From positions 1 through 53,792 of the forward strand of contig SZOV01000011.1 of assembly GCA_030263375.1 (NCBI GenBank): DNA of 53,792 bases, in the 5' to 3' direction. Positions within the stretch are counted from its first letter, which is position 1; each line of letters begins with the position of its first letter. The notes below the pieces were generated by a model. The model was not told where the DNA came from. It searched no databases and worked only from the letters and a program-made list of their open reading frames with translations. Positions 1 to 53,792 of this stretch are shown piece after piece. The position numbers and the translations under genes are program-made. The DNA comes from Deltaproteobacteria bacterium PRO3 (GTDB taxonomy: Bacteria; UBA10199; DSSB01).

Positions 1-138
1 CCCTTTTGCGGGATCCTGCTCTGCGCCGTCCTGCTCGCCAACTTCGGCTGGGACGCGGTGGCGCGCAGCGGAATCCTATTGGGTTTGGGGTTTTTGGTCT
101 GGGCCCTGCAGCGCTACAGCCAGGCGCGGAAGGCGTAG
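1..138 (+). CDS. C-terminal end of a membrane protein (partial)
   Basis: Frame 1 is open from the window edge to TAG at 136-138 and gives 45 residues. It reads as a hydrophobic helix (GILLCAVLLANF), a short polar turn, a second hydrophobic stretch (GILLGLGFLVWAL) and a basic tail (QRYSQARKA). This is the normal end of an integral membrane protein. The family cannot be told from so little. Its last 25 bases overlap the 3' end of the convergent phospholipase D-type gene. Confidence 0.6.
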   Translation, partial: PFCGILLCAVLLANFGWDAVARSGILLGLGFLVWALQRYSQARKA

Positions 139-1202
139 AAGAACTGCTCCCGGAACCGCGCCCAGCGGGAGCGGCGGCGCCATTCGTCCGCCTGAATCTC
201 CCGGGATTGCGCGAGATCCGCCTCGAATTGTCGGGATAAAATTTCCGCTGCCTCGACGTCCACCCCGATCAGATTGACCTCCAGGTTGTGCAGGAAGCTC
301 AAATGGTCGATGTTGGCGCTGCCCACCGTGAACCAACGCCCGTCGACGACGGCGCTCTTGGCGTGGAGGATGCGCGGCCGGTACTCGAAAATCCTCGCGC
401 CGGCCTTCAGCAGCTTGGCGTAGACCGCCTCCGAGGCCCACTTCGCGACGGGGACGTCGCTCGTCCCCGCCGTCAAGATTCGCACCGATACGCCACGCCC
501 CGCCATCTTGCGCAGGGCCCGAAGCATGCCCAAATCCGGCACGAAATAGGCATTGGTGATGTCGATGCGCTCGCGGGCGCGCAGGACGGCGCGCAGGTAC
601 TCGTGGCGGATCAGGCCCATGCGGCGCATCCCGTAGCTCGGCACGATATGCAGGCCGCTCAGCTCCTCCCCGCGGCGTCGCCGGCGCCTGCGGGCCAGCT
701 CGCGCATCTCGGGGTGGCGCTTCTCCCATTCGATCTCGAATTGCGCCGCCAGCTCGGCGACCAAGTCCGGCTCCTCGAGCCGGACCCCCGTGTCGCGCCA
801 ATCCACGTCCATGAGGTTGAAGCCGCCCAGGAAGCCGACGCGGCCGTCGGCCAGGAGGACCTTGCGGTGGTTGCGGCGGCGCAGGTTTCTCGGCAGGGGA
901 AAGGCGGGGTTGTACTCCTGCAACCGCACCCCGTTTTCCTCCAGCATGATCCAGAGCTGCTCGGCCGTCCCCTTGCAGCCGATGCTGTCGTAGAGCACCC
1001 GGACGCGCAGGCCCTCCTGGGCCTTGCGCGCCAGCCGCTCGGCGAAGTCCCAGCCCACCGCGTCGCTGGCGAAGATATACATCTCGAGGTCGAGGCTGCG
1101 CCTCGCTTCCGCGATGGCCTGGCGAAGGGCGGCGAGGTATTTTTGGCCTTCAAAGTAAAATTCCAAGATTGTGGCCTTTGCAGAAAATAAGTAACATTCC
1201 AA
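114..1202 (-). CDS. Phospholipase D / cardiolipin synthase family protein
   Basis: 362 residues with two HKD catalytic motifs: NHRKVLLADGRVGFLGG in the first half and HAKSAVVDGRWFTVGSAN in the second. Each is followed by a Gly/Asn segment, as in bacterial cardiolipin synthases of the ClsB type. These transfer phosphatidyl groups between lipids; other PLD enzymes hydrolyse phosphodiesters. There is no clear N-terminal membrane segment, and the length fits the shorter ClsB/YbhO-like group rather than ClsA. AGG about 8 bases before the ATG at 1202 supports this start. The gene is convergent with, and overlaps, the partial membrane protein. The exact substrate is not shown by sequence. Confidence 0.88.
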   Translation of the reverse strand: MECYLFSAKATILEFYFEGQKYLAALRQAIAEARRSLDLEMYIFASDAVGWDFAERLARKAQEGLRVRVLYDSIGCKGTAEQLWIMLEENGVRLQEYNPAFPLPRNLRRRNHRKVLLADGRVGFLGGFNLMDVDWRDTGVRLEEPDLVAELAAQFEIEWEKRHPEMRELARRRRRRRGEELSGLHIVPSYGMRRMGLIRHEYLRAVLRARERIDITNAYFVPDLGMLRALRKMAGRGVSVRILTAGTSDVPVAKWASEAVYAKLLKAGARIFEYRPRILHAKSAVVDGRWFTVGSANIDHLSFLHNLEVNLIGVDVEAAEILSRQFEADLAQSREIQADEWRRRSRWARFREQFFYAFRAWL

Positions 1203-1283
1203 GCACCTTTCTCATCCGGTCTTAGCGATAAAGACTGCATAGGGGTTGGAAAATCTTCACTACTTGATTATCCGGGAGCCACC

Positions 1284-2165
1284 ATGACGCGCCGCTTCAT
1301 CTCCGTCCTTTCCCTATTGGCGATCCTTCAAATTTCGGCCTGTTCCGGCCAATCGGGGGGCGCCCCCGGGGAAGACGGAGGCCTAACGGCGGCCGGCGGC
1401 GAAGGGACGCAGGTCGCCTTGGGCGACGGCGTCAAAGCCGGAGAGGGCGGCGAGAATCCCGGTGCCGGTAGCGGAAATGCCGATCCCAACACCCCGGGGC
1501 TGCAGCCAGCCAATCCCAGCAACCCTACCGTCACCTTCACCCCGGGCGGCCTGGGCTTGGCGCAGCCGTCTCTCCAAGTCTCGCCGAACCTGCTTGCTGG
1601 GATCAACGTGGATTCGGTCCTGACCATTCCTTACTGGCTTTGCCAGGCCCACAGCAACCAGCGCTGGTCCGGGCCCAAAGACGCCGACACGATCTATCTC
1701 TCCGAATCCGTCCAATACTGCGCCGTGTCCTTGCCGCCGGGCGCCAAAATCAAGGGCGTCGACCTTTACTTCTATCCGCTGGACAGCAACAGCAATTTCG
1801 CGGATCTCAACAGCGAGCAGGGGGTCTGGTCGGCCTTCGCCATGCAAGCCTTGTCCACCGCGACGGGCGCGCAGTGGCGGTCGATCGTGAAGGGCGCGCG
1901 GCTTTCCGTCACGGGCTCCGCTTACAAGATCGAAGAAATTCCGGGCTGCTCCGTGGAAGCGGTTTACAGCCTGGAATCCCAGGAAAAACCCCGTGCGATG
2001 ACCTGCGAGACGGTCGTTCCGCCGAACGGCCAGGTCTTTTTTCGGGTGGAAAATCGCATCAAAACCAAAGATGAAAATTTCTTGAAATCCTTCCCTCCTT
2101 CTTGGACCGGCGTCCTTCCTCCCCCGACCTTCGCGGTCATGGCGGTGAAGTACTCGCTGAAGTAG
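1284..2165 (+). CDS. Putative lipoprotein of unknown function
   Basis: 293 residues. The N-terminus has two Arg, a hydrophobic stretch and the lipobox-like ISAC before SGQSGG, so it should be exported and lipidated at Cys20. Residues about 22-75 are a low-complexity Gly/Ala/Asn/Pro linker typical of surface lipoproteins. The rest is a globular region with five Cys and mixed beta character, including a conserved-looking WLCQAHSNQRW segment. I recognise no family. GGGAGCC before the ATG at 1284 is a reasonable ribosome site. The last 29 bases overlap the convergent MEKHG gene. Confidence 0.8.
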   Translation: MTRRFISVLSLLAILQISACSGQSGGAPGEDGGLTAAGGEGTQVALGDGVKAGEGGENPGAGSGNADPNTPGLQPANPSNPTVTFTPGGLGLAQPSLQVSPNLLAGINVDSVLTIPYWLCQAHSNQRWSGPKDADTIYLSESVQYCAVSLPPGAKIKGVDLYFYPLDSNSNFADLNSEQGVWSAFAMQALSTATGAQWRSIVKGARLSVTGSAYKIEEIPGCSVEAVYSLESQEKPRAMTCETVVPPNGQVFFRVENRIKTKDENFLKSFPPSWTGVLPPPTFAVMAVKYSLK

Positions 2166-2604
2166 GCGCGGCCTCGAGATAGACCCAGGAACCGAAGGCC
2201 GCGGCTTGGCCGCAATATGCGCCGGAGGCGTCGAGCAGGTTCCAAACCCGCGCCCCAGAGATGCGAAACCGCCGTCCGCCCTTCGAAACGCGAACGCCGG
2301 AGTAGTCGTCGATGAAACCGTGTTCGGTAACCCGGGCGAGCAGGCGGGCGCGCTCCTCGCGATTGGGCTCCTCGGCGGTGAGCCGCGAGGGGGTGCGGGT
2401 GAATTCTTCCCAGTCCATCTCCCAAAGCTCCAAAGCCTTGCGGTTGCCGTAATTCAGGACGGGGTCCGGCCCCAAGCCGTGGGCCACCACCGCGAAGGGG
2501 GCCGCGTCGAGGCGCTCCCGCCAGGCCTCGGGACCGCCCTCCCTATCGACCAGTTCCTCGCCGAACCAGCGCCGGTAGCTGTCGAGCAGGGTCTCGAGGT
2601 TCAC
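2137..2604 (-). CDS. MEKHG-type PAS-like domain protein
   Basis: 155 residues from a GTG at 2604. Segments VLNYGNRKALELWEMDWEEF, LLARVTEHGFIDDYSGVRVS and GRRFRISGARVWNLLD match the MEKHG family, a PAS-like fold found alone in plants and bacteria. I expect a small soluble sensor or ligand-binding protein without known reaction. The GTG overlaps the TGA of the upstream Rieske gene (GTGA), so the two are probably translationally coupled. An open frame runs further upstream, but that part is Arg/Gly-rich, antisense-like sequence inside the Rieske gene, so I reject the longer start. Confidence 0.8.
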   Translation of the reverse strand: MNLETLLDSYRRWFGEELVDREGGPEAWRERLDAAPFAVVAHGLGPDPVLNYGNRKALELWEMDWEEFTRTPSRLTAEEPNREERARLLARVTEHGFIDDYSGVRVSKGGRRFRISGARVWNLLDASGAYCGQAAAFGSWVYLEAAPTSASTSPP

Positions 2605-3050
2605 AGGGAACCTCGCGATTCGACGACCACCCAAAGGTCCTCCCCCTCGGCCTCCACGGGGAAGCTGCGGACCGTCAGGTCCGGGGTGGCGTGGCCGCAG
2701 TGACCGATCTTCACGCAATGCCCGTCGCGGATGTCGAATTGCCAGTTGTGCGAGGTGCACATCACCGTGTAACGCGAGACGAGCTGCGATTTGGAGAGCG
2801 GGTAATCGGCGTGCGGGCAGGCGTCTTTGATCGCGTAATACTCGTCGTCGACCCGGAACAGGGCGATGGTGAAGCGGTCCAGCGGGATCGCCTTGGCCTT
2901 GCCCGAGGGGATCTCGCCCTTCTTGCCGGCGTAGACCCGTCCGCCCTCGACGCGGGCCCGGAGCTTTTTCGGCACGTAGTCCACGCCGAAGGCGCCGTGG
3001 CCGATCAGGATGTCGCTCTGCGGGTCTTTATCGGGGGTCTTCTTATCCAT
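2601..3050 (-). CDS. Rieske [2Fe-2S] ferredoxin-like protein
   Basis: 149 residues from the ATG at 3050. The two cluster-binding boxes are present: CPHADYPL and CTSHNWQFD, i.e. C-x-H and C-x2-H. This is a soluble Rieske domain of the type used as an electron-transfer ferredoxin. No oxygenase catalytic domain is attached. Two earlier in-frame starts exist (3068, 3101), but the added residues are not conserved-looking and lie in the divergent promoter region. Translation is probably coupled to the MEKHG protein through a GTGA overlap, suggesting a redox/sensor pair. The redox partner is unknown. Confidence 0.88.
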   Translation of the reverse strand: MDKKTPDKDPQSDILIGHGAFGVDYVPKKLRARVEGGRVYAGKKGEIPSGKAKAIPLDRFTIALFRVDDEYYAIKDACPHADYPLSKSQLVSRYTVMCTSHNWQFDIRDGHCVKIGHCGHATPDLTVRSFPVEAEGEDLWVVVESRGSL

Positions 3051-3115
3051 AGCCTTTGAGAAAAGCATTTTGATCTTTGCTGGGCAAAGGGGCAAAATCA
3101 AACAAGTATCGAAAA

Positions 3116-3979
3116 ATGGGAAGCAAAACGCCAGCGATTCGTTTTCGGAAAGGCTTATATGCGATATTGGCCCTTGGCGCCTTCCTCTCCCTTGCCTGCC
3201 TGGCCCAATGCCGCTGCCCGCGAGGTAAATCTATGAATCTCATCTTCCCCGGCGCCGACCGCCACCCCGAGGCCCCGCGCTTCGGGACCCCCTTGAACTT
3301 GAGCCTGGCGAGCGGCCGCTCGCTCTATCTCTTGATCGACAAGGAGATCGACCCCGCCCAGGCCAAGGCCGTGGTTCTCTATTTTCACGGCAATGCCGAG
3401 CTGGTCGAGGATCTCGACTACGTCCTGCCCTTCTTCCGCCGCGAGGCCTGGGTCACGGTGCTGGTGGAATTTCCCGGCTTCGGCCACCACCCCGGCAAGC
3501 CCGGCGAGGCGGCCTTCTACCAAACCGCCCTCGACGCCTACGACCAGGTGACGCGGGAAATATTCCCCGGCCTGCCGGTGATCGCGGCGGGCTGGTCCCT
3601 GGGGACGCCGGTGGCGACCTACCTGGCCGCCAAACGGGAGACGGCCCATTTGGTGTTGATTTCGGGGATGACCTCGATGCTGGAGGTGGCGCAGGGGCTC
3701 TATCCGATGACGCCGGACCTCTTCTTCAAGGACGCGGTCTTCGACACCCGGGAGTTCTGGCCTCAGGTCCGCGAACCGGTCACCCTGATCCACGGCGACG
3801 AGGACGAGTTGGTGCCGGTGTCAATGAGCCGGGACATGAAGAAATTCTGGGGCGAACAGGCGCGGCTGGTGGAGGTGCCGGAGGCGGGGCACAACGACAT
3901 CTATTTGCGGGGCGCCGAGGCGATCAGGCGGGAATTGGAGCGGATCGCCGCCTCCGTGAATCGCCGCGGTCCTTCGTGA
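3116..3979 (+). CDS. Alpha/beta hydrolase (BEM46/FrsA-like)
   Basis: 287 residues. After an N-terminal hydrophobic segment (RFRKGLYAILALGAFLSLAC) comes an alpha/beta-hydrolase fold: oxyanion loop YFHGNAE, nucleophile elbow GWSLGTP (Ser), acid in IHGDEDELVP and the His in EAGHNDIY. This arrangement, with a membrane anchor before a ..NLIFPG.. segment, is usual for BEM46-like serine hydrolases or esterases. An alternative start at 3233 has a much better ribosome site (GAGGT, 6 bases before) and would give a cytoplasmic enzyme. I prefer the anchored form on family architecture, with limited certainty. The gene is convergent with sufT. Confidence 0.8.
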   Translation: MGSKTPAIRFRKGLYAILALGAFLSLACLAQCRCPRGKSMNLIFPGADRHPEAPRFGTPLNLSLASGRSLYLLIDKEIDPAQAKAVVLYFHGNAELVEDLDYVLPFFRREAWVTVLVEFPGFGHHPGKPGEAAFYQTALDAYDQVTREIFPGLPVIAAGWSLGTPVATYLAAKRETAHLVLISGMTSMLEVAQGLYPMTPDLFFKDAVFDTREFWPQVREPVTLIHGDEDELVPVSMSRDMKKFWGEQARLVEVPEAGHNDIYLRGAEAIRRELERIAASVNRRGPS

Positions 3980-3989
3980 GGCAAGAGAC

Positions 3990-4322
3990 CTAGAGGGGCA
4001 CGTTGAGTTGAAGCTTCGCCGCCTCCGACATCCGGTCGGGGCCCCAGGGCGGCTCCCACACCAAGTCGACCTTGACCTCGCCGATCCCCTCGATCGCCTG
4101 GATCTTCGACTGCACCTCGCCGGGCAGGGATCCGGCCACGGGGCACATGGGGGAGGTCAGCGTCATCTGGATCCCCACGTTCTTGTTGTCGTCGATGTCG
4201 ATCTTGTAGATCAGGCCCAGCTCGTAGATATTGACCGGGATCTCCGGGTCGTAGCAGGTGGCGAGGACGTCCAGGACCTTCTGCTCTAAAACGGTCTTAT
4301 CGATGGGGGTGGTGCTGCTCAT
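3990..4322 (-). CDS. sufT: SUF system assembly protein SufT (MIP18/DUF59 family)
   Basis: 110 residues of the MIP18/DUF59 fold. YDPEIPVNIYELGLIYKI carries the conserved DPE and ELGLI, TLTSPMCPVAG holds the conserved Cys, and the end WEPPWGPDRMSEAAK is typical. SufT-type proteins help insert or traffic Fe-S clusters to target enzymes in the cytoplasm. It is the last gene of the suf operon and overlaps the end of sufU by 26 bases, so it is cotranscribed. The call rests on both motifs and position. Confidence 0.92.
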   Translation of the reverse strand: MSSTTPIDKTVLEQKVLDVLATCYDPEIPVNIYELGLIYKIDIDDNKNVGIQMTLTSPMCPVAGSLPGEVQSKIQAIEGIGEVKVDLVWEPPWGPDRMSEAAKLQLNVPL

Positions 4323-4785
4323 CGCCGGCCTCCTCCGCTTCGGTCGAGACGGTCTCGTCCTTCCCCTCCATCGCCGCGCGCAGGGTGTGCCAGGCGAGGC
4401 TCGCGCACTTGACGCGGGAGGGAAATTCGCAGACGCCGGAGAAGACCGCGAGCTTGCCCAAGCCCTCGGGGACGGGGCCGTGCGGCTTCCCGGTGACCAT
4501 CTGGTGGAATTTTTCGAAAATCTGCTCGGCCTCGATCTTGGACTTTCCCTTCACCGCGCCCGTCATCATCGAGCTGGAGGCCTTCGAGATCGCGCAGCCC
4601 GAGCCGACGAAGGAGACGTCGTCGATCTTGTCGCCGTCCATCTTGAGGTAGACGGTGATCTGGTCGCCGCAGAGCGGGTTGTAGCCCTCGGCGTGGCGGT
4701 TGGCGCCCTCCAACTTCTTGTAGTTGCGGGGCTGCTTGTTGTGGTCGAGGATGACCTCTTGGTAGAGTTCTGAGAGTTCCGACAT
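4297..4785 (-). CDS. sufU: Fe-S cluster assembly sulfur-transfer/scaffold protein SufU
   Basis: 162 residues of the IscU/NifU-N fold. The three conserved Cys are at 39 (PLCGD), 64 (GSGCAIS) and 127 (KCASLAW), with Asp41. The extra segment between the second and third Cys (about residues 98-117) distinguishes SufU from IscU. SufU of this form binds zinc and takes persulfide sulfur from SufS. The C-terminal 25 residues are acidic and His-rich, beyond the usual family end. It lies 10 bases after sufS and overlaps sufT. Confidence 0.93.
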   Translation of the reverse strand: MSELSELYQEVILDHNKQPRNYKKLEGANRHAEGYNPLCGDQITVYLKMDGDKIDDVSFVGSGCAISKASSSMMTGAVKGKSKIEAEQIFEKFHQMVTGKPHGPVPEGLGKLAVFSGVCEFPSRVKCASLAWHTLRAAMEGKDETVSTEAEEAGDEQHHPHR

Positions 4786-4795
4786 AGGAAATAAA

Positions 4796-6064
4796 TTACC
4801 CGAATACGGACTTCACCTTGCGCAGGGCCCGCGCGAGGACGTCCAATTCTTCCTTCGTATTGTAAAAGGCCATCGAGGCGCGGGCCGTCGCCGGCAGGCC
4901 CAGGCGCTTCATCAAGGGCATGTTGCAGTGATGCCCCGTGCGGATCGCGACACCTTCCAAATCCAAGACCGTCCCGATGTCGTGGGGATGGATATCCTCC
5001 ATCACGAAGGACAGGACGCTCGCCTTCTCCTTCGCCGTCCCGACCAAGCGCAGGCTGGGGATCTCTTGAAGCAGGCCGGTGCCGTACTCGAGGAGCGTAT
5101 GCTCGTAGGCGGCCGCGCCGCCGAAGCAGATGCTGTTCAGGTAATCCACCGCCGCGCCCAGCCCGATGGTCCCGGCGATGTTGGGCGTGCCCGCCTCGAA
5201 CTTGTAGGGAATCACGTTGTAGGTCGTCTTCTCGAAGGTCACCGCGCTGATCATGTCGCCGCCGCCCTGGTAGGGCGGCATCTTCTCGAGCAGGGCCGCC
5301 TTGGCGTAGAGCACGCCGATCCCGGTGGGACCGAAGAGCTTGTGCCCGGAGAAGACGAAGAAGTCGCAGTCCAGGGCCTGCACGTCGACCTTGAGGTGCG
5401 GCACCGACTGGGCACCGTCGATCAGGACCGGCACGCCCTTCGCGTGGGCCTTGTCGATCATCCACTTAATCGGGTTGATCGTGCCGAGGCCGTTCGAGAC
5501 GTGGTTGACGGCGAGGATCTTGGTCTTCTCGGAGAGCAGCTTTTCGAACTCGTCGAGCAGCAGCTCGCCCGCGTCGTTGATGGGTATGACTTTCAACACG
5601 GCGCCGGTCCGCTCGCAGAGCATCTGCCAGGGCACGATGTTGGAGTGATGCTCGAGGTTGCTGATCAGGATCTCGTCGCCGGCCTTGAAATTTTTCAGTC
5701 CGTAGGTCATCGCGACCAGGTTGATCGCCTCGGTGGCGCCGCGCACGAAAACGATCTCGCGCGCCTCGCGCGCGTTGAGGAAGTGCTGGATCTTGCTGCG
5801 GGCGTGCTCGTACTCCTCGGTGGCCTTCTCGCTCAGCACGTGGACGCCGCGGTGGATGTTGGCGTTCTCCCGCTCGTAGTAGCGCTGGACGCGGTCGATG
5901 ACGAGCTGGGGCTTTTGGCTGGTGGCCGCGTTGTCGAGGTAGACGAGCGGCTTGCCCTGGACGCTGGTGGCCAGGATCGGAAAGTCCTTGCGGATCCGAT
6001 GGACGTCCCAGCCCAGGGCCGGGGCCGCGGGGGCGACGATCGGTTGGGTCGCGGCCTGGCTCAT
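4796..6064 (-). CDS. sufS: Cysteine desulfurase SufS
   Basis: 422 residues, the normal length for class II cysteine desulfurases. It begins MSQAATQP from an ATG overlapping the sufD stop (ATGA). [11 protein letters not shown] is the typical N-terminus, [13 protein letters not shown] contains the PLP-binding Lys, and [11 protein letters not shown] contains the persulfide-forming Cys. The enzyme removes sulfur from L-cysteine and, with SufU, feeds the SufBCD scaffold. The open frame upstream of this ATG is only the antisense-like extension through sufD. Confidence 0.96.
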
Positions 6065-7368
6065 GCGGCGACCTCCTTGCCCGGCATCAGGCGGGCGAAG
6101 ATCCATTGCTGAAGGCGCTCGCGCAGCGGCTCCTGCCGCATCAAGGCGACGACGTCGCTGGCGAAGGCGTAGGTCAAAATGCTTCGCGCCAGGGCGGCGT
6201 CGATGCCGCGCGAGCGCAGGTAGAAGACCTGGTTGGCGTCGAGACGCCCGATGGTGGCGCCGTGGTTGCACTTCACGTCGTTGGCGTAGATCTCGAGCAG
6301 CGGCTTGGTGTTGATCAGCGCGTCGTCCGAGAGGATCAAATTCTTGTTGCTCTGCTGCGAGCTGGTCTTCTGCGCGTCGGGGCGCACCAAGATGCGGCCG
6401 TTGAAGACGCCCTGCGACTTCCCGTCGAGGATGCCCTTGTAGAGCTCGGCGCTCGTGCAGTGCGGCTTGGCGTGATCGATATTGGTATGGTTGTCGACGT
6501 GCTGGCTCCCCGAGACCATATAGAGCCCGTTCAAGGTCGCGCCCGCGCCCTCGGCGCCCAAGACGGTGCCCAGATCGTTGCGGGCCAGGGCGGCGCCCAG
6601 CGAGAGGGAGTGCGAGGTGTACTGGCTGTCGCGGGACTGCTGGACGCCGATCGAAGCGATGTGAAAGGCGGACTCGCTCTCGCCCTGCAGCTTGATGTGC
6701 TCGATCACGGCGCCTTCGCCGGCGGCGATCTCGGTCACCGCGTTGGTGAAATAGGTCCCTTGGCCGACGTAGGTCTCGATCAGCGTGGCCTGGGACTGGG
6801 CCTCGGCCACCACCAGGACTCGCGGGTGCGAGACGACGGCCTGGCCGTTGCCGTGGGAGACGAAGAGCAGCTGAATCGGCTGCGGGAGGATCGTCCCCCG
6901 CGGCAAAAAGAGATAGGCGCCGTTCTGCAAGAAGGCGTCGTTCAGCGCGACGAAGGCGCGGCCCTGGCCCTCGACCTGCCGGCCCAGATGGGCCTCGAGG
7001 CTCGCGGCGTCCTCCTGGAGGGCCTGAGCCAGGCTCTTGCAGCGCACCCCGGCGGGCAAGCCGCTGATGTCCGAGAGGGCGGGATGGAAATGCCCGTTGA
7101 GGAAGACCAGCCGCGGCCCGGGCAGGACGCAGAAGGCCATGCGGTGCATCTCCTCGAGGGTGAAGCGCGCGACCTCCTTATCGCCGCCCAGCTGGAACTC
7201 GCGCGAGGCGATGGGCTCGACGGAGGTGTACTTCCACTCCTCCATGCGGCGGTTCGGAAAACCGAGGGCCGCGAAACGCTCGATGCCGGCTTGTCTCCGC
7301 TCGCGGAGGAAGGCCGGGGCCTTGGGGTCCAGCGAGCGCTCGTAGGCTTGTTGGTAGGAAGCGAGCAT
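6061..7368 (-). CDS. sufD: Fe-S cluster assembly protein SufD
   Basis: 435 residues with the SufB/SufD beta-helix core. Characteristic segments are [13 protein letters not shown] near the N-terminus, and [20 protein letters not shown] and [20 protein letters not shown] near the end, the latter carrying the conserved His region. SufD pairs with SufB and SufC as the cytoplasmic SufBC2D scaffold that builds clusters. It starts 3 bases after sufC and its TGA overlaps the sufS ATG, so translation is coupled. Confidence 0.95.
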
Positions 7369-7371
7369 GGC

Positions 7372-8142
<771 letters not shown>

Positions 8143-8173
8143 AGTTTCCTCTTGCGGGGGCTCGCCCCAAAAT

Positions 8174-9615
<1,442 letters not shown>

Positions 9616-9619
<4 letters not shown>

Positions 9620-10059
9620 AGCGACTCCTGCAGGGCCGGCTTGGCCTGCTTGCTGGCCAGGTCGGCGACCGTGGTCTGGGCCAGCAGGTTGTAGATCTTG
9701 TAGTTCAATTCGTAAAAGGGCCCCTTGATCAGGCAGCCGTCCCATTGCGGGCAGGTGATCTTCTCGCCGTTGAAGCACTCGGCCACCGCGAAGGGCCCGT
9801 CGAAGATCTCGACGACATGGGCCACCGTGATGTCCCCGGGCGGCTTAGCCAGGACGTAGCCGCCCTTGGTCCCCTGGAAGGCCCGGATCACGCCGTGGGC
9901 GGCGAGGCGCTGCATCACCTTCGCCAAGAGGGGATAGGGGATGTGGCAGGACTGGGAGATCTCTCGGGTGCTGGTAACGGGCAGGGCCTGCCCTTCCTTG
10001 CGGATCATGTGCTCGATGGCGAGCAGGGCGTATTCGGTTTTTTTGTTAAAATGCAGCAC
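9616..10059 (-). CDS. Rrf2-family Fe-S/redox-sensing repressor of the suf operon
   Basis: 147 residues from a GTG at 10059. The N-terminal winged helix begins [18 protein letters not shown], followed by [20 protein letters not shown] and [12 protein letters not shown], all typical of Rrf2 regulators. Three Cys sit in [17 protein letters not shown], the position used by IscR and SufR-type members to bind a cluster. Heading the suf operon, it is expected to repress the operon when holding a cluster and to release it on iron or oxidative stress. The palindrome at 10156-10186 is its likely operator. No strong Shine-Dalgarno precedes the GTG. Confidence 0.92.
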
Positions 10060-10155
10060 AATTACGACCGTTTAGATCCATGAAAATGAATTAAATATTT
10101 GAAAATAATATTAATAAATTCAAATAGTTAAATTGTTTTTCCCTGTGGATATTCT

Positions 10156-10186
10156 TCTATATAAGACTAATTTAGTCTTATATAGA
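10156..10186. promoter_or_regulatory. Perfect 31-bp palindrome, probable operator of the suf regulator
   Basis: The arms TCTATATAAGACTAA (10156-10170) and TTAGTCTTATATAGA (10172-10186) are exact reverse complements around one central base. It lies in an AT-rich gap between the divergent Rrf2/suf operon and the superoxide dismutase gene, 97 bases upstream of the regulator start. Its AT-rich outer parts resemble -10 elements, so bound protein would block RNA polymerase. Assignment to the Rrf2 protein is by position and by the general form of Rrf2 operators. Confidence 0.75.
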
Positions 10187-10349
10187 CCTCCTCCCCTTAT
10201 AACGGCCGTCCGGCGCCCTGTCAACGGGGTCGACGCTTTTTTCCGTAGGCTTCCGAGGAGGGACTTTCTAAAATTCCAGACCGCAGACATGCCCCCCCTC
10301 CGGGAAGGAAAGAGACAACCTTAGAACACCTTCATGGAAGGAGACGCGC

Positions 10350-10970
10350 ATGAAGCCCAACGCCGCCTATCGTCCCAAGTCCTTTCCCCTCAGCGGGCTG
10401 AGAGGCATCTCGGACAAGACGCTCGAGACCCACTTCAAGCTCTACGAGGGCTACGTGAAACAGACCAACGAGCTGAACGAAAAGATCTCCGGGCTCCTCC
10501 GCCGCGGCCGCGTCGACCAGGACAAATTCCCCGACTATTCCGAGCTGAAACGACGGCTGGGCTTCGAGTACAACGGCATGGTCCTGCACGAGTATTACTT
10601 CGAAAACCTCAAACGGGACGCCGGGGGCGACCCAAAGAAGTCCTCGGCCTTTTACCGCCGCGCCACCGCCTCCTTCGGCGATTACGAGACCTGGAAGGCG
10701 GATTTCGTCGGCATCGGCAAGATGCGGGGCGTCGGCTGGGCGATCTGCTACGAGGACCCGGCGAGCGGCCGCCTGTCGAACCATTGGGTCAGCCTCCACG
10801 AGACGGGCAACATCGCCGGTTTTAGCCCCATCCTCGTGATGGACGTCTGGGAGCACGCCTTCCTCTTCGACTACAAGCCCGCCGAAAGGGGGAAATACAT
10901 CGAGGCCTTCTTCGCCAATATTCGTTGGGACGCGGTCGATAAGCGCCTGGGCCGCGCCAAGGGGAGATAA
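10350..10970 (+). CDS. Superoxide dismutase, Fe/Mn family
   Basis: 206 residues. The four metal ligands are visible: His28 (LETHFKLYEGY), His80 (MVLHEYYF), Asp165 and His169 (DVWEHAFL). The enzyme converts superoxide to peroxide and oxygen. No signal peptide is present, so it is cytoplasmic. Iron or manganese use cannot be fixed by eye. AAGGAGA before the ATG is a good ribosome site. It is divergent from the suf operon with a shared 290-bp regulatory gap, linking superoxide defence with Fe-S cluster building. Confidence 0.93.
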   Translation: MKPNAAYRPKSFPLSGLRGISDKTLETHFKLYEGYVKQTNELNEKISGLLRRGRVDQDKFPDYSELKRRLGFEYNGMVLHEYYFENLKRDAGGDPKKSSAFYRRATASFGDYETWKADFVGIGKMRGVGWAICYEDPASGRLSNHWVSLHETGNIAGFSPILVMDVWEHAFLFDYKPAERGKYIEAFFANIRWDAVDKRLGRAKGR

Positions 10971-11069
10971 GGCGGACGCCTGCGGACCTTGCGAGCCCCC
11001 CAATCGCCCATTGACAAAGCCTCGAAAAAAGGAAGAAAACCGGGCTTCCACCCCCAAGAAGGAAGCCCG

Positions 11070-11804
11070 ATGCCCTTGACCGCCCGGGAAAAAGCCTTGT
11101 GCCTGGTGCCTTGCTTCAACGAGGCGGCCAACCTGCCGGAGCTGCTGCGCGAGCTTCAATCCCCGGCACTGCGCGGGCGCTGCGATCTCCTCTTGTTAGA
11201 CGACGGCTCCCGCGACGAGACCGCCGAGCTCTTGGCAGGCTCCGGCCTTCCCGTGATCCGCCACCCCGCCAATTTGGGCTACGGCGCCGCGATCAAGAGC
11301 GGCCTGCGCTACGCGCGCGACCAGTGCTATCGCCACCTCGTCGTCTTTCCCGGCGACCGGCAACGCTCGATCGAGGACCTGCTGCGCCTGGTGCAAGAAA
11401 TCGAGAGCGGCCCCATCGACTTAGTGGTCGGCAACAAACTGCACGCCCCCGTCTCGATTCCCTGGCGGCGCGCCCTCGGCAACCGTTTCTTCAGCCTCAT
11501 GGCCCGCGCCCTCTGGCGGGCGCCCTTCCGCGACGTCCTCTCCGGCTTCAAGGCCTACCGCGTCGCCTCGGTGGCGCCCTTCCTCGAGCAGCTCCCCGAC
11601 CGCTACGAATTCGACCTGGTCCTCTCCCTGTACTGCGGCAAGCTGGGGCTGACCGTGCGCGAGATCCCCGTCTCGGTGCGCTACCACGCCCATTCCACCA
11701 AGATGACCAGCGAGGTGGGCGTCGGCCTGAAGATGCTCAAGGCCGCGCTGAAGAGCTTCTACGGCAAGGCCGGCAAGCCCGCCGTCGTCCCGCTAGGAGA
11801 TTAG
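11070..11804 (+). CDS. Family 2 glycosyltransferase (polyprenyl-phosphate sugar transferase-like)
   Basis: 244 residues from the ATG at 11070, preceded by AAGAAGGAA. GT2 features are LVPCFNEAANLPELLRELQ, the metal-binding LLLLDDGSRDET and ANLGYGAAIKSGLRYA, as in dolichyl- or undecaprenyl-phosphate mannosyl/glucosyl transferases. The second acidic motif is changed: FPGDRQRS replaces the usual D-x-D-Q, keeping one Asp. Such enzymes load a sugar onto a lipid carrier at the inner membrane. It is followed closely by a small membrane protein and a GT-C-like protein, so the three probably form one glycosylation operon. Confidence 0.88.
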   Translation: MPLTAREKALCLVPCFNEAANLPELLRELQSPALRGRCDLLLLDDGSRDETAELLAGSGLPVIRHPANLGYGAAIKSGLRYARDQCYRHLVVFPGDRQRSIEDLLRLVQEIESGPIDLVVGNKLHAPVSIPWRRALGNRFFSLMARALWRAPFRDVLSGFKAYRVASVAPFLEQLPDRYEFDLVLSLYCGKLGLTVREIPVSVRYHAHSTKMTSEVGVGLKMLKAALKSFYGKAGKPAVVPLGD

Positions 11805-11810
11805 CCCCGC

Positions 11811-12230
11811 ATGGCCCGCAAGCCCGCCTACGTCAAATTAGGACTGCTCGTGCTGATCCTTCCCGCCCTCTACGCGACGCTCACGGCGCTGATCGAGTGG
11901 CGGCCCAAGACGCGGCGCTGGACCGGGATCGACTTCATCACCCAATTCGAGCGCCGGCTGCGGCCGCTGAAGACGGCCCTGCACGGCGAGGAGGCGGTCG
12001 GCTACCTGGGCGACCACTCCGACCCCAGCAACGGCGAGCTGCAGAAGAACTTCCAGCTCACGCAGTACATCTTGGCGCCGGCCATCGTCACCGACCGCAG
12101 GCCGACCCGCTACGTCGTGAGCGTGCTGCCGTGGACGCCACTGCTCGAGCAGGAGATGCGGCGACAGGGTCTGGTCTTGCTCAAGGACTTCGGCGAAGAG
12201 GTGCGGCTCTTCAAAAAGGAGGCGCCGTGA
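11811..12230 (+). CDS. Small membrane-anchored protein of unknown function
   Basis: 139 residues with one N-terminal membrane segment (LGLLVLILPALYATLTALI) and a soluble domain of about 100 residues ending in basic and acidic residues. I recognise no family. It begins 6 bases after the glycosyltransferase and its TGA overlaps the GTG of the next gene, so it is part of that operon. The layout of a GT2, a single-span protein and a multi-span GT-C protein suggests the periplasmic side of the same sugar-transfer step. Confidence 0.75.
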   Translation: MARKPAYVKLGLLVLILPALYATLTALIEWRPKTRRWTGIDFITQFERRLRPLKTALHGEEAVGYLGDHSDPSNGELQKNFQLTQYILAPAIVTDRRPTRYVVSVLPWTPLLEQEMRRQGLVLLKDFGEEVRLFKKEAP

Positions 12231-13675
12231 GCCTTCCTTTGGTGCTCTATCCTTTCGTCGCGCTCTCGCTGGGCCTCTTCGCCGCCAACCTCTTCTGGCC
12301 CCGCGACGACCTGAGGCCTTCGTCCTTGGCCCTGCGCCTGAGCCTCGGTGTCGGCCTGGGCCTGGCCCTTCTCTCCTTCCTGATGTTTTTTTGGCTGATG
12401 GCCGAGGGGCGCTGGAGCTCGCCCTTTAACTTATTGATGTGGGCCTCGCTGGCCTTGGGGCCGGCGGCCTTCTGGCTGCGGCGGCCGGCCGCGGCACCGG
12501 CGGCGGACGGCGCGCCGGGTTCGGAAGAGTTCGCGCCCATCGCCCGGGCCTATTTCTTTCTCGCGCTCGCGGCCGCGCTGGTGGTCTTCGTCTTCTATTT
12601 TTGGAAAAACCCCCACGGCAACTGGGACGCCTGGTCGCACTGGAACCTGCGCGCCCGCTTCGTGTTTTGGGGCGGCGAGAAGTGGGCCAACGCCCTGCAC
12701 CCCGACTACTGGAACCCCCTGAATTATCCGCTGCTGTGGCCGATGGCGGTCTCCGCCGGCTGGGGCTTCGTCGGCGCCGAGTCGCGCTGGATCCCGGGAT
12801 TGACCGCGATGCTCTTCGCGCTGGGCACCGTCGTGCTGCTGACCTCCGCCCTCGCGCGGACCCGCGGCAAGACCCAGGGCTACTTGGCGGGGATCCTCCT
12901 GCTGGGCACGCCGTTTTTTCTCACCCACGGCGTCTCGCAGTACTCGGACATCCCGCTGGCCTTCTTCTTCCTCGCGACCTTCGCGGCCGCCGCCCGCCAT
13001 GACGCCGAGCCCTCGGGCTCGCCGCGCTTTCTGGTCCTCGCGGGGACGATGGCGGGGCTCGCGGCCTGGACGAAGAACGAGGGGCTGCTCTTCATCCTCT
13101 GCTTCTACGCCGCGCGCCTGGGCACGACGCTGCTGCGCTCGGGCTGGAGGCGCGCCCTGGCGGAGGCCCTGTGGCTGACGGCGGGCTTGCTGCCGGTGAT
13201 GGCGGTGGTGCTCTACGTCAAGACGCAGCTCTATTCCTCGCCGCGCACGATCTTCGAGACCCGCGGCGTCCTCTACAACTTCGCGAACTTCACCAACCTC
13301 GAACGCTACCGAAAGATCCTCTCGGCCTACTGGCACACATTTTTCGGATTCGGGAAGTGGGGCCTAAGCCTCACCCTGCTGATGATCCCCTACGCCTTGT
13401 GGATGGGACGGACCGAGGCCAAGGCCGCGCGCTCGCCGGCCGCCGCGACGCTCTGGACGCTGCTCTTGATGGCCTGCGGTTACTTCGCCGTCTACTTGGC
13501 GACGCCGCACAATCTCGACTGGCACATCGGCACCTCGGTCGACCGCTTGTTTCTTTGTCTATGGCCCGGCTTTTTATTCGGTTATTTTTTGAGCGTACGC
13601 ACGCCGGAAGAGGCCGTCCAGGGAGCCGAGGACGGCGCGCGCGCCCCTTCCCTTCTTCCCCAAACTCATCCGTAG
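12227..13675 (+). CDS. Multi-span GT-C-like membrane glycosyltransferase
   Basis: 482 residues from a GTG at 12227 with a strong AGGAGG site. The start overlaps the stop of the previous gene (GTGA). Many hydrophobic segments alternate with loops. GNWDAWSHWNLRARF carries an acidic residue in the first large loop, and SQYSDIPLAFFFLATFA and WTKNEGLLFI resemble GT-C (ArnT/PMT-like) transferases that use lipid-linked sugars at the periplasmic face. The last codons (QTHP, TAG) fall inside a 74-bp repeat that is antisense to another gene's 3' end, so the C-terminus is probably of recombined origin. Confidence 0.82.
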   Translation: MSLPLVLYPFVALSLGLFAANLFWPRDDLRPSSLALRLSLGVGLGLALLSFLMFFWLMAEGRWSSPFNLLMWASLALGPAAFWLRRPAAAPAADGAPGSEEFAPIARAYFFLALAAALVVFVFYFWKNPHGNWDAWSHWNLRARFVFWGGEKWANALHPDYWNPLNYPLLWPMAVSAGWGFVGAESRWIPGLTAMLFALGTVVLLTSALARTRGKTQGYLAGILLLGTPFFLTHGVSQYSDIPLAFFFLATFAAAARHDAEPSGSPRFLVLAGTMAGLAAWTKNEGLLFILCFYAARLGTTLLRSGWRRALAEALWLTAGLLPVMAVVLYVKTQLYSSPRTIFETRGVLYNFANFTNLERYRKILSAYWHTFFGFGKWGLSLTLLMIPYALWMGRTEAKAARSPAAATLWTLLLMACGYFAVYLATPHNLDWHIGTSVDRLFLCLWPGFLFGYFLSVRTPEEAVQGAEDGARAPSLLPQTHP

Positions 13676-13731
13676 AACCGGCGCGTCAGACTGAACAGCG
13701 CGACGGTCAGGGCCATTGCGGCCGAATAGAC
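13658..13731 (-). pseudogene. Orphan 3' fragment of a DUF2142 gene (repeat copy A)
   Basis: These 74 bases match 14932-15005 at 69 positions. Read on the minus strand they encode VYSAAMALTVALFSLTRRFYG and stop, the same 21 residues that end the DUF2142 gene. All five base differences are at third codon positions and silent. The rest of the gene is missing upstream. The fragment therefore looks like the remnant of a diverged second copy or allele, not a fresh duplication. Confidence 0.8.
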
Positions 13732-13783
13732 TTGGAAGTGCGGTCTTTATTAAGTTAGATAGATTCCAAAATAGAGAGGATTC

Positions 13784-14641
13784 ATGGACATTCAATTACG
13801 CCCCGGGCAGGCCGAGGATGCCCAAGATTGCGGCAGGATTTGCTACGAAGCCTTCAAAAATATCGCTGAGCGACATGGTTTCCCCCCTGATTTTCCCTCA
13901 GTGGAGGCAGCAGTGGGCCTCCTTTCCAAGTTGTTCCAAATGCCGGGCTGTTTTTCCGTTGTCGCAGAGCGAGAAGGCCGGCCCGTAGGCAGCAATTTCC
14001 TTTGGGAGCTGTCAGAGGTTGCCGGCGTGGGCCCGATCACGGTGGATCCCAAGGCCCAGGACGCTGCTGTGGGGCGCCGCATGATGGAGTGGGTCCTGAA
14101 GCGGGCCGAAACGCAAGGGTTTCGGAGCGTTCGCCTGGTGCAAGCGGCCTATCACAACCGTTCACTTTCGCTTTATACCAAGCTGGGATTCGATGCGATG
14201 GAACCCCTATCGGTGATGAAAGGGGCCCCGCTAAAAAGGATCTTGCCGGGATTTACCGTCCGGCCGGCCGTGGAGGGAGATCTCGCGGCCTGCAACGCCT
14301 TGCATCGTGCCCTACATGGTTACGAACGTGAAGGTGAATTGCGCCACGCGATTTTTCAGGGCACGGCGCAAGTAGTGGAGAAGGCAGGGGAGGTCGCGGG
14401 TTATGCCACCGGGATAGGGTTTCTCGGCCATGCGGTGGCCGAGAACAACGATGCCCTTAAGGCCCTGATCGCGGCCGCGCCGGATTTCGGCATGGGAATC
14501 TTTCTCCTGCCGACCCGTAATGGGTCTTTACTGCGGTGGTGTCTCGATCAAGGCCTGAAGGTATCATTCCCCATGACCCTGATGAAGCGCGGATGGTATC
14601 AGGAGCCAACCGGTGCTTTTTTGCCTTCAGTATTGTATTAA
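13784..14641 (+). CDS. Two-domain GNAT acetyltransferase
   Basis: 285 residues. The first half is a GNAT domain: RPGQAEDAQDCGRICYEAF, ITVDPKAQDAAVGRRMMEWVL (acetyl-CoA loop, with the usual R/Q-x-x-G-x-G/A altered to AQDAAVGRR) and LYTKLGFDAM. A second, weaker GNAT-like half begins FTVRPAVEGDLAACNALH. Such proteins move an acetyl group from acetyl-CoA to an amine; the substrate is unknown. Its GC is lower than that of its neighbours, and it lies between the two copies of the DUF2142 3' repeat, which suggests acquisition by recombination. The ATG at 13784 has only a weak site (AGAGGATTC). Confidence 0.85.
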   Translation: MDIQLRPGQAEDAQDCGRICYEAFKNIAERHGFPPDFPSVEAAVGLLSKLFQMPGCFSVVAEREGRPVGSNFLWELSEVAGVGPITVDPKAQDAAVGRRMMEWVLKRAETQGFRSVRLVQAAYHNRSLSLYTKLGFDAMEPLSVMKGAPLKRILPGFTVRPAVEGDLAACNALHRALHGYEREGELRHAIFQGTAQVVEKAGEVAGYATGIGFLGHAVAENNDALKALIAAAPDFGMGIFLLPTRNGSLLRWCLDQGLKVSFPMTLMKRGWYQEPTGAFLPSVLY

Positions 14642-14673
14642 TTTTTCTTGCACCAATCGTAGGTGAACTTTCC

Positions 14674-14838
14674 TCACCCTTTGACCGGCCCTCGGACCCA
14701 GGGCGATTCGATATCGGAGAGAACCGACTCTTCCGGCCGGCGGTGCGCATAGCCGGGAAAGATCTCCTGCGGGAAAAACTGGTAGGCATCGCGGGACACA
14801 TCGCCCGAGAGACGCAAGGGCGTGCCAGCCAAAGGGTA
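14674..14838 (-). pseudogene. Possible C-terminal gene remnant
   Basis: A minus-strand frame of 54 codons without a start reads YPLAGTPLRLSGD, then AYQFFPQEIFPGY, and stops. Its composition looks like a real protein end and not like noise, but I know no family for it. It lies in the 298-bp gap between the acetyltransferase and DUF2142 genes, inside the segment bounded by the two 74-bp repeats, so it may be debris from the same rearrangement. Confidence 0.3.
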
Positions 14839-14931
14839 TCATGATTTCTTGGAAGTTTTTCTGTTACTGCTCCCTACCCGTGGACGAAAATTGGACGATG
14901 GGTACCTTCTCGATTTCTTGTTTGTGGCTGC

Positions 14932-15005
14932 CCCCAAACTCATCCGTAGAACCGGCGCGTCAGGCTGAACAGCGCGACGGTCAAGGCCATGGCCGCGGAA
15001 TAGAC
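14932..15005. repeat. 74-bp direct repeat, copy B (within the DUF2142 gene end)
   Basis: Counterpart of 13658-13731, in the same orientation and 1274 bases away. It contains the last 21 codons and stop of the intact DUF2142 gene plus 8 bases beyond. The pair brackets the acetyltransferase gene. Homologous recombination between the copies would remove that gene cleanly. Confidence 0.85.
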
Positions 15006-16283
15006 GCAGACCAGTGCGATCCAGCGCCGCGACCCCGCTCCCGCAGCGGGGCGATAGAGCAGCAAGAAGAAAAAGGGCGCCAAGGGAATCAGGTAGCGGC
15101 CCTGCCCGCCGCGGATCAACTCCGCGCCTTCCGGATTGTAGGTGAGCAAAAGCCCCATCCAGATCGCCGCGACTTCCGCCAGAAGCACCCCCGCGATCCA
15201 GGCCCTCTCCGCCGGTTTCAGGCCTCGGCCCGGCTCTCGCTCGAGGAGGGCCACGCCCATCAAGAGCAGCCAATAATAGACGATCAGGGCCCGCGGCAGA
15301 TTCGTGTCGAGGTGGCCCAGCCGGCCGACAAACTGCTCCAAATAAAAAAGTCCGTAGACGCGGATCGTGTCGAGCCCCACCTCGAAGAAATGCACCGGGT
15401 CCTGCAAGAGGGCCAAGAACCTCCCCTCGCCTCCGGCCCGCGCCGGGTCGCCTCCCGAGCAAAGCGTGTGGAGCATCCAGGCCAGGTTCAGGCCGAGAAA
15501 GATCGCCATGCCGAGGAGGCGACGGCCCCGCGAGCCGAAACGCTGCCAAGGAATCAGGAGAAACAACAGGGCATGCAGCCCGTAGGCGAACTTCGACAAG
15601 GTCAGCAAGAGGCCTAGGGCCATGGTCCCGACGAGGGCGGCGGGCGCCGGAACTTCCTCGGGGGCCAGCCACAGCCGCAGGAGGCCGGCGAAGAGGAGGA
15701 AGGCCAGGCCGTTGGTGACGGCGTCGGGCGAGAGCGAGGCGGCCTGTTGCAGCGAGATGGGCGTCAAGGCGAGGAGGAAGAGCAGCCAGGGCAGGATCGG
15801 CGTGCGGCGGATCGCCGCGTAGACCAGGGCCGCCCAGGCCAGCAGGTTGAACAACCTTCCCAGGTAAAGAAGGTAGAAAGTCGGAAGCTCGAGGGCCCGC
15901 GCCAGGCCCATGCCGAGGGCCTGCGGCAGGTAGGGCCAGGCCGGATGCGCCAGGGCGGTCGCGTAGCCGATGAAGCGCGTCGCCTTGGGCTCGAGGGGCC
16001 GCTCGCGGAAGCCCAGGATTTCTTCCTTGGAGACCTTCGCCGCGGGCTTCAGTGGCACATGCTGGAAGGCCGAGAAGAAATCGATCGCCGAAGCGGGGAC
16101 GACGGCCCCGCGACGCCCGTCTTCCAGGGTCTCCCCCCATTGGCCCGTCGAGATCTGATAGGCCCTCAGCAGGTGAAAGGGCTCGTCGGGGGCCTGGAAG
16201 GGAGGCAGCAAGGCGAGGAATGCCGAGCCAAAGACCAAGGCCAAGAGGAGAAAGGCGGTCCCGGGTTTCAGCCAAGAGGGCAT
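14940..16283 (-). CDS. DUF2142-family multi-span membrane protein
   Basis: 447 residues with about ten hydrophobic segments. PPFQAPDEPFHLLRAYQIS after the first span, SLSPDAVTNGLAFLLFAG in the middle and QGRYLIPLAPFFFLLL near the end are the hallmarks of DUF2142, predicted GT-C-fold membrane proteins found in polysaccharide and O-antigen loci. The conserved Asp-Glu of APDEP is in the position of the GT-C catalytic acid. A copy of its last 21 codons lies at 13658-13731. It is divergent from the helicase gene. Confidence 0.88.
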   Translation of the reverse strand: MPSWLKPGTAFLLLALVFGSAFLALLPPFQAPDEPFHLLRAYQISTGQWGETLEDGRRGAVVPASAIDFFSAFQHVPLKPAAKVSKEEILGFRERPLEPKATRFIGYATALAHPAWPYLPQALGMGLARALELPTFYLLYLGRLFNLLAWAALVYAAIRRTPILPWLLFLLALTPISLQQAASLSPDAVTNGLAFLLFAGLLRLWLAPEEVPAPAALVGTMALGLLLTLSKFAYGLHALLFLLIPWQRFGSRGRRLLGMAIFLGLNLAWMLHTLCSGGDPARAGGEGRFLALLQDPVHFFEVGLDTIRVYGLFYLEQFVGRLGHLDTNLPRALIVYYWLLLMGVALLEREPGRGLKPAERAWIAGVLLAEVAAIWMGLLLTYNPEGAELIRGGQGRYLIPLAPFFFLLLYRPAAGAGSRRWIALVCVYSAAMALTVALFSLTRRFYG

Positions 16284-16480
16284 GCGCCAATATCGGCCGA
16301 TTTCGGGGCGCCCGCAACAAATGATTGCCTACTCCGATACCCAGGTGCTATCCGGCCCGTCCGGATAAACGAAAGCTCTACCTGTCTCTTCTGGCAAATT
16401 GCCTGCGTCCCGTGGCTTGCCCCCGTGTCAATCCCCCCGCATCGAGAGTCATTCGAGTTTTTCACCACGAATAGGAAAAT

Positions 16481-17758
16481 ATGACACAGACTCCCACGCC
16501 CGCGAACGGCTTCGCCGAGCTCGGCATCCCCTCCCAACTCCTGCAGGCCCTGCAGCGGATGAAGATCACCACCCCCACCCCCATCCAGCACCAATCGATC
16601 CCGATCGGCATGGAGGGAAAGGACATCCTGGGCATCGCCCAGACCGGCACCGGCAAGACGCTCGCCTTCGGCGTGCCGGTGCTGCACCGCCTCGACCGCT
16701 TTCCCGGCCGCGCGCTGATCCTGCTGCCGACCCGCGAGCTGGCCCTACAGGTGCAAGAGACCCTCGCCCCCTTGGGCCGCGCCTTCGGCTTGCACACGGC
16801 CTGCCTGATCGGCGGCGTGTCGATCCACGCGCAGATCCGCGATCTCGCGCGGAAGCCGCGCATCCTGATCGCGACGCCGGGCCGCCTGATCGATTTGCTG
16901 GAGAACCGCCGCGTCCACCTGGACGACGTCGGCATCCTCGTCTTGGACGAGGCCGATCGGATGTTCGACATGGGCTTCGCGCCGCAGCTCAACCGCATCT
17001 TCAAGCTGGTGCCCAAGCAGCGCCAGACGCTGCTGTTCTCGGCCACCATGTCGCCGGAAGTCCTGAAGCTTGCCACGGCGGTGATGGCGATGCCCGTGCG
17101 CATCGAGGTCGCCCCGGCCGGGACGACGGCGAAGGATATCGAGCAGGAGATCTTCATCATCCCGCGCGAGACCAAGCTGTCGCTGTTGGAGAGGTTGCTG
17201 CAGGACATCTCGGGAACGATGCTTGTCTTCCTGCGCACCAAGCACGGCGCGCGCAAGGTGGCGCACACGCTGAAGTTGATGGGCCACAAGGCGGCCGAGA
17301 TCCATTCCAACCGCAGCCAGGCCCAGCGCCGCGACGCCCTGAGCGGCTTCAAGTCGGGCAAGTACCGCGTCTTGGTGGCGACCGACATCGCCGCGCGCGG
17401 CATCGACGTCGACGGGATCGAGGCAGTGGTCAACTTCGACCTGCCGACCAACTCGGAGGACTACGTGCACCGCATCGGCCGCACCGGCCGCGCCGGGCGG
17501 AAGGGCCGCGCGATCTCCTTCGCCACGCCGGACCAAAAGGGCGAGATCCGATCGATCGAGCGGTTGATCCGCAAGCAGCTCACGGTGTCGCAGATGCCGG
17601 GCTTGGCGACGCAGGCGGCGCCGCGTCCCGAATCGGGCCCCGCGCAGTCCCCCAGGCAGGACAAAGAGAAGAATCGCCCCTACAAGCTCGGACCGAAGCG
17701 GCCCTTTCGGAGACGGCGCCGCCATCGAGGATCCGGCCGAGGCGGCAGAGTCGGCTGA
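16481..17758 (+). CDS. DEAD-box RNA helicase (RhlE-like)
   Basis: 425 residues with all helicase motifs in order: Q motif PTPIQHQSIP, Walker A AQTGTGKT, PTRELALQ, TPGRLIDLL, DEAD, SAT, HSNRSQAQRRDAL, ATDIAARGID and HRIGRTGRAGRKG. The C-terminal tail of about 60 residues is basic and Arg-rich (KRPFRRRRRH), as in RhlE-type helicases acting on rRNA or mRNA. Cytoplasmic. AGGAAAAT precedes the ATG. The upstream 197-bp gap is shared with the divergent DUF2142 gene. Confidence 0.94.
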   Translation: MTQTPTPANGFAELGIPSQLLQALQRMKITTPTPIQHQSIPIGMEGKDILGIAQTGTGKTLAFGVPVLHRLDRFPGRALILLPTRELALQVQETLAPLGRAFGLHTACLIGGVSIHAQIRDLARKPRILIATPGRLIDLLENRRVHLDDVGILVLDEADRMFDMGFAPQLNRIFKLVPKQRQTLLFSATMSPEVLKLATAVMAMPVRIEVAPAGTTAKDIEQEIFIIPRETKLSLLERLLQDISGTMLVFLRTKHGARKVAHTLKLMGHKAAEIHSNRSQAQRRDALSGFKSGKYRVLVATDIAARGIDVDGIEAVVNFDLPTNSEDYVHRIGRTGRAGRKGRAISFATPDQKGEIRSIERLIRKQLTVSQMPGLATQAAPRPESGPAQSPRQDKEKNRPYKLGPKRPFRRRRRHRGSGRGGRVG

Positions 17759-17780
17759 GCGTTCCCCGGCCGGCGGCCCC

Positions 17781-18770
17781 TCAAGGCTCTTGAATCCAGG
17801 CCCGCAATTGTTCGTAGACTTCGTCATGGTGAGCCAATTCGCTGTGCGAAAGGCCCTTGAGCACCTTGAAATGCTCGGGGGAAAAAGGGATGGTCTTGGA
17901 TTTGCGAAAGCTCCGGCCCGCCGCGCTCCTCGAGGGGACCAGGCCGTCGCCGAAATAATGCGCGAGAAAATGATCCGATTTTTTCGCCAGCGTCGCGGCG
18001 ATTTGGTAATGGCTCACCCCTTCCAGCAAGGGGACCGGGTGGCTGTTGTCCCTCCAAAGCTCGTCGGCGTGCCGGCCTTTCCAATCTTCGTCCAAGAGAT
18101 AACCGAAACGCAGGTCCTTGATGCCGGCGCTGCGCAAATTACCCAAGGCCGCGAGACCCATGGTCACGGGATTGGGAATCACCCTCAAGATCGCGCTGGT
18201 CAGGTTGCCGAGTTTTTCGAGATCGGTGCCGCGGTGGGGCGCGCCGAGGAGGAAGATTTTCTTCACCCGTTGAATCCAGGGCGCTCTTGCCTTTTTGGCG
18301 TAGTAACAGGCGCTCCGTACCACCAAACCGCCCATGCTGTGACCGATGAAGGTCCATTCCCGGACCGAGGCCCCTTCGGAGGCCCATTTTTCGGCGAGCA
18401 ATTGAGCCAGCCGCCGACCGTTGGTGGAGATGTGAAGCCCCGAGTTGTAGCGGAGGTAGAGCGGCGCATAGCCCAACTGTTCTCGAAGCAGCGAGCCGTA
18501 GTCGCGGGCGGGATCCTCGGGGAAGCTCCAGGTCGTCTCGGAATCACAGAGGCCGTGGACCAACACGCAAACCTTGTCGCCCCGAATGTCGCCCCGCAGG
18601 GACATGGGAATCGCGAGCCGGCTCTTGTGCCTGGCGAGCGTGTCGCCGACGATGCCGTTCAGTATGGAAAGGTAGCGAGGTTGGCACTCGACAAGCGACT
18701 GGATCCCTTGCCAAGAAAGCCCCGCGCCGGCTTGGACCGCCTTGAGGAACGATTGGAAGGCTTCGGCCAT
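17781..18770 (-). CDS. Alpha/beta hydrolase / lipase (PGAP1-like esterase)
   Basis: 329 residues. VCVLVHGLCDSETTW gives the oxyanion segment and GHSMGGLVVRSACYYA the nucleophile Ser. GAPHRGTDLEKLGN is typical of PGAP1/GPI-deacylase-like and triacylglycerol lipases. GDGLVPSRSA holds the likely acid, and a late His (GLSHSELAHHDEVYEQL) completes the triad. There is no obvious signal peptide, so the site of action is uncertain. It is convergent with the helicase gene (22-bp gap). Confidence 0.88.
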   Translation of the reverse strand: MAEAFQSFLKAVQAGAGLSWQGIQSLVECQPRYLSILNGIVGDTLARHKSRLAIPMSLRGDIRGDKVCVLVHGLCDSETTWSFPEDPARDYGSLLREQLGYAPLYLRYNSGLHISTNGRRLAQLLAEKWASEGASVREWTFIGHSMGGLVVRSACYYAKKARAPWIQRVKKIFLLGAPHRGTDLEKLGNLTSAILRVIPNPVTMGLAALGNLRSAGIKDLRFGYLLDEDWKGRHADELWRDNSHPVPLLEGVSHYQIAATLAKKSDHFLAHYFGDGLVPSRSAAGRSFRKSKTIPFSPEHFKVLKGLSHSELAHHDEVYEQLRAWIQEP

Positions 18771-18860
18771 GGCTTAAGAGACCCGGTGGGGGCGCATTTG
18801 TCAATGGGTGAGGGAGCCGCATCATCCCGACGGCTTGTGATTTCGCCGATATCCACGGAA

Positions 18861-18907
18861 TCGTGAAAATTTTACTGTCGTGAAAATTGCCGGGGTTCGT
18901 GAAATTT
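18861..18907. repeat. Three short direct repeats upstream of the Fic gene
   Basis: TCGTGAAAATT occurs at 18861 and 18878, and TCGTGAAATTT at 18897, with spacings of 17 and 19 bases. They lie in the 258-bp gap before the Fic gene. They may be protein-binding sites or remnants of a mobile sequence; no function is shown. Confidence 0.5.
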
Positions 18908-18974
18908 CCGATAAAATGCCCGACTATGGGCGGGAGCCCGGCGAAATCAAGCCTTCTTGACCAAGAAGTTTTTC

Positions 18975-18992
18975 AGTAAAGATATCTTTACT
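18975..18992. promoter_or_regulatory. Perfect 18-bp palindromic operator 1 of the Fic gene
   Basis: AGTAAAGATATCTTTACT is fully self-complementary. It ends one base before a good -10 hexamer (TATACT, 18993-18998) and so covers the promoter spacer. A near copy lies 31 bases downstream. The layout is that of a repressor operator pair. Confidence 0.75.
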
Positions 18993-18998
18993 TATACT
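18993..18998 (+). promoter_or_regulatory. Probable -10 element of the Fic gene
   Basis: TATACT lies between the two palindromes, about 30 bases before the start codon. The -35 region is weak (TTTCAG-like). Transcription would begin at about 19005, inside or just before operator 2. Confidence 0.5.
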
Positions 18999-19005
18999 AA
19001 ATTTT

Positions 19006-19023
19006 AGTTAAGATTTCTTTACT
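19006..19023. promoter_or_regulatory. Palindromic operator 2 of the Fic gene
   Basis: AGTTAAGATTTCTTTACT is an imperfect copy of operator 1. The two centres are 31 bp apart, close to three helical turns, which would place bound dimers on the same DNA face. It overlaps the predicted transcription start and ends 5 bases before the ATG. Confidence 0.7.
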
Positions 19024-19028
19024 AAGTT

Positions 19029-20213
19029 ATGATTCGAAAAACCGGCCAATACGATCGCGCCGCGGTGGGGGGAGAGACGGTGGCGGTCTTCACGCCCTAC
19101 CCGCTGCCCCCGGCCGATCCCAAGCTTTCCGTTGATGAACAGGCTCAACGGCTGCTGATTCATGCCGAGCAAAAGCTGGCCGGCCTCGACTTGGCTAGCC
19201 AAATGGTGCCCTCGCTCGACTGGTTTCTCTACGCCTATGTGCGCAAAGAAGCCGTGACCTCCTCGCAAATCGAGGGCACGCAGGCGACGCTCATCGACCT
19301 GCTGTCCTTTGAAGCCAACGACCATCTCGAGAAAAGCGAAAACCCTGACATCGAGGAGGTCTGCAACTATCTCGAAGCCGTCAATTACGCCCGCCGCCAA
19401 CTGGCCGACAAGAAGGGCCTGCCGATCTCCATGCGTCTTCTCAACGAGGCGCACAAACGGCTCATGAAAGGCGCCCGGGGCGGCAACAAAAGCCCCGGCG
19501 AAATCCGTCAAAGCCAAAACTGGATCGGAGGCTCGAGGCCGGGCAACGCCGTTTTCGTCCCCCCTCCCCCGACAAAATTGCCTCGGCTACTGACCGATTT
19601 GGAAAAATACATCCACAGCGACGATAAATTGCCTCCCTTAATCCGGATCGGATTGATCCACGTCCAATTCGAGACGATCCACCCTTACCTGGACGGCAAT
19701 GGCCGCATCGGCCGGCTGCTGATCGCCTTACTGCTGGAGTATTGGGGTTTCTTGAAGGCGCCTTTGTTGTATTTGAGTCTCTATTTTAAACGTCACCGCC
19801 AAGAGTATTACCGTTTGCTCGGCGACGTTCGCACTCAAGGTCATTGGGAGGCCTGGACGAAGTTTTTCCTGACCGGCGTCATGGAGATTGCCGAAGAGGC
19901 GACATCCCTCGCAAAAGATCTTTTCTCTCTCGTCACGAAGGACCGTGCCAGGGTCCTGCGAGAGACTTCCTCCACCGTATTCACCTTGCGGCTCTTCGAA
20001 TTGTTGCCCACCCATCCCATTCTAACCACAGCCCAAGCTGTCAAGCTGCTGGACACCTCGAAGCCGACCGCCTTGAAGGCGATCGGCACTCTTGAGAAAT
20101 TGAAGATACTCTCGGAGAGCACGGGACGGAAAAGGGGGCGGTTTTTTGGATATACGGCGTACTTGAACAAACTGCGGGCTGGAACGGAACTTGGGGAAGA
20201 ACCAGAAAATTGA
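19029..20213 (+). CDS. Fic-family AMP-transferase with C-terminal winged helix
   Basis: 394 residues. The catalytic motif IHPYLDGNGRIGRLLIAL (His about 218) is the complete HPFx(D/E)GNGRxxR form that moves AMP from ATP to a protein hydroxyl. An inhibitory helix (SSQIEGTQATL, about residues 77-87) has the S-x-x-x-E-G motif of class II self-inhibited Fic proteins. The C-terminal 90 residues form a winged helix (ILTTAQAVKLLDTSKPTALK, then LEKLKILSE) likely to bind DNA. Two palindromes straddling the promoter suggest that the protein controls its own gene. No antitoxin gene is adjacent. GC is slightly lower than nearby. Confidence 0.92.
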   Translation: MIRKTGQYDRAAVGGETVAVFTPYPLPPADPKLSVDEQAQRLLIHAEQKLAGLDLASQMVPSLDWFLYAYVRKEAVTSSQIEGTQATLIDLLSFEANDHLEKSENPDIEEVCNYLEAVNYARRQLADKKGLPISMRLLNEAHKRLMKGARGGNKSPGEIRQSQNWIGGSRPGNAVFVPPPPTKLPRLLTDLEKYIHSDDKLPPLIRIGLIHVQFETIHPYLDGNGRIGRLLIALLLEYWGFLKAPLLYLSLYFKRHRQEYYRLLGDVRTQGHWEAWTKFFLTGVMEIAEEATSLAKDLFSLVTKDRARVLRETSSTVFTLRLFELLPTHPILTTAQAVKLLDTSKPTALKAIGTLEKLKILSESTGRKRGRFFGYTAYLNKLRAGTELGEEPEN

Positions 20214-20293
20214 ACAAAGGTTGCTAAAGAGTTTTTCGCCGATCCCCTGGAATGCAAAGCCGCAGATTTTTCGATTGGGATAGGATTTTGGAA

Positions 20294-20330
20294 GAAAAAA
20301 GCCCTTCCAGCCATTCACTGAAAGGGCTTC
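20294..20330 (-). terminator. Rho-independent terminator after tRNA-Asn
   Basis: The stem AAGCCCTT / AAGGGCTT (20299-20306 with 20322-20329) has a 15-base loop. On the minus strand it is followed by a run of T (20294-20300). It lies just beyond the 3' end of the tRNA gene. On the plus strand it lacks a strong T-run, so it is less likely to serve the Fic gene. Confidence 0.75.
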
Positions 20331-20343
20331 TTGTTCGGAAATG

Positions 20344-20416
20344 CTCCGGCTGCAGGACTCGAACCTGCGACCTAGCGGTTAACAGCCGCTTGCTCTACCG
20401 ACTGAGCTAAGCCGGA
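20344..20416 (-). tRNA. tRNA-Asn (GTT)
   Basis: 73 nucleotides. The acceptor TCCGGCT pairs with AGCCGGA. The D arm is TAGCTCAGTCGGTAGAGCA, the anticodon loop CTGTTAA gives GTT (Asn), and the T arm is GCAGGTTCGAATCCTGC. CCA is not encoded (the next bases are CA). The adjacent Fic gene could be cargo placed at a tRNA, but I see no duplicated 3' end. Confidence 0.97.
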
Positions 20417-20614
20417 ATATCTTGAAAGGCTAAGCCTTCCAAATTTTTAGGAAAACCCTGGTACCTAATCTCCATTCCCCTGTCAATCTTCCCCTCTTGG
20501 GTTCCCCCAGGCATTATCGTTTAAAAATTTCCAAACATTCCAGCACAATTTAATTCGCCATTTCGCGACCTTGCCCTTGATTTTCCCGCGCAATTTTGGG
20601 ACTCCACCCTTCCC

Positions 20615-21784
20615 ATGAGCGAGACCGTCACCCTGCATCACAACCTCAGCCCCCACTTCCCCGACTTAAGCCGGGCCCGGGACTCCAAAGAGCTGAAGCG
20701 CCACCCCGTCTACCAGCGGGTCCAGCCCGAGATCGAGGCCGTCCTGCAAGGCTACGAGACCGGTTTCTTCGCGCCCCCCGCGGGCCCAAAGCCCTGCTAC
20801 CGCGCCATCACCTGGAACATCGAGCGCGGCATCGAGTTCGACGGCATCCTCCACACCCTCGGGCATCACCCCGTCCTCAAAGAGGCCGACATCCTCTTCA
20901 TCCCCGAGACCGACATGGGGATGGTGCGCTCCGGCAACCGCAACGTCGCCAAAGAATTGGCCCAGGCCCTCAAGCTCAACTACTACTTCGTCCCGACCTA
21001 CCTCAATCTCTGCAAGGGCAACGGCACCGAGGACCACTTCGAGGGCGACAACACCCTCGCCATCCACGGCAACGCCATCCTCTCGCGCTACCCGATCAAA
21101 GACTTCCACCGCATCGTCCTGCACAACGCCAAGGACAAGATGAAGGGGAAGGAAAAGCGCCTCGGCTCGCAGCAGGCCCTGGCCTGCACCGTCGTCCTGC
21201 CGCAGGGCGAGGTCCGCGCGATCTGCGCCCACCTCGACGCGCACTCCAGCAAGCGCCACCGCCGCGACCAGATGCGCACCATCATGCGCTACTTGGACAA
21301 GCTGCCGCCCCTGCCCTCTCTGTTCGGCGGCGACCTCAACACCACCACCTACAACTCGCGCAACGCCTTTTGGGCGATCTGGGGCTTTTGGGTGCGGGTC
21401 GCGATGGGCGTGCGCTACGTCATCGCCAACGTCTACCCCTACCCGGGCCGCCTCTTCGAGCGCCAGCTCTTCCAAACCTTCGAGAAGCACGGCTTCAACT
21501 ACCTGGACTGGAACGAGCCCGGCGTCTGCACCCTGCACTACCACGTCGAGGACTTGAAAAAGATCAAGAACCTCCGCGACCTAGTGCCCAACTGGTGCTT
21601 CAAGTTCATCGACTGGGCCTGCGCCAAGAACGACGGCAAGTGCAGCTTCAAGATCGACTGGTTCGCGGCCAAGGACCTCAAGCTGGTGAAGTCGGAGTAC
21701 TCCCCCAAGGTCGTCGGCAATCTTAAGCACAACGGCCGCGATTGCAGCGACCACGACGCGATCGTCGTCGATTTTCAATTGTAA
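20615..21784 (+). CDS. Endonuclease/exonuclease/phosphatase (EEP) family protein
   Basis: 389 residues. The fold is shown by ITWNIERGIEFDGI (metal-binding Asn), ADILFIPETDMGM (Glu), AICAHLDAHSS, FGGDLNTTTYNSRNAF (Asp/Asn) and the final DCSDHDAIVVDF (SDH catalytic His). Members cleave DNA, phosphoinositides or sphingolipids; the substrate is not evident here. No signal peptide is visible. Residues 290-370 form an insertion with several Cys before the last motif. The start is chosen at ATG 20615. The gene is alone on its strand. Confidence 0.88.
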   Translation: MSETVTLHHNLSPHFPDLSRARDSKELKRHPVYQRVQPEIEAVLQGYETGFFAPPAGPKPCYRAITWNIERGIEFDGILHTLGHHPVLKEADILFIPETDMGMVRSGNRNVAKELAQALKLNYYFVPTYLNLCKGNGTEDHFEGDNTLAIHGNAILSRYPIKDFHRIVLHNAKDKMKGKEKRLGSQQALACTVVLPQGEVRAICAHLDAHSSKRHRRDQMRTIMRYLDKLPPLPSLFGGDLNTTTYNSRNAFWAIWGFWVRVAMGVRYVIANVYPYPGRLFERQLFQTFEKHGFNYLDWNEPGVCTLHYHVEDLKKIKNLRDLVPNWCFKFIDWACAKNDGKCSFKIDWFAAKDLKLVKSEYSPKVVGNLKHNGRDCSDHDAIVVDFQL

Positions 21785-21795
21785 TTGGATTTTCG

Positions 21796-22152
21796 TTACG
21801 CCGTCACCTTGACCGTCTCGGCCAGGTGGCTCTTCAGCGAATCCGCGATCTCGAACTTTCCGCTCTGCGCACAGGTCTTCACCCACTCGCAGACCGAATG
21901 GATCTTGTCCGGATCGGAGATCTTTTTGAGCAGGACGCCCGTCTCGCGGTCGTCGACCTGCACGCAATAGTAATTCTCGCAGAGGTTGAAGCAATTCTGC
22001 CGCCGGAACACCGGCATCAGGTCGGCGCCCAGGCCCTGAAGCCGTTCGCGGTAGGCCCGCTCGACGCTGTCGGTGGTGGCGAAGATCCCCTCGCCGTAAT
22101 TGTCGCGGACGCAGGTGTTGCACAGGGTGATTTGGAGCTTTTTCGGGGTCAT
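21796..22152 (-). CDS. Small Cys-rich protein, possibly metal- or cluster-binding
   Basis: 118 residues with eight Cys: ITLCNTCVRD at the N-terminus, NCFNLCENYYCVQV in the middle and VCEWVKTC near the end. CxxC plus spaced Cys in a small soluble protein suggests a thioredoxin-like [2Fe-2S] or zinc protein, somewhat like DUF1636. I cannot confirm the family. The gene is convergent with the EEP gene (11-bp gap) and divergent from a lipoprotein gene. Confidence 0.7.
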   Translation of the reverse strand: MTPKKLQITLCNTCVRDNYGEGIFATTDSVERAYRERLQGLGADLMPVFRRQNCFNLCENYYCVQVDDRETGVLLKKISDPDKIHSVCEWVKTCAQSGKFEIADSLKSHLAETVKVTA

Positions 22153-22279
22153 AATAATTCTCCGTCAGGAATCGTTGCCGCCTCCTTAGAACGAAAGGCC
22201 CGCTTTGAAAAGTCCGAATTATTTTATTGGATCGAAGGCGGGCGTTTAAGCTATGAAGAACGTTCCAAAGGAGGCGCCG

Positions 22280-22828
22280 ATGATTTCCAAAAAATCCCTG
22301 ATTCCCCTGATTTTGCTGCTTACCTTCAGCACCGCCTGCCTGGGCGAAAAAAAGAAAGAAGCGGCCCCCGCCGCCCCGGCGCCCGTCGAGGCCAAGGCCG
22401 AAAAGACCGAGGCAGCCCCCGCGCCGGCACCGGCCGCCGCCCCCAAGCTCGCCACCCCGGTCGACGCCGTGAAGGGCTTCTTCGACGCCATCTCCAAAGA
22501 ACAGTACGACGTCGCCTGGGCCAGCCTGACCAAGACCAGCCAGGACAAGTTCGTCACCATGGTCGCCGAGGACGAAAAGCTCGATCCCGCCAAGGTCCGC
22601 GACCTCTTCGTGCAAAATCAAATGCCGATCCGCATCGGCTTCTGGCGCAGCTTTCGCAATTCCTCCAAGCTCGACATCGTCGCGCCCGGCGCCTCCTACA
22701 AGGTACTGAACGAGGGCCCCGAACTGGCCGAGGTCGAGATGACCTCTGGCGACGTCGTCCTCAAGTCCAAGGCCCTCAAGGAAGACGGGCAGTGGAAGAT
22801 GGGCTACGTCGAGACCTTCCTGCCTTAG
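22280..22828 (+). CDS. Putative lipoprotein with DUF4878-like domain
   Basis: 182 residues from the ATG at 22280, preceded by AAAGGAGG. Signal peptide KKSLIPLILLLTFSTAC ends in a lipobox with Cys19. An Ala/Pro/Lys/Glu-rich linker follows (about residues 24-60). The globular part starts ATPVDAVKGFFDAISKEQYD and ends DGQWKMGYVETF, the usual ends of the NTF2-like DUF4878 type. An earlier in-frame ATG at 22253 has no ribosome site. The stop overlaps the convergent gene by four bases. Confidence 0.82.
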   Translation: MISKKSLIPLILLLTFSTACLGEKKKEAAPAAPAPVEAKAEKTEAAPAPAPAAAPKLATPVDAVKGFFDAISKEQYDVAWASLTKTSQDKFVTMVAEDEKLDPAKVRDLFVQNQMPIRIGFWRSFRNSSKLDIVAPGASYKVLNEGPELAEVEMTSGDVVLKSKALKEDGQWKMGYVETFLP

Positions 22829-23349
22829 CGGATATTTTCGTTGTAGACGCGGATCTTTTCGATGCGGCTGCGGTCGGGGGCGTAGAAATACTCGACGATG
22901 TAGTCGTCGGTATAACGTCCCTCGAAGCCGCCGTTCGGCGGGGCGCAAGGGTCACTCCCGGTGGGGATGTTTTGCCGGTGGGTGGGCGGACGCGTCCCCG
23001 CGATCGGGGCGGCCTGGACGGCCAGGGCCTCGGCCTGGGACTTGCCGATCGGCGCCTGCGGGACGATTTCGACCATCGCGACCATCTTGGTGTCCACTTG
23101 ATAGAGGGGATGGAAGAAGGCCGCCGTCACCTGCATCCCCTTCCCGCTCATCGGCACGTAGCGCCGGTCCTTCAGGCAACCCGAGGCGCCCTTCGCGGGG
23201 GCCTGCGCCTGATAGCCCTGGGCCTGGGCCCATTGCGCGGCCTCGGCCTCGCTGCTGCCGAGGATCTCGCGCGCCTCCGCCCGGGAGGCCGCGACCAACG
23301 CCGTCGCCGCCAACATACACAGGATAAATAGGGATTTCTTCGGGGTCAT
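22825..23349 (-). CDS. Secreted protein of unknown function
   Basis: 174 residues with a signal peptide (KKSLFILCMLAATALVAASRAEA) and a likely cleavage after AEA. The mature part has two Cys (SGCLKDRR, SDPCAPPNG) that could form a disulfide, and ends in a Tyr-rich beta segment (YTDDYIVEYFYAPDRSR). I recognise no family. Its ATG overlaps the TGA of the large kinase-like gene upstream (ATGA), so the two are probably coupled. Confidence 0.75.
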   Translation of the reverse strand: MTPKKSLFILCMLAATALVAASRAEAREILGSSEAEAAQWAQAQGYQAQAPAKGASGCLKDRRYVPMSGKGMQVTAAFFHPLYQVDTKMVAMVEIVPQAPIGKSQAEALAVQAAPIAGTRPPTHRQNIPTGSDPCAPPNGGFEGRYTDDYIVEYFYAPDRSRIEKIRVYNENIR

Positions 23350-26318
23350 AGACTCGCCACGCGGGCGAAGGGCATTGTGCTACCGCCGACCCAGGCTTGC
23401 AAGGACTCTTCTTGTCCGGCCCGCAGGACGCCGCGGGCGTCGAAGAGGCGGCGGATCTCGTTGTTTTCCGGGATCTCCAGGCCGTGCAGCTGCGCGGCGG
23501 CCTGCTGGAGGCGATAGGCGTAGATGTGGAGCACGTGATCCCTAGCCTCCTCCCGGCTGGCAATCACACCGCGGAATTGCCGGTGCAGGTAGGCCGCGGT
23601 CTCCTCGATGTCCGCGCCGGCGCGCAGCCGGCCGCGGCCCGCGCAGTGTTCCAGCTGGTCGAGCAGGTCGCGCTGCAGCGGCGTGAGCGCGATCTCCCGG
23701 CCGAAGACCTCGGCGGCGCTGCCGCCCAGGGCCGCGGGCAGCCAAGCCATCTCCTGCCGAATCGCGTCCCGCAGCAGCGAGCTCTGGCGCTGGTCCTGGC
23801 GCTGGATCTCGTTGCGCACCTCGTTGGAGGAGCCGAAGAGGAATTCGTGGCTGTCGATGTAGGCCGAGATCGAGGGCGCCAGCAGGCGCGGGATGTTGCG
23901 CCAGCTGAAGGCGCCGATCTCGCCGCGCTCCCGGCGCAGCTCGGCCGCGCGCAGGTCGGTGTACATCTCGTAGGTGGCGCGCTCGCCCAGCTGCAGGCGG
24001 CGGATGCCGGTGAAGCCCAGGTCGCCGATGAAGCCCGCGGCGAAGGCGCGTCCCGCGAGGCGCATCGGCCGCGACTCGAGCAGGCGCAGGCTCTGGCTCG
24101 GCAGCGCAATCCGCGCGACGTCGGGCAGGAAGAAGGCCGCGGTCGGGGCGTAGCGCCGTAGCGCGGAGCCCTCGGGCATCGAATCGGTCAGGCGCTCGGC
24201 GATGCGGCTGAAGATCAGGCCCTCGCCCATGTTCCAGGCGGAGCGCGGCAGCAGCGTCGCCAAGGAGACCCCGCGGCGCAGCAGGGTGCGGCCGAAGCCG
24301 GCCTCCCAGCCCAGGCCGCGCAAGGCGCTCTCGCCCAGGGCCCCCGCGTAGGAGGGCCTTTCGAGGAAAGTCCATTGTCCCAGGCGTTCGCCGGCGATGC
24401 GCACGGTGCGCAGCGAGGCCAAATGATAGGGCTGCCGCAGCAGGGCGTTGGCCGTCACCTGCCAAAGGCGATGCGTGCTCGCGCTCGCGGCGTGCGAGAG
24501 GTAGACGACGAAGGCGAAGCGCAGCTCGCGCTGGCGCACCGGATCGAGCCCGACGATGTCGGCCAGACGTTCGGCGCCGATCAAGGCGGCGATGCCCGTG
24601 GCCAGCGGCGGACCGCCGCGCAGCACCCGCTCGCGCAGTGCGCGCAGGCCGTCGCGGTTCTCCTGCGCCCATTGCCGGCCGGTGTCGCCTTGCAGCCAAC
24701 GCTCCAAATTCTCGATGGTGAGGCCCTCGGAGGCCAGTCGCTCCAGCTGGGCGAAGTTCTCGACTCCCTGCGCGGCTGTCAGGAGGGACTCGGCGCGCTC
24801 CGGCGAGATCCGGTATTGCCGCATCAGGGAATAAAGCCGCGGCAAAGAGACGAAGGGCGTGCGCACGGTGCGGCGCCCCTCGGCGTTCTCGATCACCTTC
24901 GGCTCGAAATCGGGCACCTGGTTGTAGACCAGCTGTTGGTCGCTGATCATCGGCGTCTCCCCGCGCACCAGCCAGCTGGAGCGGGCGAGGCGCACCGCCA
25001 AGGAATTGGGCGCCGCCAGCTGAGTGATCGTGAAATTGGGCGCGTGCACGGTGAAGGTGGAGCGCGGCGGAATCACGTCGCCGTTCTGCTGGGCGGGCAC
25101 GAGGATGGGCTCGTTGGCCGGAGGCACCCGCGTCTCGGGCTGGGCGTTGCCCATGCGGATCTGGAAGTCCTGGTAGGTGCGGATCAGGTCCCAGGCGAGG
25201 CTGTCGGGCACCGTGGCGCGCACCTCGATCTTCTCGCCGGGGTTGACCAGCCACTGCCGCCGCGCCGAGAGGGTCCATAGGCGGCTGCGCGGACCGACGA
25301 GGTTGAAGCCGATCTTGGTCATCAGGCCGCGGGCGATGTATTCGGTCAAGGCCAGGACACCGCGCGGACCCGGCGGGAGGACGACGACCTTGGTCTCGCC
25401 CCAGGCGCCCGGCACGCCGCCGACGAAGGCGAGGATGCGGTTGGGCGTGACCGTCACCTCCGAGCCCTTCATCGTCTCGCGCTCGATCTCGCGGCCGTCG
25501 AGGGTGCTGCGGGTGAGCGTCACGTCGACGCCGACCAGGCCGTAGCGGTTGGCGATGGCGTGCGGGATCAGGCGCAGGTAGCTCAACAATCCTTGGTTGA
25601 ACAGGCCCTCGGGATTGGCGGCGCGATTGCGCTGCCGCAGGCCGAAGAGATACCCGGAGGCGAGAAAGCCCATCGAATGCGTGCCCGCCTCGGCCCCGTC
25701 GACGATCGGAAAGCGGAAGCCCAGCTCGACCGAACGGGCGATGAAGCGCGGCAGGTCGCGCAGGTCGCTGGGCGCATGCACCTGCACCGCGTTGTCGGCC
25801 GCGGTGCCCTTTTTCACCAGGACGAAGACGCTGCGTCCGCTCGGTGATTCGACGCCGGGGACGGTCTCTTGGCCGGGGGCGAAGGAAGTGCCCGAAGCTC
25901 GCAAGGCCTCGCCCACCGTCTCGCCGATGGTCCCGTCGCCGCCGACCGGCAAGACAAAAATCCTTTGGCCGCCGCGCAGGGCCTCGGAGACCGCGTTGCG
26001 GATACGCTCGCGCCGGGCCTCGAGGTCGGGGACGGTCTCGACGGGGATGACGTTCGCGCCCGAGTTTCGCAAGATCTCCAGCAATTGGGGAAGGTCGCCC
26101 CCGATGCGCCCGTCGCGGGCGGCGGGGTTGAAGACGACGACGATGGTCTGGCCGGACAGGGTGTTGCGCCGCGGGCGCAGGATGGCGGACAGGGAAGGAA
26201 GCCGCCGCCGCGGGGCCGCGGGCCGAGCTTCTTCGCCGGAAGCGGCCTCGGCGCCGCCCGTGAGATTCGCCTCCATGGGAGGATTCGAACCCGATCCTAT
26301 CCGTCCGGGGGGAGTCAT
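23346..26318 (-). CDS. Large fusion: diacylglycerol-kinase-type domain plus ~550-residue unknown region
   Basis: 990 residues. Residues about 57-435 read as a DAGK/LCB5 lipid-kinase fold: VVVFNPAARDG (64-70 region), then FVLPVGGDGTIGET with the nucleotide-binding GGDGT at 126-130, and later QNGDVIPPRSTFTV in the place of the DGE strand of YegS-type enzymes. These phosphorylate lipids such as diacylglycerol. After that come about 550 residues rich in Arg, Leu and Ala, predicted helical, without a family I know. No signal peptide. Free-standing DAGK enzymes are about 300 residues, so this is a fusion. A second start at 26276 is possible. It follows queF and is coupled to a secreted protein. Confidence 0.8.
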   Translation of the reverse strand: MTPPGRIGSGSNPPMEANLTGGAEAASGEEARPAAPRRRLPSLSAILRPRRNTLSGQTIVVVFNPAARDGRIGGDLPQLLEILRNSGANVIPVETVPDLEARRERIRNAVSEALRGGQRIFVLPVGGDGTIGETVGEALRASGTSFAPGQETVPGVESPSGRSVFVLVKKGTAADNAVQVHAPSDLRDLPRFIARSVELGFRFPIVDGAEAGTHSMGFLASGYLFGLRQRNRAANPEGLFNQGLLSYLRLIPHAIANRYGLVGVDVTLTRSTLDGREIERETMKGSEVTVTPNRILAFVGGVPGAWGETKVVVLPPGPRGVLALTEYIARGLMTKIGFNLVGPRSRLWTLSARRQWLVNPGEKIEVRATVPDSLAWDLIRTYQDFQIRMGNAQPETRVPPANEPILVPAQQNGDVIPPRSTFTVHAPNFTITQLAAPNSLAVRLARSSWLVRGETPMISDQQLVYNQVPDFEPKVIENAEGRRTVRTPFVSLPRLYSLMRQYRISPERAESLLTAAQGVENFAQLERLASEGLTIENLERWLQGDTGRQWAQENRDGLRALRERVLRGGPPLATGIAALIGAERLADIVGLDPVRQRELRFAFVVYLSHAASASTHRLWQVTANALLRQPYHLASLRTVRIAGERLGQWTFLERPSYAGALGESALRGLGWEAGFGRTLLRRGVSLATLLPRSAWNMGEGLIFSRIAERLTDSMPEGSALRRYAPTAAFFLPDVARIALPSQSLRLLESRPMRLAGRAFAAGFIGDLGFTGIRRLQLGERATYEMYTDLRAAELRRERGEIGAFSWRNIPRLLAPSISAYIDSHEFLFGSSNEVRNEIQRQDQRQSSLLRDAIRQEMAWLPAALGGSAAEVFGREIALTPLQRDLLDQLEHCAGRGRLRAGADIEETAAYLHRQFRGVIASREEARDHVLHIYAYRLQQAAAQLHGLEIPENNEIRRLFDARGVLRAGQEESLQAWVGGSTMPFARVASL

Positions 26319-26388
26319 GCGTCCATCCTTGAAAATGCGGGTTGTGGCTTAACGGGGCCGTATCGTCAAGGGGGGAAGGAAGTTGCGC

Positions 26389-26817
26389 TCAACCTTTGGG
26401 GAGCGGCAGATCCCGCGTCATCTCGGAAAAATCGGCCTCAGGGCCGGCGCGGGAACCCGAAAAACCCTCCGGATAACGCACCCGAACCGTCGTGCGGATG
26501 CCGCCCCGGACGTAGAAATCGGCCAAGAGCTCCATCCTCCGCGGCCGTACCGCGGCCACCAGGTCGTCGAGGATGCGGTTAGTCACCGCCTCGTGGAAGG
26601 CCCCCTCGTTGCGGTAGGACCAGAGGTAGAGCTTGAGCGATTTCAGCTCGACGCAGATTCGATCCGGGACGTAGCGGATATGCAGGGTTGCGAAGTCCGG
26701 CTGCCCGGTCTTGGGACAGAGACAGGTAAACTCGGGACAATCGAACTCGATCTCGTAGTCGCGGTCGGGATTCGGATTGGGAAAGGTCTCGAGCTGTTTC
26801 GACGCTTGGCTGGGCAT
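26389..26817 (-). CDS. queF: NADPH-dependent 7-cyano-7-deazaguanine reductase QueF
   Basis: 142 residues, the short (YkvM-like) form. [18 protein letters not shown] has the catalytic Cys34 and Asp41. [16 protein letters not shown] is the QueF motif, followed by the substrate-binding Glu/His region [18 protein letters not shown]. It reduces preQ0 to preQ1 in queuosine biosynthesis in the cytoplasm. It lies 8 bases after the PDZ gene. No other que gene and no preQ1 riboswitch is seen here. Confidence 0.95.
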
Positions 26818-26825
26818 GGATTCTC

Positions 26826-27425
26826 CTAGAAGTCGCTTTTCAAAAATTTAATGAACGCGGCCTTGGTGATCTGCTTGGCCTTGAGGGCCTTGAGCAGGTT
26901 CATCATCCTTTCGCGCTGCTCGTCCGTGGTCAAGCCGGAGATTTTCTGCTTGATCAGCTCCTTCTCCTCCGGCGTGAAATAGACGCCGCTCGCCGCGACG
27001 TTGGGCGGCGGCACCGAGACGATGGGGCCGCTCTTGATCGTCTCGCGGGTCAGCGGGACGTCCCGCACGCTGCCGTCGCGCCCCTGCACCGTCAGGAGGA
27101 CTTGGGTGCCGATCGGGCCTCGGATCTTCTCGGCCAGCTGCTGGAGCGTCAGCCCCGTGACGTCCCCGCCGTCGATCTTCAACAGGCGGTCGCCGCGCCT
27201 CACCTTGGCCTTGTCCGCCGGCGATTTGTAGCTGACCGAAAAAATCAGGACGCTCTGCGGATTGTTAGGATCGAAGTCGAGCAGGACGCCGACGCCGCCG
27301 AAGGCCTCGGTGGCCCGCGCGGCGCCGGGCGCCGCCACGCCCAGGGACATGCCCAAGAGCGCCAAGGCCGTCAGGGCGCGCCGAAGGCGGTTTAAGGCAA
27401 TTTTCGCTTCGGAATCCATCTTCAT
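26826..27425 (-). CDS. Exported PDZ-domain protein
   Basis: 199 residues. The N-terminal signal ([24 protein letters not shown]) is followed by a single PDZ domain, [13 protein letters not shown] to [11 protein letters not shown], with the ligand loop region [20 protein letters not shown]. The tail after residue 145 is helical and charged. No protease domain is attached, so it probably acts as a binding adaptor in the periplasm, unlike the PDZ-proteases it resembles. GAGG precedes the ATG by about 10 bases. It heads the operon with queF. Confidence 0.85.
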
Positions 27426-27739
27426 TCGGAAATGACCTCAAAGGGACCCGCTTCGTTAATCTCAGGACGATTTTAGCGCCTATGACAAAAACATGCCATT
27501 ATCATTCAGCTTTTCGACGTAAGTCACATTTCCGATCCTTTTCCTGGCCCTGCCGGGACGGCCGCGGAATCCCCGGCACTCCCAGGCCCACCCTGTCCCA
27601 ATTTTCCTTCGGAGGCAAAAATTTCCCTCAGCGACCTCGAATGCCTGGCGAGGGACATCTTTTTTTTGCATATTTAAAAAACTTGTGGAATATAGCGGCT
27701 CCACTTGTTTGACCTTAATTTTAAACGGGTTTTTTCATT
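27426..27739. other. Divergent intergenic region before citrate synthase
   Basis: 314 bases without a credible gene. A 74-codon minus frame lies here but lacks a ribosome site and has mixed composition. The right half is AT-rich (27655-27739), with a TTGCAT...AATATA pair that could be a promoter for citrate synthase. Nothing else is recognised. Confidence 0.5.
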
Positions 27740-28861
27740 ATGTCCGAGATCAAAGCAGGCCTGAAAGACGTCGTTGTCGCCAAGAGCGAGGTGTGCTCCA
27801 TCGACGGGGACAAGGGCGAACTCATCTACGCCGGCATCAACATCCACGAACTGGCCGAACACGCGACCTTCGAGGAGGTCGTCTACCTCCTCCTCCACCG
27901 GCGTCTGCCCAACCAGGCCCAGCTGGCCGAGCTCGACAAGGCGCTCAAGTCCCAGCGCGCCATCCCCGACGGCGTCTTGCAGCTGCTGCGCATGCTGCCC
28001 AAGACCACCGAGCCGATGGACGCCCTGCGCACGGCGGTCTCCGCGCTCTCTTCCTACGACCCCAATCCCGAGGACAATTCGATCGAAGCCAGCAAGGCCC
28101 GGGTGCTGCGGCTCGTCGCCCAGATGCCGACCATCGTCGCCGCCTTCCAGCGGATCCGCAGCGGGCAGGACCTGATCGCGCCCAAGGCCGCGCTCGGCCA
28201 GGCCGCAAATTTCCTCTACATGCTTTCCGGCAAAGAGCCCGACCCGACCAGCGCCCGCGTCTTCGACATCGCGCTGATCCTGCACGCCGACCACGGCTTC
28301 AACGCCTCCACCTTCGCCGCGCGGGTGACCGCCAGCACGCTCTCCGACGTCTACAGCGCGATCACCTCGGCGATCGGCACCTTGAAGGGTCCGCTGCACG
28401 GCGGCGCCAACCAGCGCGTCATGGAGATGCTGCTCGAGATCGGCGACAAGGATCCCCTCGCCTACGTCAAGGACCTGCTGGGCCGGCACGAGAAGATCAT
28501 GGGCTTCGGCCACCGCGTCTACCGCACCGAGGACCCGCGCGCGACGCACCTGCGCAAGATGAGCCAGCAGCTCAGCCTCGCCACCGGCAACCTCAAGTGG
28601 TACGAGATGTCGAAGAAGATCGAAGACTTCATGATCGCCGAGAAGAAAATCAACGCGAACGTCGACTTCTACTCCGCCTCCGTCTACTACACCTTGGGGA
28701 TCCCCACCGACCTCTTCACCCTGCTCTTCGCGATGAGCCGCATCTCGGGCTGGGGCGCCCATGTCCTCGAGCAATACGCCGACAACCGGCTGATCCGTCC
28801 CCGCGAGGACTACGTGGGACCCAAGGACCAACACTGGGTCCCGATCGCGCAGCGTCCTTAA
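27740..28861 (+). CDS. Citrate synthase
   Basis: 373 residues, the short bacterial/archaeal (type I-like, CitZ/PrpC) length. LILHADHGFNASTFAARV, GPLHGGANQRVMEMLLEIG with the first catalytic His, MGFGHRVYRTEDPRA with the second, and NVDFYSASVYYTLGIP with the catalytic Asp are all present. It condenses oxaloacetate with acetyl-CoA. 2-Methylcitrate synthase is close in sequence and cannot be excluded, but no prp genes are nearby. It has its own AT-rich promoter region. Confidence 0.94.
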   Translation: MSEIKAGLKDVVVAKSEVCSIDGDKGELIYAGINIHELAEHATFEEVVYLLLHRRLPNQAQLAELDKALKSQRAIPDGVLQLLRMLPKTTEPMDALRTAVSALSSYDPNPEDNSIEASKARVLRLVAQMPTIVAAFQRIRSGQDLIAPKAALGQAANFLYMLSGKEPDPTSARVFDIALILHADHGFNASTFAARVTASTLSDVYSAITSAIGTLKGPLHGGANQRVMEMLLEIGDKDPLAYVKDLLGRHEKIMGFGHRVYRTEDPRATHLRKMSQQLSLATGNLKWYEMSKKIEDFMIAEKKINANVDFYSASVYYTLGIPTDLFTLLFAMSRISGWGAHVLEQYADNRLIRPREDYVGPKDQHWVPIAQRP

Positions 28862-28998
28862 AACCTCCCTTATTTCGGGAACTTGAGTCGCCGCCGCTTT
28901 GGGGATGGCCTTTCTTTTTCCCCTCATGTAACCTTTTTTCCAAGGTCTTCGTCCGAGAGGATGAAGCGGGGGCTATCAGCCTATTGCGGAGGGAAATC

Positions 28999-29385
28999 AT
29001 GAAAAAACTACTCTTGAGCTTGAGCCTGTTCGCGGCGGTATTCGCCAGCTTCAGCTTGGCCGCGCCGAGCGCCCAGGCCCTCGACACCGTGGTCGTCGGA
29101 CAACGTCCCTATGGTTACGGTTACGGTTACGGCTACGGTTACTATGGTGGCTACGGTCCCTATCCTTACGCCGGTTACGTCCCCTACCCCGGTCCCTACG
29201 CGGGTTATGTCCCGGGCGCGGTCCCACCGGTGGGCCCTTACTACTACTCGCCCAACCCAGCCCTACAACAGCCTTACAACAGCGCCGGCAACCCCTTCTA
29301 TCTCTACGACCAGGCGCAGCGGGTGCAAGCCGGACGGCAGCCTTTCTACCCGGTCAACCCGGTGAACAACGATTACTACTATTAG
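28999..29385 (+). CDS. Secreted Gly/Tyr/Pro-rich repeat protein
   Basis: 128 residues from the ATG at 28999 after GGAGGG. A clear signal peptide (KKLLLSLSLFAAVFASFSLA) ends near SAQA. The mature part begins with a (GY)n run coded by GGTTAC hexamers (from 29113) and continues as YP/GP/YAGYVP repeats, ending NNDYYY. It should be disordered and exported, similar in style to adhesive or envelope-associated low-complexity proteins. Function unknown. A strong terminator follows. Confidence 0.82.
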   Translation: MKKLLLSLSLFAAVFASFSLAAPSAQALDTVVVGQRPYGYGYGYGYGYYGGYGPYPYAGYVPYPGPYAGYVPGAVPPVGPYYYSPNPALQQPYNSAGNPFYLYDQAQRVQAGRQPFYPVNPVNNDYYY

Positions 29386-29409
29386 CATCTTAGGCGATGC
29401 CGGATTTCC

Positions 29410-29443
29410 AGCCCCCGTTCGCAAACGAGCGGGGGCTTTTTTT
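29410..29443 (+). terminator. Strong Rho-independent terminator
   Basis: A 12-bp stem (AGCCCCCGTTCG with CGAGCGGGGGCT, one G-T pair) closes a CAAA loop and is followed by seven T. It ends the Gly/Tyr-rich gene and insulates the NHL-repeat gene downstream. Confidence 0.92.
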
Positions 29444-29485
29444 CTTCCCGTTGCATCCCTCGGACATCCGTTCTAAGCAGCGCCC

Positions 29486-30955
29486 ATGTCGCTCTTCGCC
29501 TTCGAAGGCCGCATCCATGCCCCCGAATTCCGCGAGGGCCTGACTTGGTTCAACGTCGCCGCCCCGCTGCGGATGAAGGACCTGCGCGGGCGCCTGGTCC
29601 TGCTCGACTTCTGGACTTATTGCTGCATCAACTGCCTCCACGTCCTGCCGGACCTGAAATTCCTCGAGCACCGCTTCACCGACCAGCTCACCGTGATCGG
29701 CGTCCACTCGCCGAAATTTCCCAACGAGAAGGTCGACGAGAACGTGCGCCAGGCCATCGCGCGCCACGGCATCGAGCACCCGGTAGTCAACGACCCGGAC
29801 TTGAGCCAGTGGCGGCAGTTCGGGATCCGCGCCTGGCCGACGCTGGCCCTGATCGACCCGGAGGGCATCGCCGTTGCGCTGGCGCCCGGCGAGGGCAACC
29901 TCGAGGCCTTGGACGAATTGATCGCCGAGCTGGTCGAGATCTTTCGGCAGAAGGGCAGCCTGAAGGAGGGTCCGGGGCCGCAGGTCGTGCCGGCACCCAT
30001 CGACGGCCCCCTGCTCTTTCCCGGGAAGGTCTGGGCCGACCCCGGCTCGGAAGAAATCTGGATCGCGGACAGCAACCACCACCGCCTCCTCGCGGTGGAC
30101 GCGACGGGACAAGTCCGCAGGCGCATCGGTTCGGGCGAGGCCGGGATGGAGGACGGCGGCTTCGAGACGGCCGGCTTCTTCCAGCCCCAGGGGCTTTGCC
30201 GCGTCGGCGACACCTTGTACGTCGCCGACACCGAGAACCACCTGCTGCGCGCGGTGGATTTGAAGCAGGGCCGCGTCGACACTGTCGCCGGCACCGGCGA
30301 GCAGGCCCCGCCCGGCGAAGGCCCGGGCCCCGGCCTCGAGGTGGCGCTCAATTCGCCCTGGGATCTCTGCTATGTCCCGCCCTATCTCTACGTGGCAATG
30401 GCGGGCTCTCACCAGGTCTGGCGCTATCACCCCGAATCGATGCTGATGGTCCCCTTCGCGGGCAGCGGCCGCGAGGCCCGCATCGACGGGCCGGCGAGCC
30501 GGGCGGCCCTCGCCCAGCCCAGCGGGCTCGCAAGCGACGGCAAACACCTCTACGTGGCCGACAGCGAGGTGAGCGCGATCCGGAGAATCTCCCTGGAAGG
30601 CGAAGTCGAGAGCCTGGTCGGCCTGGATTTATTTCTGTTCGGGGACAAGGACGGGGTCGGGAATGAGGTTCGCCTGCAACACCCCTTGGGCGTCGCCGCC
30701 CACGCCGGCGCGCTCTGGATCGCCGACACCTACAATCACCGGGTCAAGCGGCTGAACCCGGAGACCCGCGAGTGCCGCGGCTTCGCCGGCACCGGGAGAC
30801 CGGGAAAGGGATTGGGCCCGAACACGGCCTTTTTCGAGCCGGGCGGGATCTCGGCGCGCGGCGGCGAGCTCTTCGTCGCCGACACGAACAACCACCGCAT
30901 CGTCATCCTGGACCTTGCAAGCGGCGAGGGCCGCGAGCTCCCGATAAAAATTTAG
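29486..30955 (+). CDS. Thioredoxin-like / NHL-repeat protein (NHLRC2 type)
   Basis: 489 residues. Residues 1-160 form a thioredoxin/TlpA-like domain with DFWTYCCINCLHVLPDL, so the redox pair is Cys47/Cys50 after an extra Cys46. Residues 170-485 hold NHL beta-propeller repeats: IADSNHHRLLAVD, VADTENHLLRAVD, VADSEVSAIRRI, IADTYNHRVKRL and VADTNNHRIVILD. The same order is seen in animal NHLRC2 and its bacterial homologs. There is no signal peptide, so it is probably cytoplasmic. The TAG stop lies inside the terminator stem. Confidence 0.92.
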   Translation: MSLFAFEGRIHAPEFREGLTWFNVAAPLRMKDLRGRLVLLDFWTYCCINCLHVLPDLKFLEHRFTDQLTVIGVHSPKFPNEKVDENVRQAIARHGIEHPVVNDPDLSQWRQFGIRAWPTLALIDPEGIAVALAPGEGNLEALDELIAELVEIFRQKGSLKEGPGPQVVPAPIDGPLLFPGKVWADPGSEEIWIADSNHHRLLAVDATGQVRRRIGSGEAGMEDGGFETAGFFQPQGLCRVGDTLYVADTENHLLRAVDLKQGRVDTVAGTGEQAPPGEGPGPGLEVALNSPWDLCYVPPYLYVAMAGSHQVWRYHPESMLMVPFAGSGREARIDGPASRAALAQPSGLASDGKHLYVADSEVSAIRRISLEGEVESLVGLDLFLFGDKDGVGNEVRLQHPLGVAAHAGALWIADTYNHRVKRLNPETRECRGFAGTGRPGKGLGPNTAFFEPGGISARGGELFVADTNNHRIVILDLASGEGRELPIKI

Positions 30956-30980
30956 GGGCGCCGGAGACGGCGCCCCTAAA
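30951..30980. terminator. Bidirectional terminator between convergent genes
   Basis: A perfect 13-bp stem (TTTAGGGGCGCCG / CGGCGCCCCTAAA) with GAGA loop is flanked by A/T runs on both sides. It overlaps the TAG stop of the NHL gene and also lies 25 bases after the stop of the minus-strand gene at 31005. Confidence 0.9.
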
Positions 30981-31004
30981 AATTCATCCGCAAATGGTCG
31001 TCGT

Positions 31005-31928
31005 TTAGTAGTCGATCGTGACGCCGCTCGTGGCCTCAAAGGGCGTGCCGTTTTTCATCCGGCCCGAGAAGGTCACGACGTTGTTGCCGCGCGGCTGGTA
31101 CTTGACAAAGTCCCAGGCCTCGATCGAGAAATTGACGTCGGTAACGCCGTTCTTGTTGCGGTCGCCGACCTTGGCCTTCGCGGCGGAGGCCCGCACCGGG
31201 TTCGGCAGCGTGAAGCTGTTCACCTTGGTCAAGGCGACGCTGTTGAGCTCGACGTCGTCGACGGTCATTCCCTTGGGCGCCTCGAGGATCACTTCGACGT
31301 TGCCCTTGGCCGTGCCTTTCTTGATGTCGGTCTTCACGCCCTTGCCGCGGATCTCGACGCTGGCCTTCTTGATCTCGGGAGCGACCTCGCCCTTCTTGGG
31401 ACGAGGCGCGGGCTTGGGCCGGATTACGACCTTTTCGTCCAAGGTCGCGGTAAACTTGTCACCGAAGGCCACCGAGGCCTGCGAGCCCTGGCCCTCCACC
31501 ATCACGTCGCCGCCCACCGGGACGCTCTCGCCGTTGACGGCCTGGATGGAATCGAGGGCCACTACCAGCTTGCCCTTCTTCTTGTCGGCGACGACCTGCT
31601 TGATCGTGCCTCGCCCCACCGCGCCGGAGGCGATGACGGGACGCCCGCTGCCGACGTCCTCGTTGGCGAGGAAGTATACCGTCTCGCCGGGTTGGCTGAG
31701 CCCGCTGCTCAGCACCGTCGCCATCTGGATCATGAAGCTGGAACCGGGCTTGACCACCGAGGCGGGCGCGGCGCGGCGCTTCTTGACGGCCTTCTTGGCG
31801 CCGCCCTCTTCGCCGCCGCCCTCCGGCTTGATGCTTTCCCCGACCGGGACAACGACTTGGGCGTGCAGCAGGGGCGAGACGGCGCCCATCAACAGGACCA
31901 ACGAGAGAATCGAAAATCGACGACGCAT
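31005..31928 (-). CDS. Secreted protein of unknown function
   Basis: 307 residues with a signal peptide (RRRFSILSLVLLMGAVSPLLHA). A Gly/Glu then Lys/Arg-rich linker (residues 30-55) is followed by beta-rich sequence, including VASGAVGRGTIKQV-like strands (about 100-160) similar in feel to organic-solvent-tolerance/TraB-like beta domains. The last 70 residues are regular (DRNKNGVTDVNFSIEAWDF) and may be a Calx/Ig-like module. I recognise no family. It lies 18 bases after the next secreted-protein gene, so the two form an operon. Confidence 0.75.
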   Translation of the reverse strand: MRRRFSILSLVLLMGAVSPLLHAQVVVPVGESIKPEGGGEEGGAKKAVKKRRAAPASVVKPGSSFMIQMATVLSSGLSQPGETVYFLANEDVGSGRPVIASGAVGRGTIKQVVADKKKGKLVVALDSIQAVNGESVPVGGDVMVEGQGSQASVAFGDKFTATLDEKVVIRPKPAPRPKKGEVAPEIKKASVEIRGKGVKTDIKKGTAKGNVEVILEAPKGMTVDDVELNSVALTKVNSFTLPNPVRASAAKAKVGDRNKNGVTDVNFSIEAWDFVKYQPRGNNVVTFSGRMKNGTPFEATSGVTIDY

Positions 31929-31946
31929 GGCTTCTCCTTCTTGAGG

Positions 31947-32612
31947 CTAGTTAGGCTTCTTTTTTCCGCCGAGCTTTTCCAGGATGTCGACGGCCAAATT
32001 GAGCGCGTAGGCCGGGGCCTTGGCGACGCTGTCGGCGTCGGAGGCCTTGCCCACCTCGCGGTACCATTTGTTCATGCCGCCCATCGCGAGGACCATCAGG
32101 CGTACCCCGCTCTCGGAGAGCGTCTTCACCTGGTCTTGGAAGAGATAGATCACCGCGGGGGCGAGGAACTTGGGATCGACGGTCTCGGGTTTCAGCTCGA
32201 AGGTGTTGCTCTTGCCGACCTGCGAAAAGGTCAGGTCGAGGGTCTGCTCGGCCGGCGCCGCCTGTAGCGCTTTGAGCACCGGATTGCCCTTGAGGAGATC
32301 GGCCCGCACCAGGCCTTGCTCGGTGGCGATCTTCCCCACGGAGGCCTGTACTTGGTTGAGCAAGGCCTTGCCGCTCTCCGCGTCGAGCCGGTTCATCGCG
32401 AGGGCGTAAAAAATGAGGGCGCTTTGGATCTTGCTGCTTTCGACCTCCTGGGCGGCGTTGCCCTTGGTGTCGTAGCCAACCTTGGCGGTACCATCGGAGC
32501 CAAAGGCGATCTTGGTGACCAAGAGGGCCTTTTCGGCCTGGGCCCTCCCGGGGACAGGCAGGGCCAGGAACAGCAGTACCGGAAAAATCTTGAATAATAA
32601 TCGGAAATTCAT
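31947..32612 (-). CDS. Secreted protein of unknown function
   Basis: 221 residues with a signal peptide (LLFKIFPVLLFLALPVPGRA) and cleavage near AQA. The mature region is helical, with NTFELKPETVDPKFLAPAV and an end motif ILEKLGGKKKPN. No Cys is present in the mature protein. I do not recognise it. It is the first gene of a two-gene minus-strand operon with another secreted protein. Confidence 0.75.
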   Translation of the reverse strand: MNFRLLFKIFPVLLFLALPVPGRAQAEKALLVTKIAFGSDGTAKVGYDTKGNAAQEVESSKIQSALIFYALAMNRLDAESGKALLNQVQASVGKIATEQGLVRADLLKGNPVLKALQAAPAEQTLDLTFSQVGKSNTFELKPETVDPKFLAPAVIYLFQDQVKTLSESGVRLMVLAMGGMNKWYREVGKASDADSVAKAPAYALNLAVDILEKLGGKKKPN

Positions 32613-32702
32613 GAGGTCTCCTTGTCGCGGCTGGACATGGTTTAGTGGATCTTGCGGGGATTATCAACCTTTACCATCTACGACGGAGCCCGGAAAAAAG
32701 GG

Positions 32703-34577
32703 TTAAATTCCCCCCGGCTTGGTCGCGGGCGCCGCAGGCTTGCGGGTCTTCAAGTAGATGTCCCAGACTTTCTTCTGCCGCGACCAGAGATAGCCGCGGT
32801 AGCCGCCGTACTCGAGGTCGAGTCGCCCGGCGCGCTTCGATTCGAGGTAGCGGGCGGCGCGGGACTCGGCGGAACGGATATCCGCCTCGGTCAGGGTGGT
32901 GGTTCCGTACAGACGGAGGGCCTGTCCGTATTTCGGAAAAAAATCCCGGGGAATCTGCAAGGCCGCCAGACAGAGCAGGACCGAGATCGCGAGGGCGCGG
33001 GGAACGCCGGACAGTTTTTCCAAGAGCCAGCCGGCGCCGTAAATCGCGAGCGCGAGGACCCCGAAGAAGAAATACTCGAAGTAGCGGTAGGGATTGGGCA
33101 GCAGGTCGAGGAGGGTCGCGGCGCCCATCGCGATTAGCCAGGCCGCGAGCAGGGCCGAGGCCGAGTCGCGAAGCCGGGCGACGCAGGCGACCAGGCCCAA
33201 CGGGGCCAGCAGGATCGGGACGAGGCCGGAGTTCTTCCAGGACCATTGCCAAAGGTCTTTCAGAGCGAAGCCCTTTCCCTTCATCGTCTTCAGGTACTCC
33301 ACGCCCTCGGGCGCCAAGGCGGAGAAATTTTTCACGATGTAGTCGAACTCGTAGGTCGGCTCCCAGGGATACTTCGCCAGCAAGGGCCCCAGCCAGGTAC
33401 CCACCGGGATCGCGAGGCCCAGGCCAAAGACGAGGGCCCCTTTCCAGGCGGGCCCGAGCGGTTGACGGCAACAGGCGCGGCGCAGCAATTCCAGCGGGAG
33501 AAAGCAGGCCATGATCGCGCCCATCCGCAGGGCGAAGAAGGGATGCAGCAGGACGCCGGTGCCGAAGACCAGGCCCGCGGCGAAGCAGAGCCCCGCAGAG
33601 TTCAATTCGCTCTTCAGCAATATATAGAAAACGGCCGCCGAGAGGCACCAGGCGATCGACCAATACCAAGGAAAGAAGACGATGGGGATGCCGAGCGAGA
33701 GCCCGCCGCCGCTGACGAAGAGCGCGGCGAAGGCGCCCAGCGCCCCGACCAACCGGCTCTTCCCCAAATAGGAGAAGAAGCCGTACATGCAGGCGAGGAA
33801 GATCGGCACCATCAGGACGGAAAAATAGCGGAACAGGTCGATATAGAGCAGTCCCGGCGTGAGCGTCTTCAAGCCCGCGAGCAGGGCGTGAAAGCCCATC
33901 GGGTGGATGTTGAGAATGAAAGTAGTGAAGAAGGGCAGCCCGTCCGGAAAGGGGCCGTCGACCATCGTCCCCAAGGTGTTGATCAGGTGCGGGTAGCCGT
34001 CGCCGGAGAGATTGAGGCTGGTGCCGCGGGCGCGCAGCGTCATCTCGAGGAGCAGAACACCGCCCACCGCCAGCAGGCCGTAGGTCGCCAACCGCTCGGG
34101 GCGCTCCGGCCGAGGAGTTTGCGCCTCGCGGAGCAGCCGCTCCATCGGGAGCTTTCCGGCCAGCCAGCCCAGCACCAGGTAGGAAACCGCGAGACAAGCC
34201 AAGACGCTCCAAGGGCGGTAGCCCAGGTGCAGGGTCTTTTGCAAAAGGGCCGCGAAGACGTGGGCCGTCATGCCGAAGGCAAAGGCCATCAGGAGTCGCC
34301 CGCCGCCGAGGGCCTCGCCGAGCCCTGCCGCGGGCCAACGCCGCGCAAAGAAGGCCAGGCCCGGCAATAAGTAGAGGCCGTAGAAGACCGAGGCCAGCTT
34401 GACAAGCGTCCACAGGGAGACCTGAAGCAGGTAGCTCTGGTCCGCGCCCTTGCGCAGGACCTCGGGATAGGCGCGCAGGGCCCAAACCGCGAGGGCGAGC
34501 GGCAGCAAAAAGGCGAACCAGGCGAGGTCGCGGCGCGGGCCGGGGAGCGGCGCGGGCGCCGGGGCGGCGGTTTCCAT
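32703..34577 (-). CDS. Large multi-span membrane protein, GT-C-like
   Basis: 624 residues from the ATG at 34577. About a dozen hydrophobic segments are followed by a soluble tail of about 70 residues (KYGQALRLYGTTTLTEAD onward). SGDGYPHLINTLGTMVDG lies in an early periplasmic loop and LDLLPNPYRYFEYFFFG near the end, both as in GT-C or DUF6541-like sugar transferases. The frame is open to 34667, but that extension (MIRTCDLGFRRP) is the antisense of a tRNA fragment and is not coding. Function inferred only from topology. Confidence 0.8.
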   Translation of the reverse strand: METAAPAPAPLPGPRRDLAWFAFLLPLALAVWALRAYPEVLRKGADQSYLLQVSLWTLVKLASVFYGLYLLPGLAFFARRWPAAGLGEALGGGRLLMAFAFGMTAHVFAALLQKTLHLGYRPWSVLACLAVSYLVLGWLAGKLPMERLLREAQTPRPERPERLATYGLLAVGGVLLLEMTLRARGTSLNLSGDGYPHLINTLGTMVDGPFPDGLPFFTTFILNIHPMGFHALLAGLKTLTPGLLYIDLFRYFSVLMVPIFLACMYGFFSYLGKSRLVGALGAFAALFVSGGGLSLGIPIVFFPWYWSIAWCLSAAVFYILLKSELNSAGLCFAAGLVFGTGVLLHPFFALRMGAIMACFLPLELLRRACCRQPLGPAWKGALVFGLGLAIPVGTWLGPLLAKYPWEPTYEFDYIVKNFSALAPEGVEYLKTMKGKGFALKDLWQWSWKNSGLVPILLAPLGLVACVARLRDSASALLAAWLIAMGAATLLDLLPNPYRYFEYFFFGVLALAIYGAGWLLEKLSGVPRALAISVLLCLAALQIPRDFFPKYGQALRLYGTTTLTEADIRSAESRAARYLESKRAGRLDLEYGGYRGYLWSRQKKVWDIYLKTRKPAAPATKPGGI

Positions 34578-34632
34578 GCGCGCCAACATAGCAAGAGCCG
34601 CCGGGAATATCCTGGAAAAAATGCCGGGCGTT

Positions 34633-34679
34633 GGTCTGCGGAACCCGAGGTCGCATGTTCGAATCATGCCGGGCGCCCA
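34633..34679 (+). tRNA. 3' fragment of a tRNA-Arg-like gene (remnant)
   Basis: The T arm is intact: GCATG TTCGAAT CATGC (34653-34669), then an acceptor-like CGGGCGC and CCA-like end. Before it, GGT CTGCGGA ACC resembles an anticodon arm with GCG (Arg), though only three pairs form. No D arm or 5' acceptor is present. ATGCCGGGCG occurs twice (34621, 34665). A lone tRNA 3' end is what integrative elements leave at an attachment site. It lies at the left edge of the low-GC segment. Confidence 0.6.
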
Positions 34680-34700
34680 ATTTTTGCCTATCTAATTAAG

Positions 34701-34852
34701 AACGGCGAACGTCACGATTTTCAAAAGATAACCGCTAGGTTCGATTCAAACTTTCCAACAGGAGGAAATCGGGATTTGCAGTGAACAATGGCGCCTGCCC
34801 GGAGAAGCTCTGGATCTAGACAATGACATCGGCGCTTGCGACGTTCGCCGTT
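34701..34852. repeat. 152-bp segment bounded by 13-bp perfect inverted repeats
   Basis: AACGGCGAACGTC (34701-34713) and GACGTTCGCCGTT (34840-34852) are exact reverse complements. The interior has no gene. It may be a small non-autonomous transposable remnant or long-range structure near the tRNA fragment. I saw no clear target-site duplication. The region 34578-34888 otherwise has no gene. Confidence 0.45.
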
Positions 34853-34888
34853 TTCATCAATTCCAGGCATCTTGATTCAGACTCACCT

Positions 34889-35449
34889 TCATTTGTTTCG
34901 ACTGGTATTCGGAAGGCTTTTCGGACTCTTCGGCTGACCGGCTTTCTGCTTGATGTTTGCCAACTTTTCCTCGACGGCCACATTGATTTGCCTGGTCAAG
35001 TGCTCTCGTGCCTGAGGCGTGGGTGCGCTTGCTTTCTCCTTGAAGCGCTCGCTCAAGTGTTCTGAGATGACCTGACGGGATACCGAGCTCGGGCCGCCCG
35101 CACGTTTTCCGCCCTTTTGAACGACGTTTGCGCCCACCGAGGCCTTGCTGCCGCCCCAGGTGACTTCGCTGAATTGCTGGTCATTCAACTTGACATAGGC
35201 CTGGCCGCTTTTCTTTAGGCTCTTCTCATACTGGGCGGCCGAATTCGCCTTGACGTAACGAACTTCCGTTCCCACCGCGAAGGCGACGACCTGTTTTGGC
35301 CCCATTTGCTTCAGGCCTTCGAGGGCCTCCCGGCTGGTGGCGATAAGATACCCCTTCCCGACAGACGCCAGGGCTTGTTTCTTCGGAGCTTCGTTGGCGT
35401 AAGCTCCTTGAGCTTTGCCCGTTTCACCCACTTTATTGCTTTGCATCAT
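34889..35449 (-). CDS. Unknown hydrophilic protein of the accessory segment
   Basis: 186 residues, no signal peptide and no Cys. The N-terminal half is mixed alpha/beta (KGYLIATSREALEGLKQMG, VAFAVGTEVRYVK). The C-terminal 70 residues are charged and helical (VISEHLSERFKEK) with a Lys/Pro/Ser-rich tail. A good ribosome site (GGGGGAG) precedes the ATG. It starts 27 bases after the stop of the 220-residue gene upstream and should share its sigma54-type promoter. No family is recognised. Confidence 0.75.
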   Translation of the reverse strand: MMQSNKVGETGKAQGAYANEAPKKQALASVGKGYLIATSREALEGLKQMGPKQVVAFAVGTEVRYVKANSAAQYEKSLKKSGQAYVKLNDQQFSEVTWGGSKASVGANVVQKGGKRAGGPSSVSRQVISEHLSERFKEKASAPTPQAREHLTRQINVAVEEKLANIKQKAGQPKSPKSLPNTSRNK

Positions 35450-35476
35450 GTAACTCCCCCTTATTGAATTGAAAAT

Positions 35477-36139
35477 TTAGCAGTAGCCCTTGAAGAAGGC
35501 CAAATTGCCGGACAGTTTGTCCTGCTGATTCCTGGAACGGATCGAAAATTCCCCCTCAGAAGTCGGCCACATAGCCGTTACATTGTCACCCTTGGCGCGA
35601 AGTGCGTCAACTCGCCGTTGACGACTCTGGTGATACTGACGCCAGGCCTGCAAAAAATCGCCGTGCTCCGGAAAGGCGGCCTCCACGAAAGCCTGGTGGG
35701 AAAGCACGTCGCGCGAAATCTTCTCCAGGACTAGCAGTCGCTTTTCTTCGCCGAGACAGCGGATCTGATGCCGATATTGCTGGTTCAAGAAATCCAGAGC
35801 TTCTTGATGTATGTTGAAGAAGGGGTCTTGGCTCGCCAAGGTATTCAGAGCCGAGACCAGCCAATGGGCCTTGCCAAGCAGGGATTTCCTTCGGTCGGCA
35901 CAGTCGGAATTTTGAGCTTCTGTGGTAAGGCCGAACATGAGAGCCATGGTGCGATCCACCAAGTTATCGATATGACGGCTCTCGGGTGAAAAAGAGAACC
36001 CATGGCTTCGCAAGCTCGGAGGCAAAGGGGGTACGACGTCGTTGAATTCAGAAAAGTCCTCTAGAAAAGAAATCTCCGGCATCTGGTCATCCGCCTGATC
36101 CAAAAGCTGTTTCAACGCCAATTCGAGATTTTCTTCCAT
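35477..36139 (-). CDS. Unknown helical protein of the accessory segment
   Basis: 220 residues from the ATG at 36139, preceded by GGGGGG. Acidic N-terminus (MEENLELALKQLLDQADDQ), then a helical region with HWLVSALNTLASQDPFFNIH and KRLLVLEKISRDVLSHQAF. No signal peptide or membrane segment. An open frame upstream (MFNLLKLLNL...) runs through the promoter and is rejected. A sigma54-type promoter ends 26 bases before the start. First gene of a two-gene operon; function unknown. Confidence 0.75.
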   Translation of the reverse strand: MEENLELALKQLLDQADDQMPEISFLEDFSEFNDVVPPLPPSLRSHGFSFSPESRHIDNLVDRTMALMFGLTTEAQNSDCADRRKSLLGKAHWLVSALNTLASQDPFFNIHQEALDFLNQQYRHQIRCLGEEKRLLVLEKISRDVLSHQAFVEAAFPEHGDFLQAWRQYHQSRQRRVDALRAKGDNVTAMWPTSEGEFSIRSRNQQDKLSGNLAFFKGYC

Positions 36140-36164
36140 GGTGTTCCCCCCTGCCTCGAGATAA

Positions 36165-36180
36165 AGCAAGCGGAATGCCA
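36165..36180 (-). promoter_or_regulatory. Sigma54-type -24/-12 promoter P1
   Basis: On the minus strand the sequence is TGGCATTCCGCTTGCT. TGGCA and TTGC are correctly spaced (GG to GC 10 bases apart) for the sigma54 consensus. It would start transcription about 15 bases before the 220-residue gene. The sequence around it (TTTTGGCATTCCnCTTGCTTT) is shared with P2. Confidence 0.8.
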
Positions 36181-36241
36181 AAATTAAATTTAATAATTTC
36201 AATAAGTTAAACAATTCATTTTATTCCCATAAGTTCAAAAA

Positions 36242-36257
36242 TGTAAAAATTTTGTAA
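36242..36257 (+). promoter_or_regulatory. Island motif copy S1 (TGTAA-N6-TGTAA), probable activator site
   Basis: TGTAAAAATTTTGTAA is a direct repeat of TGTAA one helical turn apart. It lies 61 bp upstream of P1 (outside the promoter), a position usual for enhancer sites of sigma54 activators. The same pattern recurs at 37818 and 42525. The gap 36140-36534 holds this motif, P1, and a hairpin; I accept no gene in it. Confidence 0.6.
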
Positions 36258-36451
36258 TAATTTCCTGCGCCGCTTATACATCTCCCTCATCAAGTCAGCA
36301 GGTATGCAATATCCTTCGAACGCTCCCATGGCGGACGATTCAGTAATCCCCAAGGTCATGGGTTTTTTTGGCAACGCCGGCCTATTGTGGGCAACCTTCG
36401 GCGGTAAAAACATCGCAGGTACTTTTTATGCAGCCCGTGGCTAGCGTCATA

Positions 36452-36485
36452 ACGAGGGTCCCGGGGGTGAAGCCGAGACCCTCGT
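36452..36485. terminator. Stem-loop after the Cys-rich secreted protein gene
   Basis: ACGAGGGTC pairs with GACCCTCGT around a 16-base loop. It lies 50 bases beyond the stop of the minus-strand gene at 36535. No T-run follows on either strand, so it may be a weak or Rho-assisted terminator or an mRNA-end stabiliser. Confidence 0.45.
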
Positions 36486-36534
36486 CACACGTCTCCAAAA
36501 AATCACGAAAACAAACCGAACTGATGCAAGCCCC

Positions 36535-37662
36535 CTAGGAGCGCTTCCGGGAAATTATTTGCCACCCAACTCGACGAACTATCGCCAAGCCGGCGAACGC
36601 CAAGAGGAGAATCCGCCAACCCGGAAGGGACGATGACAAAGCCTGACCCGGCGTTAAGGAACATCCCGAACCCGATATTTCCGAAGCCTGTCCCAGCACC
36701 GAAGGTGCGGCGGCCGGCATGACCGTCGCGCCCCCCGTCGAAGTCTTTTCTCCACCCGCTTCGTCGGAGCCCGGATTTTCCGCTCCGTTTTGTTTTGAAT
36801 CGGACAACAGATCGGGATTGTAAACGAAGTGGACCGGCGGATTATCAGCCTGCGCGAGGCCATTGGCCAGTTTGAGCGCGAAAGGCAGGTTGCAAGCACC
36901 GAAGACGTTCTGGCCATGGGTATCCGAGGCGTGTTTCCAGGCGTGGTCTCGGATCATATCGTGCGCCTTTTTACTGCAGGAATAGTAGGAATCTTGGAAC
37001 TTGCAATCGTAAGACAACAAAAACTTGAGATGGCTCTTCATTTCGTCTTTACAAAAGGCCTCCGCATTTGCGCATGCCTGAGTGGGTTGGTCGGTCTTGA
37101 CCATCGAGGAACAGACCGTATGAGCGAAAGCGCCCATATCATCCTGGCTGATTTGGATATTTCCTTCTTTCCAGATACATTGCTTCAACTGACCGATGCT
37201 ATTGCTGCCCGCCACAAATTGATGCAAATCTTTCTGCAAAGCCAACAAATGCTCATAGGTGCATAGGATCTTGCTGTTGGCGTGGATGCAGGTCGATCCA
37301 ATAGCCTTGTCGTACCATCCTCCGACCTGCTCCTTGCAATCGGCGACTTCGGCCGCGCATTCCACCGAGGAAGGAACGTTACACTGAAAATTGACCGTCT
37401 TTTCCCTCCAATTGGGGGTCATCTCGTAGGTTGATACGCCGGTGGCAACGGGTGGAGCCGCGGATGTCGGTTGCTCTTCCGGTGCATTGGCCGCCGGATC
37501 TGCATATTGGGCGCTTCCGGCGCCCTCTTTGGTGCCGCAACTAATACCCAGGGTGATGGCGCCCAACAGTGTTTCCGCATCCGTTTTACAATCGGCGCGG
37601 CTGACGCTGCTGAGCATTGAGATTCCAAACAAAAGGCTAAAAGCCCATACGATTTTTTTCAC
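36535..37662 (-). CDS. Cys-rich secreted protein with C-terminal sorting tail
   Basis: 375 residues from a GTG at 37662 with GGAGG four bases before. The signal peptide (KKIVWAFSLLFGISMLSSVSRA) is followed by a Cys-rich mature domain (about 14 Cys, e.g. ECAAEVADCKEQVGGWYD, AFCKDEMKSHLKFLLSYDC). A Gly/Ser/Pro linker leads to SGSGCSLTPGQALSS, one hydrophobic span (WRILLLAFAGLAIV) and a basic end (RRVGWQIISRKRS). This tail matches the Cys-type JDVT/MYXO-CTERM sorting signals, so the protein is probably cleaved and placed on the cell surface. A sigma54-type promoter (P2) lies upstream. Function unknown. Confidence 0.82.
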   Translation of the reverse strand: MKKIVWAFSLLFGISMLSSVSRADCKTDAETLLGAITLGISCGTKEGAGSAQYADPAANAPEEQPTSAAPPVATGVSTYEMTPNWREKTVNFQCNVPSSVECAAEVADCKEQVGGWYDKAIGSTCIHANSKILCTYEHLLALQKDLHQFVAGSNSIGQLKQCIWKEGNIQISQDDMGAFAHTVCSSMVKTDQPTQACANAEAFCKDEMKSHLKFLLSYDCKFQDSYYSCSKKAHDMIRDHAWKHASDTHGQNVFGACNLPFALKLANGLAQADNPPVHFVYNPDLLSDSKQNGAENPGSDEAGGEKTSTGGATVMPAAAPSVLGQASEISGSGCSLTPGQALSSSLPGWRILLLAFAGLAIVRRVGWQIISRKRS

Positions 37663-37679
37663 ACGTCCTCCATTTCGAT

Positions 37680-37694
37680 GGCCCCTGCGGGGCC
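37680..37694 (-). promoter_or_regulatory. Hairpin in the leader of the Cys-rich secreted protein
   Basis: GGCCCC TGC GGGGCC forms a tight 6-bp stem in the mRNA leader, directly before the ribosome site and 18 bases before the start codon. It could limit translation or stabilise the message. On the opposite strand it is followed by five T and would also act as a terminator. Confidence 0.45.
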
Positions 37695-37739
37695 GTTTTT
37701 AAATTCCAAAAGGGCCCGTCTGGCCCTGGCGGACTTAAA

Positions 37740-37755
37740 AGCAAGAGGAATGCCA
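37740..37755 (-). promoter_or_regulatory. Sigma54-type -24/-12 promoter P2
   Basis: On the minus strand: TGGCATTCCTCTTGCT, almost identical to P1. It lies 77 bases before the start of the Cys-rich secreted protein. Spacing of GG and GC fits sigma54. Confidence 0.8.
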
Positions 37756-37817
37756 AAAAAATTAACCAATGAATTTCAGTTAGTTACAAAGATAAGGGCG
37801 CAATCCAAGACGAAGAG

Positions 37818-37833
37818 GGTAATTATTTTGTAA
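37818..37833 (+). promoter_or_regulatory. Island motif copy S2, shared by two divergent promoters
   Basis: GGTAATTATTTTGTAA, matching S1 at most positions and continuing TAA as S1 does. It lies 62 bp from P2, compared with 61 bp between S1 and P1, in the same orientation. It is also 117 bp upstream of P3 on the other side, so one site could serve both directions. Confidence 0.55.
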
Positions 37834-37950
37834 TAAATGAACTGCGTTAAGGTTAGAAAATTAACTTTTCTCAATTCCGCGGTCGCCCCAATTTCTCGGC
37901 AATTTTAATATGTCCAGGAAATCTCGCTCGTTTTATCCCCGCCACCGATA

Positions 37951-37966
37951 TGGCATGCCCTTTGCT
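37951..37966 (+). promoter_or_regulatory. Sigma54-type -24/-12 promoter P3
   Basis: TGGCATGCCCTTTGCT fits the extended consensus TGGCAY-R-N4-TTGCW at every fixed position. Transcription would begin near 37977, 37 bases before the start codon of the 219-residue protein, whose ribosome site is AAAGGAG. Confidence 0.85.
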
Positions 37967-38013
37967 TTTCTTTCACTCAAGCGGTGAATGAAATCGCCCA
38001 AAGGAGTCAAAGC

Positions 38014-38673
38014 ATGCCAGTCAGCGCCGTTCCCTTCGAATTCTTCGCTTACCGTGGGTATGAATGGGATGAAAAGACCCATATCCTTCAATCCCGCCCC
38101 GGCCTCGGGCCGAATGACTACGGCGGTTTTGAACTCGGGCTCTGTCGTGCCGAGTCCGCGATGGGCGCTCGCCTGCGGGTGGCGAGCGAAGAATCCGGCG
38201 CCGACCAATTCCAACCGGAGCAGATCCGTAACCTCCAACGCCTTCTGGGGCTGGCGCCTGCCTCCAGCGTCCTCATCCTCGATCGCGAATCCCGGGAACC
38301 CGGACGCATCTGCATCCAATCCGGCGATCCTCAGTGGTCCAAATCCATGTACCGCCGGGTGAGGGCGGGCTGCGAGGAGGCCCTGGGCAAGGAGGATCCT
38401 CGCAACGAAACCCGATGCGCCACGCTGGAGCAGACGCTCAAGGCCGCGGCACGGGAGCAGTCGCCTTGGGAACGATTCGTCGAGACGTTGCCGGTCGGCA
38501 CCGGATTCTTCGTGCCCGGCGCGGTGGCCGGCGGGCTGGTGATGCTGGGGAAAACATTATGGACGCGTTTCGCCGCGCCGGCTCCCCTGATCGTCGTCCT
38601 GCCGAACTGCGAGTCCTCGCCCGACTGGAAGCGTTTGCCCGGCATCTGCGCCGGCGGTTCCGATTCGATTTAG
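38014..38673 (+). CDS. Unknown protein, first gene of the sigma54-type operon
   Basis: 219 residues from the ATG at 38014 (AAAGGAG seven bases before). No signal peptide. The N-terminal 120 residues are alpha/beta (FEFFAYRGYEWDEKTHI, SSVLILDRESREPG). One Gly/Ala-rich hydrophobic segment (VGTGFFVPGAVAGGLVMLG, about 165-183) could cross or enter a membrane. The tail has two Cys. Nine bases separate it from the next gene, whose ribosome site (AGGAGGT) starts on the stop codon. I recognise no family. Confidence 0.78.
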   Translation: MPVSAVPFEFFAYRGYEWDEKTHILQSRPGLGPNDYGGFELGLCRAESAMGARLRVASEESGADQFQPEQIRNLQRLLGLAPASSVLILDRESREPGRICIQSGDPQWSKSMYRRVRAGCEEALGKEDPRNETRCATLEQTLKAAAREQSPWERFVETLPVGTGFFVPGAVAGGLVMLGKTLWTRFAAPAPLIVVLPNCESSPDWKRLPGICAGGSDSI

Positions 38674-38681
38674 GAGGTATC

Positions 38682-40538
38682 ATGACCATTTCCTTGCTTA
38701 AGAAAAACGGAGAGTTTTTCCCGCGGGTCGAGCTTCGAGAAGCTCCCTCGACTCCGATGGTGACCGATCATCCGGCGGAAGCCGGACCCACCCATCCCCC
38801 TTCCGGCGCCCTCGGCCCACAGGCCTTTCGCCAACCGGCAGTGTTCCGCATGGATCCGCGACTCCGACGCGATTTCGGGATAGCGGGCTCTGGCGGCGCC
38901 GCCATCTTGGCCGCGGGCGCCGTCGCAATGGCGATCCGGCGCGAGGATATTGCAGAAATCATGCGCCGCTTGATCTTGTCCCAAGATTCCCAAGAGAAGA
39001 AGGCCCTGCTCGATGGACTCTTCGAAGAGGTCCCGAGAGATCCCTACTTTTTCCGCCCCTTGTTGCTCCTGGCCCAGGTAGGAGACCCGGCGGAATCCGC
39101 CCTCGTCGATCGGCTCATGAAGCTAGACCTCGACGCGTGGAAGCCTTTGGCGGTCGAGGATGCGGAGGTGCTTTGGGCCTTGGCGGTCTTAGGCGAGAGC
39201 CTCCGGCACGAGGGGGCGCGCCAGATCCTGCGGGAGCTGGATTTGACGGCTTATCGCGGCCGGGCTCAGGCGGATTTCGGCGAAATGCTCTCGATCGCAC
39301 CGGAGCTGTTTCTCATGGCCGAGTTGGGAAACCCCCAGGCTTGGTGGCTATTGGGCGAGGCGGACGTGACTGCCCTGGTGTCGGTGCTCGCGGGCTATCG
39401 CCGCGACCAGTACGACCTGTCTGACGCCCGTCTGGCGCTGGAAGCGTTGGTTTATGTGGCCCGGAGCGGAGGCAAGAACAGTTATGCCGCCATCGAGGCC
39501 TTGAGACGCGAATATATTCGGGAAGAATGGATCGCCAACCGGGAGGCCGTGGCGGAGGTGCTGGGACCTCTGCTGGAAATCGGCAACGAATCCGCCCGCG
39601 AGATCGCCGCCGGGCTCGATCTCCAAACCCTCCGCAAGCTGCCCACTCGCCACGGCGACCCCATGATGGCCGAGATTTCCCTCTACGAAGCGATCGCCGT
39701 CGCTTTCGAGTACTCCCGATGCTCTCAATCCTTGGACCTTCTGGTGAAGGCGGCCGAGGACGACGATTCGGATGCCATGGTCGTTCTCCTGCTGCTGAGA
39801 TGGCTAGGAGTTGCGGAGGGCGATCTGCGCATGTCCGCCTTGGATCCCTGGCCCTTCAAGGAGGAAGCTAAGAAGCAAAATCTAATCGAGTGGGCGGCCG
39901 CGATGCTTGACGGCACTCTCTTATCCTACCATCGCTCCTTGCAGTTCTTGGAGGAGCGGGTCCGAGCCCAGCCCGGAATCGACTCTCTCCCATCCAAAGA
40001 CCCCGAGGAAATCGCCGCTGGAATCCTGAAAGCCTGGCGTCAAGAGCCGCACCGCGACTTTTACTTGAGGCAGGAAGGCAAGCCGATGAGCCTGGAACTG
40101 ATCCCTTCCTTGTATATCGAAGATTATGTCGAGCGCAGCCTCGAGCTATGGGCCCAAGGCAAGAGGCTGATCCACAATGGGCCCGTCGAGCGGAGACCGG
40201 TGGAAGTCGTTCTCGAAAAGGATCGAGCGCGGGAAATCGAGCAGATCCACATAGAAATGACGCTGGTATTGGACGAGGCCTTCCTCTCGCTTCCACCCGA
40301 ACAGCGCCAAATTGTCGCCGAGGACGCCCATGCCGCCTGGCGGGCGCTTTCGCCTTCGGATCGGGAACCTTACAAGCGCGAACTCCCCGAGAAAGGGCCG
40401 GATGCGCTGCCCCCGCCCACCTTCCTGCTCGCCTTTCATCGAAGCAACTCGGCCCTGTTCCGGCCTTGGAGCAAGGCGGAGCTGGGTGAAGAAGCCGAAC
40501 AGGACGCGAACAAGAAGGGACCCAAGTCCTTTCATTGA
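38682..40538 (+). CDS. Unknown helical-repeat protein, paralog 1
   Basis: 618 residues, paralogous to the next gene. It starts MTISLLKKNGEFFPRVEL. A QPAVFRMDPRLRRDFG segment is followed by the Gly/Ala-rich hydrophobic stretch GSGGAAILAAGAVAMAIR (about 65-85). The middle is built of imperfect helical units of the form (I/L/V)G(N/D)-x2-A-x3-L-x3-D-L-x2-L, for example LGNPQAWWLLGEADVTAL and IGNESAREIAAGLDLQTL, and holds YVARSGGKNSYAAIEALR. The C-terminus has LSPSDREPYKREL and SNSALFRPWSKAELG. No signal peptide, no catalytic motif known to me. Probably a structural, binding or secreted effector-like protein. Confidence 0.8.
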   Translation: MTISLLKKNGEFFPRVELREAPSTPMVTDHPAEAGPTHPPSGALGPQAFRQPAVFRMDPRLRRDFGIAGSGGAAILAAGAVAMAIRREDIAEIMRRLILSQDSQEKKALLDGLFEEVPRDPYFFRPLLLLAQVGDPAESALVDRLMKLDLDAWKPLAVEDAEVLWALAVLGESLRHEGARQILRELDLTAYRGRAQADFGEMLSIAPELFLMAELGNPQAWWLLGEADVTALVSVLAGYRRDQYDLSDARLALEALVYVARSGGKNSYAAIEALRREYIREEWIANREAVAEVLGPLLEIGNESAREIAAGLDLQTLRKLPTRHGDPMMAEISLYEAIAVAFEYSRCSQSLDLLVKAAEDDDSDAMVVLLLLRWLGVAEGDLRMSALDPWPFKEEAKKQNLIEWAAAMLDGTLLSYHRSLQFLEERVRAQPGIDSLPSKDPEEIAAGILKAWRQEPHRDFYLRQEGKPMSLELIPSLYIEDYVERSLELWAQGKRLIHNGPVERRPVEVVLEKDRAREIEQIHIEMTLVLDEAFLSLPPEQRQIVAEDAHAAWRALSPSDREPYKRELPEKGPDALPPPTFLLAFHRSNSALFRPWSKAELGEEAEQDANKKGPKSFH

Positions 40539-40566
40539 AAGACCTTAGATCCAAAGGAGCATGACG

Positions 40567-42471
40567 ATGACCATTGCGATACTCAAGAAAAGCGGAGAAT
40601 TCTTCCCGCCGGCCGTTCTGAGGGATTTCCCCCCGATCGCGGTCGATAAACCCAGGGAAGGACATGCACTATCGCCTCTCACCGGCGCGACCCCGCTGGG
40701 CGACGGAGGCTTTCGCCAACCCGCCGTGTTCCGGCTGGATCCGAAGGTTCGGAAGGACTCGGGGCCCGGAATCTCGCTGGGTTCTGCCGCCATATTGGCT
40801 GGGGGCGCCGTCGCGATGGCGATCCGGTGGGAAGATATCGACAAGCTCTTGGACACCTTGTGTTCCTCGATCAGCAGGGCGGAAAAGAGATCCATTATAG
40901 ATCGGCTCATCGAGGAGGCCCGGCAAAATCCCCTTGTCGTTCCCGCCATGCTCCAGCGAATCGCCGATCCGAAAATGCCGAGCGAGGAAATCCTCCAGGG
41001 CCTCGCAAGGCTCGACCTAGGCGCTTGGGAAGATCTCGCGAAGCAGAACCATTTGGTCCTCACGATATTATTCGCGATGCACGAGGTGGTGCAGCACGAA
41101 GGCGCGCGGGCGATGCTGCAAAGACTTGATCTTCAGGAAATCCGAAATGATGTTCTGGAGCATGAGTTCGGACTTTTCTTGCACGCCGACGATCTGATGG
41201 TCCTGGCCGAGCTGGGCAATTCGCAAGCCTGGTCCATCCTAGGCGAAGTGGACATTCGTGTCTTGCAATCCGCCATCCGGCACTATCGCCAAGGCGAGGC
41301 GGATTTCGAAGATAATGCGCGTCTGGCCATCCTCACGATGACTTACGTCGCGAGGAGCGGCGGCAAGAACGGCTATGCCGCCATCGAGGCCTTGAGAAAC
41401 GAGACCATCGGAGCGGACTTGATTTGGGACCGCGAAGCGGTTTTGGAGGTCCTCGGACCACTGCTGGCGCTGGAAAATCCCTCGGCTCAAGAGCTTGCCC
41501 GAAGCCTTGACCTGGAAGCGCTCCAGAAATTGCCCTCGCGCAACAAGCCCAGCAACATCCGCCGCGTCGCGCTCTACGACGCGATTGGAGCCGTTCTGGA
41601 GCATTCTCAATGCAAACGTTCCTTGGGTCAATTGGTCCAAGCGGTCGAGGCTGGGGATCCGGAGGCCTTTCGCGTCCTGGATATGCTAGCTAGAAAAGGT
41701 TACAAACCCGCGCAGGATTACCTGAACACCTCCGTCTCGCTCGCCATTGACAATCGGAAGATGGGACGAAAGCCAAATGAAGCACTGATCAACCTCACTC
41801 TAGCCATCTTGGGTCAGGGAAGCCGAAGCCTGAATGCTTCCTTCCGCGCCTTGCGCACCCAGGTCCTGGAACACCCCGGCATCAAAGCGATCGGTTCGAT
41901 CACCGTAGCCCATGAGGTTTCGATCGGCATCTGGAAGGCGTGGAGAGACGAGCCGCTCCGCGACATTTATCTTCGGCTGGAAACGAAGCCGATGAGCTCG
42001 GAGCTGATCCCCTCGTCCTACATCGAAGCCTACGTCGAGCATAGCCTCGAGCGGAACGCCAAGGGCTTGGACCTGGTCCATGAAGGCATCCTGCCGCCGG
42101 AGGACTGGAAGGGCTGGGAGCTGACAGAGGATCTAGCGCCCAAGCCCAGCCCAGAGGAGCTTGAGTCCTTTGACTTGCGCAATCGGATCAGTCTGGGAAT
42201 GGCCATGAATTGGGGGACGGCATTCACGGAATTACCACCCGATCAGAAAAGGGTCCTGGCGTCGGAGATCGCCGCCTCGTGGCTTGAGCTTTCGCCTTCG
42301 GATCGCCAGGCCTTCGCGGAACAATCCCCGGGAGAACTCTTTCCCTCGGCATTTCTCCGCAGTTTTGAAGCATCCAACTCCGCACTGTTCCGGCCCTGGA
42401 GCGATGCGGAGCTCGGGAATGACCTGGGAAAAGATCCGAAGCGTGGGGGCGGCCCCAAAGGAATACATTAG
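40567..42471 (+). CDS. Unknown helical-repeat protein, paralog 2
   Basis: 634 residues. The ATG at 40567 is chosen over 40561 because AGGAG sits 7 bases before it and because MTIAILKKSGEFFP then aligns with MTISLLKKNGEFFP of paralog 1. Shared blocks are FRQPAVFRLDP, SAAILAGGAVAMAIRWEDI, LAELGNSQAWSILGEVDI, YVARSGGKNGYAAIEALR, DREAVLEVLGPLLAL and SNSALFRPWSDAELG. Differences lie mainly between blocks. The hydrophobic stretch, helical units and lack of a signal peptide are the same. Tandem duplication followed by divergence is the likely origin. Cotranscribed with the genes before it. Confidence 0.8.
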   Translation: MTIAILKKSGEFFPPAVLRDFPPIAVDKPREGHALSPLTGATPLGDGGFRQPAVFRLDPKVRKDSGPGISLGSAAILAGGAVAMAIRWEDIDKLLDTLCSSISRAEKRSIIDRLIEEARQNPLVVPAMLQRIADPKMPSEEILQGLARLDLGAWEDLAKQNHLVLTILFAMHEVVQHEGARAMLQRLDLQEIRNDVLEHEFGLFLHADDLMVLAELGNSQAWSILGEVDIRVLQSAIRHYRQGEADFEDNARLAILTMTYVARSGGKNGYAAIEALRNETIGADLIWDREAVLEVLGPLLALENPSAQELARSLDLEALQKLPSRNKPSNIRRVALYDAIGAVLEHSQCKRSLGQLVQAVEAGDPEAFRVLDMLARKGYKPAQDYLNTSVSLAIDNRKMGRKPNEALINLTLAILGQGSRSLNASFRALRTQVLEHPGIKAIGSITVAHEVSIGIWKAWRDEPLRDIYLRLETKPMSSELIPSSYIEAYVEHSLERNAKGLDLVHEGILPPEDWKGWELTEDLAPKPSPEELESFDLRNRISLGMAMNWGTAFTELPPDQKRVLASEIAASWLELSPSDRQAFAEQSPGELFPSAFLRSFEASNSALFRPWSDAELGNDLGKDPKRGGGPKGIH

Positions 42472-42524
42472 CGGGCCAATGAAGAAATCTCAAGAATTTC
42501 TATATATTTAAGACAATTCTGGAA

Positions 42525-42540
42525 TGTGAAAATTTTGTAA
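42525..42540 (+). promoter_or_regulatory. Island motif copy S3, upstream of the large regulator
   Basis: TGTGAAAATTTTGTAA differs from S1 at one position. It lies 49 bp before the start codon of the kinase/sigma54 regulator. No sigma54-type promoter is seen in this 117-bp gap, so S3 may be a site for autoregulation, perhaps by blocking a vegetative promoter. Confidence 0.55.
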
Positions 42541-42588
42541 ATTCTAACTTTATCCGTGAGCTGAAATAAGGCAAGATTTTGTCAGCTC

Positions 42589-45500
42589 ATGATAATTTCG
42601 GCTCCCATCGCGGCCCGCTTTCGGATCGAAAGGCTTCTTGGCCAAGGCAGCTTGGGGAAAGTCTTTCTGGCCCGCCAACAGGACAAGCCCATTGCTCTCA
42701 AGGTCCTGCGCGAAGATCTGCCTCCCGCTACCCTCGAATTTTTGCGGGAGGAAGCCCGGGTACTTTCGCAACTGTCCCATCCCAATTTGGTCAAGATCCT
42801 GGATTTCTTTCAGGGCGACGCAGGCGCAGGGACCCCCGCCTGCATCGCCATGGAGTTCTTGGACGGCGAGACGCTCGACCGCTTGCCTGAGGAATGCCCG
42901 ATAGAGCAGTGGGAGGATATCATTCTCCAAACCTGCCAGGGCCTGGATTACCTTCACCACCGCAACATCCTGCACCACGATCTCAAACCTTCCAATCTCC
43001 TGCTAACCCGCTCCGGCCAGATCAAGATCCTGGATTTCAGTCTCGCGACGCCATCCGGGCTTGGTCGGCGGACTGCGGCGATCAGGGGCACGCTACCCTT
43101 CCTTCCGCCCGAGATCTTCTCGGGTCTTTACGACGAGCGCAGCGATCTCTTCGCCTTGGGGGTTGTCTTCTACAAGCTTTTGAGCGGAAAATTTCCCTAC
43201 TCCGAAATTCTCCGCCCCGAGCGCCTGGGCCAGATTGGCAGTCCTCCGTCTCCCCGCCTCTCCCGACCTCTTATTCCCGAGTACCTCGAAGCCCTACTCC
43301 TCAAACTCTTGAACCTGGACCCCCGTCATCGTCCCGGGTCGGTGCGCACCGTGCTGCGCTACCTGCGCAATCACCGGGAGGAATTGGAGGCGCAGCCGGC
43401 CGAGCGCCAGGATCTGCCGATCGAGAAGCTTCCTCTGATCGGCCGGCAGCGCGAATGGGAGGCCTTGCAAGATCACCTGAGCGGCGGCTCGAGAATGGTC
43501 TTGCTCAACGGTCCCACCGGCGTCGGCCGCAGCCGCTTGCTGGAAGAGCTGCGCTGGAAACATCTCTTGCAGGGAGATTTTTTTCGCCAGCAGGGCCCGC
43601 CCTCGGAAACGGGGTGGCTGGAGTTTCCGGAGGGCGAGGCGATACCGGGCGATGCCTATGCCAAGGCGGAGGCCTACGCCATTTGGGTTCAAGGTCGGAA
43701 AGGAATCCTCGCCTATACCGAGCTGCACCGGTGGAATTCGTTGGAGTTGGCGGATCTCGAGGTTTTCCTCAAGGTCCTGTCGAGGCGGCATGGCGACTTG
43801 GGGATCGTCCTGGAATGGGACTCCGACCACATGCGGAAGGAAGCGCTATTCCGGAAGTCTCCGGAACTGCTTCGGGACGCCCGCGAGATCCGCCTCAATG
43901 ACTTGGACGAAACCGCCACCTTGAGTCTGCTGACTGAATTTGCCGCAGGTACGGAGATCGCTCCCGAGCAGCTCGCAGACATCGCACGCATTTCGGGCGG
44001 CCGTCCTTTGTTGGCGCTGGAAAATCTCAAGGCTTTCCTCGCGGATCGCGCAGAATCTGATGTCCACAAAATCCATTGGGCGATTCCCAAGAGCTTGGAA
44101 GAAGCTTCTTTTCGCCGATATCAAGGACTGGGAGAAGCCGCCAAACGGCTCCTTTCCTTCATCGTCCTGGCCCCGCGGGACCCCGAGAGGCACGAGATCG
44201 AAGAATGCTGGGATGGTGAGGTTTCGGAGCTGGATGCGGCTCTCGCGGAACTGGACCGCAAGGAATGGCTGCGGTCCCGCAGTCCCTTGCAACCCAAGCT
44301 TTCGCTTCGTTACCCCAGTCTACGAGCCGGTCTTTCCAAATTCTTCGAGAGCCAGGCCGGCACAGCCGTGCTGCGCACCTGGGCGGAATACTTTGCGCGA
44401 GCCTGGCGGGCGACGACACGAGAGGAAGATTTGTTCCATCTCCTAACCTGCGCACAAGAGGGCGGCTTCCAGGACCTCCTGATCGGATACGCCTTCGAGG
44501 CGATTCCCCGCTTGGAGCGCCGAAACTTGTATGACCGCGCCATCGCCCTGACCGAGGTTCTTTGCCGATTGCCGGACGGCGCGGTCGACCCAGTCTTGCT
44601 CCACGCCCACCGCGCCAATCTATTTTATCGTCTCGACCGCTTCGAGGACAGCCTTCGGGCCTACGAGCAATGGTTCAGCGTGCGCGTGGACGACGAGTCC
44701 AAACTGCAGCTGACCAAATACCTTTTCTATACCGGCCTCGTAAATTACAGCTGGGGCCATTCCGAGAATGCCATAACGGTTCTCGAGCGATGTTTGAAGG
44801 CCGGCGATGCATCCCGATTTCCGAAGCTTCTGCCCTATCAGGCCCGGGCTTATCTGCTCTTGGCGAGGCTGGCTCAAAAAGTCCGGGCTTATTCCCTGGC
44901 ACAGGAACACCTGGACCGCGCTCGGAAACTGCCTTTGGAAGATGCGGAGATCCTCGGCGAAATCGAGCAAGTCTCGGGCGAGATCTGCCTTCGCGAGCTC
45001 CGTTACGACGAAGCCCTGTCGCGCCTGGAGGCTTGCCAGGCGCATTATCAAGCGACAGGACGCCCGCAACTGATAGCGCTGGGGCATGGTGGCAAGGCCG
45101 CGATCTTGCAAGAGCGCGGACGCCTGCGGGAAGCTCTCAAGGAAATCGAAAGCGCCATTTCGCAGGCCGAGGCCTCGGGCTACCGGACGCAACGCGCCCG
45201 ATATCTCGGCAATCGTGCCCTGTTGCTTTCCGAGCTGGGCCGATATGCCGAGGCTCGTGAGACCATGCAGCAATCGCTGGCGGTCTTGCAGGTCCTTGGC
45301 AACCCCACCGAGCAAGCGATCGCCAAAATTCAGTGGATGCAAATTCAGTTGGATTGCGGCAAGACCCAAAACCTACAAAATGCCTTCGGGGAGCTCAGCG
45401 AAGACCTCGAAGCCTTGGATGCCCTTAACCTGGTCGACTCGCTTTTGCAGTTGCGGGGAGAGGCGGCTCTTCAATACCGCGACTATGGCCTGGCCAAGAA

Positions 45501-47661
45501 TATCTTCGAAAGGCTGCTGGATCGGGACAGACGCTTGGACGTACGGGCTCGGCGGATCGCCCTATGGGGTAAGTGGCGAGCACAGTTTCTGGCGGGCTGG
45601 CCCGATGTCCAATTTCATGAGGCCGAGGCTGATTTCGCAAAGGGCACCGTCTCGCCTCAGGATGAGGCCATCCGTGATCTGTCGAGATTCCTATCGTCGG
45701 ATCCAAGGGCCCTCTCTCGGGAAATGGCGCTGCAGGTTTTTTCCTCGCTTGAGGGAATCGAAAGTGTCGGATTTCGCCTGACTTGCCACTATTTGCTGAA
45801 AGTATTTTTTGATCGTCACGGCCTGGAGGGGCTGTCGGCACAGACTCAGACATTGGAAGACTCGCTATGGCGGGCCTTGTCGGCCAACCAACCGGAGGAA
45901 ATCAAGATGGACATCGAGAACAAGCGCAGTTTGTTCGATCTCAATGAGGACCTAAAAAAACCGCTGCAGCGGGCTGCTCAAAAAGAGGCCGTCGGAGTAA
46001 AGTCTGCCTCCTTGCCTCCTCCAGTCGATCGACAGGCGGCTCGGATCAGCGAGGAGCGTTTCCGCCAGTTTTGCGAAATCACCAACCGGGTCGCGCAGAA
46101 GGAAGTTCTGACGGAGATTTTGGAGCTCCTTATGGATTCCTCACTGCTTCTCACCGGCGCCGAACGCGGCTTCGTCATATTAGAAAATCCCAAGTCCAAG
46201 GACGGCAAGTTTCCGGGTTTCGAGGTCGCCATGGCGCGGCACCTCAGCCGCCAAGTCCTGGCCGAGGAGGAATTCAAGCTCTCACTGACCTTGGTCAAAA
46301 AGGCGATCCAAGGCGGCTCCCCCGTGCTGAGCCGCGATGCCCAGGCGGAAGACGAGTTCCACAAGCTTAAATCGGTTCACCTCTATCAGCTTCGCTCTGT
46401 CCTGGTCGTGCCCCTGGAGATCGCAGGGCGGGTCTTTGGCGCACTTTACCTAGACCACCGATACAAGACGGACTGCTTCGGGACGGAAGACTTGTTGCTG
46501 ATCAAAGGGTTCGCAACGCAGGCGGGCCTCGCGATCCAGCGCGCGCAGATGATGGAAGCGTTGAAGAAGAGGCAGCAAAGACTCGAGAATCAAGTGTCTG
46601 AGCAGGCTCAGACCATCGAAAGCCTGCACGTAGAGATCAAGGAAGCTCGCAGCCATCTCAAGTACGAGTACCAAGACATCGTCGGCAATTCCCCGGCCAT
46701 CATGCAGGTCTTCCGGATGATGGAGCACGTTACGAAGACCAAGATTCCCGTCTGGATTTGGGGAGAGTCCGGTACGGGGAAGGAATTATTCGCCCGTTCC
46801 CTGCACTTCAACAGCCCCTGGAAATCAGGTCCTTTCGTCTCGGAGAACTGCAGCTCGATTCCGGAGAACTTGTTGGAAAGCGAGCTTTTCGGTCATAAGA
46901 AGGGCGCCTTCACCCATGCCGACCGTGACCGCGTCGGGCTCTTCGAGCAGGCCGACCACGGCACCCTGTTCTTGGACGAAGTTGCCGATATGCCGCTGCC
47001 CATGCAAATAAAGCTGCTCAGGGTCCTCCAGGAGGGCGAAATCCGGCCTCTTGGCTCGAACAAGAAGGTTAAGGTTGACGTGAGACTGGTAACGGCCTCG
47101 AACAAAGATTTGGCGCAATTGGTGCGCGAGGGGAAATTCCGCGAAGACCTGTTCTACCGCATCAACGGGCTTACGCTGCGTCTCCCCCCCCTGAGGGAGC
47201 GCCGGGAGGACATTCCCGACTTGGTGCAGCACCTGATTCAGAGGGTCGCGAAACGCTTCTTCCTCAAGCCCTGCAAGGTGACCAAAGAGGCCTTCCACAT
47301 GCTGATGAAACATGACTGGCCCGGCAATGTACGGCAGCTCGAGGGCATTGTGCGCAACGCGATGATGTTCGCCGATGGCGAGGCCATTACGCCGGCGATC
47401 CTCAAGATGACGGAATTGGCCGTGCCATCCTCTAGTCCCGCCCAGCCCGCTGCAGGCCCGCTTTCGGGCCGCAGGAAGGGCGATGAATCTGAAAGTGAGC
47501 GCGCCCAGTTGATCGAGGCGCTTCGGAGGCACAGCATGGACAAGAACAAGGTCGCACAGGAGCTGGGCATAACACTCAAGAGCGTTTATGTTCGCATGGA
47601 GCGGCACGGCATCCCGAAAAAAAATTCGCTACTCATGAAATTTTTGACGGAGGCGAGTTGA
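42589..47661 (+). CDS. Giant kinase-ATPase-TPR-GAF-sigma54 activator
   Basis: 1690 residues. Residues 10-270 form a Ser/Thr kinase: GQGSLGKVFLA loop, Lys in ALKVLRED, HHDLKPSN (about 129-136, HRD changed to HHD), ILDFSLA (DFG changed to DFS) and LPPEIF. An ATPase module follows with Walker A GPTGVGRS (about 308), where Lys is replaced by Arg. TPR-like helices span about 640-1090 and a GAF domain about 1151-1325. After a coiled coil (about 1330-1365) comes a sigma54-interacting AAA+ domain: Walker A GESGTGKE (1391), GAFTHA (1439-1444) in place of GAFTGA, LFLDEVADMP and REDLFYRIN. A Fis-type HTH ends it (about 1637-1680). It probably senses a signal and activates P1-P3. Its weak ribosome site suggests low expression. 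Confidence 0.92.
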   Translation: MIISAPIAARFRIERLLGQGSLGKVFLARQQDKPIALKVLREDLPPATLEFLREEARVLSQLSHPNLVKILDFFQGDAGAGTPACIAMEFLDGETLDRLPEECPIEQWEDIILQTCQGLDYLHHRNILHHDLKPSNLLLTRSGQIKILDFSLATPSGLGRRTAAIRGTLPFLPPEIFSGLYDERSDLFALGVVFYKLLSGKFPYSEILRPERLGQIGSPPSPRLSRPLIPEYLEALLLKLLNLDPRHRPGSVRTVLRYLRNHREELEAQPAERQDLPIEKLPLIGRQREWEALQDHLSGGSRMVLLNGPTGVGRSRLLEELRWKHLLQGDFFRQQGPPSETGWLEFPEGEAIPGDAYAKAEAYAIWVQGRKGILAYTELHRWNSLELADLEVFLKVLSRRHGDLGIVLEWDSDHMRKEALFRKSPELLRDAREIRLNDLDETATLSLLTEFAAGTEIAPEQLADIARISGGRPLLALENLKAFLADRAESDVHKIHWAIPKSLEEASFRRYQGLGEAAKRLLSFIVLAPRDPERHEIEECWDGEVSELDAALAELDRKEWLRSRSPLQPKLSLRYPSLRAGLSKFFESQAGTAVLRTWAEYFARAWRATTREEDLFHLLTCAQEGGFQDLLIGYAFEAIPRLERRNLYDRAIALTEVLCRLPDGAVDPVLLHAHRANLFYRLDRFEDSLRAYEQWFSVRVDDESKLQLTKYLFYTGLVNYSWGHSENAITVLERCLKAGDASRFPKLLPYQARAYLLLARLAQKVRAYSLAQEHLDRARKLPLEDAEILGEIEQVSGEICLRELRYDEALSRLEACQAHYQATGRPQLIALGHGGKAAILQERGRLREALKEIESAISQAEASGYRTQRARYLGNRALLLSELGRYAEARETMQQSLAVLQVLGNPTEQAIAKIQWMQIQLDCGKTQNLQNAFGELSEDLEALDALNLVDSLLQLRGEAALQYRDYGLAKNIFERLLDRDRRLDVRARRIALWGKWRAQFLAGWPDVQFHEAEADFAKGTVSPQDEAIRDLSRFLSSDPRALSREMALQVFSSLEGIESVGFRLTCHYLLKVFFDRHGLEGLSAQTQTLEDSLWRALSANQPEEIKMDIENKRSLFDLNEDLKKPLQRAAQKEAVGVKSASLPPPVDRQAARISEERFRQFCEITNRVAQKEVLTEILELLMDSSLLLTGAERGFVILENPKSKDGKFPGFEVAMARHLSRQVLAEEEFKLSLTLVKKAIQGGSPVLSRDAQAEDEFHKLKSVHLYQLRSVLVVPLEIAGRVFGALYLDHRYKTDCFGTEDLLLIKGFATQAGLAIQRAQMMEALKKRQQRLENQVSEQAQTIESLHVEIKEARSHLKYEYQDIVGNSPAIMQVFRMMEHVTKTKIPVWIWGESGTGKELFARSLHFNSPWKSGPFVSENCSSIPENLLESELFGHKKGAFTHADRDRVGLFEQADHGTLFLDEVADMPLPMQIKLLRVLQEGEIRPLGSNKKVKVDVRLVTASNKDLAQLVREGKFREDLFYRINGLTLRLPPLRERREDIPDLVQHLIQRVAKRFFLKPCKVTKEAFHMLMKHDWPGNVRQLEGIVRNAMMFADGEAITPAILKMTELAVPSSSPAQPAAGPLSGRRKGDESESERAQLIEALRRHSMDKNKVAQELGITLKSVYVRMERHGIPKKNSLLMKFLTEAS

Positions 47662-47663
47662 AC

Positions 47664-48362
47664 TCAGGGCGCCGCTTCGGGCATATGCACAAGGTTGGCC
47701 TTGGAGCGATTGGAATCCGCCTTGTCGGCGTCGTTCCCGGGGTTTGACAAGGGTAAGTCCATGGGTTTGACCTCGAGCACCACCAAGTGCGAATTTGGAA
47801 GATCGCATTTTGGGTCGGCGCAGGGCTGGGTCTTGCCCCACTGTTCGGAAGGGACGGTGGCGGCTTCGGCACTCAGGTAAAAGACTAAGGTGGCGGAGGT
47901 TGAGCCCAATACCTCCTGGGCGGCAATGAAGGGGACATTGATTTCCAACTCCACAGCAGCGGTTCCTGGGGAATCACCCTTGGGTTGGACAACTACATCC
48001 GTGTAATTGAGGGTCCGAAAATCGATCGCCCTTAGCACATGGCCGGCGAAGTCGGGCGCCGCGGCGATAATTTTGGACACCTCGCCAGAGATGAAAAGGG
48101 TGCCCTCATTGGTTTTTTGGAAATCACCGTAGATGCTGAGCCGGTATTTGGCCTGCTTACCGGGATCGAAATGAGTGCCGGGGGCCCCGCTTTCTTGGAT
48201 AGGGGCGGCTAAATTCCCGGCGGGGGGGACGGCGACGGGACCTCCACCCACGGGACCGCTCAGCCCTCCCGAACAGGCGAAAAGTTGCAGCAAACAGGCC
48301 CAAGCAAGATAAATATCCTTATTTTTCAAGTACCTACGCGTAATTCCCCTCGTGAAATCCAT
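47664..48362 (-). CDS. Putative lipoprotein of the accessory segment
   Basis: 232 residues. After a basic start (ITRRYLKNKD) the segment IYLAWACLLQLFAC ends in a lipobox (LFAC-SGG), so it should be lipidated at Cys30. A Gly/Pro linker follows, then a beta-rich domain (YRLSIYGDFQKTNEGTLFIS, ATLVFYLSAEAATV) with a CADPKCDLP pair that may form a disulfide. No family is recognised. It is convergent with the large regulator with a 2-bp gap. I found no sigma54-type promoter before it, so its place in the regulon is uncertain. Confidence 0.75.
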   Translation of the reverse strand: MDFTRGITRRYLKNKDIYLAWACLLQLFACSGGLSGPVGGGPVAVPPAGNLAAPIQESGAPGTHFDPGKQAKYRLSIYGDFQKTNEGTLFISGEVSKIIAAAPDFAGHVLRAIDFRTLNYTDVVVQPKGDSPGTAAVELEINVPFIAAQEVLGSTSATLVFYLSAEAATVPSEQWGKTQPCADPKCDLPNSHLVVLEVKPMDLPLSNPGNDADKADSNRSKANLVHMPEAAP

Positions 48363-48958
48363 GGACGACCACTTAAGCTATTTTCGGAATAGAACTCTCA
48401 AAAGGTTCGTTTTTTGCGATTTTTCAGAACTCTACCCTTTTGAAGGTCAGTTTCAGCTGATTGGAGGCGAATTTCAACTGCGATGAGTGGCTCATCGGGA
48501 AAAGTGAAATAATTATTCATTTTTCTTATTCGACACTCGTGGCGCGGGGTAAATCGACCTTCTTTTGGTTGGAGCAATCGGAACTTCCGATTTTGGTTAA
48601 GCAGATAACAACTCTTTGTGTCTCCTGGCAAAAGAATCTGGGGTTTCATAGCCCAAGCTAGAGATGGGGCGCTCGCGAGTGGCGTTGCCTTTGTCTACGC
48701 CTTCGATCGTTATTCCGCAGCCGCCGGTTATCAACAGGCTCCCCCGCTCAAGCCATCTCGCTACGCCTCCAATCCATCTAGGCGATACGCAAATGCGCTC
48801 CCGCCTTTATCTATTGATTTGTTATCCATGCAGCGCGATCGGGCATGTTAAAAGTTCCATGTTGAGATTCAAGCCGAATTAAGCGAAATGTCCTCCGGTT
48901 GGCAAATCGTTGATATATCGACGACCAAATATAAACCGCCCGACTCGAGGAACCCGAC
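48363..48958. other. 596-bp non-coding right edge of the accessory segment
   Basis: No accepted gene. Contents: AT-rich promoter-like sequence next to the lipoprotein gene, a pair of spaced repeats TTTCAGCTG / TTTCAACTG (48450-48480, 21 bp apart) like multiple end repeats of some insertion sequences, and a possible transposase remnant at 48597-48690. GC rises again at 48959. Several short open frames here are mutually overlapping and lack ribosome sites. Confidence 0.5.
48597..48690 (-). pseudogene. Possible IS3-type transposase C-terminal remnant
   Basis: On the minus strand one frame ends RERPISSLGYETPDSFARR and then HKELLSA, stop. RPxSSLGYxTPxxFA is the usual end of IS3-family OrfB integrases. 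Upstream in the same frame the sequence no longer resembles a transposase, so only the end survives. Recognition rests on one short motif. Confidence 0.4.
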
Positions 48959-49864
48959 GTGGACCTTCGCAAGCTCAAAGCGCTTTGGCTTCCCTTCGCG
49001 CTCTTCGCGTTGCTTGGCCTCGCCTGCCTGGGCGTCGAGGGTTGGAACCGCTATTTCCGCCAAATCGCCTCGCCTTTCCTGGCCCCCGGCCTTGGCTTCC
49101 TGGTTCTCAGTCTCTTCTTCCTGGTCCGGAGGCGAAGTGCCTACTTCGCCCTCTCCCTGCTCACCCTAAGCTACCTCGCCGCCTCGCTGACCCTGGGCCT
49201 CTGGGGCGACTTTCGCCGCCCCGCGGTGGCGCAGTGCTACCGCGAGTGGGCCTTCGACACGGCGACCGGACGGCTGCGCCTGCAGATCCCCCTGGGCCGT
49301 TCCGCTCCCAACCAAGGCGCCTACATCGCCTGCAGCTTCAGCCTGCGCGGCTGGTGGGACTACCTCGACGACCAACCCAACCTCTGCACGGCCTTCGACG
49401 ATCGGCTTCGGGTGGTGATGTTCCTCAACGACCAGGAAGTCGACAACGGGGTCTTGCGCGAATTTCAGATCAACCAGTTCGGCCTCCAATCCAAGAGCCT
49501 GCTGGGCGAGCCGCTGGACCGCGGCGCCCTGCGCATCGCGCTGCTGCGGGAGCCGGGACGCTTCCGCCCCGAGTTCCGCCTGAAGGCGATCTATCAGGTC
49601 TACGAACGCGAGCTGGAGGAAGGCCAGACCCGCGTCATCGAGAGCTTCACCCGCGACGGCCAGGGCAACCTGAAAAGCTTCACGGAGAGCTCGGCGCTGA
49701 ATTTGACGAACAAAGATCTCTACGCGGTGTATAATGCCCAGGGCGTCCTGACCGAGATCCCGCGGCTGAACACGCGGACCTTCGTCTTTCCCGCGCGGAT
49801 CGACGTCTCGGGCGTCGCGAAATACCAGATTCCACCGCTGCTCTATCCGGGGGTGAAGCTATGA
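48959..49864 (+). CDS. Membrane protein with soluble beta-rich domain, unknown
   Basis: 301 residues from a GTG at 48959, with GAGGAA about 6 bases before. Three hydrophobic segments lie in the first 95 residues (LPFALFALLGLACLGV, FLAPGLGFLVLSLFFLV, YFALSLLTLSYLAASLTLGL). The remaining 200 residues form a soluble, probably periplasmic domain with three Cys. No family is recognised. Its stop overlaps the ATG of the ferredoxin gene (ATGA), so the two are coupled; a redox role for the pair is possible but unproven. Confidence 0.78.
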   Translation: MDLRKLKALWLPFALFALLGLACLGVEGWNRYFRQIASPFLAPGLGFLVLSLFFLVRRRSAYFALSLLTLSYLAASLTLGLWGDFRRPAVAQCYREWAFDTATGRLRLQIPLGRSAPNQGAYIACSFSLRGWWDYLDDQPNLCTAFDDRLRVVMFLNDQEVDNGVLREFQINQFGLQSKSLLGEPLDRGALRIALLREPGRFRPEFRLKAIYQVYERELEEGQTRVIESFTRDGQGNLKSFTESSALNLTNKDLYAVYNAQGVLTEIPRLNTRTFVFPARIDVSGVAKYQIPPLLYPGVKL

Positions 49865-50079
49865 TCCAGATTACGATCGACCGCGAGGCCTGCATCGGCG
49901 CCTCGGCCTGCGTGGCCGCGGCGGGCAAGACCTTCGCGCTGGACGCGGAGGGGAAATCGACCGTCGTCAATGCCCAAGGGGATTTGGAGGAAGACATCCG
50001 CGCCGCCGCAGCCGCCTGTCCGACCGGCGCGATTCAACTGCAAGAGTCTCCCTTATCCGAAACGAAAATCGAGCGATAA
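49861..50079 (+). CDS. Small ferredoxin, three-Cys type
   Basis: 72 residues. CIGASACVAAAGKTF and AAAACPTGAIQL are the two halves of a single-cluster ferredoxin. Only three Cys are present (11, 17 and 53); the position of the second Cys of a [4Fe-4S] motif is Ala/Ser. This fits a [3Fe-4S] or a labile [4Fe-4S] cluster, as in the small ferredoxins serving P450s and other oxidases. Cytoplasmic electron carrier; the partner is unknown. Coupled to the preceding membrane-protein gene. Confidence 0.9.
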   Translation: MIQITIDREACIGASACVAAAGKTFALDAEGKSTVVNAQGDLEEDIRAAAAACPTGAIQLQESPLSETKIER

Positions 50080-50083
50080 CATC

Positions 50084-51121
50084 TCAGGCCGGCTGCTGCT
50101 GCGTGACGCAGTGGATGGCCCCCATCCCCCAGACCAAGTCGCGGCAGTCGATGCCGACCACCTTGCGGTCCGGAAAGAGGCCCTGCAGGGTCGCCAAGGC
50201 GCGGGCGTCGTTGGCGTGGGCGTAGACCGGCACCAGGACAACGCCGTTGGCGATGTAGAAGTTGGCGTAAGAGGCCGGCAGCGGACCCTCGTCGGATTCG
50301 ACCCGGCCCGGCATCGGAAGCGTAACGATCCGGAAGGGCCGGCCTTCGACGTCGCTCATCGCGCGCAGGCGCAGCAGGTTGTCCTGCAGCGGCTGGTAAT
50401 TGGCGTCCGCCGGATCCTCTTCCACCGCCGTCACGATCGTGTCGGCGGCGACGAAGCGCGTGATGTCGTCGACGTGGCCGTCGGTGTCGTCGCCCTCGAT
50501 GCCGTCGCCCAGCCACAGCACCTTCGACACGCCCAAAAAGTCTTGCAGATATTTTTCGATCGCCGCGCGACTCAGGTGCGGATTGCGGTTGGGGTTGAGC
50601 AGGCACTGTTCGGTCGTCAAGACGCAGCCCGCGCCGTTGACCTCGATCGAGCCGCCCTCCATCACGATCCCCGGCTCGAACATCGGCAGGTTGATCAAAT
50701 GCGAGACCCGCTGCGGGATGCCGTCGTCCCGCATCAGGGTCTCGTACTTGCCCCCCCAGGCGTTGAAGATCCACCGGTTGTAGGCCAGGCCGCGCGGTCC
50801 TTTGAGGAAATTGGGGCCGTAGTCGCGGATCCAGGAATCGACGGTGGGGATACGGTGGATGAGCAGGTGCTCGCCGCGAATGACGCGGCCAGCCAGCTTC
50901 CCGCGGACTTGCGCCTCGGCCTCGGCGTCGTTGACCAGCAGGTGGACCTTCTCCCGGGGCGTCAGGGCCTCGATCATCCGCGCGAAGGCCTCCTGCGCCT
51001 GCGGGACGCGGTCGGGCCAGGTGATCGGGTCCTTGGGCCAGGACAGCCAGGTCGCCTCGTGGGGTTCCCACTCGGCGGGCATGCGGTAGCCCAGCTCTCG
51101 CGGTGTGGCGGCGGGGCTCAG
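50084..51121 (-). CDS. aguA: Agmatine deiminase
   Basis: 345 residues if translation starts at CTG 51121. The enzyme converts agmatine to N-carbamoylputrescine. MPAEWEPHEATWLSWP, DSWIRDYGPNFL, VMEGGSIEVNG, GDDTDGHVDDITRFV and the final GMGAIHC with the catalytic Cys are all present. Known enzymes have TPRxxGF/YRMPAEW at the N-terminus, and here TPRELGYRMPAEW begins upstream of the first ATG (51082). The CTG overlaps the aguB stop (CTGA) and has GAGGAG 8 bases before it, so it is the better start although rare. Forms a pathway pair with aguB. Confidence 0.92.
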   Translation of the reverse strand: MSPAATPRELGYRMPAEWEPHEATWLSWPKDPITWPDRVPQAQEAFARMIEALTPREKVHLLVNDAEAEAQVRGKLAGRVIRGEHLLIHRIPTVDSWIRDYGPNFLKGPRGLAYNRWIFNAWGGKYETLMRDDGIPQRVSHLINLPMFEPGIVMEGGSIEVNGAGCVLTTEQCLLNPNRNPHLSRAAIEKYLQDFLGVSKVLWLGDGIEGDDTDGHVDDITRFVAADTIVTAVEEDPADANYQPLQDNLLRLRAMSDVEGRPFRIVTLPMPGRVESDEGPLPASYANFYIANGVVLVPVYAHANDARALATLQGLFPDRKVVGIDCRDLVWGMGAIHCVTQQQPA

Positions 51122-51975
51122 AGGCTGTACTCCTCGGTGCGGCGGCAGGTAAGGAAGGGCCAATCTTTGCGCACCTCCGCGAGGGTCTTCAAGTCGACGG
51201 GGACGATCAGGTTTTCCTCGCGGTCGTGCGAGGCGCGTTTCAAGACCCGGCCCAATGGGTCGGCCACGAAGGAGCCGCCCCAAAAGTTGAGATGGTCCTC
51301 GCGGCCCGTGCGGTTGGTGGCCGCGACGAAGACGGTGTTGGAGATGGCGTGGCCGCGCTGGACGGTCTCCCAGGCCTGGTATTCGGCCTTGCCCAGCTCC
51401 TCCTGCCCCACCACCTGCCAGCCGATCGCGGTGGGATAGAAGAGGATCTCGGCCCCCTGCAGGGCCAGCGAGCGGGCGCCCTCCGGGAACCACTGGTCCC
51501 AACAGACTTGCACGCCGATCTTGGCGAATTTCGTCGCGAAGGGCTTGATGCCCAGGTTGCCTGGCTTGAAGTAAAACAGCTCGGAATAGTAATTGCGCGG
51601 GTCGTCGGGGATGTGGACCTTGCGGTATTTCCCCAAAAAGCTCCCGTCGGCGTCGAGGACGCAGGCGGTATTGTAGTAGTCCTGGCCGTCGCGCTCGAAG
51701 AGCGAGGCGACGATCGCCACGCCCAGCTCCTTGGCGAGCTTGCCCAAGAGCTCGCTGGTTGGGCCGGGCACCGGCTCGGCCAAGTCGAAGAATTTTGGGT
51801 CGTTGGTCTGGCAGAAATAGAGCGAAGGAAACAGCTCCTGCAAGCAGACGATCTGGGCGCCGTCGCGGGCCGCCTGCCGCGCCTTCTCGACCGCCTTTTC
51901 GACGTTACGGCGCGGCTCTTCGACGCAGCTCATTTGGATCAGGCCCAGGACCACCTCGGGCGAAGGTTCGGACAT
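51118..51975 (-). CDS. aguB: N-carbamoylputrescine amidase
   Basis: 285 residues of the nitrilase fold. The Glu-Lys-Cys triad is visible in CLQELFPSLYF, KYRKVHIPDDP and VQVCWDQWFPEGAR. The Cys box and Tyr-rich YYSELFYFKPGN are as in plant and bacterial N-carbamoylputrescine amidases. The enzyme releases putrescine, CO2 and ammonia from N-carbamoylputrescine. With aguA it completes the agmatine route to putrescine. AAGGAGTCCCT precedes the ATG. It is the first gene of the pair. Confidence 0.94.
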   Translation of the reverse strand: MSEPSPEVVLGLIQMSCVEEPRRNVEKAVEKARQAARDGAQIVCLQELFPSLYFCQTNDPKFFDLAEPVPGPTSELLGKLAKELGVAIVASLFERDGQDYYNTACVLDADGSFLGKYRKVHIPDDPRNYYSELFYFKPGNLGIKPFATKFAKIGVQVCWDQWFPEGARSLALQGAEILFYPTAIGWQVVGQEELGKAEYQAWETVQRGHAISNTVFVAATNRTGREDHLNFWGGSFVADPLGRVLKRASHDREENLIVPVDLKTLAEVRKDWPFLTCRRTEEYSL

Positions 51976-52038
51976 AGGGACTCCTTCGAAACGGATGAAA
52001 CCTCGAGATAGGAAATGGCGGGGAAAAATGCAAGCCCG

Positions 52039-52563
52039 CTAGAACTTGGCCTCGATCTCGCGGGTCGTATTGGTGACGATCCAGACATTGTTGGAAGTGA
52101 CCGAGGAGTCCCCGAAGCGGATGCGGACGTCGTAGTAGCCCGTGGGCAAAACCTTGACCTGCTTGGCGGGAAACTTCGCGACCAAGCTCTGCGTGCCGGT
52201 CTTGTAGACCTCGACGGTGCTGCCTTCCGGCGAGATCACCTTGAGATTGCCGTAGCCCGGCACGATCACCTCGGTGCGCTCGGTGCCGCCGACCTTGACT
52301 TGCTGCTCGTAGAGGTAGTCCTGCATCTTGACGCTGACCGAGTAGTCTCCGATCGGGACCTTGATCTCCTTCTCGGATTCGAGGCTCTGTTTCTTGCCGC
52401 CCTCGACGGCGGTGAGCGTGATCTGGTCGGAGCCGGGCTGCGGCGTCTTGACGTAGATCATCCCGAACTTACGTTCGGAAATCGGCGCGACCGGGTCGAG
52501 CGCGAAGGCCGGCGTGGCGGCCAGCAGCAAGGCGGCGAAAATCCATTGAGAAAGATATTTCAT
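52039..52563 (-). CDS. Secreted protein, paralog of the adjacent gene
   Basis: 174 residues from the ATG at 52563 (GGGGAAGTC before). Signal peptide KYLSQWIFAALLLAATPAFA. The mature part is beta-rich: VPIGDYSVSVKMQDYLYEQQ, EVIVPGYGNLKVISP and SNNVWIVTNTTREIEAKF. VPIGDYxVxV recalls PEGA-type extracellular domains, but the match is weak. It lies 10 bases after its paralog in one operon. Function unknown. Confidence 0.8.
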   Translation of the reverse strand: MKYLSQWIFAALLLAATPAFALDPVAPISERKFGMIYVKTPQPGSDQITLTAVEGGKKQSLESEKEIKVPIGDYSVSVKMQDYLYEQQVKVGGTERTEVIVPGYGNLKVISPEGSTVEVYKTGTQSLVAKFPAKQVKVLPTGYYDVRIRFGDSSVTSNNVWIVTNTTREIEAKF

Positions 52564-52573
52564 GACTTCCCCT

Positions 52574-53104
52574 TCACTGCTTGGTGACATCTAGGACACG
52601 GGTCGTGTTGGTCACCACCCAGACGTTGTTCTTCACGGCCGGCAACATGCCGGGGACCTCCACTCTCACGTTGTAGTGCCCGCGCGGCAGGATCTTGGTG
52701 TCGGCCGCCGGGAAGGTCGCCACGACCTGCCCGGTCTTGTCGCTCGTAACGGTGACCTTGTCGGTGGCGTTCGGCGAGTTCACCTTCAGGCTGCCGTAGC
52801 CCGGTACGACGAGGAAGCTCGTCTCGGTCGGCGCGACGTGGAAATTTTGGTGATAGGAGTAGTCCTGCATCTTCACGTGCAACTCGTAGTCCCCGACGGG
52901 AACGGAGATGGTCTGTCCGGGCTTCGGATTCCAAGAGCCGCGATTCTTCAAGTTAGTGATGGTGACAAGGTTGTCCGGTTGCGGCGTGTGGACCACCACT
53001 CGGCCTTCGCCGCGCTCGGAGCGGGGCGCCAGCGGGTCCAAGCCCCAGGCCGGGACGCTGAACAATAACATCGCGATGAGGACGAAAATACGGGAGCGCT
53101 TCAC
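52574..53104 (-). CDS. Secreted protein, paralog of the adjacent gene
   Basis: 176 residues from a GTG at 53104 with a strong AGGAGG site. Signal peptide KRSRIFVLIAMLLFSVPAWG. It shares with its neighbour the blocks LDPxAPxSER, TPQPxxxxxT, VPVGDYELHVKMQDYSYHQ, VPGYGSLKVNSP and NNVWVVTNTTR, so the two arose by tandem duplication. The mature protein lacks Cys and membrane segments. No family is recognised with certainty. Confidence 0.8.
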   Translation of the reverse strand: MKRSRIFVLIAMLLFSVPAWGLDPLAPRSERGEGRVVVHTPQPDNLVTITNLKNRGSWNPKPGQTISVPVGDYELHVKMQDYSYHQNFHVAPTETSFLVVPGYGSLKVNSPNATDKVTVTSDKTGQVVATFPAADTKILPRGHYNVRVEVPGMLPAVKNNVWVVTNTTRVLDVTKQ

Positions 53105-53305
53105 AAGGACCTCCTTATTTGAGTACCGAGCCGGATTTGTCGAAATTGTAAGAGAAGCCATGGTAAATGCCCAAGAATTTTTCCGCCGCACCCCCCATGC
53201 CGAGGTTTAGACGTACCGGCGCCCGCTTTGGTTTACGCATTTCTAGGCTAAGGGAATAAATTATTGATTTAATTGAAAATTTTGCGATAATTCCCCGAGG
53301 TTTTT

Positions 53306-53792
53306 ATGTCCGATCCAGTCGTCTGTTTCTACCATGCCAATTGCACCGACGGCGCGGCCGCCGCCGCGGTGGTCAAACGCAAATATCCCGAGGCCGAGCT
53401 CTACCCCATGAACCACGGCGACCCGATCCAGGCCGAGGTCCGGGGCAAGAAGGTCTTCATCGTCGATTTCAGCTTCCCCCCCGAGATCCTCGAAAAATTG
53501 AAAGCCGAGGCCGCGGAGGTGTGCTGGTACGACCACCACAAGACCGCGCTCCCGATCCGCGACCGCATCGGTTGGGGGGTCCTCGACTTGGGCGAATCCG
53601 GCGCCTCTCTCACCTGGCGGCAGGAATACCCCGGGGAGCCGCTCCCCAAGATTTTGGCCTATGTCAAGGACAAGGACCTCTGGGAGTGGAAGCTGCCCGA
53701 CTCGCGCGCGGTCAGCATGGATCTGCGCAACACGGTCGACATCCTCGACCCCGCCTCCGAAACCTGGCGGCGGCTGATCGACGACCTGGACG
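53306..53792 (+). CDS. DHH-family phosphoesterase (partial, 5' part)
   Basis: 162 residues to the window edge. CFYHANCTDGAAAAAVVKRK (His, Asp), KKVFIVDFSFPPE and VCWYDHHKTALPI are the metal-binding motifs of DHH phosphoesterases, related to oligoribonuclease/exopolyphosphatase-like enzymes. GAGG precedes the ATG at 53306 by about 6 bases. The DHHA1 part lies beyond the window. Substrate unknown. Divergent from the secreted paralog pair. Confidence 0.88.
   Translation, partial: MSDPVVCFYHANCTDGAAAAAVVKRKYPEAELYPMNHGDPIQAEVRGKKVFIVDFSFPPEILEKLKAEAAEVCWYDHHKTALPIRDRIGWGVLDLGESGASLTWRQEYPGEPLPKILAYVKDKDLWEWKLPDSRAVSMDLRNTVDILDPASETWRRLIDDLD

Follow-up and report, generated by a model that had tools for sequence, protein, structure and literature searches.

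A divergent lipid-kinase-like domain and a putative lineage-specific helical module in one gene of Deltaproteobacteria bacterium PRO3

What kind of protein results when a lipid-kinase-like domain is continued, in the same reading frame, by several hundred residues of a helical region that has no Pfam name? The question is raised by a gene on contig SZOV01000011.1 (C11) of Deltaproteobacteria bacterium PRO3 (G000), of which a stretch of 53,792 nucleotides, hereafter the window, was analysed as a whole. A preliminary description of the window had noted the motifs NPAARDG, GGDGT and a late NGD in this gene, and all three were found again at residues 64-70, 126-130 and 412-414 (Table 1). It had further proposed that the fusion couples lipid phosphorylation to a scaffold or to a second activity. 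The joining itself was borne out, as a domain of the DAGK superfamily and a helical region do lie in one conserved gene, but phosphorylation was placed in doubt by an active site that lacks the Asp-Asp-Gly (DDG) loop and reads NGD in place of Asp-Gly-Glu (DGE).

Table 1. Features of the fusion gene and its neighbours (window coordinates; residues of the fusion protein)
Feature	Residues	Coordinates	Strand	Basis
Fusion gene, 990 aa, ATG start		23346..26318	minus	single intact ORF; full-length orthologues; purifying selection
Pro/Arg/Ala/Gly-rich tail, no domain predicted	1-55	26154..26318	minus	composition
Divergent DAGK/SphK/YegS-like domain	~56-440	24999..26153	minus	hhalign; PDB profile matches; Pfam DAGK_cat
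NPAARDG	64-70	26109..26129	minus	N64, P65, A67, G70 invariant in 6/6 A1 fusion rows
GGDGT, nucleotide-binding motif	126-130	25929..25943	minus	invariant in 6/6 A1 rows and 10/10 A8 rows
GTAAD, counterpart of DAGK GT.ND	171-175	25794..25808	minus	G171, D175 invariant in 10/10 A8 rows
PGAWGE, where canonical DAGKs have a longer Asp-Asp-Gly loop	303-308	25395..25412	minus	alignments
NGD, aligned with DAGK Asp-Gly-Glu	412-414	25077..25085	minus	hhalign; N412, G413, D414 invariant in 6/6 A1 rows
Shared helical C-terminal module	~491-985	23364..24848	minus	paralogue searches; reversed-sequence control; subset hhalign
Confidently predicted all-helical end	835-979	23382..23816	minus	AlphaFold2 ten-residue blocks mostly 65-88 pLDDT, one at 44
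174-aa putative secreted protein; start overlaps fusion stop by 4 nt (ATGA)		22825..23349	minus	no Pfam match above cut-off
QueF (preQ1 synthase), upstream neighbour		26389..26817	minus	Pfam and NCBIfam over cut-off
PDZ-domain protein, upstream neighbour		26826..27425	minus	Pfam PDZ_6

Homology and active site of the kinase-like domain

When the fusion protein was searched against Pfam, DAGK_cat matched residues 59-140 with an E value of 1.1e-4 and 22.2 bits, slightly under the 23.6-bit cut-off, and no other known domain was obtained above cut-off; in the six-frame search of the genome the same place scored 26.7 bits, which is over the cut-off. A profile of six fusion proteins (alignment A1) was aligned by hhalign with a DAGK profile of nine members, among them C53, itself of the DGD type, at a probability of 98.6 and an E value of 6.5e-16 over 210 columns. 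After addition of four module-free relatives from the class (G028, G043, G015 and G027, the frame of G043 being incomplete), which gave the ten rows of alignment A8, the match covered 323 columns under a relaxed alignment setting (probability 99.0, E 2.3e-18), and NGD was aligned to the DGE of the DAGKs. The ten-row profile also matched bacterial DAGK chains in the PDB, with E values from 7.6e-8 (3t5p) to 9.4e-6, and in the same search unrelated designed proteins at E 0.003-0.004; no PDB chain of a DAGK was matched at E up to 1 by the profile of the six full-length fusions. Judged from these sequence profiles, the kinase-like part is homologous to the DAGK/SphK/YegS kinases. Since the homology reaches residue ~440, the domain is of ~385 residues and the extra region begins at ~446-490; it is thus longer than the ~300 residues which the preliminary description gave as the normal extent of such enzymes.

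The predicted structure was compatible with this assignment, though not decisive, and it is on the sequence profiles that the homology rests. In an AlphaFold2 model built with eight sequences (mean pLDDT 40.6), only the first ~95 residues of the domain (~50-140) were confident. Foldseek ranked SphK1 (4l02, E 8.5e-4) first and a Bacillus DAGK (3t5p, E 1.9e-3) second, with Argonautes near. By VIA-align, DgkB was matched with Z scores of 7.6 (rmsd 3.5, 104 residues aligned) and 7.4 (rmsd 3.2, 102 aligned), tied with dehydroquinate synthases (Z up to 8.3, rmsd 3.2, 107 aligned). A two-domain fold of the DAGK kind is compatible with the Foldseek ranks, which come from a model confident only N-terminally.

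In DAGK and SphK kinases, the acidic residue of the DDG loop and the DGE motif have catalytic roles, and the aspartate of GGDG is the proposed base in SphK1. Like DgkB, BmrU, YegS and SphK1, the fusion protein has NP.A..G, GGDGT and GT.xD, its GTAAD being aligned with GTTNDFA of DAGKs, as well as a late NGD/DGE in the domain layout and profile homology over the 323 columns. It differs from them in the length of the domain, in the ~500-residue helical module behind it and in two places of the active site. In canonical DAGKs the DDG loop stands after the GGG strand; it was absent from 6/6 fusion rows, whose loop is short (PGAWGE in PRO3, PWGS in G010, PFDH in G007 and GWGD in G003, with one nearby Asp in G003 and G007). 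The late DGE motif was replaced by NGD, again in 6/6 rows. Catalysis is therefore doubtful, although the loss of DDG is no proof of inactivity, because the aspartate of GGDG is still present.

The main alternative, which we regard as possible but rather unlikely, is a lipid kinase that works through an unusual active site, with NGD replacing DGE and some other acidic residue replacing the DDG aspartate, and that is directed to its membrane substrate by the module. In its favour, GGDGT, GT.xD and NGD do not vary among the fusion rows and stand under purifying selection, and relatives with NGD (G028) or DGD (G015) occur in the class, as does a DGD-type relative, C53, in the same genome. It is opposed by the missing DDG loop in all six fusion rows and by another gene of the genome that retains the full canonical motif set, namely a canonical DAGK with DDG and DGE at C37.

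The divergent kinase-like layout is held in common with the proteins of G028 (478 aa), G015 (388 aa), G027 (680 aa) and G043 (a 295-aa frame), and G028 resembles the fusion further in having NGD and lacking DDG; unlike the fusion, none of the four matched the C-terminal module. The G027 protein (L089:1398-3437) is DAGK-like, has the motifs LDG and NGE as well as hydrophobic stretches towards its C-terminus, and appears intermediate between the canonical and the divergent type. When the PF00781 search was extended over the genome of PRO3, five further places were found below cut-off. One of them, at C65, was rejected as a kinase candidate, its frame running opposite to other open frames and carrying no kinase signature except a chance GGDG. 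On C65 a 921-aa open frame (L103:2400-5162) shows EF-hand-like stretches by eye.

The C-terminal module and the proteins that carry it

The region after the kinase part is rich in Arg, Leu and Ala, as the preliminary description had it: residues 446-990 consist of 13.2% Leu, 12.8% Arg and 12.3% Ala, and contain a single Lys as compared with 70 Arg. Since the highest 19-residue mean hydropathy was 1.30, there is no clear membrane-spanning helix. In a model built with three sequences, the C-terminal part was predicted to be almost wholly helical, with low confidence (mean pLDDT 43) except at residues 835-979.

This region is not confined to kinase fusions. In searches of the relatives' genomes, two size classes of ORF (1245-1939 aa and 612-711 aa) were obtained besides the orthologues and were matched only past residue ~458 of the fusion protein. 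When a model was built from three kinase-fusion modules, 23 of 977 ORFs were matched at E up to 0.01, and none of the 977 reversed ORFs. Two of the 23 were training rows, four were other kinase fusions, and the remaining 17 rows, which stand for 16 genes since one had been fetched twice, were other proteins. Subsets of the module were aligned with one another by hhalign at E values of 2.1e-62, 2.9e-21 and 1.6e-16. By contrast, the N-terminal types (kinase-like, L046, L047 and two short ones) gave no hhalign cross-match better than E 0.11, excepting the short pair, whose relation was found at E 1.4e-5, and the L046-type N-terminal part was not significantly matched by the module profile (E 0.043). 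Thus no fewer than three N-terminal types that are unrelated to one another are followed by the module, and the proteins range over ~550-1940 residues.

In the genome of PRO3 its members are the fusion gene itself on C11, proteins of 1770 aa (C74) and 1737 aa (C68), and two neighbouring C100 ORFs of 651 and 636 aa that hold roughly the second half of the module. With an 18-row module profile (A7), members were found in 8/46 genomes of the phylum set: in 5/7 genomes of the same family, the two misses being 73 and 82% complete, in G007 of the same order, and, with one match each, in G010 (E 1.5e-46) and in G026 (E 1.7e-8). A Pfam search with the 18 members gave no convincing family, the best being DUF7006 for one member at E 0.0017, and we take the module to be a putatively lineage-specific protein family that has no Pfam name.

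Comparison with known structures yielded little. A PDB sequence search with the module gave nothing under E 0.24; with its model, the best Foldseek match had an E value of 0.78, and the best VIA-align match (the VPS9 domain of Rabex-5, 62 residues, rmsd 3.1) had a Z score of 6.2, in the range that the tool calls common. Such weak or absent matches are not proof of a new fold. An EF-hand-like reading of a C-terminal helix-loop-helix pair, made by eye, was given up as fold searches did not support it.

The other carriers fall into several types. The C74 protein (L046:10158-15464) and its counterparts at L036, L030, L032, L029 and L031 have an N-terminal region of ~1050 residues, longer in L032, ahead of the module, and this region had no Pfam match above cut-off. 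A second type of ~1740 residues, whose N-terminal part is likewise of ~1050 residues in L047, is represented at C68 (L047:741-5951), L035 and L087. Neighbouring ORFs of ~550-730 aa with the second half of the module were seen at C100 (L092:6152-8104 and L092:8759-10666), L040, L042 and L043; in the C100-type ORFs the half module follows on a short N-terminal part, which has no relation to the kinase. Several members resemble one another at their very start, a tail rich in Pro, Ser and Gly that opens with MTPP or MTP.

Two readings of these N-terminal regions made by eye are no more than leads. A putative degenerate GGDEF pair in L047 reached E 0.0033 and a probability of 9.7 by hhalign, and a nucleotidyltransferase likeness of L046 and L032 reached E 0.01 and a probability of 4.1, in a comparison that took in the 2 of 11 fetched loci which passed a motif filter. 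Neither was listed by Pfam at E up to 10, and PDB profile searches of the paralogue N-terminal parts were empty. Type III secretion of the members, considered on account of their similar N-terminal tails, was set aside, as the FliQ-family match, one per genome in 4/4 genomes, is explicable by a flagellum.

Possible roles of the two parts

The reading that we favour, and which we hold at slightly less than an even chance, is that of a kinase-derived head with altered or lost catalysis on a lineage-specific helical module that serves the docking or assembly of proteins on a common partner. The gene product would be a soluble two-part protein. Residues ~56-440 descend from DAGK/SphK/YegS lipid kinases, keeping the nucleotide-site motifs GGDGT and GT.xD and having lost the Asp-Asp-Gly loop; this part most likely still binds nucleotide and perhaps lipid, with phosphotransfer altered or lost. 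Residues ~491-985 are the shared module, putatively lineage-specific, in which several large proteins of unrelated N-terminal parts also end. It may dock all these proteins at the same partner or structure, which could be a membrane surface or some large complex, each N-terminal part contributing a different binding function. As the module model is of low confidence, docking is without structural support. Sharing of the module among unrelated N-terminal parts fits the proposed scaffold better than the proposed second activity and proves neither.

The opposite assignment of roles, in which the module has an enzymatic or transport activity of its own and is regulated by the kinase-like part, appears improbable to us. 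The module does exceed the kinase-like part in size and in spread (8/46 genomes), but Pfam (18 members) and PDB sequences offered no convincing match to a known enzyme, and in the 18-row alignment just four columns were invariant, with Pro, Pro, Phe and Gly, which are not catalytic-type residues.

In eukaryotic DAG kinases, the DAGK catalytic domain is combined with regulatory or localising domains. The fusion has an accessory-domain architecture as they do, with the difference that its module belongs to no convincing Pfam family. If a docking module with exchangeable heads is correct, the common module carries several heads that can be exchanged, and a lipid-kinase fold has been re-used, possibly without activity, as one of them. 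It is unusual for an uncharacterised module to change partners in this way within one lineage, although the kinase part is of a well-known superfamily. The module links several large hypothetical proteins within one genome group, and a shared module or shared partner would give a concrete handle on what they do. A broader proposal, which we consider doubtful, is that a small lineage, represented here by metagenome-type assemblies only, evolved large proteins on one helical module, each with a different and partly degenerate enzyme-like domain, and that the module assembles them into an undescribed lineage-specific structure or signalling surface.

Conservation and neighbourhood of the fusion gene

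A search for the same architecture, as had been suggested, found both halves in 7/46 genomes of the class (G000, G001, G002, G003, G004, G007 and G010). They form a single ORF in all but G003, where the fusion is split into two pieces that both end at contig ends; the ORF of G010 is shorter (824 aa). A frameshift or assembly error that fuses two genes, for which nothing speaks except the unusual length, is excluded for practical purposes, because full-length orthologues in one frame are present in other assemblies with 97% (G002), 78% (G001) and 66% (G004) identity along the gene, and the neighbours are conserved as well. Conservation was lowest in residues 1-50, of which 61% are identical to G001. 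The fusion gene is under purifying selection: dN/dS over the whole gene was 0.08 against G002, 0.17 against G001 and 0.40 against G004, with values for the kinase part and the module of 0.06 and 0.08, 0.14 and 0.19, and 0.33 and 0.46, respectively. Among the papers listed in literature searches on DAGKs, DAGK domain fusions and UBA10199, none announced such a fusion in its title or in the opening of its abstract.

Coupling of the gene to a secreted protein had also been claimed. The 4-nt overlap with the next gene accords with the coupling, while secretion is putative, as the N-terminus of the 174-aa product, which has no family match, resembles a Sec signal peptide by eye. The 174-aa gene adjoins the fusion in G001 and G002, and in G003 it is a neighbour of the C-terminal piece; the stretches searched in G004, G007 and G010 gave no match to it, the contig of G004 ending ~150 bases past the fusion. 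The module genes are scattered and have ordinary genes as neighbours (QueF in the window, a MiaB-like gene at L046), and therefore no tie to one process can be drawn from their position. On the upstream side, QueF was found beside the fusion in G001-G004 and G007, and the full order of PDZ protein, QueF and fusion was kept in G001-G004.

Follow-up and report, generated by a model that had tools for sequence, protein, structure and literature searches.

The three boxes P1, P2 and P3, which lie within 1.8 kb of one another, are well supported as sigma54 (RpoN) promoters by every available sequence test, and they probably work as genuine promoters of a local, self-reinforcing circuit together with the putative activator F, IHF and a shared upstream element. 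All positions refer to the window, the whole 53.8 kb stretch of DNA that was analysed (53,792 nucleotides).

Boxes P1 to P3 and their regulon

The preliminary description of this DNA had reported three close matches to the sigma54 promoter sequence. All three 16-mers are present where reported, and each is an exact match to the pattern TGGCAYN5TTGCW, that is TGGCAYNNNNNTTGCW, with zero mismatches:

36165..36180, minus strand: P1, sigma54 −24/−12 box TGGCATTCCGCTTGCT; exact match, ranked 2 of 64 in a leave-one-out comparison
37740..37755, minus strand: P2, sigma54 box TGGCATTCCTCTTGCT; exact match, ranked 6 of 64
37951..37966, plus strand: P3, sigma54 box TGGCATGCCCTTTGCT; exact match, ranked 26 of 64

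P1, P2 and P3 all carry GG at −24 and GC at −12 at exactly the fixed spacing. P2 and P3 are divergent and 195 bp apart, and P1 is read in the same direction as P2. With a weight matrix trained on the other boxes of the genome, the window being left out, P1, P2 and P3 score 31.3, 27.5 and 29.8 bits, respectively. Since the next best place in the window reaches only 8.0 bits, the earlier statement that nothing comparable occurs elsewhere in it holds, and the context TTTTGGCATTCCnCTTGCTTT reported for both P1 and P2 is likewise correct. Transcription starts were predicted arithmetically from the −24/−12 positions fixed by each box, and a start codon with a ribosome site follows in every case: at P1 the predicted start near 36154 precedes an ATG at 36139, giving a leader of ∼15 nt with a G-rich ribosome site, at P2 the start near 37729 precedes a GTG at 37662 (ribosome site GGAGG), and at P3 the start near 37977 precedes an ATG at 38014 (ribosome site AAAGGAG).

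The pattern was also searched across the whole genome (3.55 Mb, 198 contigs), which contains 66 exact matches, whereas the reversed pattern occurs once. The boxes are thus not as dense in random DNA of this genome, the comparison on which the preliminary description had proposed to judge the promoter reading. Genes around all 66 boxes were called by applying a codon-usage script to their surroundings; 64 of the boxes are extragenic by these calls, and most are found between some tens and ∼100 bases 5′ of an open reading frame with a ribosome site. The last base of the box is T in 90% of the sites and is followed by an AT-rich stretch with the best reading TTTATCT, which recurs nearly exactly behind P1. 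RpoN itself is encoded in one copy with an intact RpoN box (ARRTVAKYRE). Furthermore, an excess of boxes was found in all 46 genomes of the same class (6 to 60, against 0 to 4 for the control).

That P1–P3 are chance matches in non-functional sequence is barely credible. Besides the excess over the reversed control, a Markov model of the local intergenic sequence predicts 0.02 exact boxes per 20 kb, the boxes are positioned before open reading frames, and IHF-like sites accompany P1 and P2 (see below). It is because the box, regulon, ranking and RpoN tests all fit that we read P1–P3 as sigma54 promoters; with 66 boxes and the ranks given above, the three make up a minor share of a predicted regulon of approximately 65 promoters. 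The preliminary description had recorded neither this regulon nor the activator gene F, the shared upstream element and the IHF-like sites described below. The crowding of P1–P3, also remarked upon previously, is true as a count, three boxes falling within 1.8 kb, yet the chance of any such triple among 66 scattered sites is P = 0.034, which makes it only mildly unusual. Other pairs of boxes less than 1 kb apart occur on contigs C2, C14, C63, C90 and C98.

Elsewhere in the genome, exact boxes stand ∼54–127 bp before genes whose translations, judged by eye, resemble RecA, Ssb, the DNA-uptake protein ComEA and the ammonium transporter AmtB (G000:C43:14874, C15:38888, C115:520 and C77:10871; the ssb box lies inside the preceding gene). 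Three REP-type transposase-like genes, 83–88% identical, each follow a sigma54 box (G000:C5:37190, C5:42547 and C6:4421), representing either a sigma54-controlled transposase or boxes carried along with the element. Several other products, behind the boxes G000:C157:3612, C21:7213, C85:11401, C10:8400 and C50:815, show by eye an acidic, tyrosine-rich N-terminus (like YxDDYG...EDYxFGxEE) and helix-rich bodies, and appear to be related proteins of a lineage-specific set.

Genes behind the promoters

The genes that follow the three promoters are:

35477..36139, minus strand: gene A, 220 aa, first gene behind P1; without Pfam family
36535..37662, minus strand: gene B, 375 aa, predicted secreted, Cys-rich, behind P2; without Pfam family
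38014..38673, plus strand: gene C, 219 aa, first gene behind P3; without family
38682..40538, plus strand: gene D, 618 aa, paralogue of E (46% identical)
40561..42471, plus strand: gene E, 636 aa, paralogue of D
42589..47661, plus strand: gene F, 1690 aa, probable activator of P1–P3 (Pfam and sequence)

No Pfam family was found for any of A to E. Among 59 relatives, two of them from the same genus, no orthologues of B, D or E were detected, and a scan of named genomes gave no match for protein E, whose predicted fold was unusable (mean pLDDT of 44, all-helical). At G000:C30:17611-18474 (L088:7612-8475), near the sigma54 box at C30:14962, lies a gene whose product is distantly related to protein D (26% over 308 aa). 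The C-terminal tail of B, hydrophobic and then basic, matches a myxosortase-dependent protein model weakly (E = 0.022). C-termini resembling such a sorting tag, with a Cys segment, a hydrophobic helix and basic residues, were seen in secreted regulon products, in B itself (36535-37662) and at G000:C18:22084 and C14:44339.

The G+C content falls to 49–55% over 35–38 kb, and again at 48001–49000 of the window, against 62% for the genome; this, together with the genes lacking homologues in relatives, makes the stretch a probable lineage-specific, perhaps acquired, island. E and F are separated by a gap of 117 bp. C, D, E and F probably form an operon driven by P3, with F as its last gene, so that F would be carried on the P3 transcript.

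IHF-like sites and a shared upstream element

Upstream of the boxes, the following features were identified:

36196..36209, plus strand: IHF-like site of P1, ATTTCAATAAGTTA (read opposite P1); EM motif, 17.4 bits, centre ∼22 bp above the box
37773..37786, plus strand: IHF-like site of P2, ATTTCAGTTAGTTA; EM motif, 15.3 bits
36243..36260, minus strand: TTATTACAAAATTTTTAC, putative activator-binding element of P1, located 62 bp above its box
37819..37836, minus strand: TTATTACAAAATAATTAC, putative activator-binding element of P2, located 63 bp above its box; also 114 bp above the box of P3
37846..37865, no strand assigned: inverted repeat GTTAA-N10-TTAAC, weak second candidate activator site, between P2 and P3

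The EM motif, ATTTCAATAAnTTA, was obtained from the 100 bp above the boxes and is present in 48–49 of 62 promoters, with a log-likelihood ratio of 154 against 80–97 for locally shuffled sequence. It agrees with the IHF consensus WATCAANNNNTTR except at one base. At a threshold of 11 bits it occurs in 50% of the sigma54 promoters, a rate that is somewhat optimistic because it was scored on the motif's own training set, against 4.2% of 119 other upstream regions and 13% of AT-rich control upstream regions. At P1 and P2 the site falls between the 18-bp element and the box; at P3 no IHF-like site was found at the usual place, the best score there being 6.1 bits.

The centres of the IHF-like sites pile up approximately one helix turn apart, near −11, −22, −33 and −43 from the box. 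The phase preference at 10.5 bp is strong (Rayleigh R = 0.65, p = 2.5e-8, n = 42) and is also seen for the 31 best sites (p = 7e-7). Applying the same matrix to three other genomes, the motif was found in 30%, 41% and 16% of promoters, against 3%, 0% and 1% in shuffled sequence, with phase p values at 10.5 bp of about 0.005, 0.02 and 0.03; the two sets from outside the genus, although small in number, are the cleaner replication, since the same-genus set is partly orthologous to the training set.

RpoN promoters have been described as commonly having an IHF site between enhancer and promoter (PMC7962754). In the divergent orp1/orp2 operons of Desulfovibrio vulgaris, IHF sites between the activator sites and the sigma54 boxes are needed for expression, those at −79 and −43 being functional (PMC3897727). 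Some doubt attaches to the protein bound here: the motif was identified from sequence alone, T mostly stands where the E. coli IHF consensus has A as its second base, and the genome holds five HU/IHF-type genes, namely IHF alpha, IHF beta and three further ones, so HU, the C-terminal domain of the alpha subunit (UP element) or nothing at all might occupy it. We consider this unlikely, as the core TTCAA-N4-TTA agrees with the IHF consensus, the placement between activator site and box matches that of the proven orp1/orp2 sites, and both IHF alpha and IHF beta genes are present, above the NCBIfam cut-offs. IHF remains our preferred candidate for these sites.

The 18-bp element TTATTACAAAATnnTTAC is common to P1 and P2. 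Its 16 fixed bases, TTATTACAAAATNNTTAC, have two exact copies in the 3.55 Mb, those above P1 and P2. When promoters were compared pairwise outside the IHF zone, P1 and P2 were the 5th most similar of 1830 pairs. The top-ranked pair (C2:74009/74784) consists of two linked promoters, also beside a kinase-activator gene; ranks 2–4 are unlinked pairs, and the similarity of P1 and P2 alone is therefore not decisive. A recent duplication of one upstream region, rather than a common activator, would explain why box context, IHF-like site and 18-bp element recur in the same order at nearly the same spacing. Alignments showed, however, that the DNA between the three elements has strongly diverged, which suggests selection on the elements, and the genes behind P1 and P2 are unrelated; a duplication thus appears quite improbable. 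As a site for a common activator, the 18-bp element is a candidate binding site of F, resting on two copies, and the copy near P2 could serve both divergent promoters, P2 and P3. GTTAA-N10-TTAAC has its sole perfect copy of the window between P2 and P3, but because matches with up to 2 mismatches occur at chance level, it is a weak candidate.

Probable activator F, the GAFTHA clade and the proposed circuit

The domain order of F, determined with Pfam, is Ser/Thr kinase, AAA_16 (STAND-like), TPR, GAF, sigma54-activator AAA+ and Fis-type HTH. The AAA+ domain (PF00158, 228 bits) has Walker A and B motifs reading GESGTGKE and GTLFLDE, the C-terminal HTH scores above the cut-off for PF02954, and the kinase retains the lysine, the HxD and the D of DFx. 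The loop that contacts sigma54 departs from the canonical GAFTGA:

46903..46920, plus strand: GAFTHA codons, sigma54-contact loop of F; His replaces the second Gly of GAFTGA

In its C-terminal part, F shares the order GAF, sigma54 AAA+ and Fis HTH with activators of the NifA/NorR type; it differs from them in having approximately 1150 further residues (kinase, AAA_16, TPR), in the loop histidine and in scoring below the equivalog cut-offs (363 against 528.85 for nifA, the best NCBIfam hit, and 309 against 476 for NorR).

Near homologues of F, which come from its own genus, its own family and a second family of the class, also carry GAFTHA or GSFTHA, and the histidine is invariant in an alignment of 24 sequences. 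The 27 GAFTHA-type rows group together on one side of a branch with strong support (99/96), the loci concerned being 46903-46920 of the window, L112-L140 and L067. Among the activators from 80 loci in diverse named genomes, GAFTHA was seen in 0 of 71 loops, a background made up of distant activators from many phyla, returned by overly general patterns from the GAFTHA alignment.

The relevant literature offers one precedent, since the sole paper found to hold this loop in the literature searched lists GAFTHA in one Desulfovibrio vulgaris protein, among natural GAFTGA variants expected to keep activity (PMC4641369). That protein has the same loop as F and was judged compatible with activation; unlike the variants described there, the loop is here borne by a whole clade of kinase-activators linked to sigma54 boxes. 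In NorR, variants with Asn or Asp at the equivalent residue, G266, fully escape GAF-domain repression, and those with Gln, Ser, Cys or Met are likewise active without a signal; His is not among the substitutions named (PMC2941729).

GAFTHA-type genes are strongly associated with sigma54 boxes. Within 5 kb of 28 such genes there are 34 boxes, against 6.4 expected from each genome's own box density (P = 2e-14); with the window removed and one gene kept per orthologous set, 28 boxes remain against 5.0 (P = 1e-12). A box lies within 400 bp of the start in nine of the genes. The 11 GAFTGA-type activators from the same search have 4 boxes against 2.2 expected. By guilt by association, this enrichment places GAFTHA proteins with sigma54 promoters and makes F the natural candidate for P1–P3. 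The GAFTHA activators appear to be a single clade of the kinase-STAND-GAF-sigma54 type.

It might instead be that P1–P3 are real sigma54 promoters driven by another enhancer-binding protein, F regulating something else or being a mere target. Approximately 18 full-length activators are encoded in the genome, the loop of F is non-canonical, and the box nearest to F, P3, is 4.6 kb from its start, with none within 400 bp. Nevertheless, the 53.8 kb contig holds no activator gene besides F, and sigma54 boxes are strongly associated with the clade of F, while GAFTHA is listed as a natural variant from which activity is expected, and NorR stays active with several different substitutions at this position (references above). 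We regard another driver as having a small chance, and favour F as the likely activator of P1–P3.

From features that sequence statistics establish, namely the boxes and their regulon, RpoN, the IHF genes, the phased IHF-like sites, the shared element and the domains of F, we infer binding, direction of control and signal as follows. RpoN-RNA polymerase would form a closed complex on each of the P1, P2 and P3 boxes. F would sense a signal through its kinase, AAA_16, TPR and GAF parts and bind the element between P2 and P3 as well as its twin above P1. At P1 and P2, IHF bound between element and box would bend the DNA so that F meets the polymerase, and the AAA+ ring, through its GAFTHA loop, would open the complexes at all three promoters. 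P3 would in turn raise F, the output of the circuit being the predicted secreted, Cys-rich B together with A, C, D, E and more F.

The closest known arrangement is that of the divergent sigma54 operons orp1/orp2 of D. vulgaris, controlled by the activator DVU2106 and IHF (PMC3897727). In both systems, activator sites and IHF sites, putative ones in our case, lie between divergent sigma54 promoters, and both have an activator with a variant loop (GAFTDA there, PMC4641369; GAFTHA in F). They differ in that there are three promoters here, one of them without an IHF-like site, in that the controlled genes are unrelated, and in that F, unlike DVU2106, bears kinase, AAA_16, TPR and GAF parts. Several predicted targets of the regulon look secreted or lipid-anchored, which recalls the exterior-aimed sigma54 regulons of Francke et al. 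(2011; PMC3162934); unlike those, the proteins here are mostly without family and no pathway can be named.

As promoters, P1–P3 belong to a familiar type. The helical phase across the genome and the GAFTHA kinase-activator clade are new with respect to the searched literature, which yielded no report of a genome-wide phase preference of IHF sites relative to sigma54 boxes. IHF-assisted looping has so far been studied promoter by promoter. If confirmed, the phasing would offer a natural data set for the geometry of the contact between activator and polymerase. The GAFTHA clade poses the question of how a near-invariant sigma54-contact loop alters one residue and yet stays functional; the change sits at the position of NorR G266, at which substitutions free the protein from GAF-domain autoinhibition, and the GAF domain of F directly precedes its AAA+ domain. 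More broadly, we hold it an evenly balanced proposition that sigma54 control expanded in this uncultured lineage as a modular system, in which kinase-STAND-GAF activators of a single GAFTHA origin each have their own nearby promoters, and IHF sites stand at whole-helix-turn steps (centres at about −11, −22, −33 and −43) so that the bend always faces the same way. Were this true, the geometry required for IHF-assisted activation would be readable from genome sequence alone.
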